Source of the DNA: Pleurocapsaceae cyanobacterium CSU_1_1
Lineage (GTDB): Bacteria > Cyanobacteriota > Cyanobacteriia > Cyanobacteriales > Xenococcaceae
Length of the DNA stretch: 64,000 nt
Direction of reading: 5' to 3'
Assembly (NCBI GenBank): GCA_012034765.1
Contig: JAAUOU010000005.1
Location: forward strand, 1-64,000
Part shown: one piece after another, positions 1-64,000 of the stretch
Layout: the number at the start of each line of letters is the position of its first letter
How positions within the stretch are numbered: the stretch's first letter is position 1
The notes under the pieces: generated by a model
What the model was told of the DNA's origin: nothing
The model's database searches: none
Seen by the model: the letters and a program-made list of their open reading frames with translations, nothing else
Made by a program: the position numbers and the translations under genes

Positions 1-145
1 TCGCCTCCCGCGCTGTAGCAGGGGTTAAAAATCAAAGGTAGTCTTTTCTCTGCCTGGCTCTGCCAACGCCGTAGAATTGGCAGTAAGCAAACTCATTTTG
101 CCAGAGTTAAATCACTTAATTAAGCAGGTTCAAGACAGAAAATAA
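1..145 (+). CDS. MoaB/MogA-like molybdenum cofactor protein, 3' end only, frame broken
   Basis: The left edge encodes the C-terminus of a MoaB/MogA family protein, which adenylates molybdopterin during molybdenum cofactor synthesis. Frame 3 reads ASRAVAGVK up to base 29. The family-typical [18 protein letters not shown] continues in frame 2 and ends at TAA 143-145. One extra A in the A5 run at 27-31 would join the two halves. The 5' part lies outside the window. The 'AVAGVK...FSLPGS.NAVELA' block is the basis for the family call; the break is either a real frameshift or a consensus error. A MoaD gene (41998) and a molybdoenzyme (60323) elsewhere in the window fit a working cofactor pathway. 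Confidence 0.7.
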
Positions 146-270
146 TTGATTGAGTATTAGAGCTAGTTAGCCTTAGACATTACCAAAGATTGTGTTTAAA
201 TATGTGTGGGAAATTTGATTTTGAACAAATATCAGTTTCTCGACTATGATTGCTCAAAATTTGGTGAATT

Positions 271-588
271 ATGGTTTATCAACTATTTGATATTGGCAAA
301 AACTCTGGCGCTATCGCAATTTTGCTGCTCTTAACCACAAATACTTTAGCCGCCTCATCGACAGAATACGTTTTCACTGCACCACCAGAAGTCAATCGCC
401 AAATAGTAGAGAAAATTCCTGCTCGCGATACTGAATATCCTCTACATGAATGCAACACTGAAACAACAGAATCGGATGACGTAGTAGATTCTCATAATTG
501 TGAATGTACAGACTGCAAAGAAAAAATAGAAGAATCTCAAAGCGATCGCCATCAACCTCAGAAGCTAAAATTAAGCAACCATAAATGA
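271..588 (+). CDS. small secreted Cys-rich hypothetical protein
   Basis: A 105-residue protein I do not recognise. Residues about 10-28 form a hydrophobic signal sequence ending in TLAAS, so export is likely. The mature part is acidic and has four cysteines, three of them clustered (NCECTDC near residues 76-82), which could bind metal or form disulfides. The stop overlaps the start of the following DUF1361 gene (ATGA at 585-588), so the two are probably translationally coupled and may act together at the membrane. No family can be assigned from sequence alone. Confidence 0.6.
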   Translation: MVYQLFDIGKNSGAIAILLLLTTNTLAASSTEYVFTAPPEVNRQIVEKIPARDTEYPLHECNTETTESDDVVDSHNCECTDCKEKIEESQSDRHQPQKLKLSNHK

Positions 589-1196
589 CAACGCAATTAA
601 TTAACTGGATACAAATATCTGGTAATTTATTCAACCAAAGTACACCTCGGATTATTTGGAACTTATTTTTAGCTTTTATTCCTTTAGTACTAAGCTTTTA
701 TTTATTTCGTCCTCCAGCTATTCGCAACCTATTGTGGTGGACATTACTACTCATTTTTATGGCTTTTTTGCCCAACGCACCTTATATCTTGACTGACTCA
801 ATTCATATTATTGAACTAAGCCAAGAAAACTATCCCGATTGGGCAATTATTTTTATTTTAATTCCTCAATATATTCTGTTTATTTGCTTGGGATTTGAAG
901 CTTATGTCATCTCTTTAGTCAAATTAGAGCAATACTTAACAAATTTCATTGCTCCCAAGTACCTAACTATAGTCCAGGCGATCGCCCATAGTTTATGTAT
1001 AGTAGGAGTCTATCTGGGTAGATTTGAAAGATTTAATAGCTGGGATTTTGTGACTACACCAGGAACAGTATTTGTAACCACGTTTCAAGATCTATTTGAC
1101 GGTTGGAAACTGCTGAGTATGGCGATCGCTTTTATAACTATTTGGCTGCTGTCCGAGTTGATTAAGCTTGTTAATCAAAAAAGTGGATTGAATTAA
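585..1196 (+). CDS. DUF1361 integral membrane protein
   Basis: A 203-residue polytopic membrane protein with about six hydrophobic segments. The segment LWWTLLLIFMAFLPNAPYI followed by LTDSIHI is the hallmark of DUF1361 (PF07099), a family of unknown function. It starts inside the stop of the upstream Cys-rich secreted protein (4-base overlap), so the pair forms a small operon. The family assignment rests on the FLPNAPY motif, the length and the membrane topology. Confidence 0.8.
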   Translation: MTTQLINWIQISGNLFNQSTPRIIWNLFLAFIPLVLSFYLFRPPAIRNLLWWTLLLIFMAFLPNAPYILTDSIHIIELSQENYPDWAIIFILIPQYILFICLGFEAYVISLVKLEQYLTNFIAPKYLTIVQAIAHSLCIVGVYLGRFERFNSWDFVTTPGTVFVTTFQDLFDGWKLLSMAIAFITIWLLSELIKLVNQKSGLN

Positions 1197-1432
1197 ATAA
1201 TCAGCAATAAGCGTGAGACATCCTCAGAAAACTCATTTGACTAGAGAAAGTTTAAGCAATTTAGGCGTATTTTTCGTCTAAATCTAGTGCAAAGCTTAAT
1301 TTTTAGTTAAAACTTGAGAGACAATCCCCCCCCCCAGGATGTTTTTACCCGTAAAACTACTTAAGATTGTGGTGGCAGTAATTAAAAATAAAAAATATTG
1401 TCAAAATTCTGGGAGAAAAAGCAACAATTATT

Positions 1433-2173
1433 GTGATATCGATTATGTCTTTTAGTAGCTCGTTATTCTGGAGCTGGCAGCCATCCTTGGCATTGCATAT
1501 TCCAGATGGGTTTTTGAGTCTACCCATTAGTTTAATTACTTGGGTTATTGCGATCGCCCTAATTATAGTGTCTTTAAATCAAGTACAGGGCAAATATCAA
1601 GAGCGGACAGTACCAATTATGGGAGTTTGTGCAGCTTTTATCTTTGCAGCTCAGATGATCAATTTTCCTATACCTGGAGGAACTTCTGGTCACCTACTTG
1701 GAGGGACATTAGCGGGAATTTTACTTGGTCCTTGGGCGGGTGCTTTAGTGGTAAGTGTCGTGTTTATCGTTCAAGCAGTGATCTTCCAAGACGGGGGAAT
1801 TACTGTTTTGGGTGCAAATATTACCAATATGGGACTGATCGGCACTTTTGGCGGGTACTACCTTTATCGGGCAATTCGCTCAATAATCGGGCGTGATAGT
1901 TGGCGGGGGATGGCGATCTCTACTGCTGTCAGTGCTTGGGTAAGCGTCTTTATCGCTTCAATTTTAACTGCTATAGAATTAGCCTTATCAGGAACTGTAC
2001 CCTTGAATGTAGCCATATCAGCTATGGCATTTTGGCACTTATTAATTGGTATCGGCGAAGCGTTGATCACCTTAGCGGTAGTCAGTTTTATTTGGCGCAC
2101 TCGACCAGATCTCCTTTATGGTTCTGCCAACAGCCGTAAAGTGGTGGATTCTCGTCCTTTAGTACAGCGTTAA
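1433..2173 (+). CDS. cbiM: CbiM/NikM-type substrate-binding subunit of a Ni/Co ECF transporter
   Basis: S-component of an energy-coupling-factor importer for nickel or cobalt in the inner membrane. The core has LHIPDGFLSLP, then several membrane segments with NFPIPGGTSGHLLGG, matching CbiM. Family members bind metal through an N-terminal Met-His pair. Here the motif is preceded by about 21 residues ending SLA, so removal of this leader would leave Leu-His, placing His at position 2. The frame opens with GTG at 1433; ATG at 1445 is the alternative start, and neither has a well-placed Shine-Dalgarno sequence. It is first in a cluster with a PDGLE protein, CbiQ and CbiO. Metal choice (Ni or Co) cannot be read from the sequence. 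Confidence 0.9.
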   Translation: MISIMSFSSSLFWSWQPSLALHIPDGFLSLPISLITWVIAIALIIVSLNQVQGKYQERTVPIMGVCAAFIFAAQMINFPIPGGTSGHLLGGTLAGILLGPWAGALVVSVVFIVQAVIFQDGGITVLGANITNMGLIGTFGGYYLYRAIRSIIGRDSWRGMAISTAVSAWVSVFIASILTAIELALSGTVPLNVAISAMAFWHLLIGIGEALITLAVVSFIWRTRPDLLYGSANSRKVVDSRPLVQR

Positions 2174-2200
2174 TTAGTAATTAGTTAGATTTTAGATTTT

Positions 2201-2563
2201 ATGAGTAACAAACTTCCAAATCGTAATCTCGCTTTTGTCATCTCTGGCTTAGGTGTTGCTTTGTTAATTGCCGTTTTTGTTTCTCCTTTTGCCAGTTCAG
2301 ATCCAGATGGACTCGATCGCGTTTCCCAAGATTTAAAGTTTGAACATAAGGCAGCCGAAGATGCCCCAGCCCAAAAATTACCTTTTGCTAATATCTTTGA
2401 TGAATATGCCCTCAAGGGAGTACCTGAAGCAATAGCAACACCGATGGCAGGCTTAGTGGGTACTTTGGCTACTTTTGGTTTGGCATACGGAATTGGCAAG
2501 CTAGCGGTTAAAAAATCCCCTTCATCTATCGATCACAATATTTCTTCTCATCAAGAAGAGTGA
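2201..2563 (+). CDS. PDGLE-domain protein, CbiN/NikN-like small subunit
   Basis: A 120-residue protein with an N-terminal membrane helix (about 10-30), then SSDPDGLDRVS, which is the PDGLE domain (PF13190), and a second membrane helix near 85-105. Such proteins replace or fuse to CbiN/NikN as the small accessory subunit that supports metal loading of the CbiM S-component. It sits 27 bases after cbiM and 36 before cbiQ, in the expected place for this subunit. Confidence 0.85.
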   Translation: MSNKLPNRNLAFVISGLGVALLIAVFVSPFASSDPDGLDRVSQDLKFEHKAAEDAPAQKLPFANIFDEYALKGVPEAIATPMAGLVGTLATFGLAYGIGKLAVKKSPSSIDHNISSHQEE

Positions 2564-2599
2564 CGAACGAATAAATTAAATTAATTAAGAAGTAAGCGA

Positions 2600-3379
2600 A
2601 TGCTATTGCTACATTTAGGAGCGTTTCATTTAGACATCGATAGCAAACAGGCTACTTTTTGGCACTCTCTTGCTCCCCGTACTCGTTTATTGTGTGCCTT
2701 GCTGATGGTGTTTGCGATCGCTCTTACCCCAAACGGGCGCTGGTGGACTTGGGCAATTTATGGTTTAGGAGTATTTGGAGTAGTTTTTTTTAGTCGCTTA
2801 ACTAAAACAGTACTGTTGAAAAGGATTGCGGTTGAGTTTGCGTTTATTGGTACTGTACTACTGGGAACTTTATTTCGAGACGGTGGTGAAGTTCTTTGGT
2901 CTTGGGGAATCTTACGAATTACCAGCGAAGGTTTGACTGTTTTGGGGAGTGTCACCATTAAAGCTTTATTATCCTTGCTCACGCTAAATATACTCACCCT
3001 TACTACTTCAGTCCCCGCCTTGCTTAATGCTTTAACTGCTTTACGAGTTCCTCCCTTGTTAGTTGCTACCTTAGCCTCAATGTATCGCTATATAGGTGTT
3101 TTAATTAAAGAGTTTCAGGCAATGCGTAAAGCTGCTGCTTCCCGCAACCTCGCTCGTAATAATGTCTGGCAACGCTTTGTGATTGGCAATATGATAGGTA
3201 CTTTATTTATTCGCACTTTTGAGCGAGGAGAACGGGTGTATCAAGCAATGTTAGCCCGTGGTTATCAGGGAGTGCCTGTAGTCGAAAAAGTTCCTTCTGG
3301 CGGACGACGGGATGTCTTTGTACTGACTTTTACTATAGTTTTAGCGCTATTAGGACAGTCTATTTATTTACCGCATTGA
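2600..3379 (+). CDS. cbiQ: CbiQ/EcfT transmembrane coupling subunit
   Basis: A 259-residue T-component of the Ni/Co ECF transporter, coupling ATP hydrolysis by CbiO to metal uptake by CbiM. There are about five membrane helices. The cytoplasmic coupling region holds the two short arginine motifs of EcfT proteins: AAASRN near residue 178 and LARGYQG near residue 218. Position between the PDGLE gene and cbiO supports the call. Confidence 0.88.
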   Translation: MLLLHLGAFHLDIDSKQATFWHSLAPRTRLLCALLMVFAIALTPNGRWWTWAIYGLGVFGVVFFSRLTKTVLLKRIAVEFAFIGTVLLGTLFRDGGEVLWSWGILRITSEGLTVLGSVTIKALLSLLTLNILTLTTSVPALLNALTALRVPPLLVATLASMYRYIGVLIKEFQAMRKAAASRNLARNNVWQRFVIGNMIGTLFIRTFERGERVYQAMLARGYQGVPVVEKVPSGGRRDVFVLTFTIVLALLGQSIYLPH

Positions 3380-3501
3380 CAATAGCTAGTATAAACAATA
3401 GTTCTAGGTACATTAGATTGTTTCCTGCTCAATAGCCAATCTACTAAATTTAATTTCGTAATCGCGATCAAAACTATGCTCTCTAGGCGATCGCTTTTTT
3501 G

Positions 3502-4317
3502 ATGGTTAAAACTTCATCAGTAATCTTAGATAATCTTCAGATCTTAATGCATCACAATCCAATCATTATTGAAAATCTTACCTATGCCTACCCCGACGGA
3601 ACTAACGCTTTAAGCAAGATCAACTTGGCGATTGAAGCAGGGGAAAGAGTAGCTTTGATCGGTGCTAATGGTTCGGGTAAGTCAACTCTACAGTTACATC
3701 TCAATGGCATTATTTTGCCTCAATCAGGGAGGATTAAAATAGGAAAATGGTGGGTAGATCCCGAAAATTTGCGCGATATTCGTAATTTTGTCGGTTTAGT
3801 CTTTCAAAATCCTGATAATCAGCTATTTATGCCGACAGTATGGGATGATGTCGCCTTTGGACCAAAAAATTGTGGCTGTCAAGATGAAGAATTAGTCCAG
3901 AGAGTTCAACAAGCCATGATGATGGTTGATATCGATCCAGAGCGTTATGGTGCAAGAAACACTGAGAATTTATCAGGAGGCGAGAAAAAACGAATTGCGA
4001 TCGCTGGAGTTTTGGCTATGAAACCCCAAGTGTTAGTTTTAGATGAACCTTCAGCCCAGTTAGATCCTCGTTCTCGTCGTCAATTAATTGAATTGCTCAA
4101 AAGCTTATCTCTCACTCAATTAGTGGCAACTCACGATTTAGATATGGCTTTAGAACTTTGCGATCGCACTGTCGTTTTAAGTCAAGGTCAAATTGTTTAT
4201 GATGGAGCAACTGAAAAGATCATGAGCAACCCCGATTTTTTATTACAACACTCGTTGGAATCTCCCTTATCTTACAGTCGCCCTTATTGTTTGCTTAAAG
4301 ACTTGCCTGTTCGTTAG
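3502..4317 (+). CDS. cbiO: CbiO-type ATPase of the Ni/Co ECF transporter
   Basis: ABC ATPase powering the importer. It has Walker A GANGSGKST, Q-loop VFQNPDNQLF, signature LSGGEKKR, Walker B VLVLDEPSAQLD and H-loop ATHDLD, all intact. VFQNPDNQLF is characteristic of ECF ATPases. The first ATG is at 3502. Homologues usually begin near MHHNPIIIENLTYAYP, so ATG 3547 may be the real start; neither has a clear Shine-Dalgarno sequence. A 120-base gap holding a HIP1 site separates it from cbiQ. Confidence 0.9.
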   Translation: MVKTSSVILDNLQILMHHNPIIIENLTYAYPDGTNALSKINLAIEAGERVALIGANGSGKSTLQLHLNGIILPQSGRIKIGKWWVDPENLRDIRNFVGLVFQNPDNQLFMPTVWDDVAFGPKNCGCQDEELVQRVQQAMMMVDIDPERYGARNTENLSGGEKKRIAIAGVLAMKPQVLVLDEPSAQLDPRSRRQLIELLKSLSLTQLVATHDLDMALELCDRTVVLSQGQIVYDGATEKIMSNPDFLLQHSLESPLSYSRPYCLLKDLPVR

Positions 4318-4797
4318 TGATACTGGAACTAGAAGCAAAATCCCCAGGGAGTATCTCACTTTTGCAATCATTTAATTTCTGTTTTTTTCAACTGTATAAA
4401 AACCTGGGAAAAATGATTATTTTGACGATAAGTATAATTACTTAATCAAAAAAGTGGGATACTACCAGTTTATCTGGATCATTCCTTTTTGTATTTCAGA
4501 TTAGATTGTCATAAATTACGATTTATATCTTATATTAATCACTTAATTAAATATCAAGAGTTATTTTTAGAACTGCGATTAGCATCTCATATTAATCGCT
4601 TAATCAAATTTTAATCTAGATGCTATACATTCATTTTCATAGGTAGCTTAAAAAAGTTTTTGAGTAGCCTGTTTAAAGTATTGGCTGTTTACTGTGTACT
4701 GAAGTATCAGAGTAAAAATATAACCAATAAGGTCAGGTTATCTTCAATAATTCAATAATATCGAGAAGTTTTTTTAGCAATTAATAGCTCCTAGTTT
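4318..4797. other. 480-base AT-rich intergenic region with a degenerate direct repeat
   Basis: No convincing reading frame or RNA gene is visible. The stretch holds two related 38-base blocks at 4515-4552 and 4572-4609, sharing the core CATATTAATCGCTTAAT with small differences. The region presumably carries the 3' end of the cbiMQO transcript and the promoter of the sulfotransferase-like gene, but I cannot place either with confidence. Confidence 0.5.
4515..4609 (+). repeat. pair of imperfect 38-base direct repeats
   Basis: Copies at 4515-4552 and 4572-4609 have the same orientation and a 57-base period. They match at roughly 30 of 38 positions by eye. Position upstream of the 4798 gene makes a regulator-binding role conceivable, but they may be a decayed tandem duplication. 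Confidence 0.55.
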
Positions 4798-5994
4798 ATG
4801 TTATCAACACAGCAATTTGAAAATTGTAGTAATTTTTCACAAGAATTAGAACTAAAGCAACTTGTCCAGAGTAATCGAGTTTCAATTGTTTATATTCATG
4901 GTACGGCTAGAAGTGGTTCAACAATTGCTGAGATTGTTTTGACTCAATTGGCTGATTTAGCCATTCATCAACCTTTTCGTGGAGTATTGCAAAAAGCTGG
5001 CGGACGTTTTCGGATTGCCAAAATGAATTTTGATGCAGATATTTATAATTCTGCTTGTGGTTTAATTGTTAAACAAATCAACCAACATTTGCAAAATAAA
5101 CAGAAAATTATCGTAATCATTAAAGAATTAGCTGGTTTTTTTCATCCTTATATTTGGCAGCGATGGTTAGAGATTCCTGATAAGTTTTTATTTACTATTC
5201 GAGAACCACATATTCAATATATGTCTTGGTTGTCAGCTATGACCGATAAAGTTTTTCAGGGAAATGGTAAATTACAGGAAAATATCGATTTTGTAACTAG
5301 CAAAGCAAGAGTAACAGAAAGTTCTTTTTTGTCTGCGGAATGGGAAGGAACTACCCTTAGCTGTAATCAAGCTGCGTGGAATGCATTAGCAGAAGATTTT
5401 AATCAAGTTAAAAAGAGTGTTTTAAATACTGATAAAAAAATAGCTATTTTAGATTTAGTAATCTTAAGATATAATCCTGAATTTGCTATTAAAAGTATAA
5501 TTGCTAAATTAGGATTTAGCTTGGAAAAAATATCACAATTTAATCTTAATTGTCTAACAGAATCAAAGCAGAAAATTTCGGATCTTAGAGATAAAAGCAG
5601 ACCCATGGTACGCAAGGCAAATAGTAGTAAAACTATTAATCCTTTAGCTTTAGGGGAAGCAATCAACTTAAACACATTCCCATTTAAATCTCAAGAGCAT
5701 ATTCGACAAATCATTCCTTTATATTTAGACCTGTTATATGCTCCCGAACAAGTTTATTTACCAACCTTGTCTGAACTTGAATTAAATCAAAATCCAGGAT
5801 TGATTGCTACTCATCCTTTTGTGGCTTATGCGATCGCTATGCTTAATTTTCAACGTCTAAAAAAACCTATTAGTTCTAATCAAGTTAGTTCTTGGTTAAA
5901 GTCTGTGATTAGAAATAAATCAAATCAAGCAGCAGCAGATCTTGGCAGTTTTAATAGTTCATTTGCGGAAATTAATAGTTATTGGAATCTATAG
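4798..5994 (+). CDS. sulfotransferase-like P-loop protein
   Basis: A 398-residue protein with an early phosphate-binding loop, YIHGTARSGSTIAEIVL (about 31-47), like the 5'-phosphosulfate loop of PAPS-dependent sulfotransferases. FTIREPHIQYMSWLSAM (near 140) resembles the Arg/Ser 3'-phosphate contact. It would transfer a sulfuryl group to a small acceptor, which cannot be guessed. No signal peptide is seen. It lies 12 bases before a ketopantoate-reductase-like gene and then a DASS transporter, so the three probably form an operon. An alternative is a nucleotide-binding P-loop protein of other function. Confidence 0.65.
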   Translation: MLSTQQFENCSNFSQELELKQLVQSNRVSIVYIHGTARSGSTIAEIVLTQLADLAIHQPFRGVLQKAGGRFRIAKMNFDADIYNSACGLIVKQINQHLQNKQKIIVIIKELAGFFHPYIWQRWLEIPDKFLFTIREPHIQYMSWLSAMTDKVFQGNGKLQENIDFVTSKARVTESSFLSAEWEGTTLSCNQAAWNALAEDFNQVKKSVLNTDKKIAILDLVILRYNPEFAIKSIIAKLGFSLEKISQFNLNCLTESKQKISDLRDKSRPMVRKANSSKTINPLALGEAINLNTFPFKSQEHIRQIIPLYLDLLYAPEQVYLPTLSELELNQNPGLIATHPFVAYAIAMLNFQRLKKPISSNQVSSWLKSVIRNKSNQAAADLGSFNSSFAEINSYWNL

Positions 5995-6006
5995 GACTTA
6001 AATCTC

Positions 6007-7236
6007 ATGACAAACATTTTAATTGTAGGCGCTGGCTCGATTGGCGCACTGATGGGAGCTTCTTTAGTTAAAGCTGGTTTAAAGGTAACTTTCGCTGGCA
6101 AACCTGGAAGTGAGCATACTAAAAAACTTAAACAAGACGGTTTACAGTTGTTTTATGCCAATGGAGAAAGGTTGTGGATTTCACCATTGCATCCACGAGT
6201 TAAATTTGTTGATACTGCAACAAACTTAGGCAAAAAATTTGACATCATTATAGTTGCCGTTAAAAGCAACAATTTAATCAAAGTAGTCCCTTACATTAAA
6301 GCTAATTCAACCCCAGACACAATTCTAATTCATGCTCAAAATGGTATTCCTTACTGGTGGTTTAATAACGATCATTACCTCTCAACCCTCAATCAAACTC
6401 TGTTTAACAAACTAAGTTCCCAGCGCTACTTAAATACTGTCGATCACCAAGGCATCTTACACAGTAATTTGGGCGATCGCACTATAGTAGGCTGCGTGGT
6501 TAAAGCTCCCTGTCAAAGAACAGAAGATGGAAAAATTCAAGTCAAAAAAATCCCGCGAATAATTTTGGGTTTAACTAGAAACTATAATTACAATTTAAAA
6601 CAACGCGCTGAAATTCAACATCTATGTGATTTATTTACTCAATATGGTATAGCTGCTACCTACACTAATAAGATACGTGCAGCCGTATATAATAAGTTAG
6701 TCATAAATATTACTACTAATGTTCTTTCAGCTTTAACTGGCAAAGTAATTGCCGATTTAACTGCGAACTACTATACCAACAGTCTAATTAAAATCATTAT
6801 TGCCGAAGTTAATCATATCTTTAGCTGTTATGGCATTAAACCAGAAGATTTACCAACTGAACAAGCAATTTATGCTTATATCAAAGCTCCAGGTAGCCAA
6901 AGTCATCTACCTTCTCTGGCTCAAGATTTTTCTCAACACAAAGCTGGAGAAATAAGTTTAATTACTGCCCCTGTAGAAATGGCACAAATCGCCCATCTAA
7001 AAGTACCAACTTTATCTATTCTGAGTGAGTTATTGCAGTTATGCCAAACCTATAGCTTGAAAAACTACAATGGCGAATCCCATATTCTGACCATAGATTA
7101 TGCTTCGGATAATCATATGTTAACCAGTAATGTCTGTCAAAGTAGCATAGTCGATAGATGGCGTATATCTAATTTATTGGCTCATCTAGTTCAAGTTAAT
7201 GCATCCACTCTGAATAATCAAATGGTTGTTAGCTAA
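6007..7236 (+). CDS. ketopantoate reductase (PanE/ApbA) family oxidoreductase
   Basis: A 409-residue NAD(P)-dependent dehydrogenase. The Rossmann motif is ILIVGAGSIGALMGA at the N-terminus. The C-terminal domain has YNKLVINITTNVLSALTG, matching the catalytic Lys and Asn block of 2-dehydropantoate 2-reductases. True PanE is about 300 residues, so this protein carries about 100 extra, and it sits between a sulfotransferase-like protein and an anion transporter. It may therefore act on another 2-keto acid rather than in pantothenate synthesis. Its start is 12 bases after the upstream stop. Confidence 0.75.
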   Translation: MTNILIVGAGSIGALMGASLVKAGLKVTFAGKPGSEHTKKLKQDGLQLFYANGERLWISPLHPRVKFVDTATNLGKKFDIIIVAVKSNNLIKVVPYIKANSTPDTILIHAQNGIPYWWFNNDHYLSTLNQTLFNKLSSQRYLNTVDHQGILHSNLGDRTIVGCVVKAPCQRTEDGKIQVKKIPRIILGLTRNYNYNLKQRAEIQHLCDLFTQYGIAATYTNKIRAAVYNKLVINITTNVLSALTGKVIADLTANYYTNSLIKIIIAEVNHIFSCYGIKPEDLPTEQAIYAYIKAPGSQSHLPSLAQDFSQHKAGEISLITAPVEMAQIAHLKVPTLSILSELLQLCQTYSLKNYNGESHILTIDYASDNHMLTSNVCQSSIVDRWRISNLLAHLVQVNASTLNNQMVVS

Positions 7237-7288
7237 CTTCTTAGAGGATGTCTGAGATGAAATATTGCAGCAAACTTCTCAATTTTAA

Positions 7289-8956
7289 ATGCTGATGAAG
7301 CCTCCAGGTATAAATAAAGGTATAAACAAGCAATCTCATCCAAATAAAGTATCTCGGAGTTTTTTACGTTCTCATCTACATCAAAAATATCGTAAGTCAA
7401 CGATTACTAAGCAGCAAACGACGAAATTAACTTCACTAAATCAGCGTAAACTCAGGAATTACTCATTAGCTAGGTATTTGCTTTTTATTTTACCTAGCTT
7501 GGGTTGGCTGATCTATCGCCAACTAGGATTTATTGGCATTGGTAAAAAAGCCAATAAATATAACTCTTGGTTTTTGCCACTTTTAGTTGGGGGCATTATT
7601 TGGCAGCTACCATCTTCCCCAGAAGTTAATCAACAGACATGGCATTTGTGTGCAATTTTTCTAGCTACTATCATTAGCTTTATCACTAAACCAATGCCTA
7701 TGGGTGCTGTCGGAATAATTGCCTTAACCATCTGTGTTGTTAGCAATACCCTAACTATTGAGCAAGGATTGAGTGGCTTTAGTGACAAAACTGTTTGGCT
7801 TACCGTTAGTTCTTATGTTGTTGCCAGAGGAATTATTAAAACTGGTTTAGGTACACGTATTGCCTATCTATTTATTACTCTTTTTGGCAGAAACACTTTG
7901 CTAGTAAGTTATGGTCTATTAATGACGGACGTAATTTTATCTACTGTAATGCCTAGCGGGAATGCTAGAGGTGGTGGTGTAATTTTTCCCATTGTCAAAT
8001 CCTTAGCCACATCTTGTGGTAGCGATCCTCGGGATGGTACTGAACGAAAAATTGGTGCTTTTTTAATGACAACCGCTTACCAGGGAACTCAAATTACTAC
8101 TACGTTGTTTTTAACAGCGATGGTAGCTAATCCTTTGATGGCAGAGCTTGCCCAAACAATTGCTGGGGTAAAAATAGATTGGCTAACTTGGGCTTTAGCT
8201 GCTTCAGTACCTGGATTTCTGAGCTTATTAGTTATGCCCTTGATAATTTATTGGTTTTATCCTCCAGAGCTTCAGTCTACTCCAGAAGCTCCAAAACTAG
8301 CCCAAGCAAAACTGCAAGTAATGGGAAAACTTTCACAGCAAGAATGGTCAATGATGGGAATATTTTTATTGTTACTATTCCTTTGGGGATGTGGTAAACA
8401 GCTTTGGGGCTTAGAGAGCGTTACCAGTGGTCTAATCGGAATTGTTTTGCTGTTAATTACTGGAGTATTAACCTGGAGCGACGTTGTTCAAGAAGAGAAA
8501 ACTTGGAATATATTTATTTGGTTCTCTATTTTGTTAATGATGGCGACTTTTTTAAGCGAGTTTGGTTTGTTTGATTGGGTAACCAATGAAGTTGGCAGTG
8601 CCATTGATAATTTAGAGTGGCAATTAGCTTTTGGCTGTTTAATCATAGTTTATTTTTACAGCAGTTACTTTTTTGTTAGTAAAGCAGCTCTTGCAAATAC
8701 AACCTATCCTGCTTTTTTGACTGTGGCTATTTCTTTGGGAGTATCACCAAGTTATGCAGCGCTGGTTTTGGCTTTTCTAGTTAATTTATCGGGCTGTTTA
8801 ACTCATTACGGCACTGCTGTTGCACCAATCTACTTCGGTGCAGGATATGTAGATCCTGCTACCTGGTGCAGACTGGGATTTTACCTAAGTCTGGTCTATT
8901 TATTCATTTGGATAGTAATTGGAGGTTGGTGGTGGCAACTGACAGGGCTTACTTAG
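7289..8956 (+). CDS. DASS/SLC13-family anion (di-carboxylate or sulfate) transporter
   Basis: A 555-residue polytopic membrane protein. An N-terminal stretch of about 60 basic residues precedes the first helix; it is unusual and could be cytoplasmic. The transporter core includes MPSGNARGGGVIFPIV and LTHYGTAVAPIYFGAGYV, corresponding to the paired substrate-loop motifs of DASS proteins (2-oxoglutarate/malate translocator group). It is the third gene of the putative sulfotransferase/reductase/transporter operon and may move the substrate or product. Its stop lies within a few bases of the 3' end of the convergent binding-protein gene. Confidence 0.82.
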   Translation: MLMKPPGINKGINKQSHPNKVSRSFLRSHLHQKYRKSTITKQQTTKLTSLNQRKLRNYSLARYLLFILPSLGWLIYRQLGFIGIGKKANKYNSWFLPLLVGGIIWQLPSSPEVNQQTWHLCAIFLATIISFITKPMPMGAVGIIALTICVVSNTLTIEQGLSGFSDKTVWLTVSSYVVARGIIKTGLGTRIAYLFITLFGRNTLLVSYGLLMTDVILSTVMPSGNARGGGVIFPIVKSLATSCGSDPRDGTERKIGAFLMTTAYQGTQITTTLFLTAMVANPLMAELAQTIAGVKIDWLTWALAASVPGFLSLLVMPLIIYWFYPPELQSTPEAPKLAQAKLQVMGKLSQQEWSMMGIFLLLLFLWGCGKQLWGLESVTSGLIGIVLLLITGVLTWSDVVQEEKTWNIFIWFSILLMMATFLSEFGLFDWVTNEVGSAIDNLEWQLAFGCLIIVYFYSSYFFVSKAALANTTYPAFLTVAISLGVSPSYAALVLAFLVNLSGCLTHYGTAVAPIYFGAGYVDPATWCRLGFYLSLVYLFIWIVIGGWWWQLTGLT

Positions 8957-10363
8957 TATTAGTTGTTGTTAGTTTCTTTTCTAAAGCTACAAAATCGTAA
9001 CCAGTTCCTGATTGTTTACCAGGCTGAACTTTTACAAGAGTACCTCTTAAATTGCGATCGCTGAAGGCAAAAAGCCGATTTCTGTAGTTGCTCCTTGAGC
9101 CGAAAATTCGGGGTTAGCTAGAGCTTGTTGTATTTTTTGTCTTTCTGCACCAGAAGCGATCGCCTTGAAAATGCTTTGGGTAGCATCATAAGCCATTGCA
9201 GTACGCCAGTTAACTGTTCCTCCCCACAATTTTTGAGCATCTTGGGTAAATAAGTTGCTTGACTGAGGTGGGTACCAAGGCACTGCAAGCACCATACCGT
9301 TAACGTCCTTTTGTCCTTCCTTGAGAGTTGTATATGTATTTAAAGAATGATTACCCAATAGAGTCAACCGATCATCGTTAGCTGCTGCTATTTCTAATGC
9401 TTTATCTACTCTACGAACTGAAGGATTTAGAAGTAAGGCATCCACACCCTGACTGACTACTTGAGAGGGAACTTCTGATGGCAATAAATCTCCTGCTAGA
9501 TCACAGTCAATCGGGATAATTTTGCCACCATGATTGTAAACTGCCCAAGTAAAGTTCTCCTCAAAAGAAACACTAGCTTCTGCCTCAGAATCGGAACAGA
9601 CAGCAATTTTAGTTTGACCCAAAGTATTTACAGCATAGTCTGCTAGGGGTTCGGTTAAATCTCTAGTGTTAGGAGAAGCACGAAATATATAATCCTCAAT
9701 TGTTGACAAAGTTTCAGCAGAACTAGTGGGTGTGATCATTACTATATTACCCTCTTGATAAATGGGAGCAGCAGCGATAGAGGCATTACTACCATTGTGT
9801 CCAATTACTGCTAGAACTTTTTTATCTTTAACTAGTTTGCTGGCAATTTCTTTAGCAATTTGAGGGTCATTATCATCATTGACAATTTCCAGCATTATTA
9901 ATTTGCCGTTAATACCGCCGCGTCGATTTAATTCATCTTGTGCCTGGGCTACCCCTCGTAAAATTTCCTTTGCTACATTGAGATCTCCCCCAATAGGAAC
10001 AATAACCGCAATTTCATAAGGATCTTTGGTTTTGGCGGCGATCGTGTTATTCAAGTAAATTCTGGCTTCTGGATCGTTGCGATCGCTTTTCAAAGCTAGG
10101 CTAAAATTTTCTTGAGCAACAACATAATCTCCTTGGTCAAACGCCTTAACTCCCTCCTGTTTAGCAGTATTATCATGGGCAGTAACTAATATTTTGTCTC
10201 CCAGGCTAATTCTTCGCTCAATTGAATTTTTGCCTTTTGCTTCAGTGGACTTAGGTTCTCGATGAGTAATCCAATATACTGTTGGACCAAAAAAACATAG
10301 AATAACAACATATAAGATAAGCAACAAGTTTCTTTGAGTAATATTTATTGGCTGATTAAACAT
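8949..10363 (-). CDS. membrane-anchored TPR plus LivJ-type periplasmic binding protein, frame break near the 3' end
   Basis: The frame from 10363 encodes an N-terminal membrane anchor (about 10-30), a TPR-like segment (about 75-108) and a type I periplasmic binding fold (AVIVPIGGDLNVAKEILRGV onward) of the branched-chain amino-acid receptor family. It stops at 9047 after GFLPSAIAI. In another frame the DNA goes on with DRNLRGTLVKVQPG and YDFVALEKK up to TAA at 8949-8951, matching the C-terminus of the paralogue at 19970 (SGDRNAAVQLVEVQPG...YDFVPLK). Adding one G before the HIP1 site at about 9057-9064 restores the frame; the paralogue has GGCGATCGC there. It is convergent with the DASS gene. 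Confidence 0.85.
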
Positions 10364-10920
10364 GATAAAATATCAATATAAACGTGAAAAACAACTGTTT
10401 TAGATTTAATTTAGACTCAAAATAATTCTCAGCCGCTAAAGCTTTCTTATGTATTAAAAATACTTTTTGCATAGATAACGTATATCTAGTTTAGTAGCTT
10501 ATTTCTACTAAACTAAACTCAAATAATCAACTACACTTTTTTTAGCTAGAGAATTAAGTGAAATTAGTTAGGACTTGATTGGCTCTTTAAACTTACCTTT
10601 AAATGCCCTTAAAAGACAACCGCAATTTATCGCAAAAAAGTTTTAATGGGCTTATTTTAATTTAGTAATTATACGTAGATATCATTTTTATTTATTATCA
10701 ATTACTGAGCTTGAGTGATCTAAATTGTGTTTACCCAATTTTGAGTAAGTAGTAATAACTAATTAAAACCACTGAACCAGTTTAAATTTTAAACCTGTAG
10801 TAAATCAAAAGTTTTTTAAGCTCAAAAACGCTACTGCTTAATATGAAAGCTCAATCTAAGCGTTATAATAGCATAGTAATACTAAAATAGTCGAGTTTAT
10901 TTAGTTGATTAGTTCAAAGT
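10364..10920. other. 557-base AT-rich intergenic region
   Basis: No supported gene. It lies upstream of the binding-protein gene (minus) and downstream of mgtC (minus), so it should hold the promoter of the former and the terminator of the latter. The only distinct structure is a perfect 11-bp inverted repeat at 10487-10515. Confidence 0.5.
10487..10515. promoter_or_regulatory. perfect 11-bp inverted repeat
   Basis: Arms TAGTTTAGTAG (10487-10497) and CTACTAAACTA (10505-10515) flank a 7-base spacer, about 125 bases upstream of the minus-strand binding-protein gene. No T-run follows on either strand, so a regulator operator or an mRNA leader hairpin is more likely than an intrinsic terminator. 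No regulator can be assigned. Confidence 0.5.
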
Positions 10921-11742
10921 TTATGTCGAAGATATTTGCCAAGTAACTGAACTAACTTTAGCCTCTGTTTTCAACAGTCTGATAATTTCTTCAGAGTCAG
11001 ACAAACTTAATTCGTTACCCTGAGACGAAAAATCAACTTTGATTTCTATTTCTAGTTCTCCTGGTTCAATTTCACTAAGAACATTTTTGCTTTGCATTTT
11101 AATGAGAGTTAAGTCATGTTTTCTAGCAAAATGACTAATTACCTCTAAAACCTGAGCTTCGGTTTCCGAAAAGCAAAGTAATTCACAGTAATACTGATAA
11201 TTACGGGAATTAGCTCCAACTGAATCAGCTAAAGGTTTTAGACTAGCTATCCTTGCTGTTATTTCAGCATCGTTAAGTTGTTTGACGTTATCTAAAGCCA
11301 AAGAGTCTTTATTGCGTTGTTCGTTGCGCTGCTGTTTGAATGCTTCTTCCAAGGGTTTTGATAGTAGATTAGCGCCGACTACTGCAAAGGTAGATAAATA
11401 AGCTGGCACTAAAAAACCCGAACCTACTAAAGCACCTATTGCTGCTGCACACCAAATTGTCGCTGCGGTATTCGTACCTTTTACAGTTGCTCCTTCCCGC
11501 AAAATTACTCCACCACCCAAAAAACCGACTCCAGAGACTATTTGGGCTGCAATCCTCGTTGGACTGGCATCGCCAGGAGTCATAATTGAGAGCATAGTAA
11601 ACATCGCCGAACCCAAGGTTACTAGTACATTTGTTTTTAAGACGGCTCTTTTTTTTAGCCACTGTCTTTCAATTCCGATACCTACCGCTAAGAAAAATCC
11701 TATGAGCAGACGAATTGAAAAAGTCGTCCAGGTTATAGTCAT
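10921..11742 (-). CDS. MgtC/SapB family membrane protein
   Basis: A 273-residue protein with an N-terminal MgtC domain of about five helices (SIRLLIGFFLAVGIGIERQW, VGFLGGGVILREG, GTNTAATIWCAAAIGALVGSG) and a soluble ACT-like C-terminal region (about 160-270). MgtC proteins are linked to growth at low magnesium and to control of F-type ATP synthase in pathogens; the role in cyanobacteria is not established. It appears monocistronic, bounded by intergenic regions of several hundred bases on both sides. Confidence 0.88.
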   Translation of the reverse strand: MTITWTTFSIRLLIGFFLAVGIGIERQWLKKRAVLKTNVLVTLGSAMFTMLSIMTPGDASPTRIAAQIVSGVGFLGGGVILREGATVKGTNTAATIWCAAAIGALVGSGFLVPAYLSTFAVVGANLLSKPLEEAFKQQRNEQRNKDSLALDNVKQLNDAEITARIASLKPLADSVGANSRNYQYYCELLCFSETEAQVLEVISHFARKHDLTLIKMQSKNVLSEIEPGELEIEIKVDFSSQGNELSLSDSEEIIRLLKTEAKVSSVTWQISST

Positions 11743-12062
11743 GTTGAGCCGCCACGAGTAATTTTTAATCTAAGCTGATGATTATTCATCAAACAAAATA
11801 AATAAGTAATTTAAATATAAGCAGTTTTTGACACAAACGAATCAATCAAATCATATTTAGTTTAATAAAAAGTTAAAATTTAGTTAAAATTTAGTTAATC
11901 AATAAATGCAATAGTGATCGGCTTAAAAGATTAGAAAATAATCTAATTAAAATTGCCATTTAAATATGTTCAAATGGCAATTTTAATATTTTCTTGGATT
12001 AATAACAAATAAAGAAGTCTTAAACCTAATTGATCTAATTAATCAATTGTTTTAGGTATCAA
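11743..12062. other. 320-base intergenic region containing a strong terminator hairpin
   Basis: Very AT-rich, with no reading frame worth calling. It separates mgtC from the ABC exporter block, both on the minus strand. A short duplicated TTTAGTTAAAAT motif lies near 11872-11896, and a 16-bp perfect hairpin lies at 11946-11987. Confidence 0.55.
11946..11987. terminator. perfect 16-bp stem, probable intrinsic terminator
   Basis: Arms 11946-11961 and 11972-11987 are perfect complements around a 10-base loop. The core is TTGCCATTT/AAATGGCAA with A/T-rich bases that give a T-run on both strands. It lies about 75 bases past the end of the minus-strand ABC exporter genes, so it most likely ends that transcript; the symmetry would allow bidirectional action. 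Confidence 0.7.
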
Positions 12063-13799
12063 CTAATTACTCAAAGTATTCACTCGATTCATGAGAATTT
12101 TTGTTTCCGATGCTCCTGCTTGCTTTAGCTTGCGAGTCATCTGTAAACTTATTATCGTAATAGCTAACCATTGACCTAAAATAGCTACAGCGATCGCACT
12201 AAAAGAAACATATTCAGTAGCAGTAATAGGAACAAAGCTCAACAGCCAAACTTGAGGAATTGTGCTGACGGTAAGTTCGGCCACTCCTAAACAGACTGGA
12301 GGTAAGATAATCATTGATGCCACGGCAACAATTGACCAGATGACTCTTTTACGAGTTTTGAGGGTTAAAAGAAACTGAGCAATTACGGCATAAAGTAAGA
12401 TATTTGTCGTACTAAGAATTAATCCCCAAAAATATACTGGTAGCTTGGAGGCAAGATTAGCAAGATTGAAGGAGTAATAAAGGTAATGGCGATCGCTAAA
12501 TTAATAGCAATAGCGACTGTTGCAGGGCTATTATCCCCCAACACTAGTTCCTTCCAGAGAGAATTACCGTGATTTTGATAACGATACCGCGCCCAATCGT
12601 AGAGAGTTTGACGGTGAGGACTTAAAGCAAAGATTAGCCCCAAACCAAACAAGCTTAAACAAACCTGTAAGAAAATAAAGTTGTTGCTGATGAGATAGAT
12701 ATCATCATGAACTGTAGCAAGATTAGATTCAGTTTGAAGTGTAAAACCAAGAGCGATTGGCGCAAACCAAGCAGTCAGCCAATAACTATTAACTTTACTA
12801 AGTATAGTCTTCTCAGGATTATGAAAGCGACGTTTTAAGATTGCCCAGCACCAATATGTCCACAAGCTAAAATTCAAGAAAATCAAGCCGATCCCCACAG
12901 CAGTTTTAGTCCATAAAGCTTGTCCGTAAAAAGATAATTCTGCTAAATTGTCTGTAGACAGAAAGTCAATTGTGCCAAAGCGTAAATGACTAGCATCGAT
13001 TAAGTAGGTTAAAACTATTGCTGGATTAAACATCAAAGTCCAGGCTAAAAAATGATCTAATTTTGCATGTCCATCAACCAAGATGGCAGTGGCAAACAAG
13101 AGCAAAAACCCGAGTAAACCGCTAGCAAACCACGATTTAAAGCCTGATACGCCAAAATCGAGTAAACTCCACAGCAAGGCTAGACAATAAAAAAAGCACA
13201 GCTAGCCACGACTGTCAAATCGAAAGCCAGAATTAGAGTTAAGGGAATATGGGACTGTAATCCTGCCACCAGATGTAAAGGTAATAATAAAGCGATCGCC
13301 GTATAAACTAGAATTGGTACACCCAAAATTTTGCCGAGTAAAACACTGCCAGCAGATTGAGGAGTAAGACGGATAAAGTTAAGGGTGCCTCTTTCTTCTT
13401 CTCTAACGGTGTCGGCAATCAATAGATAAGTACCGATTACTAGCAAGGCAAAAATACCAATAATACTCAGAATAATAAATAAATCCAGCCACCATAGCTG
13501 CCAGTTAATTACCCAACTGCCAGCCTCATTTTGAGCATAGCAAACCTGATTACTATACTCTTGATAGATAAGAGCCATACCATAGCGACCACACTGAGTA
13601 CCTGCCAGCTTAAAATCTGGTAACTGACCTAGCAAAAAATAACTGTAATAAACTGAGCAATTGCCGCGATCGCCGCGGCAATCACCATGTTTCTAGTTTT
13701 GAGCTTACCTTGAATCTCTCGAAACAACTGGGGATTACTGTCTAAAAGCTTTGACCAGAGAGAATTGGGGGTGCTAAACAGTCTAATGTTTTGTTTCAT
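12063..13799 (-). pseudogene. ABC-2 type exporter permease, split into four pieces by single-base losses
   Basis: Starting at ATG 13799 (MKQNIRLFSTPN...), the coding sequence runs through LGQLPDFKLAG..., LWSLLDFGVSG... and ASMIILPPVCLG... to the stop at 12063. Three frame changes interrupt it: at an A6 run 13634-13639 (minus-strand T6), an A7 run 13189-13195, and the CCCC/AAAAA run at 12424-12432. One added base at each restores one continuous protein of about 578 residues with many membrane helices, a permease partner for the ATPase 13 bases upstream. LNFIRLTPQSAGSVLLGK near the first third is typical of cyanobacterial ABC-2 permeases. It is either a decaying gene or, more likely, an artefact of base loss in homopolymers. 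Confidence 0.75.
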
Positions 13800-13812
13800 A
13801 ATCTTGATTTAT

Positions 13813-14799
13813 CTACGAAGTCTGTTGATGCCCTAGTTTCAAAAAGATCGATTCGAGATCTTCTTGGCTTTGATGAAATTCGGTTAGAGGAATATCCGCC
13901 AGGACAAGGGATCGTAATAGCTCTGCACAGTCTGATGCTCCTCCCCTAAAATCAATCTTAAGACGATTATCAGCGATGATCTCCCAAGTATTGACCAAGG
14001 AATTTTGACTCAGTTGCTGTTGCAATATCTCCATCTTACCCAAAGTAGATAAAGTAAGTTGTTGACTAGATAACCTTTGATATAGGTCGGTTAAAGAAGT
14101 ACTTTCGACCAAAAAGCCTAACTCCATTATCCCCACAGAAGTGCAAAGTTCGGCTAAATCGCTCAAAACATGGGACGAAATCAAAATGGTCATGCCTGCT
14201 TCTTGCAAAACCTTAATAATCTGCCGAAACTGCTGTCTGGCAAGAGGATCTAACCCTGAAACGGGTTCGTCTAATAATAGTAAGATTGGTTCATGAATAA
14301 TTGTTCTGGCAAGACTTAAACGCTGCTTCATCCCCCGTGAGAGGGTGGCAATAAGACTTTTACGCTTATTTTCTAACTGGACTAATTCCAATACCTCGTG
14401 GATACGAAGATGACGTTTTGGCTGTTTTAAGCGATATAGTCGAGCAAAATAATCGAGATAATCCCATACGGTTAGATCGTCGTAGAGGGGAAAATCGTCA
14501 GGAAGATAACCAATGCGCTGTTTTAAGAAATGGTTAGAATCATCTCTTAATAGGCGATCGCCGTGGAGGTAAATTTCGCCTTTGGTGGGTTCTTCTGCTG
14601 TTGCCAGCATTCTTATCAACGTGGTTTTGCCTGCACCGTTAGGACCAATTAAACCATAAACCTCGCCAGCTTTAACCTGTAGATCGATTTCATTAACTGC
14701 AATATAACCTTCAAATCTTTTAGTTAAACCGTAGGTGCGATCGCTAATTCTTTCATCGTTTAGGTACTGGCTTGGTTTGAGTTTGTCCGCTGTCCGCTG
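13813..14799 (-). CDS. ABC exporter ATPase, start codon unclear
   Basis: ATP-binding subunit paired with the downstream ABC-2 permease. The minus-strand open frame contains RTYGLTKRFEGYIAVNEIDL, Walker A GPNGAGKTT (around 14620-14646), signature LSRGMKQRLSLA, Walker B LLLLDEPVSGLDP and the H-loop SSHVLSD. The open frame runs back to the TAA at 14800-14802 without ATG, GTG or TTG before Walker A. An ATG at 14756 (MKEL) is in another frame and would join if one base were added at the HIP1 site 14738-14745, giving MKELGDRTYGLTKRF. I therefore suspect a frame error there. The ATPase function itself looks intact. Confidence 0.85.
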   Translation of the reverse strand, partial: QRTADKLKPSQYLNDERISDRTYGLTKRFEGYIAVNEIDLQVKAGEVYGLIGPNGAGKTTLIRMLATAEEPTKGEIYLHGDRLLRDDSNHFLKQRIGYLPDDFPLYDDLTVWDYLDYFARLYRLKQPKRHLRIHEVLELVQLENKRKSLIATLSRGMKQRLSLARTIIHEPILLLLDEPVSGLDPLARQQFRQIIKVLQEAGMTILISSHVLSDLAELCTSVGIMELGFLVESTSLTDLYQRLSSQQLTLSTLGKMEILQQQLSQNSLVNTWEIIADNRLKIDFRGGASDCAELLRSLVLADIPLTEFHQSQEDLESIFLKLGHQQTS

Positions 14800-15294
14800 T
14801 TAAGCATCAATGATTTCAAACTTGATGTTTTGTTTGCTCGCAAAATTATGGGTAAAGTGATCGACTATGTTGGTATCACTGAGTTCTAGATTATAAAAGT
14901 CTACTGCTGGATGGTCAAAATATGGACCTGCGTGCCAAGTGCCTACCTCTAGTTTAATAAAACAATCTCCTGGAATACTAAACGCACGCAAGTGATTGAG
15001 ATCTGGCTCGGCTAGATCTGATGGTGGACATACTGCCATCAACCAATCTTTGCCGTTTAACGAACCTAAACACTGAGTACAGCTATGATGACGAGTGATC
15101 TGCGTAAAAGTTCTGCCTCTGCGCTCTAAATGCATAATATAAAAGCGAGGAGTGCCGTTTTGTAGCTGTAATACTGCATCGTTTTGATCGAAAACTTTAC
15201 CATCAGGAGAAGGGATAATGAGTTGACCGTAGGGTTTAAAGTTAGATTTGCTAATCGCGATCGCAACTAGCTGTTTGACAGTTAGTAATGGCAT
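14800..15294 (-). CDS. ureidoglycolate lyase (AllA) family protein
   Basis: A 164-residue protein of the AllA/ureidoglycolate hydrolase cupin family (PF04115). Visible family features are RRGRTFTQITRHHSCTQCLG, the core LRAFSIPGDCFIKLEVGTWHAGPYF and VDFYNLELSDTNIVDH, with histidines in the positions expected for the family. The enzyme releases glyoxylate and urea from ureidoglycolate in purine breakdown; no other purine catabolism gene is nearby, so the exact substrate is uncertain. Its stop TAA is in frame with the following ABC ATPase. Confidence 0.78.
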   Translation of the reverse strand: MPLLTVKQLVAIAISKSNFKPYGQLIIPSPDGKVFDQNDAVLQLQNGTPRFYIMHLERRGRTFTQITRHHSCTQCLGSLNGKDWLMAVCPPSDLAEPDLNHLRAFSIPGDCFIKLEVGTWHAGPYFDHPAVDFYNLELSDTNIVDHFTHNFASKQNIKFEIIDA

Positions 15295-15424
15295 AAAGTA
15301 GTGGAGTAGATAAGATACATCTTATACTTACTTAACCTTACTCAAAACAGGAACAGAACAGAATAATTTGTAAGTTCAAGCTATCTTAAAATAGCAATTA
15401 TATTTACCGTTGATTCAATAAGCT

Positions 15425-15769
15425 ATGTTTGGAAAGTCCCCCCGTGAACCTCAAAAGCCTAATCTGTCTGATTTAAAAGACATTAAGCTGTCGCCACCTA
15501 CATCTACTCCAGTTGATTTAACTTCTCCCCAAGATACTCTCTTACAGACATCAGAGATCGAAGACAAACAACTTGTTTCTACGGTAGAAAGAATTAGTCG
15601 GATTGTCTCACCCTATTTTATTGCGATCGTTGGTTTGGCTTTATATGAAAATAATTTTTTAATTGGCACAATCTTGATCCTCGTTGGTATTCTGTCTTTA
15701 CTGAAGGTTTCGACTAATGATGTGGGCAACTTTTTAGAATGGCTGAAAAACTTTTTGGGTTTAAAATAA
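15425..15769 (+). CDS. small conserved-type membrane protein of unknown function
   Basis: A 114-residue protein. The first about 60 residues are polar and rich in Pro/Ser/Thr; residues about 64-96 form two closely spaced membrane segments (YFIAIVGLALY and FLIGTILILVGILSLL). A short tail, NFLEWLKNFLGLK, looks amphipathic. I do not recognise the family. It is convergent with the flippase-like gene, with only 15 bases between stops. Confidence 0.65.
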   Translation: MFGKSPREPQKPNLSDLKDIKLSPPTSTPVDLTSPQDTLLQTSEIEDKQLVSTVERISRIVSPYFIAIVGLALYENNFLIGTILILVGILSLLKVSTNDVGNFLEWLKNFLGLK

Positions 15770-15784
15770 TCATCACCAGATTAG

Positions 15785-16753
15785 TTATTTGTTTTTGGGT
15801 CGAAAACAAACTAGAGCAGCGATCGCTTCTGCCAAAATACTAATCAGACGATAGAATGCCACAGCAGCAATTTCGCTGGGAAACTGGCTATTATCTAACA
15901 GTCCGTAGGCGGTAACTTCAAATATTCCTAATCCTCCTGGTGCGCCAGGGACAATTAGACCCAAGAGCCAGGCAAAGCTAAAGGAGGTAAACAGTTGGGG
16001 AATCTGCTGCCAGGTTACAGTTTGCAGTGCCACAAAAGTTAACACAAAGCCGATTCCGCGCAAAATGACAAAGCCCATTTCTCCCAAAAAAGGTATTAAA
16101 GGATAGTTGGTTAGTTCAATTGCCTCGGCGGCAGTAGCGTCAGCTTGGTTTTTGCTGCGACTTAAACGGTGCAAGAGGATATTAAGAATCCGAGGTTGGA
16201 TACCAATTAATATTGCCACCAAGCCAGCAACCTGTAGCCAGTGACGATCCCAGTTAATTGTCTCGCTCCACATACTGCTAACTAAGCCAATTAATAAAGC
16301 TGCTGCTGCCATTAATAAAGGCTCTAACAGCACGCTCAAGGTTGCAGCACCTCTAGAACCACCTTTTTTGCCTACGGCGCTAATTCTGCCGTAAAAGTGC
16401 CAGATATTGCCAGGGGAATACTTAGCAATGTTGGTGACCAGATAAACCCTGATGCCTTCCTTAACCCCTAATGGTTGCTTAAAGATAGCTAGAATCCAAG
16501 TCCAGACCCAACCAGACCAAACATGAGCAATGATAGTTACGATAACGGCGATCGCCAAAATCAACCAACTATAGGTATCAACCCGAATTGCTGCAACTTC
16601 AATCCAGCGTTCTTTTACTGTTTGAACCAGAAAGAATAAAACTCCTCCCAGAATAAACCAACGTAGATAAGGCTTAATCCGAACCAGTATATCTTTCATG
16701 CACCTTTGTACGGGCGAACGGCTGTTCGCCCCTAACTTGACTGACTCACTCAA
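15785..16753 (-). CDS. UPF0104/LPG-synthase-type membrane protein (flippase-like)
   Basis: A 322-residue protein with about eight helices. VTNIAKYSPGNIWHFYGR and the C-terminal VPGAPGGLGIFEVTAYGLL are typical of the lysylphosphatidylglycerol synthase transmembrane family (PF03706), which flips or modifies lipids. ATG 16753 overlaps the stop of the kinase gene by 4 bases. Residues about 6-17 from that start are encoded by a dispersed palindrome (16712-16731), so the native start may be ATG 16699 (MKDILVRIKPYLRW). Either start leaves the membrane core intact. Confidence 0.8.
   Translation of the reverse strand: MSESVKLGANSRSPVQRCMKDILVRIKPYLRWFILGGVLFFLVQTVKERWIEVAAIRVDTYSWLILAIAVIVTIIAHVWSGWVWTWILAIFKQPLGVKEGIRVYLVTNIAKYSPGNIWHFYGRISAVGKKGGSRGAATLSVLLEPLLMAAAALLIGLVSSMWSETINWDRHWLQVAGLVAILIGIQPRILNILLHRLSRSKNQADATAAEAIELTNYPLIPFLGEMGFVILRGIGFVLTFVALQTVTWQQIPQLFTSFSFAWLLGLIVPGAPGGLGIFEVTAYGLLDNSQFPSEIAAVAFYRLISILAEAIAALVCFRPKNK
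16712..16731. repeat. GC-rich dispersed palindrome inside a coding start
   Basis: Arms GGGCGAAC (16712-16719) and GTTCGCCC (16724-16731) flank a 4-base loop, with TAC and CTA on the outside. It belongs to the same type as the palindromes at 40934, 41928 and 46463. Here it falls in the first codons of the flippase-like gene. Confidence 0.7.
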
Positions 16754-19311
16754 ATACCTAACTTAGACTCAATTCTAGCTAAAGAACTAATTGCCGCTTC
16801 CCAATCTGGCTTTAACTCTACTGCTTTTTGATAGTATTCCCTAGCACTGTCATACTGCAAGAGATATTCAGCAACAGAACCCTTGCCGTACCAAGCCTCA
16901 TAGTAGTCGGGGTTAATTGTCAGTGCCTGGTCATAGGAATTTACTGCTTGGTCATATAATCTACTCGCTTTTTGCGTATTACCCAAGCCGATCAAAGCAG
17001 GAAGGTAGTCGGGTTTAATTGCCAGGGCTTCATTATAAGCCTTGATCGCCAGTTGATATCTTTTTTGCTGATAGTACACCTTACCTAAATTGTTCCAGGG
17101 TACAAAACTACGATTGGGATCGAGACTGATCGCTTTTTTAAAATCGGCAATGGCGCTATCATACTCCATTATGCCAGTGTAAGCTTCCCCACGATTATTC
17201 CATAGCCAAATATTATCAGGAGCAATTTTAATTGATTGGTCATAAGCAGCGATCGCTGCATCATATTCTTTGAGGCTATAGAGAGTTAATGCTTTGCAGT
17301 TCCATAGCTGGGGGCTTTGATAATGTCTTAAAGCAGTATTACAGGTTTGTAATGCCCCTGGATAATCATTTAGCTGCCGTTGAGCCTTCGCTTTTTTTAA
17401 CCATACCTGTTCAAAGTTTCTCACCTGTCCTCTAGTATTGGCTAATTTTTTTAGTCCATTCTCATAGTAATTAATTGCTTCTTGATACTGCTTTGCTTCT
17501 AGCTTGAGATCTCCTTTGTAAAATTCTAGAATTGCCACCCGCTGCGCCCATTGAGCCATGCCAATCAAAATACCAAAGATGAGAATTGGCGCAATCAAAA
17601 GATATTTGTATAGACCTTTAAATCGGGACTTGTGCTTGATTTTTTTAAGGTCTTTGGCAACTCTATTAAGAGATTGATACCGCTGATTTTGATCGAGACA
17701 AATCATTTTATCCAAAATTTTGGCAAAGTTAGGACTAATTCTCGCTTTGCGATGCCAAAGAACTTCTCCAGTACGGGGATTTTTTTCTAATTTTTGCGGT
17801 GAAGTTCCTGTTAAAACATAAATTGCTGTCATCCCCAAGGCATAGATATCACTTGCACAGGTTACTCTACCAGCAATTTGTTCTGGGGGAATATATCCCG
17901 CTTTACTATTAGGAGTTAAATTCACTGCTTGGTTGACCAAATTAAAATCAACTAAAGTAACATTCCCGTTATCGTTGCGCCTAATTAGGCTAGAGGGTTG
18001 AATATTACCATGAATAATCTGCTGTCGATGGAAGGGTTTTAGGGCGCTGACAGTATTAATTAAAATATCAATTACTTCGGCTTCTGAGAGGATAAACTGG
18101 TCTTCTACAGTTTGAGCTAGGTTTTTACCCTCTATATATTCTTGAACGATAAAAATTTGCGATTCATCAACAAAATATTCAATTATCGCTGGAGTTCTCT
18201 GTTCCTTATCTATTGTTGATAAATGATTAAACCCAGCCATAATTTTTTGGGTAATGGCTGACAAGGAAACTTGAGAATTTTGTACTTTTAATATTTCCAG
18301 ATAATAGCGATCGCTGTTTTGAGCTAAACTTGTAGCCACATAGGAGTTGACGTTTTGATTACCGCCTAAGTACTTAACCATTTGGTATTTTCCCCCAATG
18401 GTTTTGCCAATCATTTGCAACGGCTCTAAATCATGCAGTACTTCGCTCGCATTTTGATAGCGTTGGGAAGTACTCTCTGCCGTCATCCGATTGACAATTT
18501 TCAGAAAAGCCTCGCTAATGGCGATCTTTTGATTCCAGCAGACTGTCCCATCAGGTTCAGCCATTTCCCACTCAGTAGGGGATTTAGCCGTCATCCCAAA
18601 AACGACTGTTTTCCCCAAAGCATATATATCACTGCTGTAGATTGGCTTACCATTATTTTGCTCTGGAGGCATGTACCCAGGAGTGCCAATAATCTGGGTT
18701 TGCACCTTCTGCTTACTAACATCAAAAGCCATCGTGCCGATTTCTTTAACTGCCCCGAAGTCAATCAGGATCATCCTGCCATCTTCCTGTCGCCGAATTA
18801 AATTTGAGGGCTTGATATCACGATGAATAATACCCTGTTGATGAACCGATTTAAGAATGCCTAAAATATCTACTAAAAAATCAACTGCTTGAGTTTCATT
18901 GAGCATGTGGCGATAAACTTCTTGCTCAAATTCTTCTCCTTCAATAAACTCTAAAACTAAATAAAATTGCTCATTTTCTTCAAAATGACCGATAAATTCA
19001 GGAATTTGAGCATGTTTACCCAGCCATTGCAGCACCATTGCTTCAGTTGCTAGGCGTTCTTTGGCACTAGCCCAAACCGAAGGACTGTTAAATTTTGGCT
19101 GTAATTGTTTAACGGCACATTTTACTCCAGACTGCCGATCTGATGCTAAATAGGTGGTAGCAAACCCCCCGCTACCAAGTTCACGAATAATATCAAATCT
19201 TTGATTTAATACATCTCCTGTCTTGAGCGCCTTATAACCATACTCAGTATAATGTTCAGCAGAAGAGTTTTGGGACTGGGAAATGGGAATAGTAAAGTCT
19301 GAGTCTGACAT
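16750..19311 (-). CDS. Ser/Thr kinase with a second pseudokinase domain, membrane helix and TPR repeats
   Basis: An 853-residue protein. The first kinase domain (about 38-295) is complete: LGSGGFATTYLASD, AVKQL, HRDIKPSNL and DFGAVKE. A second kinase fold (about 303-560) has HGNIQPSSLIRR in place of HRD and DFN in place of DFG, so it is probably catalytically dead. A membrane helix follows (YLLIAPILIFGILIGMA, about 567-590). The rest (about 595-850) is a run of six or more TPRs with typical YxxALAIKPDY units, presumably outside the membrane. It likely phosphorylates partners in a signalling role. A TPR/periplasmic-binding protein is encoded divergently at 19970. Confidence 0.92.
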   Translation of the reverse strand: MSDSDFTIPISQSQNSSAEHYTEYGYKALKTGDVLNQRFDIIRELGSGGFATTYLASDRQSGVKCAVKQLQPKFNSPSVWASAKERLATEAMVLQWLGKHAQIPEFIGHFEENEQFYLVLEFIEGEEFEQEVYRHMLNETQAVDFLVDILGILKSVHQQGIIHRDIKPSNLIRRQEDGRMILIDFGAVKEIGTMAFDVSKQKVQTQIIGTPGYMPPEQNNGKPIYSSDIYALGKTVVFGMTAKSPTEWEMAEPDGTVCWNQKIAISEAFLKIVNRMTAESTSQRYQNASEVLHDLEPLQMIGKTIGGKYQMVKYLGGNQNVNSYVATSLAQNSDRYYLEILKVQNSQVSLSAITQKIMAGFNHLSTIDKEQRTPAIIEYFVDESQIFIVQEYIEGKNLAQTVEDQFILSEAEVIDILINTVSALKPFHRQQIIHGNIQPSSLIRRNDNGNVTLVDFNLVNQAVNLTPNSKAGYIPPEQIAGRVTCASDIYALGMTAIYVLTGTSPQKLEKNPRTGEVLWHRKARISPNFAKILDKMICLDQNQRYQSLNRVAKDLKKIKHKSRFKGLYKYLLIAPILIFGILIGMAQWAQRVAILEFYKGDLKLEAKQYQEAINYYENGLKKLANTRGQVRNFEQVWLKKAKAQRQLNDYPGALQTCNTALRHYQSPQLWNCKALTLYSLKEYDAAIAAYDQSIKIAPDNIWLWNNRGEAYTGIMEYDSAIADFKKAISLDPNRSFVPWNNLGKVYYQQKRYQLAIKAYNEALAIKPDYLPALIGLGNTQKASRLYDQAVNSYDQALTINPDYYEAWYGKGSVAEYLLQYDSAREYYQKAVELKPDWEAAISSLARIESKLGI

Positions 19312-19599
19312 GACATATCTGGACGCAAGATTTCTAAATTTTAGCGAACGAACATTGGTTCAAGGAATATAAAGAATTTCAATTACTGCTAACGTTAGCA
19401 TAAAGAAAGACAATCACTTAATTAGTCTATAGAATCTTGTAGCTTTTCTAGACAAATATTTATATATAACTACGAGTAAGCTTCGTCATAAAATTGTATC
19501 TCAGAAAACTCTGATTCACGCTAAAATTTTAGTCTGATACCAATGTAAAACCAACCTTAACCCTCGTCAAAGCTAAATTCTGCTTAAATAATTTATTTT

Positions 19600-19773
19600 A
19601 TGAGCTTTTTTCGACAATATATAGCACCTTTTATGGTACTTTTAATTTTCTTGGCAGCTTTATTTGCTGTCAGCATTCGTATTTTTCTGCCTTCAGATAT
19701 GGCTGCTCCTGCGCCAATTTCTCGAATTGATTTGCAGACCAACATTGCTCAAAACCCTGTGGAGAACTTTTAG
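19600..19773 (+). CDS. 57-residue single-helix membrane protein
   Basis: ATG at 19600 opens a frame reading MSFFRQYIAPFMVLLIFLAA then a hydrophobic helix to residue about 34 and a short polar tail rich in Pro/Ala, ending at TAG 19771-19773. The helix composition and clean start suggest a genuine small membrane protein. The promoter would lie in the gap to the divergent kinase gene. Function unknown. Confidence 0.6.
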   Translation: MSFFRQYIAPFMVLLIFLAALFAVSIRIFLPSDMAAPAPISRIDLQTNIAQNPVENF

Positions 19774-19969
19774 ACTTAGGCGCTACTAATTAGTAATTTG
19801 GACTATTTATCCTTAAAACCGATTAAAATACTCAGTGTAAATCGTGAATAAAAGATCGCCCTAGATTGTCGAACAGCAATGTGTTAAGTAAATTTGGTTC
19901 AAGATGTCTTAAAAATTGTAAGTTATCTTTTACATAAATTAATTACTCTGACTAATTTTTATTGCTGTA

Positions 19970-21364
19970 ATGAGTCAAAAAAAAGAAAATGTAATTTTAT
20001 TGTTATCACTCTTGATTACAACTGGTGTCATCACTGGAGGTTTGTGGTGGTTACTTGGTAGAAGAGAGCCAAAGATTGCCAACGGCGATTCGCCTAAAAT
20101 TGTTGCTCCTAAGGTTGTTGCTAATGCTCCCAGCACAGGGGGAGAGATTTTATTTCAGCGAGATGTTAATCCAGAAAAACAGGCTGCGGCTAAAGAGATC
20201 GCCGAACAGAATTATCCAGCAGCTGAATCTTTATTGAAGCAGTCGTTAAATAAGCAGCGCAACGATCCTGAAGCTTTGATCTATCTAAATAATGCTCGGA
20301 TTGGCAAGAATAAAGCCTATAGTATTGCTGTTGCTGTCCCTATCGATACTGAAGAGACTAGCGCCAAGGAAATTTTGCGGGGTGTGGCTCAAGCACAATC
20401 AGAGATTAATCAGCAGGGAGGTATTAATGATATTCCTCTTAAGGTGCTAATTGTTAACGATAATAACGATCCCCAAACTGCCAAACAAGTAGCCCAGGAA
20501 TTAGCTCAGAATAAAGATGTTCTAGGAGTAGTGGGACATTTTTCCAGTGGGGTGACTTTAGCTACTGCACCAATCTATGAACAAAATAAGTTAGTGGTAA
20601 TTTCTCCTAGCAGCACTTCGGTTGCTCTATCTAAAGCAGGCGACTATATCTTTCGTACCGTGCCGAGCGATCGCTTTACTAGTAGTGCCTTAGCTAAATA
20701 TTTTTTAGAGCGACTAGAGTTGCGTCAGGCTGCCATTATTTATAATTCTCAAAGTGCCTACAGTAAATCCCTCCAGGAAACTTTTACAACAGATGTCGTG
20801 AGCAATGGCGGTGAAATCGTCACGGAAGTAGATCTATCCGACAACAATTTTAATCCTGCGGAAACTCTCAAAACAGCACAAAACCAGGGTGCAGAAGCGC
20901 TAGTTTTTCTCAATGATTCGGCGACTGTAGATCAAGCTTATCTATTGATGCAGTTGAACAACGGCAAACTATCCTTGTTGGGAGGAGACAGTCTTTACAA
21001 ACCCCAAACTTTACAGATCGCAGGAGAGAAAGCTAAAGGCTTAGTTCTAGGCGTACCCTGGCATGCTTTAGGTAGCCCAAATATTAAATTTACTGCTGCT
21101 GCCTACCGTCTGTGGGGAGGAGATGTTAACTGGCGTACGGCAATGGCTTATGATGCTACTCAAGCCTTAGCAAAAGGATTAGCACAAAACCCCAGCCGTT
21201 CAGGAATCCAAGCGGTTTTATCAGACTCAGGCTTTAATGTCTTGGGAGCATCAGGCAACCTGAAATTTTTGCAATCAGGCGATCGCAATGCTGCGGTACA
21301 GTTGGTTGAAGTGCAACCAGGCGATCGCTCTTCCTTTGGTTATGATTTTGTTCCTCTTAAGTAA
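19970..21364 (+). CDS. membrane-anchored TPR plus LivJ-type periplasmic binding protein
   Basis: A 464-residue intact paralogue of the 8949-10363 protein. It has an N-terminal membrane anchor (about 8-30), a single TPR-like helix pair (about 68-105, NYPAAESLLKQSLNKQRNDP) and then a type I periplasmic binding fold (SIAVAVPIDTEETSAKEILR, VLGVVGHFSSGVTLATAPIY, WRTAMAYDATQALAKGL). The fold binds amino acids or similar ligands in ABC importers, but no permease genes are near. The membrane anchor and TPR make a sensor or scaffold role as plausible as transport. The C-terminus (GDRNAAVQLVEVQPGDRS) shows what the broken paralogue should look like. Confidence 0.88.
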   Translation: MSQKKENVILLLSLLITTGVITGGLWWLLGRREPKIANGDSPKIVAPKVVANAPSTGGEILFQRDVNPEKQAAAKEIAEQNYPAAESLLKQSLNKQRNDPEALIYLNNARIGKNKAYSIAVAVPIDTEETSAKEILRGVAQAQSEINQQGGINDIPLKVLIVNDNNDPQTAKQVAQELAQNKDVLGVVGHFSSGVTLATAPIYEQNKLVVISPSSTSVALSKAGDYIFRTVPSDRFTSSALAKYFLERLELRQAAIIYNSQSAYSKSLQETFTTDVVSNGGEIVTEVDLSDNNFNPAETLKTAQNQGAEALVFLNDSATVDQAYLLMQLNNGKLSLLGGDSLYKPQTLQIAGEKAKGLVLGVPWHALGSPNIKFTAAAYRLWGGDVNWRTAMAYDATQALAKGLAQNPSRSGIQAVLSDSGFNVLGASGNLKFLQSGDRNAAVQLVEVQPGDRSSFGYDFVPLK

Positions 21365-21381
21365 CCTGAGTACAGATTTAA

Positions 21382-22371
21382 CTAGATGCGATTGATGACT
21401 GCCTCATGGTTGACTGATTGTCCCTCTAAAGTCACATTTGCTCTAGTGGCGCGAAACATCCCAAAACGACACAACCCAGCACCAAAAGCCAACCGCATTA
21501 GTAGCAAGGTAGGAACTTCGCGCAGTGATTTAATTAAGCCTGAAAAGCCAAATATAATCAGTCCTTTAGGTTTAACAACACCTTGCCAAATGGAATCGAT
21601 CCAGGAAGGAAGAGTTGCTTGAGTCCAATCATCAGTAATGACCTCTCCCTCAACTAAACCTGTCTCTGCTAACAGTTCAGAAAAGCCTTCAATACTGGCA
21701 AAAGCTGGATGCGACCACTGATCTAATAATTGTCTCATGACAGGTTTCTCCCAGAAATTCAGGGGTATAGTGCGATCGTCCCGTTGATTCCAGTCTGCAA
21801 CTACTAAAATACCTCCAGGCTTTAATACCCGCAATAATTCCCTGGCAAAAACTGCTTTATCGGGCATATGAGGTCCTGCTTCCACTGACCACACCACGTC
21901 AAAACTAGCATCAGGAAAAGAAAGAGCCATAGCATCATCTACCTGGAATTTAGCCTTAATTCCTGGGGGAGTTAATTCTTGGGCGCGTTTGACCTGTTGA
22001 GGACTAATCGTCACTCCCGTAACGTCAAAGTTATAGTCTTTTGCCAAAATACGACTACTGCCACCAATACCGCAACCCACATCTAATAAAGTTGTGCCAG
22101 CAGGCATATTTGCTAAACCACCCCAGCGAACCATTTCATGGACAAAATCATATTTTGCTTGGTTAAAATCTGTAGACTTGGGTGGTGAACCATAATGTCC
22201 TAAGTGAATATGTTCACCCCAGTAGAATTCTAAGATCCCGTCTTCTGTCCACTCATCATAAGAGTTGGCGACAGAATCAGCGGACTCATAATTACGAGGG
22301 GTAAGTAGATAGATAGCAATGCCCACTAATAAAGCAAGGGCTAACAAACCCAGAATGTAAAATAAGCTCAT
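21382..22371 (-). CDS. MPBQ/MSBQ methyltransferase (tocopherol and plastoquinone synthesis)
   Basis: A 329-residue SAM-dependent enzyme with an N-terminal membrane anchor (about 3-24). It methylates 2-methyl-6-phytyl- and solanesyl-benzoquinol in the thylakoid or inner membrane. The sequence closely follows my recollection of the Synechocystis Sll0418 type: ADSVANSYDEWTEDGILEFY, GEHIHLGHYG, the SAM motif LLDVGCGIGGSSRILAKDY, SFDVVWSVEAGPHMPDKAVF and a C-terminal REVPTLLLMRLAFGAGLCRFGMF. It is convergent with the binding-protein gene (17 bases between stops). Confidence 0.9.
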   Translation of the reverse strand: MSLFYILGLLALALLVGIAIYLLTPRNYESADSVANSYDEWTEDGILEFYWGEHIHLGHYGSPPKSTDFNQAKYDFVHEMVRWGGLANMPAGTTLLDVGCGIGGSSRILAKDYNFDVTGVTISPQQVKRAQELTPPGIKAKFQVDDAMALSFPDASFDVVWSVEAGPHMPDKAVFARELLRVLKPGGILVVADWNQRDDRTIPLNFWEKPVMRQLLDQWSHPAFASIEGFSELLAETGLVEGEVITDDWTQATLPSWIDSIWQGVVKPKGLIIFGFSGLIKSLREVPTLLLMRLAFGAGLCRFGMFRATRANVTLEGQSVNHEAVINRI

Positions 22372-22595
22372 TAAAAGTGATTAATATATCATTACAAGTT
22401 TTCAATATAGCAATATTTGACTATAACTACAGCAGGAGCTATAGAAATTTTCGATAAAAAAATCAACTTGTTAAGACGATTTAAATCAAACAAGGTAAAC
22501 CAATTACTTTGCAAACAGTCTTAAATCCCAAAAATAAAATCTTAAAATATAGTCCTAAGTAGTTAATTTATTTTGATACATAAATCACTTTTTCT

Positions 22596-23242
22596 ATGAC
22601 TAAGCATCTATTTACAGTTGGACACTCAAATCTTAGTCTTGAAGAATTTATCAGATTAGTAAAAAACATCAAGTTAATGCCATTGCAGATGTCCGTTCTC
22701 ACCCTTATAGTAGTTATTTATCTCACTTTAATCGAGATTTACTGAAATTTGAGTTATTAAAAGCAAAGTTTAAATATGTATTTTTAGGTGATGAATTAGG
22801 AGCAAGACCAAAAGACTTAAGCTGTTATATTAACAATAAAGCAGTATATAGCAAAATTGCTGATTCTAATGATTTTCAAAATGGTATTAAACGAATAGTT
22901 GTAGGCTTAAACAAATATCGAGTTGCTTTAATGTGTGCAGAAAAAGATCCGATATCTTGCCATCGAACAATTCTAATTTGTAAACATTTACGGCAGCTAG
23001 ATATTGAAATAGATCATATTATTGATGACAAGACTCTAGAGTCTCAAGGGCAAATAGAAGATAGATTACTTGATTTACATGGATTTGATTTGCAACACAA
23101 TAGATTGAAAATCCCCAAGATATTACAACTCGATTTATTTAGCTCAGTACAATCTAGTACAACATCATTTATTTCTAAGGAAGAATTTCTAGAAAAAGCA
23201 TATTTAATTCAAGAAAATAAGATTGCCTACAAAAATAAATAA
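22596..23242 (+). CDS. DUF488 family protein, first of two, frame broken near the start
   Basis: ATG 22596 opens MTKHLFTVGHSNLSLEEFIRLV, the N-terminal DUF488 signature. The frame then changes at an A6 run (22661-22666); one added A continues with HQVNAIADVRSHPYSSYLSHFNRD and on to MCAEKDPISCHRTILICKHL, the conserved Cys/His block of the family. The restored protein is about 215 residues. DUF488 function is unknown; the invariant C...CHR suggests a metal-binding or thiol active site. It ends 2 bases before a second DUF488 gene, followed by a dual-OB protein. Confidence 0.82.
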
Positions 23243-23244
23243 TC

Positions 23245-23712
23245 ATGAATAAAATGCGTCAGATACAGTCGTCAAATATTAATTTGTACAGTATTGGATT
23301 TACTCAAAAAACAGCCCAGGAATTTTTCACTCTTTTAGCCAATGCTGGAGTTAAACGAATTATTGATACTAGATTAAATAATGTTTCCCAGCTAGCAGGT
23401 TTTGCCAAACGAAAAGATTTAGAATATTTTTTAAAAGAAATTGCTGATATTGAATATGTACATATCTTGGATTTAGCACCAACACAAGACATACTTAACA
23501 AGTACAAAAAAGAAAAAGGCGATTGGAAAACTTATGAAAAAAGCTTCCTGGACTTGATGAAAACCAGGCAGATAGAGAAGACAATATCTCCAAAACTACT
23601 TGATGGAGGTTGTTTATTGTGTAGTGAAGCGAAACCTCACAATTGTCATCGTCGCTTAGTAGCTGAATACTTAAATAATAAATTGGGAAATATAAATATA
23701 TGTCATCTTTAG
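23245..23712 (+). CDS. DUF488 family protein, second of two
   Basis: A 155-residue intact DUF488 protein: YSIGFTQKTAQEFFTLLANAGVKRIIDTRLN at the start and CLLCSEAKPHNCHRRLVAEYL at the end, giving the same Cys...Cys-His-Arg pattern as its neighbour. The two share architecture but differ in sequence and length, so they look like specialised partners rather than a recent duplication. It starts 2 bases after the first DUF488 gene and ends 10 bases before the dual-OB gene, strongly suggesting one operon. Confidence 0.87.
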   Translation: MNKMRQIQSSNINLYSIGFTQKTAQEFFTLLANAGVKRIIDTRLNNVSQLAGFAKRKDLEYFLKEIADIEYVHILDLAPTQDILNKYKKEKGDWKTYEKSFLDLMKTRQIEKTISPKLLDGGCLLCSEAKPHNCHRRLVAEYLNNKLGNINICHL

Positions 23713-23722
23713 ATATGTATTT

Positions 23723-24379
23723 ATGGTTAAAATAATTTGTTTAGCTAATTCCAAGAAAAACGGCGATCGCTGTATTGCTGGTATTGATATTTGTACGGAA
23801 AAATGGATTCGCCCTGTATCAGGAACTAAAGATGGTAGTATTTCTGCCAACAAACGTTTGGTGAATGGCAAAGAACCACAGTTGCTAGATATTTTAGACA
23901 TTACTGTGGATAAAACAGGGGAAGATTTTGGATTTGCAGCGGAAAACTTGAATATTATTCCTGGTCAATGGCAAAAAGTAGGACAATTTGTTCCCAATCA
24001 ATTAATCAAATACTGCAACAATAATTTATGTGTATTGCATAATGCTTGGAAATTTGTCGAAGTTGCTTTTTTAAAACGCTTGCCCTTCTCACAAAGAAAA
24101 ACTATTCAATTAGTATATGTTGAAAAATTATTAATCGAGTGGGACGAAAAAAAAATGAAATGGAGAGGCTCTCTAAATAATAAAAATTCCACAATTCTCA
24201 ACGGTCTACCAATTACCGATCCAAAATTTATAGCAGCACTTAGATCTGGTTATAAACCTCAAAATCCTTGCTTAGTAACAGTTAGCCTTAGTATGCCCCA
24301 TAATCCTTATCGAATTGATAACTGGGCGCATGGTGCTGTTTGTTGGAAATTAATTGCTGGAGTAATTGAGTTGTCTTAG
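23723..24379 (+). CDS. dual OB-domain protein (DuOB type) linked to DUF488
   Basis: A 218-residue protein beginning VKIICLANSKKNGDRCIAGI followed by KWIRPVSGTKDGSIS, and ending GYKPQNPCLVTVSLSMPHN with WAHGAVCWKLIAGVIEL. I recognise this as the dual-OB type found next to DUF488 genes. OB folds usually bind nucleic acids or nucleotides, so a role in handling a modified or damaged nucleic acid with the DUF488 pair is possible, but this is inference. The start follows the DUF488 stop closely. Confidence 0.65.
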   Translation: MVKIICLANSKKNGDRCIAGIDICTEKWIRPVSGTKDGSISANKRLVNGKEPQLLDILDITVDKTGEDFGFAAENLNIIPGQWQKVGQFVPNQLIKYCNNNLCVLHNAWKFVEVAFLKRLPFSQRKTIQLVYVEKLLIEWDEKKMKWRGSLNNKNSTILNGLPITDPKFIAALRSGYKPQNPCLVTVSLSMPHNPYRIDNWAHGAVCWKLIAGVIELS

Positions 24380-24478
24380 TTTGTGGCGATCGCACGCTAG
24401 AAATATGCCTGATCCGTAGGCAGTTTCATGATTAAATTTATTAAATTTATAGATGAAGCAAAATGGAGGAGGAGCAAA

Positions 24479-25234
24479 ATGGTATCCAATACAGAGCAGA
24501 TTTTAGTCGCTGGTGCTACGGGAGGAGTGGGACAATTAGTAGTTGCTAAGTTATTAGCCAAAGATCTCAAGGTTTGTGCCTTGACTAGAACGAGAGCCAA
24601 AGCAGAATCGATGTTTGATCAACAAGTTAAAATCATCGAAGGGGATATTCGTCATGCCAATACTTTGGCAAGGGTTACCAATGGTATTAGCTATATAATT
24701 TGCTGTACGGGGACAACTGCATTTCCTTCCCTCAGATGGGATTTTGCTAATCTGTTTCAACCTGCCAATAGTCCCGCAGCGGTAGACGCAGAAGGAGTCA
24801 AAAACTTAGTCGCTGCTGCACCTGAAGATTTAAAAAGGTTTGTGTTTGTTTCTTCCTGTGGTGTATTGCGTAAAGATGAGTTTCCCTATAATATCCTCAA
24901 TGCTTTCGGCGTTTTGGATGCCAAATTAAAAGGAGAAGAAGCGATCGCTGCCTCGAACTTACCCTACACGATTATCCGTCCTGCTAGATTAATTGATGGT
25001 CCTTATACTTCCTATGACCTAAATACTTTATTACGCGCCAAAACCGACGGTAAAAAAGCTGTCAAAATAGAGTCAGGCGATCGCTTAAACGGCGAAACTA
25101 GTCGTATAGATGTGGCTAATGCTTGTGTTGAAGCTTTGTTTTATGACACGACTATTAACAAGGACTTCTCGATCATTAATGCAGAAGATAGAGATCATCC
25201 AACTCAATGGTCAGAACTTTTTGCCACACTTTAA
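24479..25234 (+). CDS. atypical SDR, NAD(P)-binding (NmrA/YwnB-like) protein
   Basis: ATG 24479 is preceded by a strong GGAGGAGGAG at 24465-24474, so it is preferred over the upstream ATG 24428. The 251-residue protein starts with the Rossmann motif ILVAGATGGVGQLVVAKLL and has FVFVSSCGVLRKDE and YTIIRPARLIDGPY, typical of atypical short-chain dehydrogenases related to plant HCF173 and other chloroplast assembly factors. No classic YxxxK is seen, so redox catalysis is uncertain. Confidence 0.82.
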   Translation: MVSNTEQILVAGATGGVGQLVVAKLLAKDLKVCALTRTRAKAESMFDQQVKIIEGDIRHANTLARVTNGISYIICCTGTTAFPSLRWDFANLFQPANSPAAVDAEGVKNLVAAAPEDLKRFVFVSSCGVLRKDEFPYNILNAFGVLDAKLKGEEAIAASNLPYTIIRPARLIDGPYTSYDLNTLLRAKTDGKKAVKIESGDRLNGETSRIDVANACVEALFYDTTINKDFSIINAEDRDHPTQWSELFATL

Positions 25235-25285
25235 ATCGATTCTTGCATTAGCTGCTAGCATAAGAAAATTAATTGGAATAACTAT

Positions 25286-25668
25286 ATGTATAATCCCGTA
25301 GAACAGTTTTTTTGGCGATCGCAAAAGGCAATTTGGCTAAAGCTTTAGATACAGTAAACGGGGATGTAGTTTTTGAAGCTCAAGGACCAAAATCAGTTCC
25401 AATTTACGGTCGATTTGAGGGAAAAAAAGGAGTTGAAAAGTTTGTCAATACTTTATCGGATTTATTTAATACAGAGGCTTTTGAAATACGTAAATGGGCA
25501 TTTTCAGAAGACTTTGTTTTTGCTTATGGCTATATGCAGCATCGCGTTAGCAAGACTAATAAACTATTTAAAAGTGAATGGTCTTTAGTATGTCAGATAG
25601 AAAACGAGCGCATAAGTTCTTATAAAATGTTTGAGGATACAGCAGCATTAGAAGCAGCATACATTTAG
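25286..25668 (+). CDS. SnoaL/NTF2-like protein, frame broken at the N-terminus
   Basis: ATG 25286 reads MYNPVEQFF and then meets a T7 run (25307-25313). One more T continues in the next frame as LAIAKGNLAKALDTVNGDVV and through to the stop at 25668, giving about 127 residues. The body (GRFEGKKGVEKFVNTLSDLF, WSLVCQIENERISSYKMFED) is a SnoaL-like NTF2 fold, used by small-molecule isomerases and binding proteins. Without the correction translation would have to begin inside the domain. The T-run abuts a HIP1 site. Confidence 0.75.
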
Positions 25669-25724
25669 CTGTCAGGGTATATCCGAAGATGTAGGATAAG
25701 TTTTGTCCTAAAGAAGTAGCTGAG

Positions 25725-25790
25725 TCTAACGACTCGCGTGCGCTTCCGCGTCGAGTCAGCTTCGCGTCCTTCCCGTCGCGCCTAGCTTTT
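25725..25790. repeat. GC-rich short repeat element reaching into a gene's 3' end
   Basis: The stretch is far richer in CG dinucleotides than its surroundings. GACTCG (25731-25736) and CGAGTC (25752-25757) form an inverted pair, and related blocks TTCGCGTCC and TCCCGTCGCG follow. The element supplies the last codons of the bilin-lyase-like gene on the minus strand (GATGRTRS) and its stop. It looks like a dispersed cyanobacterial repeat that has captured the end of the gene. Confidence 0.55.
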
Positions 25791-26406
25791 GGATCGCATA
25801 TTGAATACGAGCATAAATGGCTAACTCTGACTCACTATTAATTAATTCTTGGAACTTACTCATAATTCTCGGTAGTAAATCAGGTTGACTCTCTGCCAAA
25901 GTTTTACTCAATGATTCGAGTCCCACAACCGCAGCATAACGCACGACCCATTCTCCATCTTCTGTTGCTAATAAAAGAGTATCTAATACTTTTTCTTGTG
26001 CGCCGAGCGCTTCTTCTGGAGAAAGCTTTGACCAGATAATACTCCCTAATCCTTTAGCTGCCGCACGACGCACGCTTTGAGAAAAATCTGTAACCGCAGC
26101 TTCCAATAATAAATCTAAAGCAGCAGGATCGCCAATCCCTGCAAATACTCTAGTTGCCCAGGCTCTCGCACCGTAATTATAACTGTCTAAATTCTTTAGT
26201 AGATAGTCAACAACAGGCTCGCCAATCTCAATCAAACCGTCTACCGCAGCAACCGCAGCACCAGGATTATTAAAGCCCAACACCTCAACTAAAGTAGGTA
26301 TAGCAGCGCGATCGCCGACTTTGGCTAAGTCTTCGACTGTTTTTAAGAGTAAGTCGGCAGAATCGGCTTGATTTACTGCCTCAATTAATTGTTGAACATT
26401 GGACAT
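25756..26406 (-). CDS. cpcF: CpcF-type HEAT-repeat bilin lyase subunit
   Basis: A 216-residue HEAT-repeat protein of the CpcE/CpcF group: [56 protein letters not shown] and [15 protein letters not shown]. CpcF with CpcE attaches phycocyanobilin to the phycocyanin alpha chain. cpcE and the cpc operon are not in the window, so PecF or another lyase-family protein remains possible. The last about eight residues derive from a GC-rich repeat. Confidence 0.75.
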
Positions 26407-26752
26407 TTTAAAGTCTGCAATATAGCTAGAAAATAATTTTACTATCTGGTTTGTCTCAACTCAATGTTCCTGAGTACTCGATCAAAAGAATTTGTTTATT
26501 TTTAAACTAAAATCAAAGTGTTTTTAGTTTAGGTCAAGAATCCTTTAAAAAATTAGGTTATGAAAGCTTCAATTTAGGTCTTGTTGTCCTTTCGGGAGTG
26601 GGAGCTATTCGTCATAAGACCTAGATCTGTGGCTATTTAATTTTTTCAATTTCCATAGCTTAATTATTGATTAAATCAGACGTATCTTATTTTTAAAGTT
26701 ATTCTGTAAATTAGACAACTAAATTTTAGATATTGTTTTTATATTTCGATAG
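26407..26752. other. 345-base intergenic region with inverted repeats
   Basis: No gene seen. It separates divergent transcripts (CpcF-like minus, TonB-like plus), so both promoters should be here. A perfect 10-bp hairpin lies at 26503-26531 and a long-range pairing TAGGTCTT (26575-26582)/AAGACCTA (26617-26624) encloses 34 bases. Confidence 0.5.
26503..26531. promoter_or_regulatory. perfect 10-bp inverted repeat between divergent genes
   Basis: Arms TAAACTAAAA (26503-26512) and TTTTAGTTTA (26522-26531) around 9 bases. It could be a shared operator; the A/T-rich stem and lack of a downstream gene end make a terminator less likely. Confidence 0.45.
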
Positions 26753-26761
26753 TTGCGGGTT

Positions 26762-28081
26762 ATGTCCTACGAGTCACAATTAGATCATGAATCTGGTAAG
26801 TTAATTAACCCAACACAGCTATGTTTATTGCTGTCAGTTGTGGTTCATCTATTGGTGTTAAAATTTGGCTTGCCGACGTTTAAATTTAACGATGATGATG
26901 GCAAAAGAGAAGTTTCGATCATTGAACTTAATTCAGAACAACAGGCTCGTTTGCCAGATCTTGAGCCTCAATTAAAAACTCCAGATCTTGCTAGCCTCAC
27001 CAATCCTGCTAATTTACCACCCAACTTATTACTGCCTGGAAATGCAGATCCTGCTAATTTACCACCTCTAATTATTCCGCCACCACCACAGTCTAATTTT
27101 CCTCCTTTACCGCCCATAACCGATATTACCCTACCTCCAGTAGGTAATTGGTCTAATTTACCTCTGCCTCCACAAACACAAACAGATCTAGATCCTTCAG
27201 ATTTCAAAATTGAACCAATCAAGCTACCGCCTAATCTGGGTAAAGTTCCCCAGCCATCTACAAAAACCCCAATAGTTAAAACTACCCCAAATCCAGCTAA
27301 TACGGCCAAGCTGCAACCACCTCAAAAGCAACCCGCAACTAAGCCTGAAACTGAACCCAAAACTAAGCCACAGGATACCCCAGAAGTTATTGCTGCCCAA
27401 AAAGTAGCTACATCGCAACAGCGTATTGCTAGCTTGCGCCAAAGCATAACTCCTACCAAGGAGGGGACTAGTAACGAGGAAGCCAGAAACAACTATCTTC
27501 TTTGGGTGGCTAAGGTTAAAGAAATTCAACCAAAAGGAAGTAATCTTCCCGAAGAAATTGAAATTAAAGGTACTTATCCTCGGGATGCCTGTATCGTCAA
27601 ACTCAAAGGCAGTAGCGTTTTTGGTGTAATGGTTAACACCGCAGGCGAAGTTGTTGCTCTTGATTTACTGAAAGGCTCAAAATATCCCATCTTTAATCAA
27701 CAAGCCAATCAAGATCTGCGATCGCGCCTATTTAAGAACGACACAAATAAGCCCAAGCCCTATCAAGTAGAGGTCAATTACGAATACGATCCCGAAATCT
27801 GTCCTTCTTTGACACTACCTTCCATTCGCCAACCTGAAATAAAACAGTCTCCCCAACCTGCGTCTGTGCCTTTACCTAAACCAGCAACACAATCCAAACC
27901 AAAACCCGAACCTGTGCCTGCACCAAAACCAGCAACGCAATCCAAACCAAAACCCGAACCTGTGGCTGCACCAGATAACTCATCACCATCATTAGGCGAT
28001 CGCTTGCGTAATATACCTCTTCCAGATTTAGATCCCGAGCGACTAAAAAACGTTCCTTTACCAGAAAAGCCAGATCTATAA
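26762..28081 (+). CDS. proline-rich TonB-like envelope protein
   Basis: ATG 26762 is preferred over a TTG three codons upstream. The protein has one N-terminal membrane helix (CLLLSVVVHLLVLKFGLP, about 18-36), then a long Pro-rich stretch (about 65-200; NLPPLIIPPPPQ, KPATKPETEPKTKPQ), a compact domain (about 235-360, ASRDACIVKLKGSS-like region around YPRDACIVKLKGSSVFGVMV) and a second Pro/Lys-rich tail containing two copies of PKPATQSKPKPEPV. Helix plus periplasm-spanning Pro-rich segment plus C-terminal region resembles TonB, which couples inner-membrane energy to outer-membrane receptors. No ExbB/ExbD or receptor is nearby, so the partner is unknown. Confidence 0.7.
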   Translation: MSYESQLDHESGKLINPTQLCLLLSVVVHLLVLKFGLPTFKFNDDDGKREVSIIELNSEQQARLPDLEPQLKTPDLASLTNPANLPPNLLLPGNADPANLPPLIIPPPPQSNFPPLPPITDITLPPVGNWSNLPLPPQTQTDLDPSDFKIEPIKLPPNLGKVPQPSTKTPIVKTTPNPANTAKLQPPQKQPATKPETEPKTKPQDTPEVIAAQKVATSQQRIASLRQSITPTKEGTSNEEARNNYLLWVAKVKEIQPKGSNLPEEIEIKGTYPRDACIVKLKGSSVFGVMVNTAGEVVALDLLKGSKYPIFNQQANQDLRSRLFKNDTNKPKPYQVEVNYEYDPEICPSLTLPSIRQPEIKQSPQPASVPLPKPATQSKPKPEPVPAPKPATQSKPKPEPVAAPDNSSPSLGDRLRNIPLPDLDPERLKNVPLPEKPDL

Positions 28082-28093
28082 ACTAGATTTCTT

Positions 28094-29365
28094 TTACTGT
28101 GGTCGTTCAGACGAGCTAAACAAGCGAAAATAAGTAGAGGTGAAAAATTCTTTAAAGGGAAAAAAGATAAAAGTTAAAGGATTAATCGTCACAATAATGT
28201 TGCGTATATCTCGACGGGCTAAGTTAACAATCTGTTTTGCTACCCATTCAGGCGACATCACCCCAACAGGATTAAGCTGACTTTTAAAAGGGCCTAGAAT
28301 CAACTTCCGCACCATGCAGGGAGCATCTAAACGACGCAGGGTGACCAGTTCGCCGATCGCCCTTTTACTCAGTTCATAGAGAGGACTAAAAGCAGGATTG
28401 ACCTCTGCTTCTGAAGTATTGACCCAGACTTCTTTGCGAATCATGTCGCGATCGCTTTTTACGGTTTGGAAAAACAACTCCATTAAACGTAGAGTAGAAA
28501 AAGTGTTGATTTCATAAGATTGAGCGATCGCCTTGTGATCTCTTTGACCATAGACGTTGACTCCATGATTGAGGATTAAAATATCAACTTTCTCTAACTC
28601 AGAATGCAATTCCTCTTCTTGTCCCGTTTGCCAAGATAGAGTTTTAATGGGGAGCTTTTCTGAACCAATTTCTAGCTCGATCTCTGTCTCAGACGAGGTT
28701 AAAGCGATTACTTTTGCCCCAGCCAAGTGCAGTTGAGTTAATAAAGCTCTGCCCAGAGTTCCTGATGCTCCTGTAACGGCAATGCGTTTATGCTTGAGCG
28801 ACAGCGCTGTACCCAAAAGTTTATCTACCACCGTCAAAGTTCCAGAAAAATAAGCATCTTGATTATCAAAATGATGTCGCCAGTGATAAGGACGATTAAC
28901 TAACCAGCGTGAAGGTAGGGTAGTAAATTCTCCTGGTCGATGAGTCACGTCTGTTAATTCATCTACCCAAGGAATACCCAATCCACGAGCGATCGCTCCT
29001 AACAAAAAGCTCAGAGTGTAAACAGAGCCTGTCCATGCTGCCCACTGAGGCATAATGTTTCCATTATTGATCAGCGCCCAAGGTAGGATGCTTAATGCCA
29101 ACATAACCAGAGCTTCGGGAACATCATTGTACCAATGCGCCTGACGATAAATCGTATCGCTAACTACTGATAAATCGGGGCGAAAAACTTTGTGATGCCA
29201 GACATGAAGACGATATAAGGGTTGCCAGAGATGAGACAGGGTATGATACAAATCTCTGACTAATTCTACCCATAATACTGAGGCTAAAGCGATCGCCAAA
29301 CCCCCAAGCCAACTGCCGATCATCATGTTGTAATAACTTAAATTAAATTTAGAAAAATTAAACAA
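28094..29365 (-). CDS. bifunctional sterol desaturase/fatty-acid hydroxylase plus short-chain dehydrogenase
   Basis: A 423-residue fusion. The N-terminal membrane half has the di-iron histidine motifs of the fatty-acid hydroxylase family (LYRLHVWHHKVF near 48-59; YHWRHHFDN near 160). The C-terminal half (about 195-400) is an SDR with VTGASGTLGRALL and YELSKRA, the YxxxK catalytic pair. Such fusions are widespread in cyanobacteria. Substrate is unknown; a lipid hydroxylation and oxidation sequence is a reasonable inference. Confidence 0.85.
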   Translation of the reverse strand: MFNFSKFNLSYYNMMIGSWLGGLAIALASVLWVELVRDLYHTLSHLWQPLYRLHVWHHKVFRPDLSVVSDTIYRQAHWYNDVPEALVMLALSILPWALINNGNIMPQWAAWTGSVYTLSFLLGAIARGLGIPWVDELTDVTHRPGEFTTLPSRWLVNRPYHWRHHFDNQDAYFSGTLTVVDKLLGTALSLKHKRIAVTGASGTLGRALLTQLHLAGAKVIALTSSETEIELEIGSEKLPIKTLSWQTGQEEELHSELEKVDILILNHGVNVYGQRDHKAIAQSYEINTFSTLRLMELFFQTVKSDRDMIRKEVWVNTSEAEVNPAFSPLYELSKRAIGELVTLRRLDAPCMVRKLILGPFKSQLNPVGVMSPEWVAKQIVNLARRDIRNIIVTINPLTFIFFPFKEFFTSTYFRLFSSSERPQ

Positions 29366-29606
29366 TTAAACTATTGCTGCTACTTACTTTAACCAAAAAC
29401 CAGCCAGAGAACCAATAAAGTTAAGATATTAGTCCCTGGGCAAACTTAACTTTTGTCAAGAAAGTTTACAATTTTCGCTACAATTGACCCAGGACGATTG
29501 ACAATGATTTGATTGCTGATTTGAAATATCAAGGACACAATTAAGTAATTCGTAGCCTTGGAATCGCAGAAATTTTATAGCCTAGCGCAGATTTAAAAAC
29601 ATAATT

Positions 29607-31040
29607 ATGACAGAGAATTACTGGCCAAAAGAAAAATCCGATCCAGATTTAGACCCCATTAATTCTCTTTTAGCTGAATTATCTGACCCCGAAATTGCCG
29701 AAGAAGAGTTTCGGGAAGATTTTTTTCAGGGTTTAGCAGGACGTAGACAGAAGGCTGCTTTTTTACTGACGACAGTTTGGCTAACTGTAATCATACTGCA
29801 TCTAGTTAGCTGGGGGATCTGGTTGGTTTGGGGCTTTACGTCTTTGGCGGGGATGCAAATATTACGCTATCTATTTGCTAAATCAGATGATGTACCTAAC
29901 CCCATCCCCGATGAGTGTTTGACCGATGCGCCCCTAGTCTCCCTGTTGGTAGCAGCCAAGAATGAAGAAGTTGTGATCGGTAATTTGGTAGCAATGCTCT
30001 GTAACCTAGATTATCCAGCCGATAAATATGAAGTTTGGGCAATTGACGATCGCAGTACTGATAATACTCCAGCAATTTTAGATCGACTAGCTACGGAATA
30101 TCCTCAACTAAAAGTAGTCCATCGGCCAGTTAATGCGGGGGGGGGCAAGTCAGGAGCATTAAATCAGGTAATTCCGCAAACTTTTGGTGATATTATCGGC
30201 GTATTTGATGCCGATGCCAAGGTTTCTCCAGACCTACTAAAAAGAGTAGTACCACTGTTTGATAATACTCAAATGGGAGCCGTCCAGGTTAGAAAAGCGA
30301 TCGCTAACTCGGAGGAAAACTTGTGGACGAAGGGACAAGCAGCCGAAATGGCTTTAGATAGCTATGTCCAGCAACAGCGTATCGCCGTCGGCGGTATTGG
30401 CGAATTAAGAGGTAATGGTCAGTTTGTAAGCCGTATCGCCCTCAATAGCTGTGGTGGTTGGAATGAAGAAACCATTACCGATGATTTAGACCTTACCGTT
30501 CGTCTTCATTTGGATAATTGGAAAATTGGTTTTCTGCTCACTCCTCCCGTCTTAGAAGAAGGAGTAACTAAAGCCTCTTCCTTATGGCATCAGCGCAATC
30601 GTTGGGCAGAAGGAGGCTATCAGCGCTATCTCGACTATTGGCGCTATATTTTCCGCACGCCGATGGGATTTGGCAAAAGAATCGATCTACTCTGCTGGAT
30701 GCTGCTACAATACCTTGTTCCCGCAGCTAACGTACCTGATGGAATTATGGCGATCGCCCGTCACCGTTTACCCATCCTCAGTCCTGTGACCGCTTTACTG
30801 TTTGCCTGGGGTTTTGTGGGAATGTTGCGGGGATTAGTTCGCGTGCAAAATGCATCTGGCAAGGCAATCAATGTAGCCGATCTACTGAAGATTATGGGTC
30901 AATCTTTACGGGGTTTAGTTTATATGCTCCATTGGCAAATAGTTATGTTTAGCGTCACGGCGAGAATGTCCATCCGTCCCAAACGCTTAAAGTGGGTCAA
31001 AACCGTGCATGAAGGTTCTGCTAGCTTAAATAATAGCTAA
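29607..31040 (+). CDS. mgdA: MgdA-type glycosyltransferase, monoglucosyldiacylglycerol synthase
   Basis: A 477-residue GT2-family membrane enzyme with helices near 55-90 and in the C-terminal third. It shows VSLLVAAKNEEVVIGNL, VWAIDDRSTDN, the DxD-like VFDADAKV, TDDLDLTVRL and HQRNRWAEGG, i.e. the D, D, D, (Q/R)xxRW set of processive-type GT2 enzymes. Length and layout match the cyanobacterial enzyme (Synechocystis Sll1377) that makes the glucolipid precursor of galactolipids. Another GT2 role cannot be excluded. Confidence 0.78.
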   Translation: MTENYWPKEKSDPDLDPINSLLAELSDPEIAEEEFREDFFQGLAGRRQKAAFLLTTVWLTVIILHLVSWGIWLVWGFTSLAGMQILRYLFAKSDDVPNPIPDECLTDAPLVSLLVAAKNEEVVIGNLVAMLCNLDYPADKYEVWAIDDRSTDNTPAILDRLATEYPQLKVVHRPVNAGGGKSGALNQVIPQTFGDIIGVFDADAKVSPDLLKRVVPLFDNTQMGAVQVRKAIANSEENLWTKGQAAEMALDSYVQQQRIAVGGIGELRGNGQFVSRIALNSCGGWNEETITDDLDLTVRLHLDNWKIGFLLTPPVLEEGVTKASSLWHQRNRWAEGGYQRYLDYWRYIFRTPMGFGKRIDLLCWMLLQYLVPAANVPDGIMAIARHRLPILSPVTALLFAWGFVGMLRGLVRVQNASGKAINVADLLKIMGQSLRGLVYMLHWQIVMFSVTARMSIRPKRLKWVKTVHEGSASLNNS

Positions 31041-31064
31041 AATAATCAAGATCAGGAATTATTC

Positions 31065-31262
31065 ATGAGCGATTTATTTAACCATAACCAGCAAATAAAT
31101 TCAGATTTAACTTCAATTCAAGAGCCGATCGCCAATGCACCAAAAGAAGTAAAACAGTTAATTGAACAGGTTTTGCAGTTAGAAAAAGACAAGCTGTATT
31201 TAAAAACTCCGCGTAATATTAATGATGATATTCTCAATATTATTAAACATATTGTGCAATGA
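31065..31262 (+). CDS. 65-residue partner protein of the SMC-like ATPase
   Basis: A small helical protein (KEVKQLIEQVLQLEKDKLYL) of unknown family, possibly coiled-coil. Its stop TGA overlaps the start of the ATPase gene (ATGA at 31259-31262), indicating tight translational coupling and probably a physical partnership. It starts 25 bases after mgdA. Confidence 0.65.
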   Translation: MSDLFNHNQQINSDLTSIQEPIANAPKEVKQLIEQVLQLEKDKLYLKTPRNINDDILNIIKHIVQ

Positions 31263-33331
31263 AGTTAAATTACCTGCAACTGTGTAACTTTCGCCAGTTT
31301 TATGGCAAAACCCCACAGATTAAGTTTGCTAGCGGGGAAAGAAACACCACCGTCGTCTACGGCAATAATGGTGCAGGTAAGACTTCTATTCTCAATGCTT
31401 TTACCTGGGTACTCTATGAAAAGTTTACGGCAGCTTTTGCTTCACCAGAATTATTAGTTAATCAAAGATCTCTTGCCGAAGCAGCGCCAGAGCAAGCAGT
31501 AGAATGTTGGGTTGAGCTACAGTTTGAACGCGATCGCAAGATCTATCAATTAAAGCGCAAGTGTTACGCCAGCAAGAATGCTCAACATCAGATTAGCTAT
31601 ACTCAGGCTAATTTATTTATGCTGGTTGCAGGCGATGATGGACGTTGGTATCCGCCTCTAGAGTCGCCAGAAGATATAATTAATCGCATCCTACCCGCTA
31701 GTTTACATCAGTATTTTTTCTTTGACGGGGAAAGAATCGATGGTTTTTTCCGTCAAAATCATAACTCCAATATTGCCGAAGATACGAAGGAGTTACTAGG
31801 AGTTAAGGTTTTAGATCGGGGAATTGAACATTTAAAAAAAGCTAAAAGAAGTCTGCAAGAGGAGTTGGCAGAATTAGGCGATGCTCAAACTAAGCAGCTA
31901 TTAAGACAGCAAATCAATTTAGAGCAAGATCTTGAAGCGATTAAACAATTAATTGCCAAAATCACTAAAGAAGTAGCTGAGTTGGAACAGCGTAAAGCAA
32001 CTTTATCACGACAGCTATTAGAAATTAGTGGGGTTGATGAGATCCAAAAACTTAAGCTTAAGTTAGTTAAACAGCAGAAATTAATCAAGCAAAATTTGCT
32101 CCAAAGTAAAAAAGAACTAAAAAAGTTATTGTCACAGGATAGCTATGTAGTTTTTCTCCCGCCTATCAGCGATCGCTTTATTACCTTACTGCAAACATTG
32201 CGCGATCGCGGACAGCTTTCAAGTGGACTCAAACAAGAATTTATTCAGCAACTACTAGAACAACAGCGCTGTCTTTGTGGCGAGACTCTTATTCCCAACA
32301 GCGATACTTACAACAACGTTAAGTTATGGCTGGAAAAAGCGGAATTAAAAAACATTGAAGAATCAGCAATTCGTTTAGAGACGCAGGTAAACACAATTAA
32401 ATCTCAATCGGCTAATTTTTGGCAGCAGCTAGATCGACAACAGGCAGAAATTAAGCAGCAATATCTCGAACTTAATCGCCTAGAAACGGAGACAGAGCAA
32501 GCAAATAAACAATTAAATAGCTATCCAAATCGAGATGCCCAACAGCTACAGCAAAACATTGAGACAATTGAAGAAAGAATTAAAGCTCTAATTTTAGAAC
32601 AGGGTGAAAACCAACAACAGCAGAGCGATCGCACTCAACAATTAGAGCAATTAAGCCAACAGATCGCTCGACATCAGCTAACCGAAACTAAACAAAAGCT
32701 AGCTCAAACCAGAATTGCGGTTACGGAGGAAGCGATTTCTAGGCTGCATGAAGTTAGAAGTCGTCTTGAACAGCAGTTTCGTCTGGCTTTGGAACAGAAA
32801 GTGCAGGAAATTTTTAGCTTTATTTCCTTTACTCCTTATCTTCCCAAACTGAGCAGCGATTATAAATTAACCCTAATCGAGAATACTTCGGGGATCGCTG
32901 CACCTGTGGCGGCATCGACGGGAGAAAACCAGATTTTAAGCCTGTCGTTTATTGGTGGCATCATCGATCGCGTTAGACAATGGAGTGAAGGCAATAGTTT
33001 AGTGGGTTATGACAGCAGCACTTTTCCCATTGTGATGGATTCTCCTTTTGGCAGCCTAGACCAAATCTATCGTCGACAGGTAGCTACAGCAATTCCTCAA
33101 CTAGCAAATCAACTAATTATTTTAGTTACTAAAACTCAATGGCAGGGAGAGGTAGAACAAGCAACACAATCTTTAATTGGGCAAGAATATGTGCTAACCT
33201 ACTACTCCCCAAAACAGAACTGTAAGCCAGATCATCTCGAATTAAATCAACAAGATTATCTGTTGGTTAAACCCAGCTTGAATAATTTTGAATATACAAA
33301 AATCGTTCCCATCAAAAGCGTAGATCAATAA
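31259..33331 (+). CDS. SMC/DndD-like AAA ATPase with coiled coil and Cys motif
   Basis: A 690-residue RecF/SMC-type ATPase. Residues about 1-130 hold LNYLQLCNFRQFYG and Walker A VYGNNGAGKTSILNAF; QYFFFDGERIDGFF (about 155-168) is typical of DndD. Long coiled coils (about 190-300 and 370-520) flank a hinge with CLCGET, a CxC resembling a zinc hook. The C-terminal part has ASTGENQILSLSFIGG (signature) and FPIVMDSPFGSLD (Walker B). DndD belongs to DNA phosphorothioation systems, but no dndABCE genes are adjacent. With the coupled 65-residue protein it may be a stand-alone DNA repair or defence module. Confidence 0.83.
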   Translation: MKLNYLQLCNFRQFYGKTPQIKFASGERNTTVVYGNNGAGKTSILNAFTWVLYEKFTAAFASPELLVNQRSLAEAAPEQAVECWVELQFERDRKIYQLKRKCYASKNAQHQISYTQANLFMLVAGDDGRWYPPLESPEDIINRILPASLHQYFFFDGERIDGFFRQNHNSNIAEDTKELLGVKVLDRGIEHLKKAKRSLQEELAELGDAQTKQLLRQQINLEQDLEAIKQLIAKITKEVAELEQRKATLSRQLLEISGVDEIQKLKLKLVKQQKLIKQNLLQSKKELKKLLSQDSYVVFLPPISDRFITLLQTLRDRGQLSSGLKQEFIQQLLEQQRCLCGETLIPNSDTYNNVKLWLEKAELKNIEESAIRLETQVNTIKSQSANFWQQLDRQQAEIKQQYLELNRLETETEQANKQLNSYPNRDAQQLQQNIETIEERIKALILEQGENQQQQSDRTQQLEQLSQQIARHQLTETKQKLAQTRIAVTEEAISRLHEVRSRLEQQFRLALEQKVQEIFSFISFTPYLPKLSSDYKLTLIENTSGIAAPVAASTGENQILSLSFIGGIIDRVRQWSEGNSLVGYDSSTFPIVMDSPFGSLDQIYRRQVATAIPQLANQLIILVTKTQWQGEVEQATQSLIGQEYVLTYYSPKQNCKPDHLELNQQDYLLVKPSLNNFEYTKIVPIKSVDQ

Positions 33332-33432
33332 CTGTTTTTCACTGTGATGACTGCAAAACTTAAGTTATAACTGTGTGTAAACAGATTGTTATTTTGCTTG
33401 GCTATAGGGGTAGATATAGGAGTGAAGGAAAA

Positions 33433-34062
33433 ATGCTTTTCTTAGATCATACACAGGTACAGTATTGTAAAATACAAAGCGGAGATCAAACATTATCGGG
33501 CTTAATTTATAACAAAAATCTGTTTATTAGAGAAAAATCCTTCCCCAAGGAAGAAATAGAGGCTGCAATCAAAGAGTGCCGTGAAGAATATCTAGACCAC
33601 GAAGAGCGATCTCAAATTGCCACCTTACTAGTCAAAGGTAGGAACAGTGTGGGGATCTGGATGCAAAATAACAAGTATAAATCTAATATTATTCCTGGCT
33701 CTAGTGAGCAAACAACAGCTAAATCTCAACCCTCTGCTGATAATTCTCAACCCAAGGGTAATGCTCAAAGGATTAGTCTCAGACAGTTAGCGATTGAAAT
33801 GCATTCAGAAAGAGGGGTAGAAATTAAAACCCGACGACATAAATTAATGCTCTTTCAACGCTGTTTTTTGGGTAATGAAGCCGTCGATTGGCTCGTCAAT
33901 CAGGTAAAAATATCCCGAGAAGATGCGATTGTTTTAGGTCAAAAAATGCTGGATAAAGGCATTTTTCAACATGTCGCTAATGAACATCAATTTAAAGATG
34001 AGCCTCTTTTTTATCGTTTCAATGAAGATCAGGGTAAAAGTATTTGGAATAGTTCAGTCTAA
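33433..34062 (+). CDS. DEP-domain protein
   Basis: ATG 33433 follows AAGGAA and fits better than an upstream GTG at 33373. The 209-residue protein has an uncharacterised N-terminal half (MLFLDHTQVQYCKIQSGDQT), a polar linker and a C-terminal DEP domain (about 120-200; GVEIKTRRHKLMLFQRCFLG, EAVDWLVNQVKISREDAIVL). DEP domains mediate membrane or partner binding in signalling proteins. Target unknown. Confidence 0.8.
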   Translation: MLFLDHTQVQYCKIQSGDQTLSGLIYNKNLFIREKSFPKEEIEAAIKECREEYLDHEERSQIATLLVKGRNSVGIWMQNNKYKSNIIPGSSEQTTAKSQPSADNSQPKGNAQRISLRQLAIEMHSERGVEIKTRRHKLMLFQRCFLGNEAVDWLVNQVKISREDAIVLGQKMLDKGIFQHVANEHQFKDEPLFYRFNEDQGKSIWNSSV

Positions 34063-34090
34063 TCGTATCTAAAATGTTTGCTCAAGAATC

Positions 34091-35317
34091 CTAAACCAAA
34101 AAATCGATTTTGTTAGTTAGTTGAAAATTGGGGAAAACTTGATTTAGGCGATCGCTAGGAACAGATAGGTGCTGCTGTAGAATTGAGGAGAATACTTCTC
34201 TAAAATCGGTGGTAACAGGTAAATCTCGGTTTTGATATAGTGCCGACTGATCTAAGCCCACCCACTCACCATAGACATTGCCTCCACGTACTGCGCCTCC
34301 TAGAAGCCACATTGCGTTGCCGTAACCGTGATCTGTTCCTTTATTGCCGTTTTCTCTTACTGTTCTGCCAAACTCAGACATCACCACAATGACAGTATCG
34401 GCAAAAATTGGTTTTAGCCCGTGAGCTAAAGTGGCTAGACCTTCCCCTAAAGAGGGTAATAAACGATCTAACAGAGGATTTTGATTCACATGGCTATCCC
34501 AACCGCCAATTTCCATAAAGGCTAATTGTGTCTTAGCATTCCCTACCATCAGTTTTGCCACCTCAGCAGCATCATCAACAAAGGCGTTAACGCTTTTTGC
34601 TCCCCGTGAAGCCTCGATCATCTCTTGACCCAACTCCGATGTTATTATATCTCTAGCTTTACTGCCAGTTTGATATGCCTTGCTCAATGGATCGCTGCCA
34701 CTATATAGCTTACTAAAAGCTGCTCGAATCAAAGGACGATCTGTGGGAATTGGCGCTACGGAATTTTTACCTGGTTTGAAACTAGCGATCGCCATTTTAC
34801 CCTTAAGAATATAAGGAGTCGTTACCCCAACATTAATAGCCTGAGTGGGTGTATCTTGAGGTAACTGAGCTAACAGTCGATTCAGCCAGCCATCAGGGGT
34901 ATTTTTTACGCCTGGAGTACCGTTTTCTAGATAATCTTGAGCCTGAAAATGCGATCGCTCCAGTACAGGAGAACCACTAGCATGTACAAACGCTAATTGC
35001 TTATTCTGCCAGAAAGGTATTAGCTCTTTGAGTTGGGGATGTAAACCAAAAAAGCCATCGAGATCGATTGTGCCATTGGGCTGCTGTGGATAGGGTACGG
35101 CGATCGTTGGTCTAGCTTCATAATATTCTGCTGCTTGATGGGGAATGACAATATTCAAGCCATCAACTGCGCCTCTGAGAAACACCACCACCAAACGCTT
35201 GCGGTTATTAGGGTTATTAGTATTTGGCTGTTGCGCCACCCAGCTATTACACCCGATTGGCAATAACATTCCTCCCGTTGCTAAACCCGCCGCCGTCAAA
35301 AAACTTCTTCTTCGCAT
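34091..35317 (-). CDS. DUF1501 family exported protein
   Basis: A 408-residue protein with a Tat-like leader (MRRRSFLTAAGLATGGMLL) and a possible lipobox-like Cys (IGCNS). The body matches DUF1501 (PF07394), sulfatase-like alpha/beta proteins: KRLVVVFLRGAVDGLNIVIP, VVMSEFGRTVRENGNKGTDHGYGN. DUF1501 genes are nearly always paired with DUF1800, as here (the DUF1800 gene ends 83 bases upstream on the same strand). Function unknown. Confidence 0.9.
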   Translation of the reverse strand: MRRRSFLTAAGLATGGMLLPIGCNSWVAQQPNTNNPNNRKRLVVVFLRGAVDGLNIVIPHQAAEYYEARPTIAVPYPQQPNGTIDLDGFFGLHPQLKELIPFWQNKQLAFVHASGSPVLERSHFQAQDYLENGTPGVKNTPDGWLNRLLAQLPQDTPTQAINVGVTTPYILKGKMAIASFKPGKNSVAPIPTDRPLIRAAFSKLYSGSDPLSKAYQTGSKARDIITSELGQEMIEASRGAKSVNAFVDDAAEVAKLMVGNAKTQLAFMEIGGWDSHVNQNPLLDRLLPSLGEGLATLAHGLKPIFADTVIVVMSEFGRTVRENGNKGTDHGYGNAMWLLGGAVRGGNVYGEWVGLDQSALYQNRDLPVTTDFREVFSSILQQHLSVPSDRLNQVFPNFQLTNKIDFLV

Positions 35318-35400
35318 CTCTGTTTATTCTCTCAATGATCTTAATGATTTAAGCTACCGATAAATTACAATTCCTCCCCATCTCCCCATCTCCCTATTAA

Positions 35401-36797
35401 TCATCGATACATCGCTTCTGGACTTCCCATCATTAAGGCAGTACGCAGCTTAACTGGCGTTTGTTCAATTACCTGTTTTGTCCGCTGGGAAACTACGCCC
35501 AAATTTTGTTCCAGTTGTTGAATCTCAACTAGACTGTTTTTATTCAAAACTCCGTTGGCGATCGCCGTAGCTAAACCTGTCCGTTGTAGCATTGCTTGAG
35601 GATTTAACCAAACTGATTGAGCATTGCTATACCCGTCAGGGGCTATACAGCCATAGGTGGGCATTGATAGCTGAAATAGCATTCCGCGTAATCTCTTGAG
35701 GTTAGGCTGTTGAATCTCTCCCCATCGCACCAAGGAGATTAGATACTGGTAAGGCGTTTTAAACTTTTGTCCAAAATACTGCGGATCGTTGAATTCCTGG
35801 CTGTGAATTAAAGCATCCATAACTAGCTGGATGTTACCCTGACTATCAAGAAAAATCTTAGCTAGGTGATTAACCAAAGATTCGGGGGGGAGATCAGCAA
35901 CAAAATATTGCGCTAGCTCATAACTAATGTGATGGGCAGTTGCAGGATGATTTGCCAAGATTTTGAGAGCCACTTCGCCTTCTTCAATACCGCTAGCAGA
36001 AATTTGCTGTCCTAAAAATACTTTATTTTGGCGATCGTGACGACTAGCAAAAAAGAAAAAACCTTGTTGTTCTCCTTTTTTTCCTGAACGATCCGTACTC
36101 CAACCAGTAAATATTCGAGCCAGAGTGATTACATCATCCTGACTATAGCCTCCGTCTACCCCCAGAGTATGTAACTCCATTAACTCACGAGCATAATTTT
36201 CATTTAGACCCCTGTTGTGCTTTTTTCCCGCAGGGCTATCGGGTGCAGTATTCATTTGATTATCTAAATACATGAGCATCGCTGGATGTTTTGCTGTTGC
36301 TAACAACAAATCATAGAAGCTGCCTAAAGCATGAGCCCGAATTTGATTCTCGTATTCGTATAACCAGAACTTAACTGCGTCTTTTTGAGCGTAAACATTA
36401 AAATGATTAAACCAAAAATCGACCATCACTTCCTGTAGCTGACGATTAGAGTAAATTGCTCTGAGCAGATGAGCATCCTCAGCTTGATTTACCATTCAAT
36501 AGCTAATTTTCTGCTGTCTTGCTGAATTTCTTGCTGCTGTTCACTCGATAGTTGTGAATTTTGCAGCTTTTTGCGCAGAGCAGTAGCCTTTTGATTCAGT
36601 TCGATTGGGTTTCGGTTAATTAAATCAAGCTGGGATAAATAATTTTCTAGTCGGGAAGATTCATTAATAGATTGAGGCTCAAGCTGAAACTGAATGTAAG
36701 CTTCAATTCCAGTTTTGGCAACCTGTTTTAGCTCTGCTGAAGTTGCGCCAAAGCTCAATTTGGACAAAATATGTTTTTGGTTTAGTAACTCCGACAT
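35401..36797 (-). CDS. DUF1800 family protein, frame broken once
   Basis: Two overlapping frames make one DUF1800 (PF08811) protein of about 465 residues. The first starts at 36797 (MSELLNQKHILSKLSFGAT) and stops after KLAIEW. The second continues VNQAEDAHLLRAIYSNRQLQ, then VMVDFWFNHFNV and ENYARELMELHTLGV, which are family hallmarks. One extra G at the CC of 36492-36493 (minus-strand GG) joins them. It precedes DUF1501 on the same strand, the usual arrangement. Function unknown. Confidence 0.87.
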
Positions 36798-37042
36798 TGT
36801 TGATAAAAAGCGGCTCGCAAAATCATTGAGTTAGACGAAGTTCTATGAACAAAAGTTGCAATTATGAGTCTTTTTTATAAATTAAATTAATTATTAGATA
36901 CTATTTAAATAGATACAAAATCAATTAGAAGCTATTTATTATAAGTTTTGCTTGATCCCTAATTACCATCGCTAAATTCTGTAGTTTCTAATCAATAGCT
37001 GTATTGCGTAATCTAACAACAATATTTAGGAAAATTAAGCTC

Positions 37043-37144
37043 ATGAAAGTTTCTTCAGATTTAAGTCAATCAATTATATTCGCTTTACTTCTTGCTTTCA
37101 GCAGCGTAGCTGTAATTTTACTAATGTCGCTGGTTGGCGGTTAG
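37043..37144 (+). CDS. possible 33-residue single-helix peptide
   Basis: ATG 37043 to TAG 37142-37144 encodes MKVSSDLSQSIIFALLLAFS continuing as a hydrophobic helix to MSLVGG. It has the form of the many small single-pass photosynthetic or NDH subunits of cyanobacteria, but I cannot match it to one. The upstream AGGAAAATTAAGCTC holds a possible Shine-Dalgarno sequence. Convergent with the VWA gene. Confidence 0.4.
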   Translation: MKVSSDLSQSIIFALLLAFSSVAVILLMSLVGG

Positions 37145-37194
37145 AGCTAACGATTTTTAAAATGTATCCAGACACATCCAGATAAAATATTTGC

Positions 37195-38469
37195 TTAAAA
37201 CACTGTAATTAAATCATTTTGCAGTGTTTTAATTTTTAAAATTGTTTTAGATACCAGTCGCGTCTTTTTGCGATCGCCCTCAGATAAATCTTTGCCGATC
37301 TGTAGTCGAGTTGCGTTGGTTTGCAGGATCGTTGCCCCTGCTTGATCTCCTAATTGTAGAGCAGTTTTAGCAGCAGTTTGTAACATCGTAGCTGCTCCAG
37401 CGCGATCGCCATCTTTTAATTTAGTTTCAGCAATTTGGGTTTGACGATATTTAGCTAAGGTCAAAATATGATTTTGGACTTCGTCGCTGGGATGAGCCTG
37501 ATATGAATCTTGAGATTCTAATTCAATCGCCAAAACATCGGAGTGAAGATTTTCTTGATTAGTACTAGGATCGTCATACTTTAGCTGAACTGCTGCAATT
37601 TTATGAGTACCTGGAGGCAACTGGTTGATATAAAGATTAATTAAAATTACCCTTGGTCGATCCATCATTAGATCTCCCAAACGAACCGTAAAGTAATTAC
37701 CTTCTAAATGAATTGGTAGTTCAATTGTTTCAGGGGCTACTTGTGCCACGGGTTTTAATTCAGCCAGACGAACTTTAGGCATTAACTCCAGCGTTAAAGA
37801 GCTATTGGTTAAACCGACAGACTGGGCGCGGGTAAACAGAAGCTCAAACTCAGTCACTGCTTGATTTGGCTGTTCAATATAGGCTAGAGTTCCTTGGGCT
37901 AAATCGGCAATTTGTTCCAGAATATCCTGATTCCAATGCTCGCCAAAACCTAACGTATCAATGGTTACATTATATTCTGATGCTAGTTCTGCCAATTTCA
38001 GACAACGATTATTGTCGCCGTGTTCATTTTCTCCGTCGGTCAATAAAAAAATGCGGGATACACAGTGCAGGTTCTGGGATGCTATTTCTTTTAATCCCAA
38101 GCGTAATCCTTCATCAATAGCAGTCCCTCCATCAGCAACTATCAGGCGAATTTTCTGTTTAATAGACTCAACATTAGTTACTGCTTGGTTCGGCACAATT
38201 ACTTTTGCCCGATGATTGAACGCAATCACGCTCAGGCGATCTTCTGGCTTGAGTTTTTCGATCAGATTAATCGCAGCTTCTTTCACCATTTCTAGAGGTT
38301 TTTCTGACATCGAACCGCTGCGATCTAAAACTAAGCAGAGATTGAGGGGTAGATCTGTTATCTGATCGTCAGGAATAGCAGAGATTGCCAGAGAAAGTTG
38401 ACGCTGGCTATTGTTTATCCGAGCATCAAGATGATGATCGCTGAGGTAAGACTGTAGACCGACTCTCAT
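37195..38469 (-). CDS. von Willebrand factor A domain protein
   Basis: A 424-residue protein with a VWA domain at about 40-230. The MIDAS motif is LVLDRSGSMSEKP, with TDGENEHG completing the metal site. The C-terminal part (about 250-400) is beta-rich then helical. Many cyanobacterial VWA proteins of this layout exist, without known function; they are usually cytosolic and mediate protein contacts. No signal peptide is seen. Confidence 0.87.
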   Translation of the reverse strand: MRVGLQSYLSDHHLDARINNSQRQLSLAISAIPDDQITDLPLNLCLVLDRSGSMSEKPLEMVKEAAINLIEKLKPEDRLSVIAFNHRAKVIVPNQAVTNVESIKQKIRLIVADGGTAIDEGLRLGLKEIASQNLHCVSRIFLLTDGENEHGDNNRCLKLAELASEYNVTIDTLGFGEHWNQDILEQIADLAQGTLAYIEQPNQAVTEFELLFTRAQSVGLTNSSLTLELMPKVRLAELKPVAQVAPETIELPIHLEGNYFTVRLGDLMMDRPRVILINLYINQLPPGTHKIAAVQLKYDDPSTNQENLHSDVLAIELESQDSYQAHPSDEVQNHILTLAKYRQTQIAETKLKDGDRAGAATMLQTAAKTALQLGDQAGATILQTNATRLQIGKDLSEGDRKKTRLVSKTILKIKTLQNDLITVF

Positions 38470-38698
38470 AGCTGTAAGGAAATATAAAACTTCTAAACTT
38501 ATAAAAATTATGACTCTATAATATTGATTATGTTTGTTTTAGGTAATAGTTGCAGGTTAAGAATTAGCTATAGGGTCGGAAATTTCAGCTATCAGCTTGA
38601 AAATACACAGGTTTTGATTGAATTAATTAACTTAGTTAAGCTGAAATTAAATATTATTACAGAATTGTTACAGAAAAAATTAGGGGCATCAATACCCC

Positions 38699-38719
38699 TA
38701 ATAACTAATAACTAATAAC
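38699..38719. repeat. short heptamer tandem repeat, three TAATAAC units
   Basis: Three exact copies of the 7-base unit TAATAAC, just past the end of the GST gene. Heptameric tandem repeats are a known feature of cyanobacterial intergenic DNA. Confidence 0.75.
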
Positions 38720-38729
38720 TAATCCAAAT

Positions 38730-39518
38730 TTAATCAATGCTGATGGAAGTAGGTGCAGAACTACTAGGAGGAATGCTAGAACCTCGGCGAAAATCTGCAT
38801 AAAGGCGATCGCGCCAGGCAAAGAAAGGCTCAAAAGTAATATTATCCGCTAATCCAGGAATACCTTTTCCTTTAAGGGGATCGGGAATATCCAGATAAGA
38901 ACCTGCGGGAAACTTCAGATAAATACTTAGTCCCGCCACAGCGAAATCGGCTAAAGTTGGACTGTCTCCTGTTAAATAAGGTTGGTTCTGCAAAATTAGA
39001 CATAAAGCTTCTAAATCTTGAGTCAAGCTTTTTTTTGCTTCCTTAACAGCATCTCCACCAAAACCCACCCCAGTTCCTAGTACCTCTAAAACTTCTCCAG
39101 GAATAGCTCCCACGGCAGTTTTGACCAAATCGGGAGTGTTAGCTGGTAACAAAGAAGTACGGAAATTTTGGTTTTGATTTAAAGCACCGATAAAAGCCTT
39201 GCGCGCCTTGATACCAATTGAAACATCTGCCCATTCTTCCATCAACAAACACTGACCCCTAGCTAAAGAATCTGTAGGCAAGATCGGACGTTCGGGATAC
39301 TTGCGTTCCAAATACAAAGCAATTTCTGTAGAGTCAGAAACATAAGTACTACCGTCTTTGAGGACTGGTACTTGACGACTACCTGACTTTTGCATCAGCT
39401 CAATCTGACCCACACCAGGAGTGACTTCAATTTTACGATACTCTAACTGTTTGTAATCTAAAATCAGACGAACTTTCTCGGCATAGTGAGATAACTCAAA
39501 TTGATATAGCTCTAACAT
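38730..39518 (-). CDS. glutathione S-transferase family protein
   Basis: A 262-residue GST-fold protein. The N-terminal thioredoxin-like domain reads MLELYQFELSHYAEKVRLIL with SGSRQVPVLKDGSTYVSDST (cis-Pro and the ES/DS glutathione contact). The C-terminal helical domain has YLTGDSPTLADFAVAGLS, the conserved N-capping block. It likely acts in detoxification or peroxide defence. The Ser-rich tail (SSIPPSSSAPTS) is an unusual extension. Confidence 0.87.
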   Translation of the reverse strand: MLELYQFELSHYAEKVRLILDYKQLEYRKIEVTPGVGQIELMQKSGSRQVPVLKDGSTYVSDSTEIALYLERKYPERPILPTDSLARGQCLLMEEWADVSIGIKARKAFIGALNQNQNFRTSLLPANTPDLVKTAVGAIPGEVLEVLGTGVGFGGDAVKEAKKSLTQDLEALCLILQNQPYLTGDSPTLADFAVAGLSIYLKFPAGSYLDIPDPLKGKGIPGLADNITFEPFFAWRDRLYADFRRGSSIPPSSSAPTSISID

Positions 39519-39674
39519 TAAAACTCCTTATAATCAGATCGATTTTGATCTTTAATTTACCGTGTTCTTACAATTGATGACATCATTCTCAAGTCTAGGC
39601 ATTTTGACTTAAATCAGCGTAAAATCTCCTAATTGTCTTTAGATAATCTGGGATATTAGCTTCCCTATATTTGC

Positions 39675-39758
39675 TCAATGCTCAATGCTCAATGTTCAAT
39701 GTTCAATGCTCAATGCTCAATGCTCAATGCTCAATGCTCAATGCTCAATGTTCAATGC
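39675..39758. repeat. heptanucleotide tandem repeat, twelve TCAATGC/T units
   Basis: Twelve contiguous 7-base units, nine TCAATGC and three TCAATGT, followed by a decayed TAAATGA. It is of the STRR type of cyanobacteria. Because each unit has an ATG, it creates an open frame that runs in frame into the deacylase gene, but the real start is probably the ATG at 39776 behind AGGAGG. Confidence 0.92.
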
Positions 39759-39775
39759 TAAATGATAGGAGGCAG

Positions 39776-40913
39776 ATGATTCCGCAGATTTCTACCATTG
39801 ATTTACTAAAGCTAGCTTCTGGTGATGTATTATCCCTACAAATCTATAAATTTCAAGGCGATTACCCTCCGCGTAGCCTTACGGATCGCCCTGGCAAAAA
39901 GGCTTATATTCAGGCAAACCTTCACGGGGCGGAAATTGTTGGTAATGCGGTGATTCAGCAGCTAATTGAATATTTAACAGCTTTAGATGCTGACCAGCTA
40001 CAGGGAGAAATTTGGTTAGTACCTGTCTGTAATCCTTTGGGAGTTAACCAGCGATCGCATTTTTTTCTACAGGTCGGTTTAATAGCTACGATGGTAAAAA
40101 CTGGAATCGGATTTTTGGGACTATGAACAAGAAGCAGTAGGCTTAACTGAGTTTGCTCAGTCTCAGCTTAATAAACCTGTAACAGAGATTCGCCGTAATT
40201 ATCTGGAAACCATCAAACAAGCCTGGACAAAAGAATTAGACCGTATTAGTTTACCCCGTAGCGTTCCCCTAAGCCGACAATATCGCTATCAGCTACAGTC
40301 TTTATGTCTGGATGCCGATTATGTCATTGATATTCATAGTTCTAGTAATCAAGCGATCGACTATACTTTTGGTTTTCAAGCAAGAATTGAGAGCATCAAA
40401 TATCTCTTGTTAGACTATGGCGTGTTGATGGATAAGTATGACGGTGATGCTTTTGATGAGGCATTTCTTAAGCCTTGGCTAGCCTTAGAACAGGAGCTGG
40501 CTAATTTAGGTCAAAAAGTTCAGTTTGATCTTGAAGCCTGGACTCTAGAACTGGGTGGGGGAATGATCATGAATCCCGATTCCGTCGCTAGGGGATTGAG
40601 AGGAATTAAAAACTACCTTGCCTATAAACAAATGTTGCCTGGGGTCATCCACACGACAAAAACCACCTTAGTATCAAAACAGAACATAAATAGTTACTAT
40701 GCCCCGACAGGAGGAATGATACAGTCTAGATTACCCTTAGCAACTAGAGTAAAGTCTGGAGAACAAATTTATCAGCTACTAAGCTTTAACAAACAAGGAA
40801 CTACTCCAGAAATTATTAACGTCCATGCCGAAACATCGGGGATAGTCTTTGATATCTCTACTAACCAATGTGTTAACCAAGGAGAATACGTAATGGACAT
40901 TCTTGATTGCTAA
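39776..40913 (+). CDS. succinylglutamate desuccinylase/aspartoacylase family zinc deacylase, two frame breaks
   Basis: ATG 39776 follows AGGAGG at 39767-39772. The protein reads MIPQISTIDLLKL, then AYIQANLHGAEIVGNAVI (zinc ligands H and E) and WLVPVCNPLGVNQRSHFF. The frame then shifts at a T7 run (40060-40066) and again at T5 (40112-40116). With one T added at each it continues STGRFNSYDGKNWNRIFWDY, ADYVIDIHSSSNQ (third zinc ligand) and ends at 40913, about 379 residues. It is an M14-type amidohydrolase; the substrate is not predictable. As written the gene would give a truncated protein. Confidence 0.82.
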
Positions 40914-40933
40914 CTCACCTCTTACCTCTGTAC

Positions 40934-40953
40934 GGACGTTCCATGGAACGTCC
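40934..40953. repeat. perfect 20-base palindrome
   Basis: GGACGTTCCA joined directly to its reverse complement TGGAACGTCC, flanked by TAC on the left and CTCC on the right. It lies between the deacylase and era, and is of the same dispersed type as 16712, 41928 and 46463. It could fold into an mRNA hairpin. Confidence 0.75.
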
Positions 40954-40981
40954 CTCCTGACCTTTTACCTCCTACCTCTTC

Positions 40982-41953
40982 ATGGATTCCTCAGAAAATA
41001 TCGATAGCTTAGTTCCAACAATTCCCATCGCCCCACCTGATTTTAAATCGGGTTTTATTGCGATCGTCGGTAGACCAAATGTAGGCAAGTCCACTTTAAT
41101 GAATCATTTGATTGGACAAAAAGTTGCGATCACTTCTCCCGTGGCGCAAACTACTCGTAACCGCTTACGAGGAATCTTAACCACCCCCGATGCGCAAATT
41201 ATTTTTGTGGATACCCCTGGGATTCATAAACCCCATCATGAATTAGGCAAAGTACTAGTACAGAATGCCAAAACAGCGATTAAGTCAGTAGATTTAGTTT
41301 TGTTTGTCGTAGATGGTTCTAGCGAGGCAGGAACGGGCGATCGCTTTATTTTTGATATCCTTAAACGGATTGATACTCCCGTGGTGCTAGGTCTAAATAA
41401 AGTTGATCTCCAGCCCCGCAACTGTCAGTTTATTGATGATACCTATGCCGAGCTAATTGCCGATACTCACTGGTCTACGGTTAAGTTTTCTGCGACTACG
41501 GGAGTCGGCACTCAAGACTTGCAACAGGCTTTGATTAATCGTCTCGAAACTGGTCCTTATTACTATCCTCCAGATTTAGTAACAGATCAGCCAGAACGCT
41601 TTATCATTGCTGAACTAATCAGAGAACAAATTTTGCTCCACACTCGTCAAGAAATTCCCCATTCAGTAGCCATTACCATCGAGAAAATTGTCGAGATGCC
41701 TAAGATCACCAAGGTAAATGCAGCAATTAATATTGAACGTAGTTCTCAAAAAGGAATTTTAATTGGCAAGCAAGGTACTATGCTCAAAACTATTGGTACA
41801 GAAGCTCGTCAGCAAATTCAAAAGCTAATTGCGGGCAAGGTTCATTTAGAATTGTTTGTTAAAGTTGAACCTAAATGGCGACAGTCAAGGTTACGCTTGG
41901 CTGAGTTTGGCTATCAAGTTGGAAGAGTAGGGGCGAATGTTATTCGCCCCTAA
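40982..41953 (+). CDS. era: GTPase Era, 16S rRNA processing and 30S assembly
   Basis: A 323-residue GTPase with G1 GRPNVGKSTL, G3 DTPG, G4 NKVD and a C-terminal KH domain (GILIGKQGTMLKTIG). Era binds the 3' end of 16S rRNA and helps 30S maturation. About 18 extra N-terminal residues precede the G domain. The last codons and stop fall inside a palindromic repeat (41928-41952). Confidence 0.95.
   Translation: MDSSENIDSLVPTIPIAPPDFKSGFIAIVGRPNVGKSTLMNHLIGQKVAITSPVAQTTRNRLRGILTTPDAQIIFVDTPGIHKPHHELGKVLVQNAKTAIKSVDLVLFVVDGSSEAGTGDRFIFDILKRIDTPVVLGLNKVDLQPRNCQFIDDTYAELIADTHWSTVKFSATTGVGTQDLQQALINRLETGPYYYPPDLVTDQPERFIIAELIREQILLHTRQEIPHSVAITIEKIVEMPKITKVNAAINIERSSQKGILIGKQGTMLKTIGTEARQQIQKLIAGKVHLELFVKVEPKWRQSRLRLAEFGYQVGRVGANVIRP
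41928..41952. repeat. perfect 11-bp dispersed palindrome at the end of era
   Basis: Arms TAGGGGCGAAT (41928-41938) and ATTCGCCCCTA (41942-41952) around 3 bases. It encodes the last residues of Era (GANVIRP) and includes the stop. It may also act as a transcript-end hairpin. Confidence 0.75.
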
Positions 41954-41997
41954 AGATAGGAGCGACTTCGTAAAACGCCCTTTTCAGGGTAATGATA

Positions 41998-42261
41998 ATG
42001 ATTGACAATCAAAAAATTCAAGTTAAAGTTAAGCTGTTTGCGGTCTATCAGGAGGTGTTTGGCAAACCAGAACTAGATCTGGCGTTATTACCAGAAACCA
42101 CTGTAGACCAACTTTTAACATCTTTGATTAAACAGCAACCCAAATTAACTAAGTGGCGAGATGTCACCCGCTTTGGGGTAAATTTGCAGTTTGTCGAGTC
42201 AACTACGGTGCTGCATGAGGGAGATGAAGTAGTTTTAATTCCTCCTGTGAGCGGTGGTTAA
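41998..42261 (+). CDS. moaD: MoaD, molybdopterin synthase sulfur-carrier subunit
   Basis: A beta-grasp protein of 87 residues from ATG 41998 (an ATG two codons upstream is in frame). KVKLFAVYQEVFGKPELDL at the start and VVLIPPVSGG at the end, with the C-terminal Gly-Gly that is thiocarboxylated by MoeB. It donates sulfur to precursor Z with MoaE. ThiS-like function is less likely given the length and PPVSGG tail. Confidence 0.88.
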   Translation: MIDNQKIQVKVKLFAVYQEVFGKPELDLALLPETTVDQLLTSLIKQQPKLTKWRDVTRFGVNLQFVESTTVLHEGDEVVLIPPVSGG

Positions 42262-42293
42262 TGATGAAATGATCAAAAACACGGGTCTACTAT

Positions 42294-42653
42294 TCACACT
42301 ATCTTCTCATTAATACCTGCAAGCTCATAACCATGAACGCGCCAGCTATAGTCCTGTTGATGCTGCACGATAAATATAACTTGAACCAAATTACCTTCTC
42401 GATCCATCATCATTGTAATTAAGGCAGGAAAATTGTTTACGAGGGTAAACCCACGAAACATAACCGAGCGAGGTTTGAGGAGCGCACCATATTTATTGCT
42501 GATGATTTGACTAAACTCTTGTGAAGTAAATTTGTCTTGAATCTTAGGACTAGTCAAAGATAAAGCTGTTGCTAAATCGTTTGCTTGAAATGCTTGTAGT
42601 TGCTTTTCGATTAGCTGACGAATCAGCATCTTGTCATGTTCAGATATATACAT
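42294..42653 (-). CDS. DUF4864-type protein
   Basis: A 119-residue protein with IRQLIEKQLQAFQANDLATALS and ALLKPRSVMFRGFTLVN, matching the DUF4864 family of NTF2-like small proteins with unknown function. It is convergent with moaD and lies downstream of the sugar permease gene on the minus strand. Confidence 0.7.
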   Translation of the reverse strand: MYISEHDKMLIRQLIEKQLQAFQANDLATALSLTSPKIQDKFTSQEFSQIISNKYGALLKPRSVMFRGFTLVNNFPALITMMMDREGNLVQVIFIVQHQQDYSWRVHGYELAGINEKIV

Positions 42654-42716
42654 TGGAAACTACTGCAAAAACTAAAAACTACTTTGAAGGCTGTAACTTT
42701 AGTAAAGATTGTGGGC

Positions 42717-43580
42717 TTAACCTTTGACCGCACCTGCCGTTAACCCTTGAACGATCTGACGTTGAAAAACTAGAACGAGAATCACCAATGGTAGAGTACC
42801 CAAAACTGTGGCAGCAGCGATAGGGCCATAGGGAATATCAAAGAGACTTGCTCCTCCTAGTTGAGCAGTAGCTACGGGAATCGTTTTTTTTGTTTCTTCC
42901 GTAATAAAGGTTAGGGCAAAAATATATTCATTCCAGGCAAAAATGAAGGTTAAAATCCCAGTGGTTGCCAAAGCTGGTAGAGTCATTGGCAGTAAAATAT
43001 TTACCAGCATTCCCCAGGTTTTATAGCCGTCTATCTTCGCCGCATCTTCTAAATCTTGGGGAAGTTGCTGAAAAAAGCTTCTCATGACGAGAATTGTCAA
43101 GGGTAAGTTAATCGCTGTGTAAGGAATAATTAAAGCCAAGTAATTATTGCCTAAGCCAACGGCCTTGACTAATTCTAGCAATCCTAGAAACAGCAGGACG
43201 TAGGGAAATAGAGTAATAATCAGAATTCCCGCCAGGAGCAATTTTTCTCCTGGCAAATTCATCCTAGTGAGGGTATAGGCAGCAGGAGAACCTAGTACCA
43301 AACACAAAATAGTAGACATGCTGGCTACTAAAGCACTATTAAAGATATAGGTTAAAAATGGACGACGGCTAAATAGTTGAGTGTAATGTTCAAAAGTAAA
43401 CTCACTTGGTAAATAGACGTTGGGAATGGCGGAAATATCTTCATTTAACTTAACCGAAGTAAGTATCTGCCAGAGAATCGGCGCTAGAAAAAAAATCATG
43501 ATTGCCACAACTCCTGACCACAACCAGAATTTGTCCAATGAAACTTTTGGTTTCTGTTCTTTAGGCTTGGCTATCGACAT
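42717..43580 (-). CDS. MalG-type carbohydrate ABC transporter permease
   Basis: A 287-residue permease with six helices. The EAA loop EDAAKIDGYKTWGMLVNILLPMTLPAL contacts the ATPase. MalG/GgtD-type permeases import sugars or osmolytes such as glucosylglycerol or trehalose. The partner permease, binding protein and ATPase are not next to it, which is common in cyanobacteria. Confidence 0.88.
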   Translation of the reverse strand: MSIAKPKEQKPKVSLDKFWLWSGVVAIMIFFLAPILWQILTSVKLNEDISAIPNVYLPSEFTFEHYTQLFSRRPFLTYIFNSALVASMSTILCLVLGSPAAYTLTRMNLPGEKLLLAGILIITLFPYVLLFLGLLELVKAVGLGNNYLALIIPYTAINLPLTILVMRSFFQQLPQDLEDAAKIDGYKTWGMLVNILLPMTLPALATTGILTFIFAWNEYIFALTFITEETKKTIPVATAQLGGASLFDIPYGPIAAATVLGTLPLVILVLVFQRQIVQGLTAGAVKG

Positions 43581-43743
43581 AGAACTGCCTGAATCAAGGT
43601 TACCACTGAAACTATGTTACATTTTTTGGGTACAAAATTATTTTTTAATACACAGGACATAAAACTATCTATCCTACAGTGTATTTATTTAGAGCAGCTA
43701 AAAGTTAAAACCCAAAAATAGACATCTTGAAAGGGCTGATTCT

Positions 43744-44634
43744 ATGATTCTTACTAATTATATCGGCGAGATAGCTGCTTTAAGCGCTGCGCTGCTTTGG
43801 GCTTTATCTTCTGTGGTTTATAGTCGCCTGGGGTTAAAGATTCCTCCGCTACAGCTTAATCTCTATAAGGGTATAATTGCGATCGCTTTGATTGTCATTA
43901 CCCTCTTAATCCAGGGTTCAGCTTTTAGTAACTTATCTACTTCAACTGTTGCTCTACTAGCTATTAGCGGTGCGATCGGTATTGGTTTAGGAGACACCGC
44001 CTACTTTTCAGCTTTAAATAGTTTGGGTGCAAGACGCACTCTTTTGTTAGAAACTTTATCTCCCCCAGTGGGTGCATTACTAGCATTAATTTTTATTGGC
44101 GAACAGCTAGCCTATAGTTCTTGGTGCGGTATTTTATTAGCTATTCTGGGGATAGCCTGGGTAATTAGTGAACGCTTACCTGTAGATAATATCAGCGCCT
44201 CACGAAAAGGCATTATTGGGGGGATTCTTGCAGCGATCGCTCAAGCATTAGGCGCAGTCATCTCTAGATATGCTCTAACACAATCGACTATTAGTCCTCT
44301 TGAAAGTACTTTAATTCGTTTAATCGGCGGTACGGTAATTGTCATCGGCTTAATGTTTTTACCTGTTGCCAAGCAAATTCATATTCAATGGCAACTATCT
44401 GGACGTAGTTTAGGCGTAATTGCGATCGCCGCTTTTGGCAGCACTTATCTTGGTATTTGGTTACAGCAAATATCTCTTAAATTTGCTCCGACAGGAATTG
44501 CTCAAACCTTCTTGGCTACGAGTCCTTTATTTGTATTACCGATAGTGGCGTTGCAGGGAGAAAAAATCAGTTTTAGAGCAATACTGGGGGTCGTAGTTTC
44601 TTTAGCTGGAATTGCTCTAATGTTTATTCGTTAG
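43744..44634 (+). CDS. EamA/DMT-family transporter
   Basis: A 296-residue protein with ten predicted helices in two EamA repeats (IGEIAALSAALLWALSSVVY and the second starting IIGGILAAIAQALGAVISRYA). DMT transporters export metabolites or amino acids; the substrate is unknown. Its stop is 3 bases from the convergent lipB stop. Confidence 0.87.
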   Translation: MILTNYIGEIAALSAALLWALSSVVYSRLGLKIPPLQLNLYKGIIAIALIVITLLIQGSAFSNLSTSTVALLAISGAIGIGLGDTAYFSALNSLGARRTLLLETLSPPVGALLALIFIGEQLAYSSWCGILLAILGIAWVISERLPVDNISASRKGIIGGILAAIAQALGAVISRYALTQSTISPLESTLIRLIGGTVIVIGLMFLPVAKQIHIQWQLSGRSLGVIAIAAFGSTYLGIWLQQISLKFAPTGIAQTFLATSPLFVLPIVALQGEKISFRAILGVVVSLAGIALMFIR

Positions 44635-44639
44635 ATTAA

Positions 44640-45310
44640 CTAATATTGATTTAAAACATTTTCTTCAACTAATTTTATTTGAAATACAGAGGAAAAAGCT
44701 TGCGCCACATCGACCCGAACTCGGTCTACCGTAAGATCAAGAACAAATTCTTGTAGACTACCGACTGGCTTGTCGGCAATTCCGCAGGGGACTATCTGTT
44801 TAAACCCACTCAGATCAGGACAAACATTAATGGCAAAACCGTGCATTGTAATCCAACGTTTGACTTTAATGCCGATCGCGGCAATTTTCTTCCCTTCTAC
44901 CCAAACCCCCGTCAAATTTGGAACGCGATAGGCTGATAAACCATAATTAGCCACAGTATTGACAATTACCGTTTCCAGTTGGCGCAGATACCAATGCAAA
45001 TCCTGTTGATAGTAGCGCAGATTAAGAATCGGATAACCTACCAACTGACCAGGACAATGATAGGTCACTTCTCCCCCCCGTTCAATCCGATGAATTTCAA
45101 ATTCCCCTGCTTGGGGATCGAAATTAAGAAAATCTAGACTTGAACCTGTTCCTAAAGTATAAACAGGGGGATGTTCTAATAAAATTAAAACATCATTAAG
45201 CTGGGATTATTAATTCTTGCTTTAAAGAGCGATCGCTGATAGTCCCAAGCTTGGCTATAATCGACTATTCCTTGGTTATCTAACCCACAAACTCTACTAT
45301 TTTGTGACAT
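44640..45310 (-). CDS. lipB: LipB octanoyltransferase, frame broken once
   Basis: ATG 45310 reads [20 protein letters not shown] and [15 protein letters not shown]. The frame then changes at the GGG of 45203-45205. One extra base (minus-strand CCCC) continues with [49 protein letters not shown] (catalytic Lys) and [15 protein letters not shown] (catalytic Cys), to the stop at 44640, about 223 residues. LipB transfers octanoate from ACP to lipoyl domains. As written, only the C-terminal 142 residues could be made, from an internal GTG. Confidence 0.88.
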
Positions 45311-45830
45311 AAACTACAGTCTATTTAAAAAAATGTCAACCAATGTAACGTAACATAAAAAACCGAATGTTTTGCTGTTTTTTAGCAGCTAAAGTGTTAG
45401 TGTTGTAGCTATAAAGCTAGATTAAAGATACAACTGCTTGAGGAAATTGCCAAAATAAATTAAAACTGCAAACTATCTCAAAGATAAAAAATAAAGTGTA
45501 GCAGTTTTGTGATTTAAACAGACCGAATCTCTATTGATAAATTAGTATTGATACCTCACTCTGTGTTAAATAAGAGTATCATGCTAGCACTTTTACGCAT
45601 TACTAATAAAAAAAGCAAGGCATAGTGATTGTGTGTTGTATAGTTGGGTGATGGTAATAGTGAAATAATTTATTTTGAACTAAAAAATAATTGTGTTTGT
45701 TTACTACACAATGGTAAATGGTAACAACCAAATTTTAGGTTCGAAAGATTCGTATATATAATGGCAATTGTCTAGCAAAATCAGATCTTAACTATATGGC
45801 TTTAAAACTGTAGATTATGGAGTAGCAAGT
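45311..45830. other. 520-base region upstream of lrtA
   Basis: No reading frame is supported. It lies between divergent lipB and lrtA. Long untranslated leaders that set transcript stability are known for cyanobacterial lrtA, so a long 5' UTR here is plausible. It has runs of A/T and no clear terminator. Confidence 0.5.
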
Positions 45831-46442
45831 ATGAAACTTTTGATCCAAGGAAATAACATTGCAGTCACAGAATCAATTCATGATTACGTCGAACAGAAGT
45901 TAGAAAAGGCAGTTAAACATTTCCAGAATATAACTAGCAAAGTAGATGTCCACTTATCTGTAGCTCGCAATTCTCGGATCGAAAGAAAACATAAGGCGGA
46001 AGTAACGGTATTTGCTAATGGGACAGTGATTCGCGCCCAAGAAGGTAGCGACAATCTTTATGCAAGTATCGACATGGTGGCAGATAAAATTGCGCGTCAG
46101 CTACGCAGATATAAAGAAAAGCACTTGGCCAAAAATACTCATGCTCATATACGACAAGAAGAAATAGTTGAGGGTGAAGAGCCAGTAAAAGTTGATGAAT
46201 TAAATAGCGATCGCCTACCCGAATTACCTGCCACAGTAGTCAGAAGTAAATATTTTGCGATGCCGCCCATGACTACTGAAGAAGCATTGTCACAACTTCA
46301 GTTAATCGATCATGACTTTTATATGTTTCACAATAGCGAATCAAATGAAATCAACGTCATTTATAGCCGTAATCATGGAGGTTATGGAGTAATTCAACCC
46401 CGTTCTGATAGTAATGCTCGTCAAGGAGATTATTCTCACTAG
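45831..46442 (+). CDS. lrtA: LrtA, long-form hibernation promoting factor (HPF)
   Basis: A 203-residue protein with an N-terminal HPF/RaiA domain ([58 protein letters not shown]) and a C-terminal dimerisation domain ([29 protein letters not shown]), so a long HPF that promotes 100S ribosome dimers in dark or starvation. Light-repressed in other cyanobacteria. Confidence 0.93.
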
Positions 46443-46462
46443 AAATCGTAGGGGTTAACAAT

Positions 46463-46492
46463 AGTAGGGGCGTCTCGCAGAGCGCCCCTACT
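46463..46492. repeat. dispersed palindrome downstream of lrtA
   Basis: Arms AGTAGGGGCG (46463-46472) and CGCCCCTACT (46483-46492) around 10 bases, between the convergent lrtA and 46508 genes. It matches the GGGGCG/CGCCCC core of the era palindrome and could serve as a bidirectional terminator hairpin. Confidence 0.7.
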
Positions 46493-46507
46493 GCGATTGA
46501 TCGATTT

Positions 46508-47104
46508 TTAATCGAGATCCGACAATATTTCCGCTGCTTCAACTGCTGACTCCATTGAGAAATCAAGAGATTGAACAGCCTGAACAATATAAGGAAAGCC
46601 CGCACCTGCTAAACCTTGCTTAATGCGATCGCTTGTTCCCTCAAAAACAACAAATAAAGGATTAATTTCCTCTGCTGCTTCACTAATCATGTGCTTCTCA
46701 GTCGGGGGCATTAACCATTCATAGTCTTGGTCTAGATAAACCTGAGTCTGTCGCCAGCGATTGATTAGATCGGAGAAATCCTCTTCGGGACGATGAATAA
46801 AAACAATAATTTCTGCACCCATCTTAATCTTCCATTCTGGGTCACACATCAAAATGCCTAAATCACAGGGAAGAGAAGTGGCAACCCGAGGAGTTTTAGT
46901 AGCTAAAGGGTCATGAGAATATAGTTCTGGTCGCCTGATCCGAACTACAGGGAGAGGAATCGTAATCAAACTTTGTTCTGGACGACGAATGCTGGGTAAT
47001 GCCTCAAGGTAAGGGCGATATTGCTTCAATAAAGCGATCGCCCCGCTACGAGTGCTATACTCTGCCAACAACGTCTCATAGTCAGCTTTTTTGACGGATA
47101 TCAT
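46508..47104 (-). CDS. hypothetical protein
   Basis: A 198-residue soluble protein that I do not recognise. It begins MISVKKADYETLLAEYSTRS and has VRIRRPELYSHDPLATKTPR, CDLGILMCDPEWKIKMGAEI and a Glu-rich end. It lies 40 bases downstream of pilC on the same strand, so it may be cotranscribed with the pilus motor genes. Confidence 0.65.
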   Translation of the reverse strand: MISVKKADYETLLAEYSTRSGAIALLKQYRPYLEALPSIRRPEQSLITIPLPVVRIRRPELYSHDPLATKTPRVATSLPCDLGILMCDPEWKIKMGAEIIVFIHRPEEDFSDLINRWRQTQVYLDQDYEWLMPPTEKHMISEAAEEINPLFVVFEGTSDRIKQGLAGAGFPYIVQAVQSLDFSMESAVEAAEILSDLD

Positions 47105-47144
47105 AAAATTCTCAAGATAAGAACGCTGGTTACAAAATCAACCA

Positions 47145-48359
47145 TTAACCCAACTGATCGAAGATTGAGAACATTGGTAGATACATCGACATCAAAATCG
47201 TACCTACCATCAAAGCAATACCCACCATCATAATTGGTTCAATCATACTAGTAAGGGCTTTAACTGACTGTTCCACTTCATCTTCATAAAAATCAGCCAC
47301 TTTCTCCATCATGCCGTCTAGTTCTCCAGTTTCTTCCCCAATACTAATCATTTGAATTGCCAAGGCAGGGAAGACATTTTCTTTTTGAATTGCCAAGGAA
47401 ATCATCCCACCCTGTTGAATATCGCGTTTTGCAGCCTGCACAGCATTAACTAATACCTGGTTACCAATCGTGTCGCAGACGATATCAAAACATTGCAATA
47501 CGGGAACACCAGAACGAGTCAAAGTTCCAAAAATACGACAAAAGCGAGCTACGGCAATTTTTTCGTTTAAGTCTCCAAACAGAGGCATCTTCAGCATAAA
47601 GCCATCAATTTGTAGACGACCAGCGGGAGTTTTATAATAAGTACGAATTAAGAAACTTAGTCCAGTAAACGCGACAATCGGAATTAAAACTTTCCAGCTA
47701 CGAAGAATACCACTGATACTCAGCATGACGCGAGTTAACAAAGGTAATTCGGCTCCTAATTGTTCAAAAATACCGCCGAAGACGGGAATTAGAAAGATTG
47801 TCATCCCTAAAAAGGCAATTACAGCAAAAATACCGACGGTTACGGGATAAGCCATGGCTGATTTAATTTGGTTCTGTAGCTTTGCCATGTCTTCCAGCAG
47901 TTTAGACAGTCGCATCAGTACTTCATCAAGAACACCACCCGCTTCACCAGCTTCAACCATAGAAACATAGAGGTTATTAAAACATTCAGGGTAGTCTTTC
48001 ATCGACTCTGATAAGCTTGTACCCTGTTGTACTTCGGCACTAATGCCTAATAATGCTCTTTTGAGTTTAGGATTAGGAGCTTGATCGGCTAGAATACCTA
48101 ACGCCCGTATGATTGCCACCCCTGCGTTAACCATCACGGAAAACTGGCGGGAAAACACTGCCTTATCTTTGACCGTTACTTTGGCTAAAGCCAACTTTAA
48201 TGGCTCTAAATTAAGTTCAAAACCAGCCTTATTAATTTTACCGACTGCCACATATCTATTTTTGAGTACTAAACGAGCTTGTTCGGCAGAAGCAGCGTCA
48301 ATTTTTTGATTAAAGACTTTTCCTGAATGGTCTTTGACTTTTGCTGTATAGGTAGACAT
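47145..48359 (-). CDS. pilC: PilC, type IV pilus platform protein
   Basis: A 404-residue inner-membrane protein with two GspF domains. Motifs include FSRQFSVMVNAGVAIIRALG, MVEAGEAGGVLDEVLMRL and MISIGEETGELDGMMEKVA. It anchors the assembly and retraction ATPases. It is third in the pilB-pilT-pilC operon. Confidence 0.93.
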   Translation of the reverse strand: MSTYTAKVKDHSGKVFNQKIDAASAEQARLVLKNRYVAVGKINKAGFELNLEPLKLALAKVTVKDKAVFSRQFSVMVNAGVAIIRALGILADQAPNPKLKRALLGISAEVQQGTSLSESMKDYPECFNNLYVSMVEAGEAGGVLDEVLMRLSKLLEDMAKLQNQIKSAMAYPVTVGIFAVIAFLGMTIFLIPVFGGIFEQLGAELPLLTRVMLSISGILRSWKVLIPIVAFTGLSFLIRTYYKTPAGRLQIDGFMLKMPLFGDLNEKIAVARFCRIFGTLTRSGVPVLQCFDIVCDTIGNQVLVNAVQAAKRDIQQGGMISLAIQKENVFPALAIQMISIGEETGELDGMMEKVADFYEDEVEQSVKALTSMIEPIMMVGIALMVGTILMSMYLPMFSIFDQLG

Positions 48360-48414
48360 AAATAAATTAAATAGTTGAAGTTAGTGATGACAAAATAGTT
48401 AGTTTAAATAGCAA

Positions 48415-49539
48415 TTAACTGCGTTTAGCGCCTGCTTTGGCATTAGCCATCATCCCCACGTCTCCCGCAGCACTACCTACAAGACGCTGTAATTCGTCTG
48501 GTCGAGAACTTTTAGCTAATCCTTCTTCCATACTGACCATGCCTTTTTTAATCAAATCAGCCAAAGCCTGTTCCATAGTTTGCATCTCCATCTTGGCTCC
48601 CGTTTGAATCGCCGAATAGACCATGGCAGCCTTACCTTCGCGAATTAAATTAGAAATTGCAGGAGTGACAATCATGATTTCTTGTGCCATGACTCGACCG
48701 AACTCTCCTGGTTTAGGATTTTTCTTTTTAACCAAGGTTTGACTAAAGACGGCAATCAACGAGTTGGACAGCATGGCTCTAATTTGCGCCTGTTGACCTG
48801 CGGGAAAAACGTCAATTATTCGATCCACCGTTCCCGATGCCGAATTAGTGTGGAGAGTCCCAAATACTAAGTGACCTGTTTCTGCGGCGGAAATTGCCAA
48901 GGAAATTGTTTCCAAATCTCGCATTTCTCCCACCAGAATAATATCTGGATCTTCCCGCAGTGCAGCTTTTAGGGCATTACCAAAGCTTTTAGTATCTTCT
49001 CCTTTTTGGCGCTGGTGAAACAAACTTTTCTCATTTTCAAAAACGTATTCAATGGGGTCTTCTACGGTGAGAATATGTTCTCCACGGCTGCGGTTAATTA
49101 AGTCCAGCATCGCTGCGAGGGTCGTAGTTTTACCCGAACCTGTGGGTCCTGTGACCAAAACCAGTCCCCGTGGTCTTTCAGTGGTTCTTCTGATGACATC
49201 AGGTAAACCTAGCTGATCGAAATTAGGAATTTTGGAAGACAATGCTCGTAAACAAGCAGCAAAACAGCCACGCTCTTTATAAACATTGACCCGAAACCGA
49301 GCTAATCCTTTTACCCCATAAGAGCAATCTAGTTCCCAGTGCTGTTCAAGCTCTTTTCTTTGAGTATTGTTAAGCATACTGAAGATCAAGCGTTGACACT
49401 CTTGGGGACTTAGCTCCTCCCCAATGGGGGTTAATTTACCGCTAATGCGAAAGTAAATTGGTGCGCCAGCTTGGATGTGCATATCAGAGCCACCCATTTC
49501 TACTAGGCGCTCCATCATATCTTCGATCATTAAATCCAT
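48415..49539 (-). CDS. pilT: PilT, pilus retraction ATPase
   Basis: A 374-residue hexameric ATPase: Walker A VTGPTGSGKTTTLAAM, the Asp box and Walker B ALREDPDIILVGEMRD, His box ETGHLVFGTLHTNSA. AIRAGK-type motif appears as LIREGKAAMVYSAIQTG. It powers pilus retraction and twitching. Situated between pilB and pilC. Confidence 0.95.
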   Translation of the reverse strand: MDLMIEDMMERLVEMGGSDMHIQAGAPIYFRISGKLTPIGEELSPQECQRLIFSMLNNTQRKELEQHWELDCSYGVKGLARFRVNVYKERGCFAACLRALSSKIPNFDQLGLPDVIRRTTERPRGLVLVTGPTGSGKTTTLAAMLDLINRSRGEHILTVEDPIEYVFENEKSLFHQRQKGEDTKSFGNALKAALREDPDIILVGEMRDLETISLAISAAETGHLVFGTLHTNSASGTVDRIIDVFPAGQQAQIRAMLSNSLIAVFSQTLVKKKNPKPGEFGRVMAQEIMIVTPAISNLIREGKAAMVYSAIQTGAKMEMQTMEQALADLIKKGMVSMEEGLAKSSRPDELQRLVGSAAGDVGMMANAKAGAKRS

Positions 49540-49587
49540 AATCTGTTCCTGAAATTTTTGAAATTTTTTAACTGTTACAATCTTGAT

Positions 49588-51588
49588 TTAAAAACGGGGA
49601 GTCATACAGTAAGGACAATCTAACCACTCAGGCTGCAATTCTGCGCGACAGGTGCGACAAGTTAAACCACTCTTGCGCTTGGCTTTTAATTCTGCTTCCA
49701 AACCTGAGTCGGTAAATGTAACCCGTTCGACTTCTTCTAAAGTAGTTTGACCTTCTCTAACGAGATTGAGGCTATAGGCCAGGATTGTAATCATCCCTTC
49801 TTCTACGGCAGTTTCTTTAATGCGATCGGTATTTGCTCCCTCATTAATCAGAGTTTGGATCTTTTCTGAGTTACGCATTACTTCATAAACCCCAATTCGT
49901 CCTTTGTAGCCTACCCCCTGGCATTTAGGACATAATTTACCACTAGCTTTTGCTTGGGAAAGCTGTTCGGGCTCTAACTTATTGGCTTTATAGAAAATGA
50001 CTTCTTCCCCTGCTGCGGCTGATAAACCGAATCTAGCTAGCTCTTCATGGCTAGGATTATAAGCAATCCGACATTCGCTACAAACTTTGCGCATTAATCT
50101 TTGCGCCAAAACTCCGACTAATGCTCCCGAAATCATAAACGGTTCAACCCCCATCTCATCCAGACGAGAAATCGCTCCAGCAGCATCATTGGTATGCAGA
50201 GTAGTTAGGACTAGGTGACCTGTTAAGGCTGCTTCAATCGAAGTTTTTGCTGTTTCAGAGTCTCGCGTCTCACCCACGAGGATTACGTCAGGATCTTGTC
50301 TTAAAAAAGCTCGCAGGATCGAAGCAAAATCCATCCCCTTTTCGCGAATTACTTGCACCTGAGTAATCCCGTCCAGGGAATATTCAATCGGGTCTTCAGC
50401 AGTACAAATATTAATATCAGGACTATTTCTTTCAGCTAGTACTGAATAAAGACTGGTAGATTTTCCCGATCCTGTAGGTCCTGTTACCAAAATGATCCCA
50501 TAAGGACGTTTTGCCATATCTCGGACTATTTCCAGCGTCTCTTGGTGAGAAATGAGTTTATCCAAACCTAGTTGAGTGGCTGAGTTGTCAAGAATCCGCA
50601 GCACTACTTTTTCCCCGTAGCGACTAGGTAGGGTATTGACCCGAAAATCTACTTTTCTCCCCTGAAACATCCGACGGATCTTACCATCTTGGGGCAACCG
50701 CTTTTCCGCAATATCTAGCTCTGCCATAATCTTGAAACGAGCAATTACCGCTGGGATAATCTTTTTCGGCATCCGATCAAAAGGCTGCTGTAATACACTA
50801 TCCTTGCGATAACGAATTTTCAACCCTTCTTCCTGGGGTTCAACATGAATATCAGAAACACCGTCTTGCAAAGCTTTAGCCAAAATTTTATTGACCAAGG
50901 TAATAATTGGTGCTGCTTGAGCTTCGTTGGTTGCACCCAAATCATCGGCAAGCTCATCCTCACTTTCTTCTAAATTAAAGTCAAAGTTATCTAACTCTAG
51001 AGAAACATCAACGTTAACCTCTTTTTTCTTGGCAGTTTCTTGTTTGACCTGATCATCCAAAAACTGATCGATTAATTGTTGATAATCGCTTTGAGTAATG
51101 ACCTGTCGTTCAATTCCAATTCCTTTAGGTCTAAGAATCCGATTAAGATCATCCTGGGCTTCCAGGTTCTCTGGATCGACCATCGCCACAACTAAGATAG
51201 GATTGTCTCCATCTTTTTTGTACAGCGGAATTAAGCGATAGCGACGACAAAGATCAAGGGGAATTAGGGAATTAATCAATTCCCCCATTTGATTGTTACT
51301 AAATTTTTCGGTTTCGATTTCAGGATCAGCCGATTCCACCCCATAAACGACTTTTAGCTCAAATAAATGGTGTTTTTTATATTGGCGCAGTAAATCTGGC
51401 GGTAACTGTTTACCCGTAGCTGATTCTAATACGTCGATTAGCGAATGCCCTGTTTTGCGACTCTCCGCCAAAGCCTTTTGCATTTTATCGCCATCAATAA
51501 AACCTTTTTGTACCAATTGGTTACCAAAAGGCGACAAATTATTACGTACGGCGATCGCCCGATTTTTTTTAGAGGAAGAATAAGCCAT
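49588..51588 (-). CDS. pilB: PilB, pilus assembly ATPase
   Basis: A 666-residue GspE-type ATPase with an N-terminal MshEN region, a central segment rich in Asp/Glu, Walker A VTGPTGSGKSTSLYSV, Walker B DPDVILVGETRDSETA and the tetracysteine zinc motif (CSECRIAYNP...CPKCQGVG). A further CRTCRAE...CPYCMTPRF forms a second possible zinc ribbon at the C-terminus. It drives pilus extension. Confidence 0.95.
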   Translation of the reverse strand: MAYSSSKKNRAIAVRNNLSPFGNQLVQKGFIDGDKMQKALAESRKTGHSLIDVLESATGKQLPPDLLRQYKKHHLFELKVVYGVESADPEIETEKFSNNQMGELINSLIPLDLCRRYRLIPLYKKDGDNPILVVAMVDPENLEAQDDLNRILRPKGIGIERQVITQSDYQQLIDQFLDDQVKQETAKKKEVNVDVSLELDNFDFNLEESEDELADDLGATNEAQAAPIITLVNKILAKALQDGVSDIHVEPQEEGLKIRYRKDSVLQQPFDRMPKKIIPAVIARFKIMAELDIAEKRLPQDGKIRRMFQGRKVDFRVNTLPSRYGEKVVLRILDNSATQLGLDKLISHQETLEIVRDMAKRPYGIILVTGPTGSGKSTSLYSVLAERNSPDINICTAEDPIEYSLDGITQVQVIREKGMDFASILRAFLRQDPDVILVGETRDSETAKTSIEAALTGHLVLTTLHTNDAAGAISRLDEMGVEPFMISGALVGVLAQRLMRKVCSECRIAYNPSHEELARFGLSAAAGEEVIFYKANKLEPEQLSQAKASGKLCPKCQGVGYKGRIGVYEVMRNSEKIQTLINEGANTDRIKETAVEEGMITILAYSLNLVREGQTTLEEVERVTFTDSGLEAELKAKRKSGLTCRTCRAELQPEWLDCPYCMTPRF

Positions 51589-51880
51589 AAAATAGAAAAA
51601 ATATCTCCTGACGATAGCTAGTGTTCCCTAAACTTGGCGTAAAATTCCTACTGCCCAAAACTAACTATTCCAATTACGATTAAGTAGTTTGATTTTTAAG
51701 TACCACAACTAATCTTGAGTGAGAGAAAAATATCTTATGATGACTGTACTATAAGGACTAGCGAAGTTGATCGCTTACTAGTTAACAAAGTAGTTTTAAT
51801 CAGCTCAAAAAATTAAAACTGTTAATTTCTTGGCTGAATGCCATATTCTATATTTTGTACGTAGAGAGACAAACATTCCT

Positions 51881-52594
51881 ATGAGTGAAGAGCAGAAACA
51901 ACCTGAAAATCCTGTCGACAATCCTGAAGTTGTGGTTGAAACTTCTTTAGAAGACCATGATTCTGTGCCAGAGTCTGCTGTAGAGCTAGATGAAGATACA
52001 GAAATAAATTTAGAAACTGATAGCCAGACTGCTGAAAACGAGGAGATTTTTGCCGCCTTCCAGCAAGAAAACGCCAATCTCAAAAAGCTTTTAGACGACA
52101 AAAGTCAACAGGCAGATCTAGCCAAGGCGCAATATGCTCGTTTGGCAGCCGACTTTGAAAATTTTCGCCGCCGAACTACCAAAGAAAAAGAAAATCTGGA
52201 AGTGCAGACAAAGAAAAACGTCATTTCTGAATTACTACCCGTAATCGATAACTTTGAGCGAGCCAGAATGCAGTTAAAACCAGAGAGCGAAGGCGAAAAA
52301 ACAATTCATTCTAGCTATCAGGGAGTATACAAAACTCTGGTGGAATGCCTCAAAAAAATGGGAGTTTCAGCCATGCGACCTGAAGGACAAGAATTTGATC
52401 CCAATTATCATGAAGCTATGTTACGCGAACCCACCAATGAATATCCCGAAGGAACCGTAATTGAGCAACTAATGCGAGGTTATACCATTGGCGAGACAAT
52501 TTTGCGTCATGCCATGGTTAAAGTTGCTGTTCCTCAAGAACCTGTGATAACTTCGGAACAGAAAACGACAGAAAATGAAGAAAATGATCATTAA
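51881..52594 (+). CDS. grpE: GrpE nucleotide-exchange factor
   Basis: ATG 51881 (MSEEQKQPENPVDN) is chosen over an in-frame upstream start at 51830. 237 residues: an acidic N-terminus, a long coiled coil (about 70-135), ADFENFRRRTTKEKENLE and the C-terminal RPEGQEFDPNYHEAMLREP and VIEQLMRGYTIGETILRHAM. It releases ADP from DnaK. First gene of a grpE-dnaK-dnaJ block. Confidence 0.94.
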   Translation: MSEEQKQPENPVDNPEVVVETSLEDHDSVPESAVELDEDTEINLETDSQTAENEEIFAAFQQENANLKKLLDDKSQQADLAKAQYARLAADFENFRRRTTKEKENLEVQTKKNVISELLPVIDNFERARMQLKPESEGEKTIHSSYQGVYKTLVECLKKMGVSAMRPEGQEFDPNYHEAMLREPTNEYPEGTVIEQLMRGYTIGETILRHAMVKVAVPQEPVITSEQKTTENEENDH

Positions 52595-52604
52595 GTAACT
52601 GCCT

Positions 52605-52633
52605 AGTTTCAAACGACTAACAAGTTTGAAACT
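52605..52633. promoter_or_regulatory. 10-bp hairpin between grpE and dnaK
   Basis: Arms AGTTTCAAAC and GTTTGAAACT are perfect complements 10 bases after the grpE stop. No T-run follows, so it may be a processing or stability element rather than a terminator. A second 7-bp hairpin (TCGGCAT/ATGCCGA) lies at 52653-52672. No CIRCE element was seen. Confidence 0.5.
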
Positions 52634-52742
52634 CTATCGGGGATTTATTAGCTCGGCATTGTAGTATGCCGATGAATACTATTAGCTTCTCTGTCAACAT
52701 CTTTGTAATTTATACATACATGAAAGTTACTGCCTAAGCACT

Positions 52743-54740
52743 ATGGCAAAAGTTATCGGTATTGATCTGGGAACTACCAACAGTTGCGTTGCTGTACTGG
52801 AAGGGGGCAAGCCCATAATTATTGCTAATTCAGAAGGGGCGCGGACAACTCCTAGTATTGTAGCGTTTGCCAAGGGGGATACTCGTTTAGTCGGTCAGTT
52901 GGCAAAAAGGCAATCAGTCACCAACGCGCAAAATACAATTCATAGCATCAAACGCTTTATTGGTCGTCGTTGGGAAGACACAGAAGAAGAGCGATCGCGC
53001 ACGCCTTACAAATGTATTCCAGGTCGAGATGATACTGTTGATGTTCAGATCAAAAACAGGAATTACACTCCTCAGGAGATTTCTGCCATGATTTTACAAA
53101 AGTTAAAGGCAGATGCGGAAAGCTTTTTGGGAGAACCTGTCAAAGAGGTCGTAATTACAGTACCTGCCTATTTTACTGATGCCCAGCGACAGGCAACCAA
53201 AGATGCAGGTGCGATTGCTGGACTTGAAGTGCTGCGTATTGTCAATGAGCCTACTGCTGCCGCCTTAGCCTATGGTCTAGACAAACAAGACCGAGAAGAA
53301 CACATTCTAGTTTTTGACTTGGGGGGCGGAACTTTTGATGTTTCTGTCCTGCAATTAGGTAATGGTGTGTTTGAAGTTAAATCTACCTCAGGTAATAATC
53401 ATCTGGGTGGGGATGATTTTGATAACGTGATCGTACGTTGGCTGATCAAGACTTTTTACGCTCAAGAAGAAATTGACCTTAGAACCGATAAGATGGCGTT
53501 GCAGCGGATGAGAGAGGCTGCGGAAAAAGCCAAAATTGAGCTTTCGGCTACTCCAACTACATCAATTAATCTGCCTTTTATCACTGCCGATGAAACAGGA
53601 CCCAAACATATTGAATTAGAGCTAAGTCGAGCTAAATTTGAAGAACTATCTAAAGATTTAATTCAAAAGACTCTAGACCCAGTTAAGTTAGCTTTAAAAG
53701 ATTCTGACTTGGAGCCTCATGAAATTGATCGCATCATTTTAGTTGGGGGTTCTACGCGCATTCCCGCAGTTCAGGCAGCGATTAAAACCATCTTTGATGG
53801 TATGCAAATAGACCGCTCAGTCAATCCAGATGAAGCAGTGGCAGCAGGAGCAGCGATTCAAGCAGGTGTTTTAGGCGGGGAGGTTGAAGACGTTTTGCTG
53901 CTTGATATTACTCCTCTATCATTGGGGATCGAAACTTTGGGGGAGGTTTTTACCAAGATCATTGAAAAGAATACAACTGTTCCTACCAGCAAATCGCAAA
54001 TTTTTTCTACTGCTGCTGATGGTCAAACAACTGTGGAAATTCATGCTCTACAAGGGGAAAGAGCTATGGCGAAGGACAACAAAAGCTTAGGCAAGTTTCT
54101 TTTGACAGGAATTCCTGTTGCTCCTAGAGGAATGCCTCAAATCGAAGTTGCTTTTGAAATTGATGTGAATGGTATTTTACAAGTTTCGGCTCAAGATAAG
54201 GGTACTGGTAAACAGCAAGGTATCACTATTAGCAATACTGGAGGATTAAGCTCTAGCGAAGTTGAGCGAATGCGTCAAGAGGCAGATAGTTTTGCCGACC
54301 AAGATCGCCGTCACATTGAATTAGTCAAGTTGAAAAACCAAGCTGAGAATTTAATTTACAATTACGATTCAACTGTTAATGAACAAGGAGACTTGATTCG
54401 CGATGAATATAAAGCAAAAATTGCCCGCATTAAAGAGGAGTTTAATATTGCTTGCAATAATCCTCATACCAGCATCAAAGATATTAGCGATATTTTAGAA
54501 AGCCTACGTCAAACGCTACTAGAAATTGGTACGGACGTTTATCAACAAAAAAATGTCAACCCTAATGATTCTTTCGTCTTTGATGACTTTAATGATGACG
54601 ATCTAGCTGCAGCTAAAACTGAGATGGATTTAGCTGCTAATCATAATAACGTCAAAGCAGTTGTTAGTATATCTAACAATGCCAACGTTGAAGGGGGTGT
54701 CGATTTTGGTTTAGACGATGATTATGAATCAGTTGATTAA
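52743..54740 (+). CDS. dnaK: DnaK chaperone, DnaK1-like
   Basis: A 665-residue Hsp70: [53 protein letters not shown] and [13 protein letters not shown]. The C-terminus ([13 protein letters not shown]) lacks the common EEVD-like end of DnaK2. Adjacency to grpE and to the pilBTC block suggests the DnaK1 type of Synechocystis. It folds proteins with DnaJ and GrpE. Confidence 0.95.
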
Positions 54741-54771
54741 GTGAAGATAAATTAAAATTTTTATTCACTTT
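54739..54771 (+). terminator. possible terminator after dnaK
   Basis: AAGTGAA (54739-54745) pairs with TTCACTT (54764-54770), followed by TTTTG. It overlaps the dnaK stop. The stem is short and AT-rich, so it may only weaken read-through into dnaJ. Confidence 0.4.
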
Positions 54772-54881
54772 TGCTGGAACCAATTTAAAATGATTAGTCC
54801 TTAGTAGTAACCGTACTATATTTACTGGTTCTGATTTTGCTACAGTACAATCTATAAACCATAGGGAAAAATTAAGATTTT

Positions 54882-56021
54882 ATGGCAGAGGACTACTATC
54901 AAATCCTGGGCGTATCCCGCGATGTAGATAAAGATGAACTAAAGCGCGCTTATCGCCGTCTTGCGCGCCAATATCATCCCGATGTCAACAAAGAACCAGG
55001 AGCAGAAGAAAAGTTTAAAGAGATCAGTCGCGCTTACGAAGTTCTTTCTGAACCAGACACTCGCGGTAGATACGATCGCTTTGGCGAAGCTGGAGTAGGT
55101 GGTGCTGCTGGCGGTGCGTCGGGATTCGACTACAACGATATGGGTGGCTTTGCCGATATCTTTGAAACGATTTTTAGCGGTTTTGGTGGTGGCGCTGGCA
55201 CTAGCCAGGGGCAATCTCGCCGTCGTAATGGACCTGTCAGGGGAGACGATCTGCGCTTAGACCTCAAGCTAGACTTTAGAGAGGCGGTTTTTGGTGGCGA
55301 AAAGCAAATTAAAATTCCTCACCTAGAATCTTGCGAAACTTGTAATGGCACTGGAGCTAAACCAGGTACGGGAGTGAAAACCTGTAGTGTTTGTAGTGGT
55401 AGTGGTCAAGTACGCCGTGCTACTCGAACTCCTTTTGGTAGTTTTGCTCAGGTTTCAGCTTGCACTAACTGTAACGGCACAGGACAGGTAATAGAAGAAA
55501 AATGTAGCACTTGTCATGGTGCAGGTCGTCAACAAGAAACTAAGAATCTTAAAATTACTATTCCCCCAGGTGTGGATAATGGTACTCGCCTCAGAGTTTC
55601 TGGAGAGGGGGATGCTGGTGTTCGCAACGGTACGCCAGGGGATCTATACGTTTATCTATTTGTGGAATCTGATAAAGAATTCACTCGCGAAGGGATTAAT
55701 GTTAGATCGGAAATTTCGATTAGTTATTTACAGGCTATTTTAGGCTGTAACCTACAAGTTAATACGGTTGATGGTAAGGAAGAATTGACTATTCCCTCTG
55801 GAACTCAACCAAATACAGTGCTAACCCTAGAAAATAAAGGTGTACCGAAGCTTGGCAATCCTGTGAGTCGGGGAAACCATTTAATTACCGTTAAGATCAA
55901 TATTCCGACTAAGGTTAATTCTGAAGAGAGAGAACTCTTAGAAAAGCTAGCTGGGGTTAGAGGTGAAAGCGTAGGCAAAGGTACGAAAGAAGGTTTCTTG
56001 GGAGGTTTATTTCAGAAATGA
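54882..56021 (+). CDS. dnaJ: DnaJ co-chaperone, full-length type I
   Basis: A 379-residue protein with J domain ([23 protein letters not shown] at RQYHPDV), a Gly/Phe region, four CxxCxGxG zinc repeats ([47 protein letters not shown]) and the C-terminal substrate domain. It stimulates DnaK. It overlaps the next gene by 4 bases. Confidence 0.95.
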
Positions 56022-56290
56022 TCGACCCTCAAAGCACGGATAATGGGATCGGCGATCGCGCAGATGCTCATTTAGATTTGCGGGGTACACCCTGTCCGAT
56101 TAATTTTGTTAGGACTAAGTTACGTTTGGAGCAAATGTCACCAGGTTCACTCTTAGAAGTCTGGCTTGATGCTGGTGAACCCATTGAACAAGTGCCTGAT
56201 AGTTTGAAGATGGAAGGTTATCAGGTTGAGGCGCTAGACGAGAAACAGGATTTCTTTGCTTTATTAGTTCGTCGTCCTGTAACCTCGTGA
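56018..56290 (+). CDS. TusA/SirA-family sulfur-transfer protein
   Basis: A 90-residue protein with [20 protein letters not shown]; the Cys of the CPxx motif carries persulfide in TusA, which relays sulfur to tRNA thiolation or cofactors. Translationally coupled on both sides (ATGA with dnaJ, GTGA with rsgA). Confidence 0.88.
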
Positions 56291-57402
56291 TTAGTGAAGA
56301 TCATGTCGATGAACTGCTAGATAATTCTTCGACCCTAAACTTAAACTTAAATGAGTTGTGGGGAACAGTAGTGGCAGTTCAAGCCAACTTTTATCAGGTA
56401 AAGTTAGCCAATAATCCAGCAGCTAAATTCTTGCTCTGTACTCGACGTAGCCGCCTGAAAAAAATTGGGCAAAAGGTAATGGTGGGCGATCGCGTTTTGA
56501 TTGAAGAACCCGATTGGCAAGATGCTAGAGGAGCCATAGGCAAGGTTGAACCACGCTCGACCGAGCTACAGCGACCTCCTGTGGCTAATGCAGAGCTGAT
56601 TTTATTAGTTTTTGCTTTGTCAGAACCGACATTAGATCCTTGGCAGCTTAGTCGCTTTTTAGTTAAGGCTGAGTCAACGGCTTTAAAACTTTGTTTGTGT
56701 CTTAATAAGTGCGATTTGATTACTCCCCAACAGCAGCAACAGTGGCAAGAACGTTTGTCAGCATGGGGGTATGATGCTAGCTATATTAGCGTGGCGCAAG
56801 GCATAGGCATTAATGAGTTGCGATCGCGTCTTAAGGGCAAAATTACTGTTGTCGCAGGACCTAGTGGTGTGGGCAAATCTAGCTTGATCGATACTTTGAT
56901 TCCTTCAATTAAACTGCGAGTGGGCGAAGTCTCAGGAAAGCTACAACGAGGTCGTCATACAACTCGGCACGTAGAATTATTTGAGCTTCCTGACGGGGGT
57001 TTACTAGCCGATAGTCCAGGCTTCAATCAACCAGACATGGATTGTCTGCCCAGTAATTTAGCGGAGTATTTCCCTGAAGCTCGAGCTAGATTACAACAGG
57101 CAAACTGTCAGTTTAGTAATTGTTCCCATCGGGATGAACCAAATTGCGTTGTGCGGGGAGAATGGGAAAGATACGAGCATTATCTAGATTTTTTAGATAA
57201 GGCGATCGCTCATCAAATAGCGTTGCAGCAAAAACCAGACGAAGAATCTAACCTTAAACTAAAAGTTAAGCGAGCTGGAAAAAGTCAATATGAACCCAAG
57301 CTGCAAACTAAAAAATATCGTCGTACTGCTCGCAATGTTAAACACCAGAATTTGCAAGACATCTACGCCAGACAGCTAGAAGAAGAAATTGAAGATCAGT
57401 AA
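56287..57402 (+). CDS. rsgA: RsgA, ribosome small-subunit-dependent GTPase
   Basis: A 371-residue protein beginning at GTG 56287, which overlaps the tusA-like stop. OB fold at about 20-90, then a circularly permuted GTPase: NKCDLI (G4) before GPSGVGKSSLID (G1) and DSPGFNQ (G3), and a zinc-binding C-terminus (CQFSNCSHRDEPNC). It checks 30S maturation. The basic tail (KYRRTARNVKHQN) fits rRNA binding. Confidence 0.94.
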   Translation: MISEDHVDELLDNSSTLNLNLNELWGTVVAVQANFYQVKLANNPAAKFLLCTRRSRLKKIGQKVMVGDRVLIEEPDWQDARGAIGKVEPRSTELQRPPVANAELILLVFALSEPTLDPWQLSRFLVKAESTALKLCLCLNKCDLITPQQQQQWQERLSAWGYDASYISVAQGIGINELRSRLKGKITVVAGPSGVGKSSLIDTLIPSIKLRVGEVSGKLQRGRHTTRHVELFELPDGGLLADSPGFNQPDMDCLPSNLAEYFPEARARLQQANCQFSNCSHRDEPNCVVRGEWERYEHYLDFLDKAIAHQIALQQKPDEESNLKLKVKRAGKSQYEPKLQTKKYRRTARNVKHQNLQDIYARQLEEEIEDQ

Positions 57403-57420
57403 AATATCTAATTGATTAAC

Positions 57421-58068
57421 TCAAATAGGGTGCAAGATTGCCCTAGCTAAACCGCCATTGCCATCTTTAAGCTTAATTGGTAAGCAAATTAGCTCATATT
57501 CTCCAGGTTCTACCTCAGCTAAGTTTAAGTTTAGCCCTTCAATTGCCCAAATACCTGAGCCTAATAAAACATAGTGTACTTCAATTGCATTTCCTTTGTA
57601 TCCACCGATGGACAGGTAATCTACGCCTACGGTACGAACTTTTTTTTCTGCCAGATATCGAGCTGCTTCTGTAGAAATATGCACAAAGTCTTCGACAAAA
57701 GTATCAGATTTCAGAGCGAAATCACTGTTACGAGTTTTAAATAAAATTCGTTCTCCTGGCTTAATGTTGTGCGGTTCTAGCTCTTCCACCTTAACCTGAT
57801 GGGGATCTTTGATTTCAATTACTCTAGCTCTGCCAATAGTTGCATCCAGAGGCATTTGGTCGATACCGATGCCACCTTTAATGAAGTGATTAATACCGTC
57901 AATATGTGTTCCTGTATGAGTGCCAATCGTCATTTTGGAAACATTGCACACATCTCCATGAGCTAAACATTGGCTTGGTTCTATAGTTATGGCAGGATTA
58001 TCTGGCCAGTAGGGCATTTCTGGGTGAATAGTCAAAGAAATATCGATCCAGTCGTTTGATTGTGGCAT
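57421..58068 (-). CDS. cyclase family (kynurenine formamidase-like) metal hydrolase
   Basis: A 215-residue protein of PF04199: SLTIHPEMPYWPDNP and the metal-binding HTGTHIDGINHF. Members hydrolyse formylkynurenine, isatin or similar cyclic amides; the substrate here is unknown. It ends 18 bases from the convergent rsgA and starts 9 bases after glcF, so the two may form an operon. Confidence 0.87.
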   Translation of the reverse strand: MPQSNDWIDISLTIHPEMPYWPDNPAITIEPSQCLAHGDVCNVSKMTIGTHTGTHIDGINHFIKGGIGIDQMPLDATIGRARVIEIKDPHQVKVEELEPHNIKPGERILFKTRNSDFALKSDTFVEDFVHISTEAARYLAEKKVRTVGVDYLSIGGYKGNAIEVHYVLLGSGIWAIEGLNLNLAEVEPGEYELICLPIKLKDGNGGLARAILHPI

Positions 58069-58077
58069 AAAATTGCT

Positions 58078-59388
58078 TTAGTTTAATTGAATTTGTTTTC
58101 CTTGAATTGAATAGTCTAATAACTCAACAGGATGAAATAATTGAACATTTGAACCCTGTAACTCCAAATGTTTTTTAATTTGCAAAGAACAGCCAGGATT
58201 AGGGGAGGCGATGACACTCGCTCCAGTATTGATTAAATTATTCGCTTTTTGTCTGCCTAGTTCATCAGCAGTTTCTGGCTGCAACATGTTGTAAATACCA
58301 GCACTTCCGCAGCATAATCCTGCGTCTTGAGGTTCATGCAGTTTAATTCCTGGAATCTGCTTTAATAGTTGGCGCGGTTGCAGGCTAATCTTTTGTCCGT
58401 GCAATAAATGACAGGCATCCTGATAAACAAGGTTTAATTCACCTGATGTTAAAGGATGTAACTCAGTAGTTAACTTGATTTCGGCTAAAAACTCCTGGAC
58501 ATCTTTAACTTTGCTGGAAAACTGTTCTGCCTTTGCTCGATATTCAGGATCATCAGCTAAAATATGACCATATTCTTTAAGAGTATGTCCACAACCCGCA
58601 GCATTAATAATAATTGCATCTAAATCTTGGTCGCTAAAGCTATCAATCATCTGTCTTGCTAAAGCCTGTGCCTGTAACTCTTGCCCTTGATGAGCGGGTA
58701 AAGCAGCACAACAGCCTTGACTTGGGGGAATTACCACCTCACAACCATTAGCAGTCAATACCCTGGCTGTAGCTTCATTAACAGGAGAAAAGAACAATCG
58801 CTGCACACAGCCTAAAATCATCCCTACCCGATAGCGTTTTGTTCCCTGGGCAGGTATTACATTAGGTAAATCATTGCGCCAGGCATTGTCGGTTACTTGA
58901 GGAAGAATTGCCTCCATTGCAGCTAACCGAGGAGTTAGCTTTTGGAGAATTCCTGTCTGTCTAATTAACCGCTGTAAACCTGATTGTTGATAGAGCCACA
59001 GAGGAGGAAGCAGATGTTGCAAGCGATTGGGATAGGGAAAGAGATTAAAAATTAAGGTTCTAATTAACCTATCAGGTAGGTTGCGACTTAGGTTTCGTTC
59101 GATCTGAGGACGAGTAGCAGCAATTAGCTGGTCATACTTTACTCCTGAAGGGCAGGTAGTCACACAAGCTAGGCATCCTAAACAGGAATCAAAATGTTGA
59201 GCTGTAGTAGTGTCAATGGTTGCTTCTCCTTGATTGATTGCATCCATTAAGTAGATTCTTCCTCTAGGAGAATCCATTTCTTTGCCAATGACTCGATAGC
59301 TAGGACAGGTAGAAAGACAAAAACCGCAATGTACGCAAGCATCAATTAATTTTGGTTGAGGAGGATTTTTAAAGTCAAAATTGCTCAT
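58078..59388 (-). CDS. glcF: GlcF, iron-sulfur subunit of glycolate oxidase/dehydrogenase
   Basis: A 436-residue protein with two 4Fe-4S motifs (CVHCGFCLSTCPSYR, CLGCLACVTTCPSG) and two CCG domains (GCCAALPAHQG, GLCCGSAGIYNM). It passes electrons from glycolate oxidation in photorespiration to quinones. glcD and glcE are not in the window. Confidence 0.9.
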   Translation of the reverse strand: MSNFDFKNPPQPKLIDACVHCGFCLSTCPSYRVIGKEMDSPRGRIYLMDAINQGEATIDTTTAQHFDSCLGCLACVTTCPSGVKYDQLIAATRPQIERNLSRNLPDRLIRTLIFNLFPYPNRLQHLLPPLWLYQQSGLQRLIRQTGILQKLTPRLAAMEAILPQVTDNAWRNDLPNVIPAQGTKRYRVGMILGCVQRLFFSPVNEATARVLTANGCEVVIPPSQGCCAALPAHQGQELQAQALARQMIDSFSDQDLDAIIINAAGCGHTLKEYGHILADDPEYRAKAEQFSSKVKDVQEFLAEIKLTTELHPLTSGELNLVYQDACHLLHGQKISLQPRQLLKQIPGIKLHEPQDAGLCCGSAGIYNMLQPETADELGRQKANNLINTGASVIASPNPGCSLQIKKHLELQGSNVQLFHPVELLDYSIQGKQIQLN

Positions 59389-59556
59389 GTGTCCTTCTTT
59401 TGTTAGTCCTCTGAAGTAATTAGATATTTAAATATTCATTTTGGTATACAACATATTTTAACTAGTTTTAGCAATAGCAATTGGGTTTTTGTAGAAGCCA
59501 ACTATGCCAACTATCTATAAATAAAAATAAATTAAGACATTTTTGCTTCTTTGTGT

Positions 59557-59864
59557 TTATTCCCCCTTCAAGTTTTTTAAAAATAGCTTTTTACTATCAG
59601 GTAAATCTTCTCCCGATTTTGCTTGATCGGCCAAATTATTCAGCTTTTCATTAGCTTTGTCTTGAGCATTATCTAGAAGTTGCTCACCGTTAGCTGACTT
59701 CCCAAACTGATCTTTTACCCCTGTGTCTTTAATTACCTCTTGAGCAGCTTGTTTAGTAGAATCAGCAGTATTTGTTTTAACTGTATCAGCAAGTGCGGTG
59801 GCTGGGAGAAAAGCGATCGCCAGATAAAAAAGGCGATCGCCATTAGTCTAATTAAATTTTTCAT
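59557..59864 (-). CDS. small secreted protein, frame broken in the signal peptide
   Basis: ATG 59864 gives MKNLIRLMAIAFF, then an A6 run (59826-59831; minus T6) changes frame. One added base continues with LAIAFLPATALADTVKTNTA and on to the stop at 59557, about 102 residues. The signal peptide ends ATALA. The mature part is helical and polar (EQLLDNAQDKANEKLNNLAD), like small stress-related envelope proteins. Family unknown. The break sits beside a HIP1 site. Confidence 0.65.
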
Positions 59865-59869
59865 ACTTA

Positions 59870-59893
59870 TTAATTTACGGCTTAATTTACGGC
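59870..59893. repeat. 12-base tandem duplication
   Basis: Two exact copies of TTAATTTACGGC, 59870-59881 and 59882-59893, between the secreted-protein gene and the HtpX remnant. It may mark a deletion joint. Confidence 0.7.
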
Positions 59894-59929
59894 AAAGCTA
59901 TTGTAGTTTTGTTGCTGCTGGGCTATTTC

Positions 59930-60151
59930 TTATAGTTCTGGTGCTTGTTCCCGCGTTACTGGCTGTGCTTTATATGCGGCTAATGCTGCCTTATCCGAGT
60001 AAAACCATGAGCCAAAGCTAGTGACAGCAGCAAACAGTAGACCAATTAAAGCTCCTTGCTCAGTACCCGTTGCCCAATAACCACCTAGCACTAATATTCC
60101 GCTCATTAAGCCCAACAGGGCAGCAGTTTTAATTTGACCACCTTTTAACAT
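59930..60151 (-). pseudogene. N-terminal remnant of an HtpX-type M48 protease
   Basis: The 73 residues (GLMSGILVLGGYWATGTEQG, FAAVTSFGSWFYSDKAALAA, VTREQAPEL) match the membrane-anchor start of HtpX-like proteases of about 290 residues. Translation stops after PEL. The next bases read EIAQQQQ in frame, roughly where HtpX continues with its Tyr-Glu helix, but the HExxH catalytic region is absent. A one-base shift does not rescue it, so this is a true truncation rather than a homopolymer error. Confidence 0.7.
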
Positions 60152-60322
60152 AATTTTAAATGTAGCTGGATTTAATAAATTTTTCTAGCTAACTACATTA
60201 AAAATTGCCAGTTGTTTTTTGTGTATCTACCCATAGCTGTATATTTAAGCGCTTCGACAGATGCGATCGCTAAATTTTCTGATTAGCTGAGTGCTTTAGA
60301 GGTGATGAGTGGGATTCGCGAT

Positions 60323-61024
60323 TTATAATCCGCCAAACCACTCATACCCTCGATCTTCCCAATATCCAGTCTTAGGCATCAATTGATTAGTCAGCATAAT
60401 TTGAGTTACCCATTTACTTTGCTTGTAGCCTAACTTAATTGGCGAAGCAAGACGTAATGGCGCACCGTTATCAGCCGACAAAGACTGCCCATTTTTCTGA
60501 TATGCCATCAGCGTTTGCGGGTGTGTTGCGGAAACCAAATCCCAACTTTCGTAATAGCCATCGGCAGATTTGAAGTAAACATAGCGGGCATTCGGTTTTG
60601 GTTGAGCTAATCGAAGTAATTCTTGCAACCGCACTCCTCCCCACTGCACGATCGCAGCCCACCCTTCCACACACACATGCTGAATCACCATTGATGTCAA
60701 CGGCAGTGTCTGAAGGTCGCCCAGACTGAGCTGCATAGGGTGATTGACTTCACCTTCAATCTGGAGGCGATATTTTGCTGGATCGATTTGTGGAGTTTGA
60801 GCAAAGGTATTAATTAAAAGTTTATCTGGTTCGATCTGATCGATTGAGTATTCAGGAACAGGTTTCTGGGTAAGTAATAAGGCTTGCGTTGCTTGATTGA
60901 GTGGCTCAATAGCTTGTCCTACTTCTTTCGACCAGAGATTTGAGCCACAGCTATTGAGCAGTAAACTGGCACTAGATAATCCAGACCATTGCAACAATTG
61001 ACGACGAGAAATCGATTTTGACAT
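60323..61024 (-). CDS. MsrP/sulfite-oxidase-family periplasmic molybdoenzyme
   Basis: ATG 61024 gives MSKSISRRQLLQWSGLSSAS, a Tat leader with twin Arg; an upstream in-frame ATG at 61048 overlaps the cytochrome gene. The 233-residue protein has the molybdopterin Cys in HVCVEGWAAIVQWGGVRL and YFKSADGYYESWDL, as in MsrP (YedY), which repairs oxidised methionine in the periplasm. The Cys-to-Met-sulfoxide role is inferred. The next gene upstream encodes a cytochrome b561-type protein, the likely electron donor. Confidence 0.82.
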   Translation of the reverse strand: MSKSISRRQLLQWSGLSSASLLLNSCGSNLWSKEVGQAIEPLNQATQALLLTQKPVPEYSIDQIEPDKLLINTFAQTPQIDPAKYRLQIEGEVNHPMQLSLGDLQTLPLTSMVIQHVCVEGWAAIVQWGGVRLQELLRLAQPKPNARYVYFKSADGYYESWDLVSATHPQTLMAYQKNGQSLSADNGAPLRLASPIKLGYKQSKWVTQIMLTNQLMPKTGYWEDRGYEWFGGL

Positions 61025-61040
61025 TTTTAAATCATCCTTG

Positions 61041-61649
61041 TTAAACAAACATCGATTTTATGAGACGAATGCTACCAACTCTTAAAGCTAATAATGAGTG
61101 AACGAAGGTAAACAAAATAAAGATGGGAACGGCAATAAAATGAACGGTACGCAGCGTCTGCCAATCTACAAACAAACTAGCTAACCAATGAAGCGAAGCG
61201 GGTTTATACATCCCCAACCCTGAAGCGATCGACAAAACTAAAATCGGGATAATGGCTGTGTAGACTAATCGATGGAGTGCATAATTTTTGCGCTTGGCGT
61301 TCTGACTTACTCGCAACGCCTTAATATCACTGCCACTGGCATATCGTATCTGCCAACGACGGGAAACCATTACATACAAACCATACCACAGCAGATTCAA
61401 GGCATAAAACCACATCGCCGCAAAATGCCAATTTCGTCCTCCTGCCAACCATCCCCCTAGGGTTAAGTAATCGGGAAAATTCCAACCAGAGCGTCCGCCA
61501 AACACTGGATTTGCATTATATATCTGCAATCCACTAAAAAGCATCACAAATAAACTAATTAAATTCGTCCAGTGAAAAATTTTTGCTGGCAGTGTTTGAG
61601 TTGGTAACCGTGGCGATTTTGTCCGTTTTGTGGGTCTTGCCGAAGTCAT
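61041..61649 (-). CDS. cytochrome b561-family electron donor
   Basis: ATG 61649 follows AGGAG at about eight bases and is preferred over the start at 61724. The membrane protein has LPAKIFHWTNLISLFVMLFS, NWHFAAMWFYALNLLWYG, YALHRLVYTAIIPIL and LRTVHFIAVPIFILFTFVHS, each with a His suited to heme b. It probably feeds electrons to the molybdoenzyme, in the way MsrQ serves MsrP. Confidence 0.85.
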   Translation of the reverse strand: MTSARPTKRTKSPRLPTQTLPAKIFHWTNLISLFVMLFSGLQIYNANPVFGGRSGWNFPDYLTLGGWLAGGRNWHFAAMWFYALNLLWYGLYVMVSRRWQIRYASGSDIKALRVSQNAKRKNYALHRLVYTAIIPILVLSIASGLGMYKPASLHWLASLFVDWQTLRTVHFIAVPIFILFTFVHSLLALRVGSIRLIKSMFV

Positions 61650-61666
61650 GATTAAAACTCCTAATT

Positions 61667-62358
61667 CTAAATTGGCAACGTGGGAAAGAATGGGGCAAGC
61701 CAAAGCTGAATTTTTATATCCCAACCCAGCAGAATAAACAGGGCTGTTAGAATCACGATTATACCGCCAACTTTTTGTAGAATTCCACTGTGACGACGTA
61801 AACCAAGCAATCGCTGACTGAATTTGCGTCCACCATAAGACAGAGCAATCAGCGGTAAGGCTGCCCCAAATCCATAGGCAAATAATAAACTAAAGGCGCT
61901 AAACACTTGATGATTGACGGCTGCCAAAACTAAAATTCCTCCTAAAACTGGTCCTGCGCAGGTGTCCATAAGAGTCCTAATTGAGTCCCTAAGCAAAACT
62001 CCCCCCATAGACCAATTCGAGGACGTTCTCTAGTCCATTTTGGTAACGGCAGGTAGCTAAACAGCCAATAACTCCATTTGGGAAATACTGTGAGAATCCC
62101 CAGGATAAGCAAAAGCGCGATCGCACTATACCTGATCGAATTAGCCAATCCTGTCAACCAACTGGCACTGATGCCTAGTAAACTTCCTGCAACTGCAAAG
62201 CCACTGACTAATCCCATCACTAAAGCAATTGGACCATAGCGATGAGACTGGAGCGATCGACCTACCAATATTGGCAGAATTGGCAATACACAAGGAGATA
62301 AAACCGTTATCATTCCAGCGAGAATCGCAATTGGGAAGGAGAGGGGAGATGGGTTCAC
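61667..62358 (-). CDS. CcdA-type thiol/disulfide electron carrier, frame broken once
   Basis: GTG 62358 gives MNPSPLSFPIAILAGMITVLS and PCVLPILPILVG, the first redox Cys helix of CcdA. The frame changes near 61960-61963: LGTQLGLLWTP, then one added base continues CAGPVLGGILVLAAVN, the second redox Cys. The rest has the expected helices to 61667, about 230 residues. It carries electrons across the membrane to a periplasmic thioredoxin, probably the adjacent TlpA-like protein. Confidence 0.85.
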
Positions 62359-62391
62359 GACAGAGAAAAGGACATGGGTGCAAATTGGATG

Positions 62392-63006
62392 TTAGCTTTC
62401 TTTCAATAGCTGCTGAATAGTTTGCTCAGTTGTGTCGTAGGCACCTTCTCCAATATGGTCATAGCGCATCAGTCCTTGTCGATCTGCCAGAAATAGGTGT
62501 GGCCAATAATGATTATCGTAAGCCTGCCAAGTTTTATATTCATTATCGATCGGCACAGGATAAGTAATTTGATGTTGCTTAAGAGCCTGTTCAATGTTGT
62601 TTGGCTCACGCTCAAACGCAAATTCTGGCGTATGCACGCCTATAACTTTTAGCCCCTGTGCCTGGTACTGACTGTGCCATCGGGTAATATAAGGAAGTGT
62701 ACGCTGGCAATTGATACAGGCAAAAGTCCAAAACTGAATTAAGACGACACTGCCTTTAAGATCGGCGATCGTCAAAGGATCTGAGTTTAACCACTGCTGA
62801 ATCCCCTGAAAATCAGGAATTGCCTTGACAGCCTTCGCCAAGGTTGCATTGGTCTGGGTTGCATCGGCGATCGGTATTGGCAGGGTTCTTGTGCTTGGAT
62901 TCGTTCGTTTAGTGCTAAACCCACAAGCAGCCGTTGTACTAGCACCTAGTACACCCAGACCCAAATACATCAAAAGTTGACGGCGCTGACGAGAAACTTT
63001 GTCCAT
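62392..63006 (-). CDS. TlpA-like periplasmic thioredoxin-fold protein
   Basis: A 204-residue protein with an N-terminal Tat- or lipoprotein-like leader (SRQRRQLLMYLGLGVLGAST, AACG). The redoxin domain has FWTFACINCQRTLPYITRW, a CxxC (CINC), and VIGVHTPEFAFERE and DNHYWPHLFLADR, as in TlpA/DipZ-like proteins. It is 33 bases upstream of ccdA and should accept its electrons. It heads the redox operon. Confidence 0.85.
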   Translation of the reverse strand: MDKVSRQRRQLLMYLGLGVLGASTTAACGFSTKRTNPSTRTLPIPIADATQTNATLAKAVKAIPDFQGIQQWLNSDPLTIADLKGSVVLIQFWTFACINCQRTLPYITRWHSQYQAQGLKVIGVHTPEFAFEREPNNIEQALKQHQITYPVPIDNEYKTWQAYDNHYWPHLFLADRQGLMRYDHIGEGAYDTTEQTIQQLLKES

Positions 63007-63218
63007 GAGAATTTCACAGAATAAAGGACGAATCGATATACTTAATAGTCACCTGAGCTTTGATCGCTTTAATTAATAAGATTGGGCATAAAATATATCT
63101 ATTAATTTTGGCTTCTAAAACTCAAAAAAATGTCAAAACTACGTTATTTGAAAAGTATAAACTTAAAATTTTTCAGCCATCATTCTTCATGCACAATTTG
63201 ATGTATGAAACTATGAAA

Positions 63219-63964
63219 CTATTTCTTTTCTGGCTGTTGAAAAGATAAAGCAAAATTTAGTTCTACTACTTGAGATTGCAGGTAATTTAATAGTGCATTG
63301 ATAAATATCACTATGCCAAACATCTCTGACAATTCTTCAATAGTTGACACTATTCCATAAACAGTTTGATATCCATAATGATCGGCAATATATCCTCCAA
63401 TCATCTCCATTACTAAAGCACCAAAATATAAATTGTTCCTGATAATAAAAACATGACTTTAGTTTGCCTAGGCAAGGCTAAAATAAATTTTCTATAGATA
63501 ATCAAAAAGACAACTATTAAACAAAATGCAGGTACTACCCAAGGAAAATATAACAATCCTTTAGCATTTATTAATTCTTTGAAAACAGGGATTAGCAATT
63601 CATGAATACCGCAATTTTCATCTATGGCTAAATATAAAAATATTAAAGATAAGGTTTTCCATTGTCTAGCATATTTACCCTTAACTGTTTTTCGTAAACT
63701 AGCAATTATAGCTAGCAAATAGCTGGAAAATCCCAATGCTAAGGATGAATATAAACTAGGCAAATTGCCTTCTTCATCAAAGTTAAAATATACTGAAATT
63801 AATTTACCATTGTTTTGAGCATTTAACCAATGGACTATACCTCTTTCGAGCAGATTAAACAGAACGAGTAATGCAATTATTGAAAGCAAAAATTTAGTAA
63901 CTCTTCTTGGTGACAAGTTATATGTTGCTAACCATAAAGGTTGGGAAAATTGGCTATTAATCAT
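63219..63964 (-). CDS. polytopic membrane protein, frame broken once
   Basis: ATG 63964 gives MINSQFSQPLWLATYNLSPR and about six helices up to FLLSGTIYI. The frame then breaks at the A4 run 63423-63426 (minus T4). One more base continues FGALVMEMIGGYIADHYGYQ and ends at 63219, about 248 residues. I do not recognise a named family; the pattern (LYLAIDENCGIHE and two late helices) is of a conserved membrane protein. No operon neighbours on the right are visible. Confidence 0.65.
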
Positions 63965-64000
63965 GGATATTAGTCAATCTTGCTAAGTAAGATATTGCTA

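Follow-up and report, generated by a model that had tools for sequence, protein, structure and literature searches.

A mobile three-gene cassette of one DuOB and two DUF488 proteins, a candidate phage-defence module, in a Pleurocapsaceae cyanobacterium

Three short genes lie close together and in the same orientation in the genome of Pleurocapsaceae cyanobacterium CSU_1_1, two of them encoding DUF488 proteins (genes B and C) and the third a DuOB protein (gene A), and the locus raises the question of whether they form a functional unit and what such a unit would do. It was analyzed within a stretch of 64,000 nucleotides, referred to here as the window (contig JAAUOU010000005.1, positions 1 to 64,000), and its features are collected in Table 1. 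The intergenic gaps of 2 and 10 bases given in a preliminary description are correct on the sequence, and the Cys...Cys-His-Arg block that it claimed for both DUF488 proteins is present in both, that of gene B lying in the -1 frame. Genes C (155 aa) and A (218 aa) are intact open reading frames, and a genome search found no further DUF488 or DuOB genes elsewhere in the 4.6 Mb genome. Promoter-like sites occurred at the level of shuffled sequence (10 vs. 10.8), and a terminator scan returned two weak terminator-like sites. Separately, the window carries an 853-aa protein at 16750-19311 (-) whose translation reads like a kinase domain followed by a degenerate second kinase-like domain and TPR repeats.

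Table 1. Positions of the cassette, its genes, and the segment that holds it (window coordinates).
Feature	Position	Strand	Description	Evidence
Cassette	22596-24379	+	three co-oriented genes, order B-C-A	
Gene B (gene 1, DUF488)	22596-23242	+	frame broken	
Gene B, N-terminal part	22596-22666	+	GHSN motif; ends at the A run	translation of the frame from 22596, MTKHLFTVGHSNLSLEEFIRLVK
A6 run	22661-22666	+	-1 break of the gene B frame	sequence; KKH/KQH in one frame in relatives, A7 in L070
Gene B, remainder	22664-23242	+	-1 frame, 192 open codons; DVRSHPYS and CAEKDPISCHR retained	PADLOC PDC-M45B (PDLC04657), E=1.2e-57
Gene C (gene 2, DUF488, near the DUF488-N3a subclade)	23245-23712	+	motif CLLCSEAKPHNCHRR	PDC-M45C (PDLC04658), E=5.9e-70; model pLDDT 90.5
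Gene A (gene 3, DuOB)	23723-24379	+	two OB domains (model)	PF22557, E=2.8e-39; PDC-M45A (PDLC04653), E=3.7e-28; model pLDDT 94.9
Inserted segment holding the cassette	22424-24449		about 2.0 kb, 31.4% GC	empty sites in sister genomes; low GC

All three proteins belong to named families. Genes B and C match Pfam DUF488 (PF04343) with E-values of 2e-17 and 9e-23 (64.4 and 81.6 bits vs. a curated cut-off of 22.2), gene C being close to the Pfam "active DUF488-N3 subclade" as well, and gene A reaches 135.8 bits against the curated cut-off of 27 for DuOB. The trio is already catalogued by PADLOC as the phage-defence candidate PDC-M45, a candidate by name, so that the locus is not the undescribed system for which it had been put forward as a candidate: PADLOC lists the three proteins as PDC-M45A, B, and C, and Pfam names both DuOB and the DUF488-N3 subclade. 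An NCBIfam scan matched no model to any of the three proteins, and no mention of PDC-M45 was found in the literature searched.

Regarding the conservation of the unit, a DuOB search of 386 cyanobacterial genomes at the family cut-off yielded 43 genomes above it. When the flanks of the 49 cyanobacterial DuOB loci were examined, both DUF488 genes adjoined DuOB in 45, in the order B-C-A in 40 (a member being split or broken in three of them) and A-B-C in 5, while the remaining four loci were fragments. A scan with the C profile gave at least 584 confirmed loci; among the best 80, which were selected by C and therefore contain it by construction, the cyanobacterial loci had the order B-C-A and those of other phyla, among them Acidobacteriota, Verrucomicrobiota, Planctomycetota, and Pseudomonadota, the order A-B-C. 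Five of these 80 loci had B-C without a recognized A, two of them (L161 and L178) with a divergent DuOB-like gene next door, and another five had C alone. No conserved fourth gene was found around the cyanobacterial loci, where the cassette mostly neighbors ordinary chromosomal genes. The pairing anticipated in the preliminary description is thus borne out by the gene-neighborhood survey, in cyanobacteria and in other phyla. Scattered orthologues without pairing and a third protein without OB folds, either of which that description had named as counting against its proposal, were both looked for, and neither was found.

The predicted structures bear on what the proteins could do. The DuOB model (pTM 0.92) comprises two OB domains, in agreement with the dual-OB fold first proposed: residues 1-104 and 98/125-218 align separately to OB domains with Z 6-7.6 and rmsd 2.2-4.8, Z values such as the tool usually gives for weak cases, though from lists composed almost wholly of OB proteins. 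The first half matches the OB domains of SSB, PriB, RPA, and telomere-end-binding proteins, and the second half those of BrxL and Rim1; the suggestion that the fold contacts nucleic acid gained support from the two halves and from matches such as SSB, PriB, and the telomere-end-binding proteins. The fold predicted for gene C is consistent with the tyrosine-phosphatase type (SsoPTP, Z 7.5; PRL-1, Z 7.0), with further matches to diphthine-synthase-like methylases (diphthine synthase itself, Z 7.2) and CbiL (Z 7.9), all within the tool's noise range, and to DUSP and a baculovirus RNA 5'-phosphatase in a weak list spanning Z 6-7.9. Despite the weak Z values, we give these fold matches weight because the lists are homogeneous. 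Foldseek returned no match with an E-value below 1e-3, and sequence searches linked none of the three proteins to a solved structure; the matches to ferritin, ATP synthase, and Zwilch (E 0.17-0.98) were set aside as chance. At the residue level, C91, E93, C99, H100, and R101 are invariant in B (pattern C-x-E-x2-P-x2-C-H-R), and C123, C126, E128, C134, H135, R136, and R137 are invariant in C (pattern C-L-C-S-E...C-H-R-R), so both have the conserved putative active-site cysteine with an arginine looked for in a rhodanese-phosphatase.

One member of the cassette is exchangeable. The common form in viral contigs (proviruses) and plasmids is A-C-D, where D combines mSLOG (PF22565) with DUF4326 (PF14216), the latter bearing the motif C-x-P-x2-C-H-G-D. 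No cassette among 179 loci combined B with D. A tree of 141 C proteins places 22 of the 24 A-C-D members in one supported group (99/97), and its well-supported branches require four or more switches between the cassette forms. Because the two partners never occur together and the forms have switched repeatedly on the C tree, B and mSLOG-DUF4326 probably fill an equivalent role beside a constant core of DuOB and C, as far as genomics can tell. In viral contigs, a scan with the single DuOB protein gave no match, and profile scans gave 38 loci with the C profile and 9 with the B profile; among named phages, the only matches were distant C-like ones in Gordonia phages. In five proviruses (L202, L207, L208, L214, and L217), reading of the sequences placed A-C-D within about 200 to 750 bases of putative small and large terminase genes, as if the cassette were phage cargo.

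Mobility is also evident at the window locus itself. In five genomes of the same genus (L104, L105, L106, L108, and L110) the site is empty and the flanking genes are direct neighbors, adjoining with a short unrelated spacer between them, and the cassette is therefore an insertion of about 2.0 kb. Comparison within the genus places the edge of the 5' flank at about 22419-22424 and that of the 3' flank at about 24449-24476; the genes on either side encode a methyltransferase and an NAD(P)-binding protein. None of 124 sampled two-kb windows (mean 39.7% GC) has a GC content as low as that of the segment. The NAD(P)-binding gene spans 24428-25234 (+) in the window, and since its relatives align only from residue 10-17 onward, its start probably lies near 24479, with the upstream ATG falling at the border of the insertion. 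In G011, a genome of the genus, pieces of the cassette stand at two contig ends (L106, about 11081-11119; L112, about 7178-7302) and at a site different from that in the window. Degenerate cassettes are frequent (L084, L087, L088, and L089), and in L053 (2112-2915, -) the N-terminus of B is fused in frame to the C-terminus of DuOB, evidently by internal deletion. On plasmids, the surroundings of some copies are of the defence type: an A-B-C cassette adjoins CBASS genes in Agrobacterium, another lies within a type III CRISPR locus in Allochromatium, and A-C-D in Klebsiella has a toxin gene and a restriction-modification pair of the NotI type as neighbors. On a Rhodovastum plasmid, a protein 2777 aa or more in length is encoded shortly downstream of A-B-C (L257:10103-18435) and matches SNF2 helicase, N6-methylase, and intein/HINT. 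Around non-cyanobacterial loci, PADLOC matches are scattered and, for want of a background rate, were not counted as evidence. Overall, the cassette is patchy, mobile, and found in defence neighborhoods, the last weakly so in cyanobacteria.

From these data, we hold with moderate confidence that the genes form a mobile conflict module of three members, most likely directed against phages: DuOB would hold nucleic acid in single-stranded form, and two cysteine enzymes would work on its ends or adducts. The two OB domains of DuOB would bind the single strand and bring the enzymes to it. Gene C would be the constant enzyme, a putative rhodanese/PTP-fold protein whose conserved Cys...CHR(R) loop could act on a nucleic-acid end or adduct by phosphotransfer or similar covalent chemistry, and gene B would be the exchangeable second enzyme, its slot taken by the mSLOG-DUF4326 protein in other lineages. 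Two cysteine enzymes of one superfamily together with a nucleic-acid holder is the most economical reading; nucleic-acid binding, end or adduct chemistry, and an anti-phage outcome are all steps that we infer. The defence role suggested earlier gained support from the neighbors on plasmids and was weakened by the mostly ordinary cyanobacterial neighbors and by lone C genes in formaldehyde clusters, which are not defence loci.

These lone genes form the basis of a different explanation, namely that the proteins repair DNA lesions, with C removing aldehyde-type adducts or blocked ends and DuOB holding single-stranded DNA, for stress resistance rather than against phages. Lone C-type DUF488 genes, about 53-54% identical to the gene C of the window, occur in plasmid formaldehyde-resistance clusters of Klebsiella (L250), Aeromonas (L256), and Shinella (L258), directly beside UvrA, UvrB, and RarA, respectively, with FrmR and formaldehyde dehydrogenases nearby. 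However, in the plasmid records examined, A-B-C and A-C-D lie outside such clusters, and the plasmid cassettes are found near defence, toxin-antitoxin, or mobility genes; since the three sampled lone C genes group in a single clade of the C tree, the formaldehyde link may go back to one event. We consider repair an unlikely function for the full cassette, and the lone genes nevertheless suggest the substrate class to try first. A composite proposal, in which the core of DuOB and DUF488-C with its interchangeable DUF488-B or mSLOG-DUF4326 performs a novel chemistry on aldehyde-type adducts or on the ends of DNA or RNA, used both in an anti-phage cassette and, by lone C, in formaldehyde repair, is tentative and somewhat doubtful. 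What makes the find interesting is less the window locus itself than the exchangeable partner and the link to aldehydes and repair: a small mobile trio with many natural variants makes the biochemistry of DUF488 and DUF4326 directly testable, and the swap of B for mSLOG-DUF4326 tells which partner roles are equivalent.

The nature of the swap partner also favors signalling or clearing of small molecules, in which the enzymes would act on nucleotide ligands or on ones derived from NAD or ADP-ribose, mSLOG or B would handle the ligand, and DuOB would be the effector or adaptor. For DUF4326, the processing of ADP-ribose-like ligands has been argued (PMC9503650). The constant partner, on the other hand, is a dual-OB protein, and proteins that bind single-stranded DNA predominate among its best fold matches. 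Macro, NADAR, ART, or Sir2 genes were not recognized as recurrent neighbors of the cassette, and we regard a ligand-based function as unlikely.

Turning from the family to the copy in the window, gene B had been taken as an intact gene in the preliminary description, which overlooked a frameshift. Translation from the ATG at 22596 runs for 49 codons before a stop, and the CAEKDPISCHR block falls in the -1 frame, which carries the protein on from about 22664 as far as 23242. The break consists of one base missing from the A run, where relatives with a full gene B read through in one frame, for example CTAAAAAAACAT with A7 in L070. Because the shifted part is open over its whole length and keeps the residues invariant in relatives, the break is either a recent lesion or an artefact of sequencing. 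The latter is plausible, if unproven, since a neighboring gene at 12066-13799 (-) also shows one-base losses: relative to an intact copy in the sister genome G005 it lacks three bases, two of which clearly fell within runs of A. This gene encodes 579 aa in G005, and no Pfam family was found for it; the A-run losses are at window positions 12433 and 13638, the third, at 13196, comes just after an A run, and the copy in the window reflects either assembly errors or a pseudogene. Programmed slippage into the -1 frame at A AAA AAC, by which the gene would yield a short product alongside a long one, was rejected as very unlikely. The slippery heptamer is indeed present where the zero frame reads GTA AAA AAC, and shifting by -1 restores exactly the homologous LVKKHQVNA, but no relative shares a frame break at this place, the loss of one base from the KK codons makes the same heptamer unaided, and the 12066-13799 gene has suffered losses of the same kind. 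The window copy of the cassette may well be non-functional. That the cassette is merely a chance neighborhood of unrelated small genes has a negligible probability, refuted by the adjacency of the same three genes in 45 of 49 loci.

When compared to known systems, the closest is PADLOC PDC-M45, with whose components the three window proteins match one to one. In contrast to other bacteria, whose DuOB proteins score 185-245 bits, the window DuOB scores 97 bits; likewise, the cyanobacterial order is B-C-A, not A-B-C, and gene B is frameshifted in this genome. The clade was reportedly treated by Burroughs and Aravind (2023); the window shares with it two DUF488 proteins with Cys...Cys-His-Arg, a DUF4326 partner in relatives, and, in the model, a candidate PTP-like fold. 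The lone C-type DUF488 genes of the formaldehyde-resistance clusters belong to the same C subfamily as the cassette gene but differ in standing without DuOB or B and beside UvrA, UvrB, or RarA. Finally, the DuOB-DUF488-mSLOG/DUF4326 cassettes of proviruses and plasmids (for example, L202, L248, and L249) share DuOB and C with the window, likewise side by side in one orientation, whereas their second enzyme is mSLOG-DUF4326 in place of DUF488-B.
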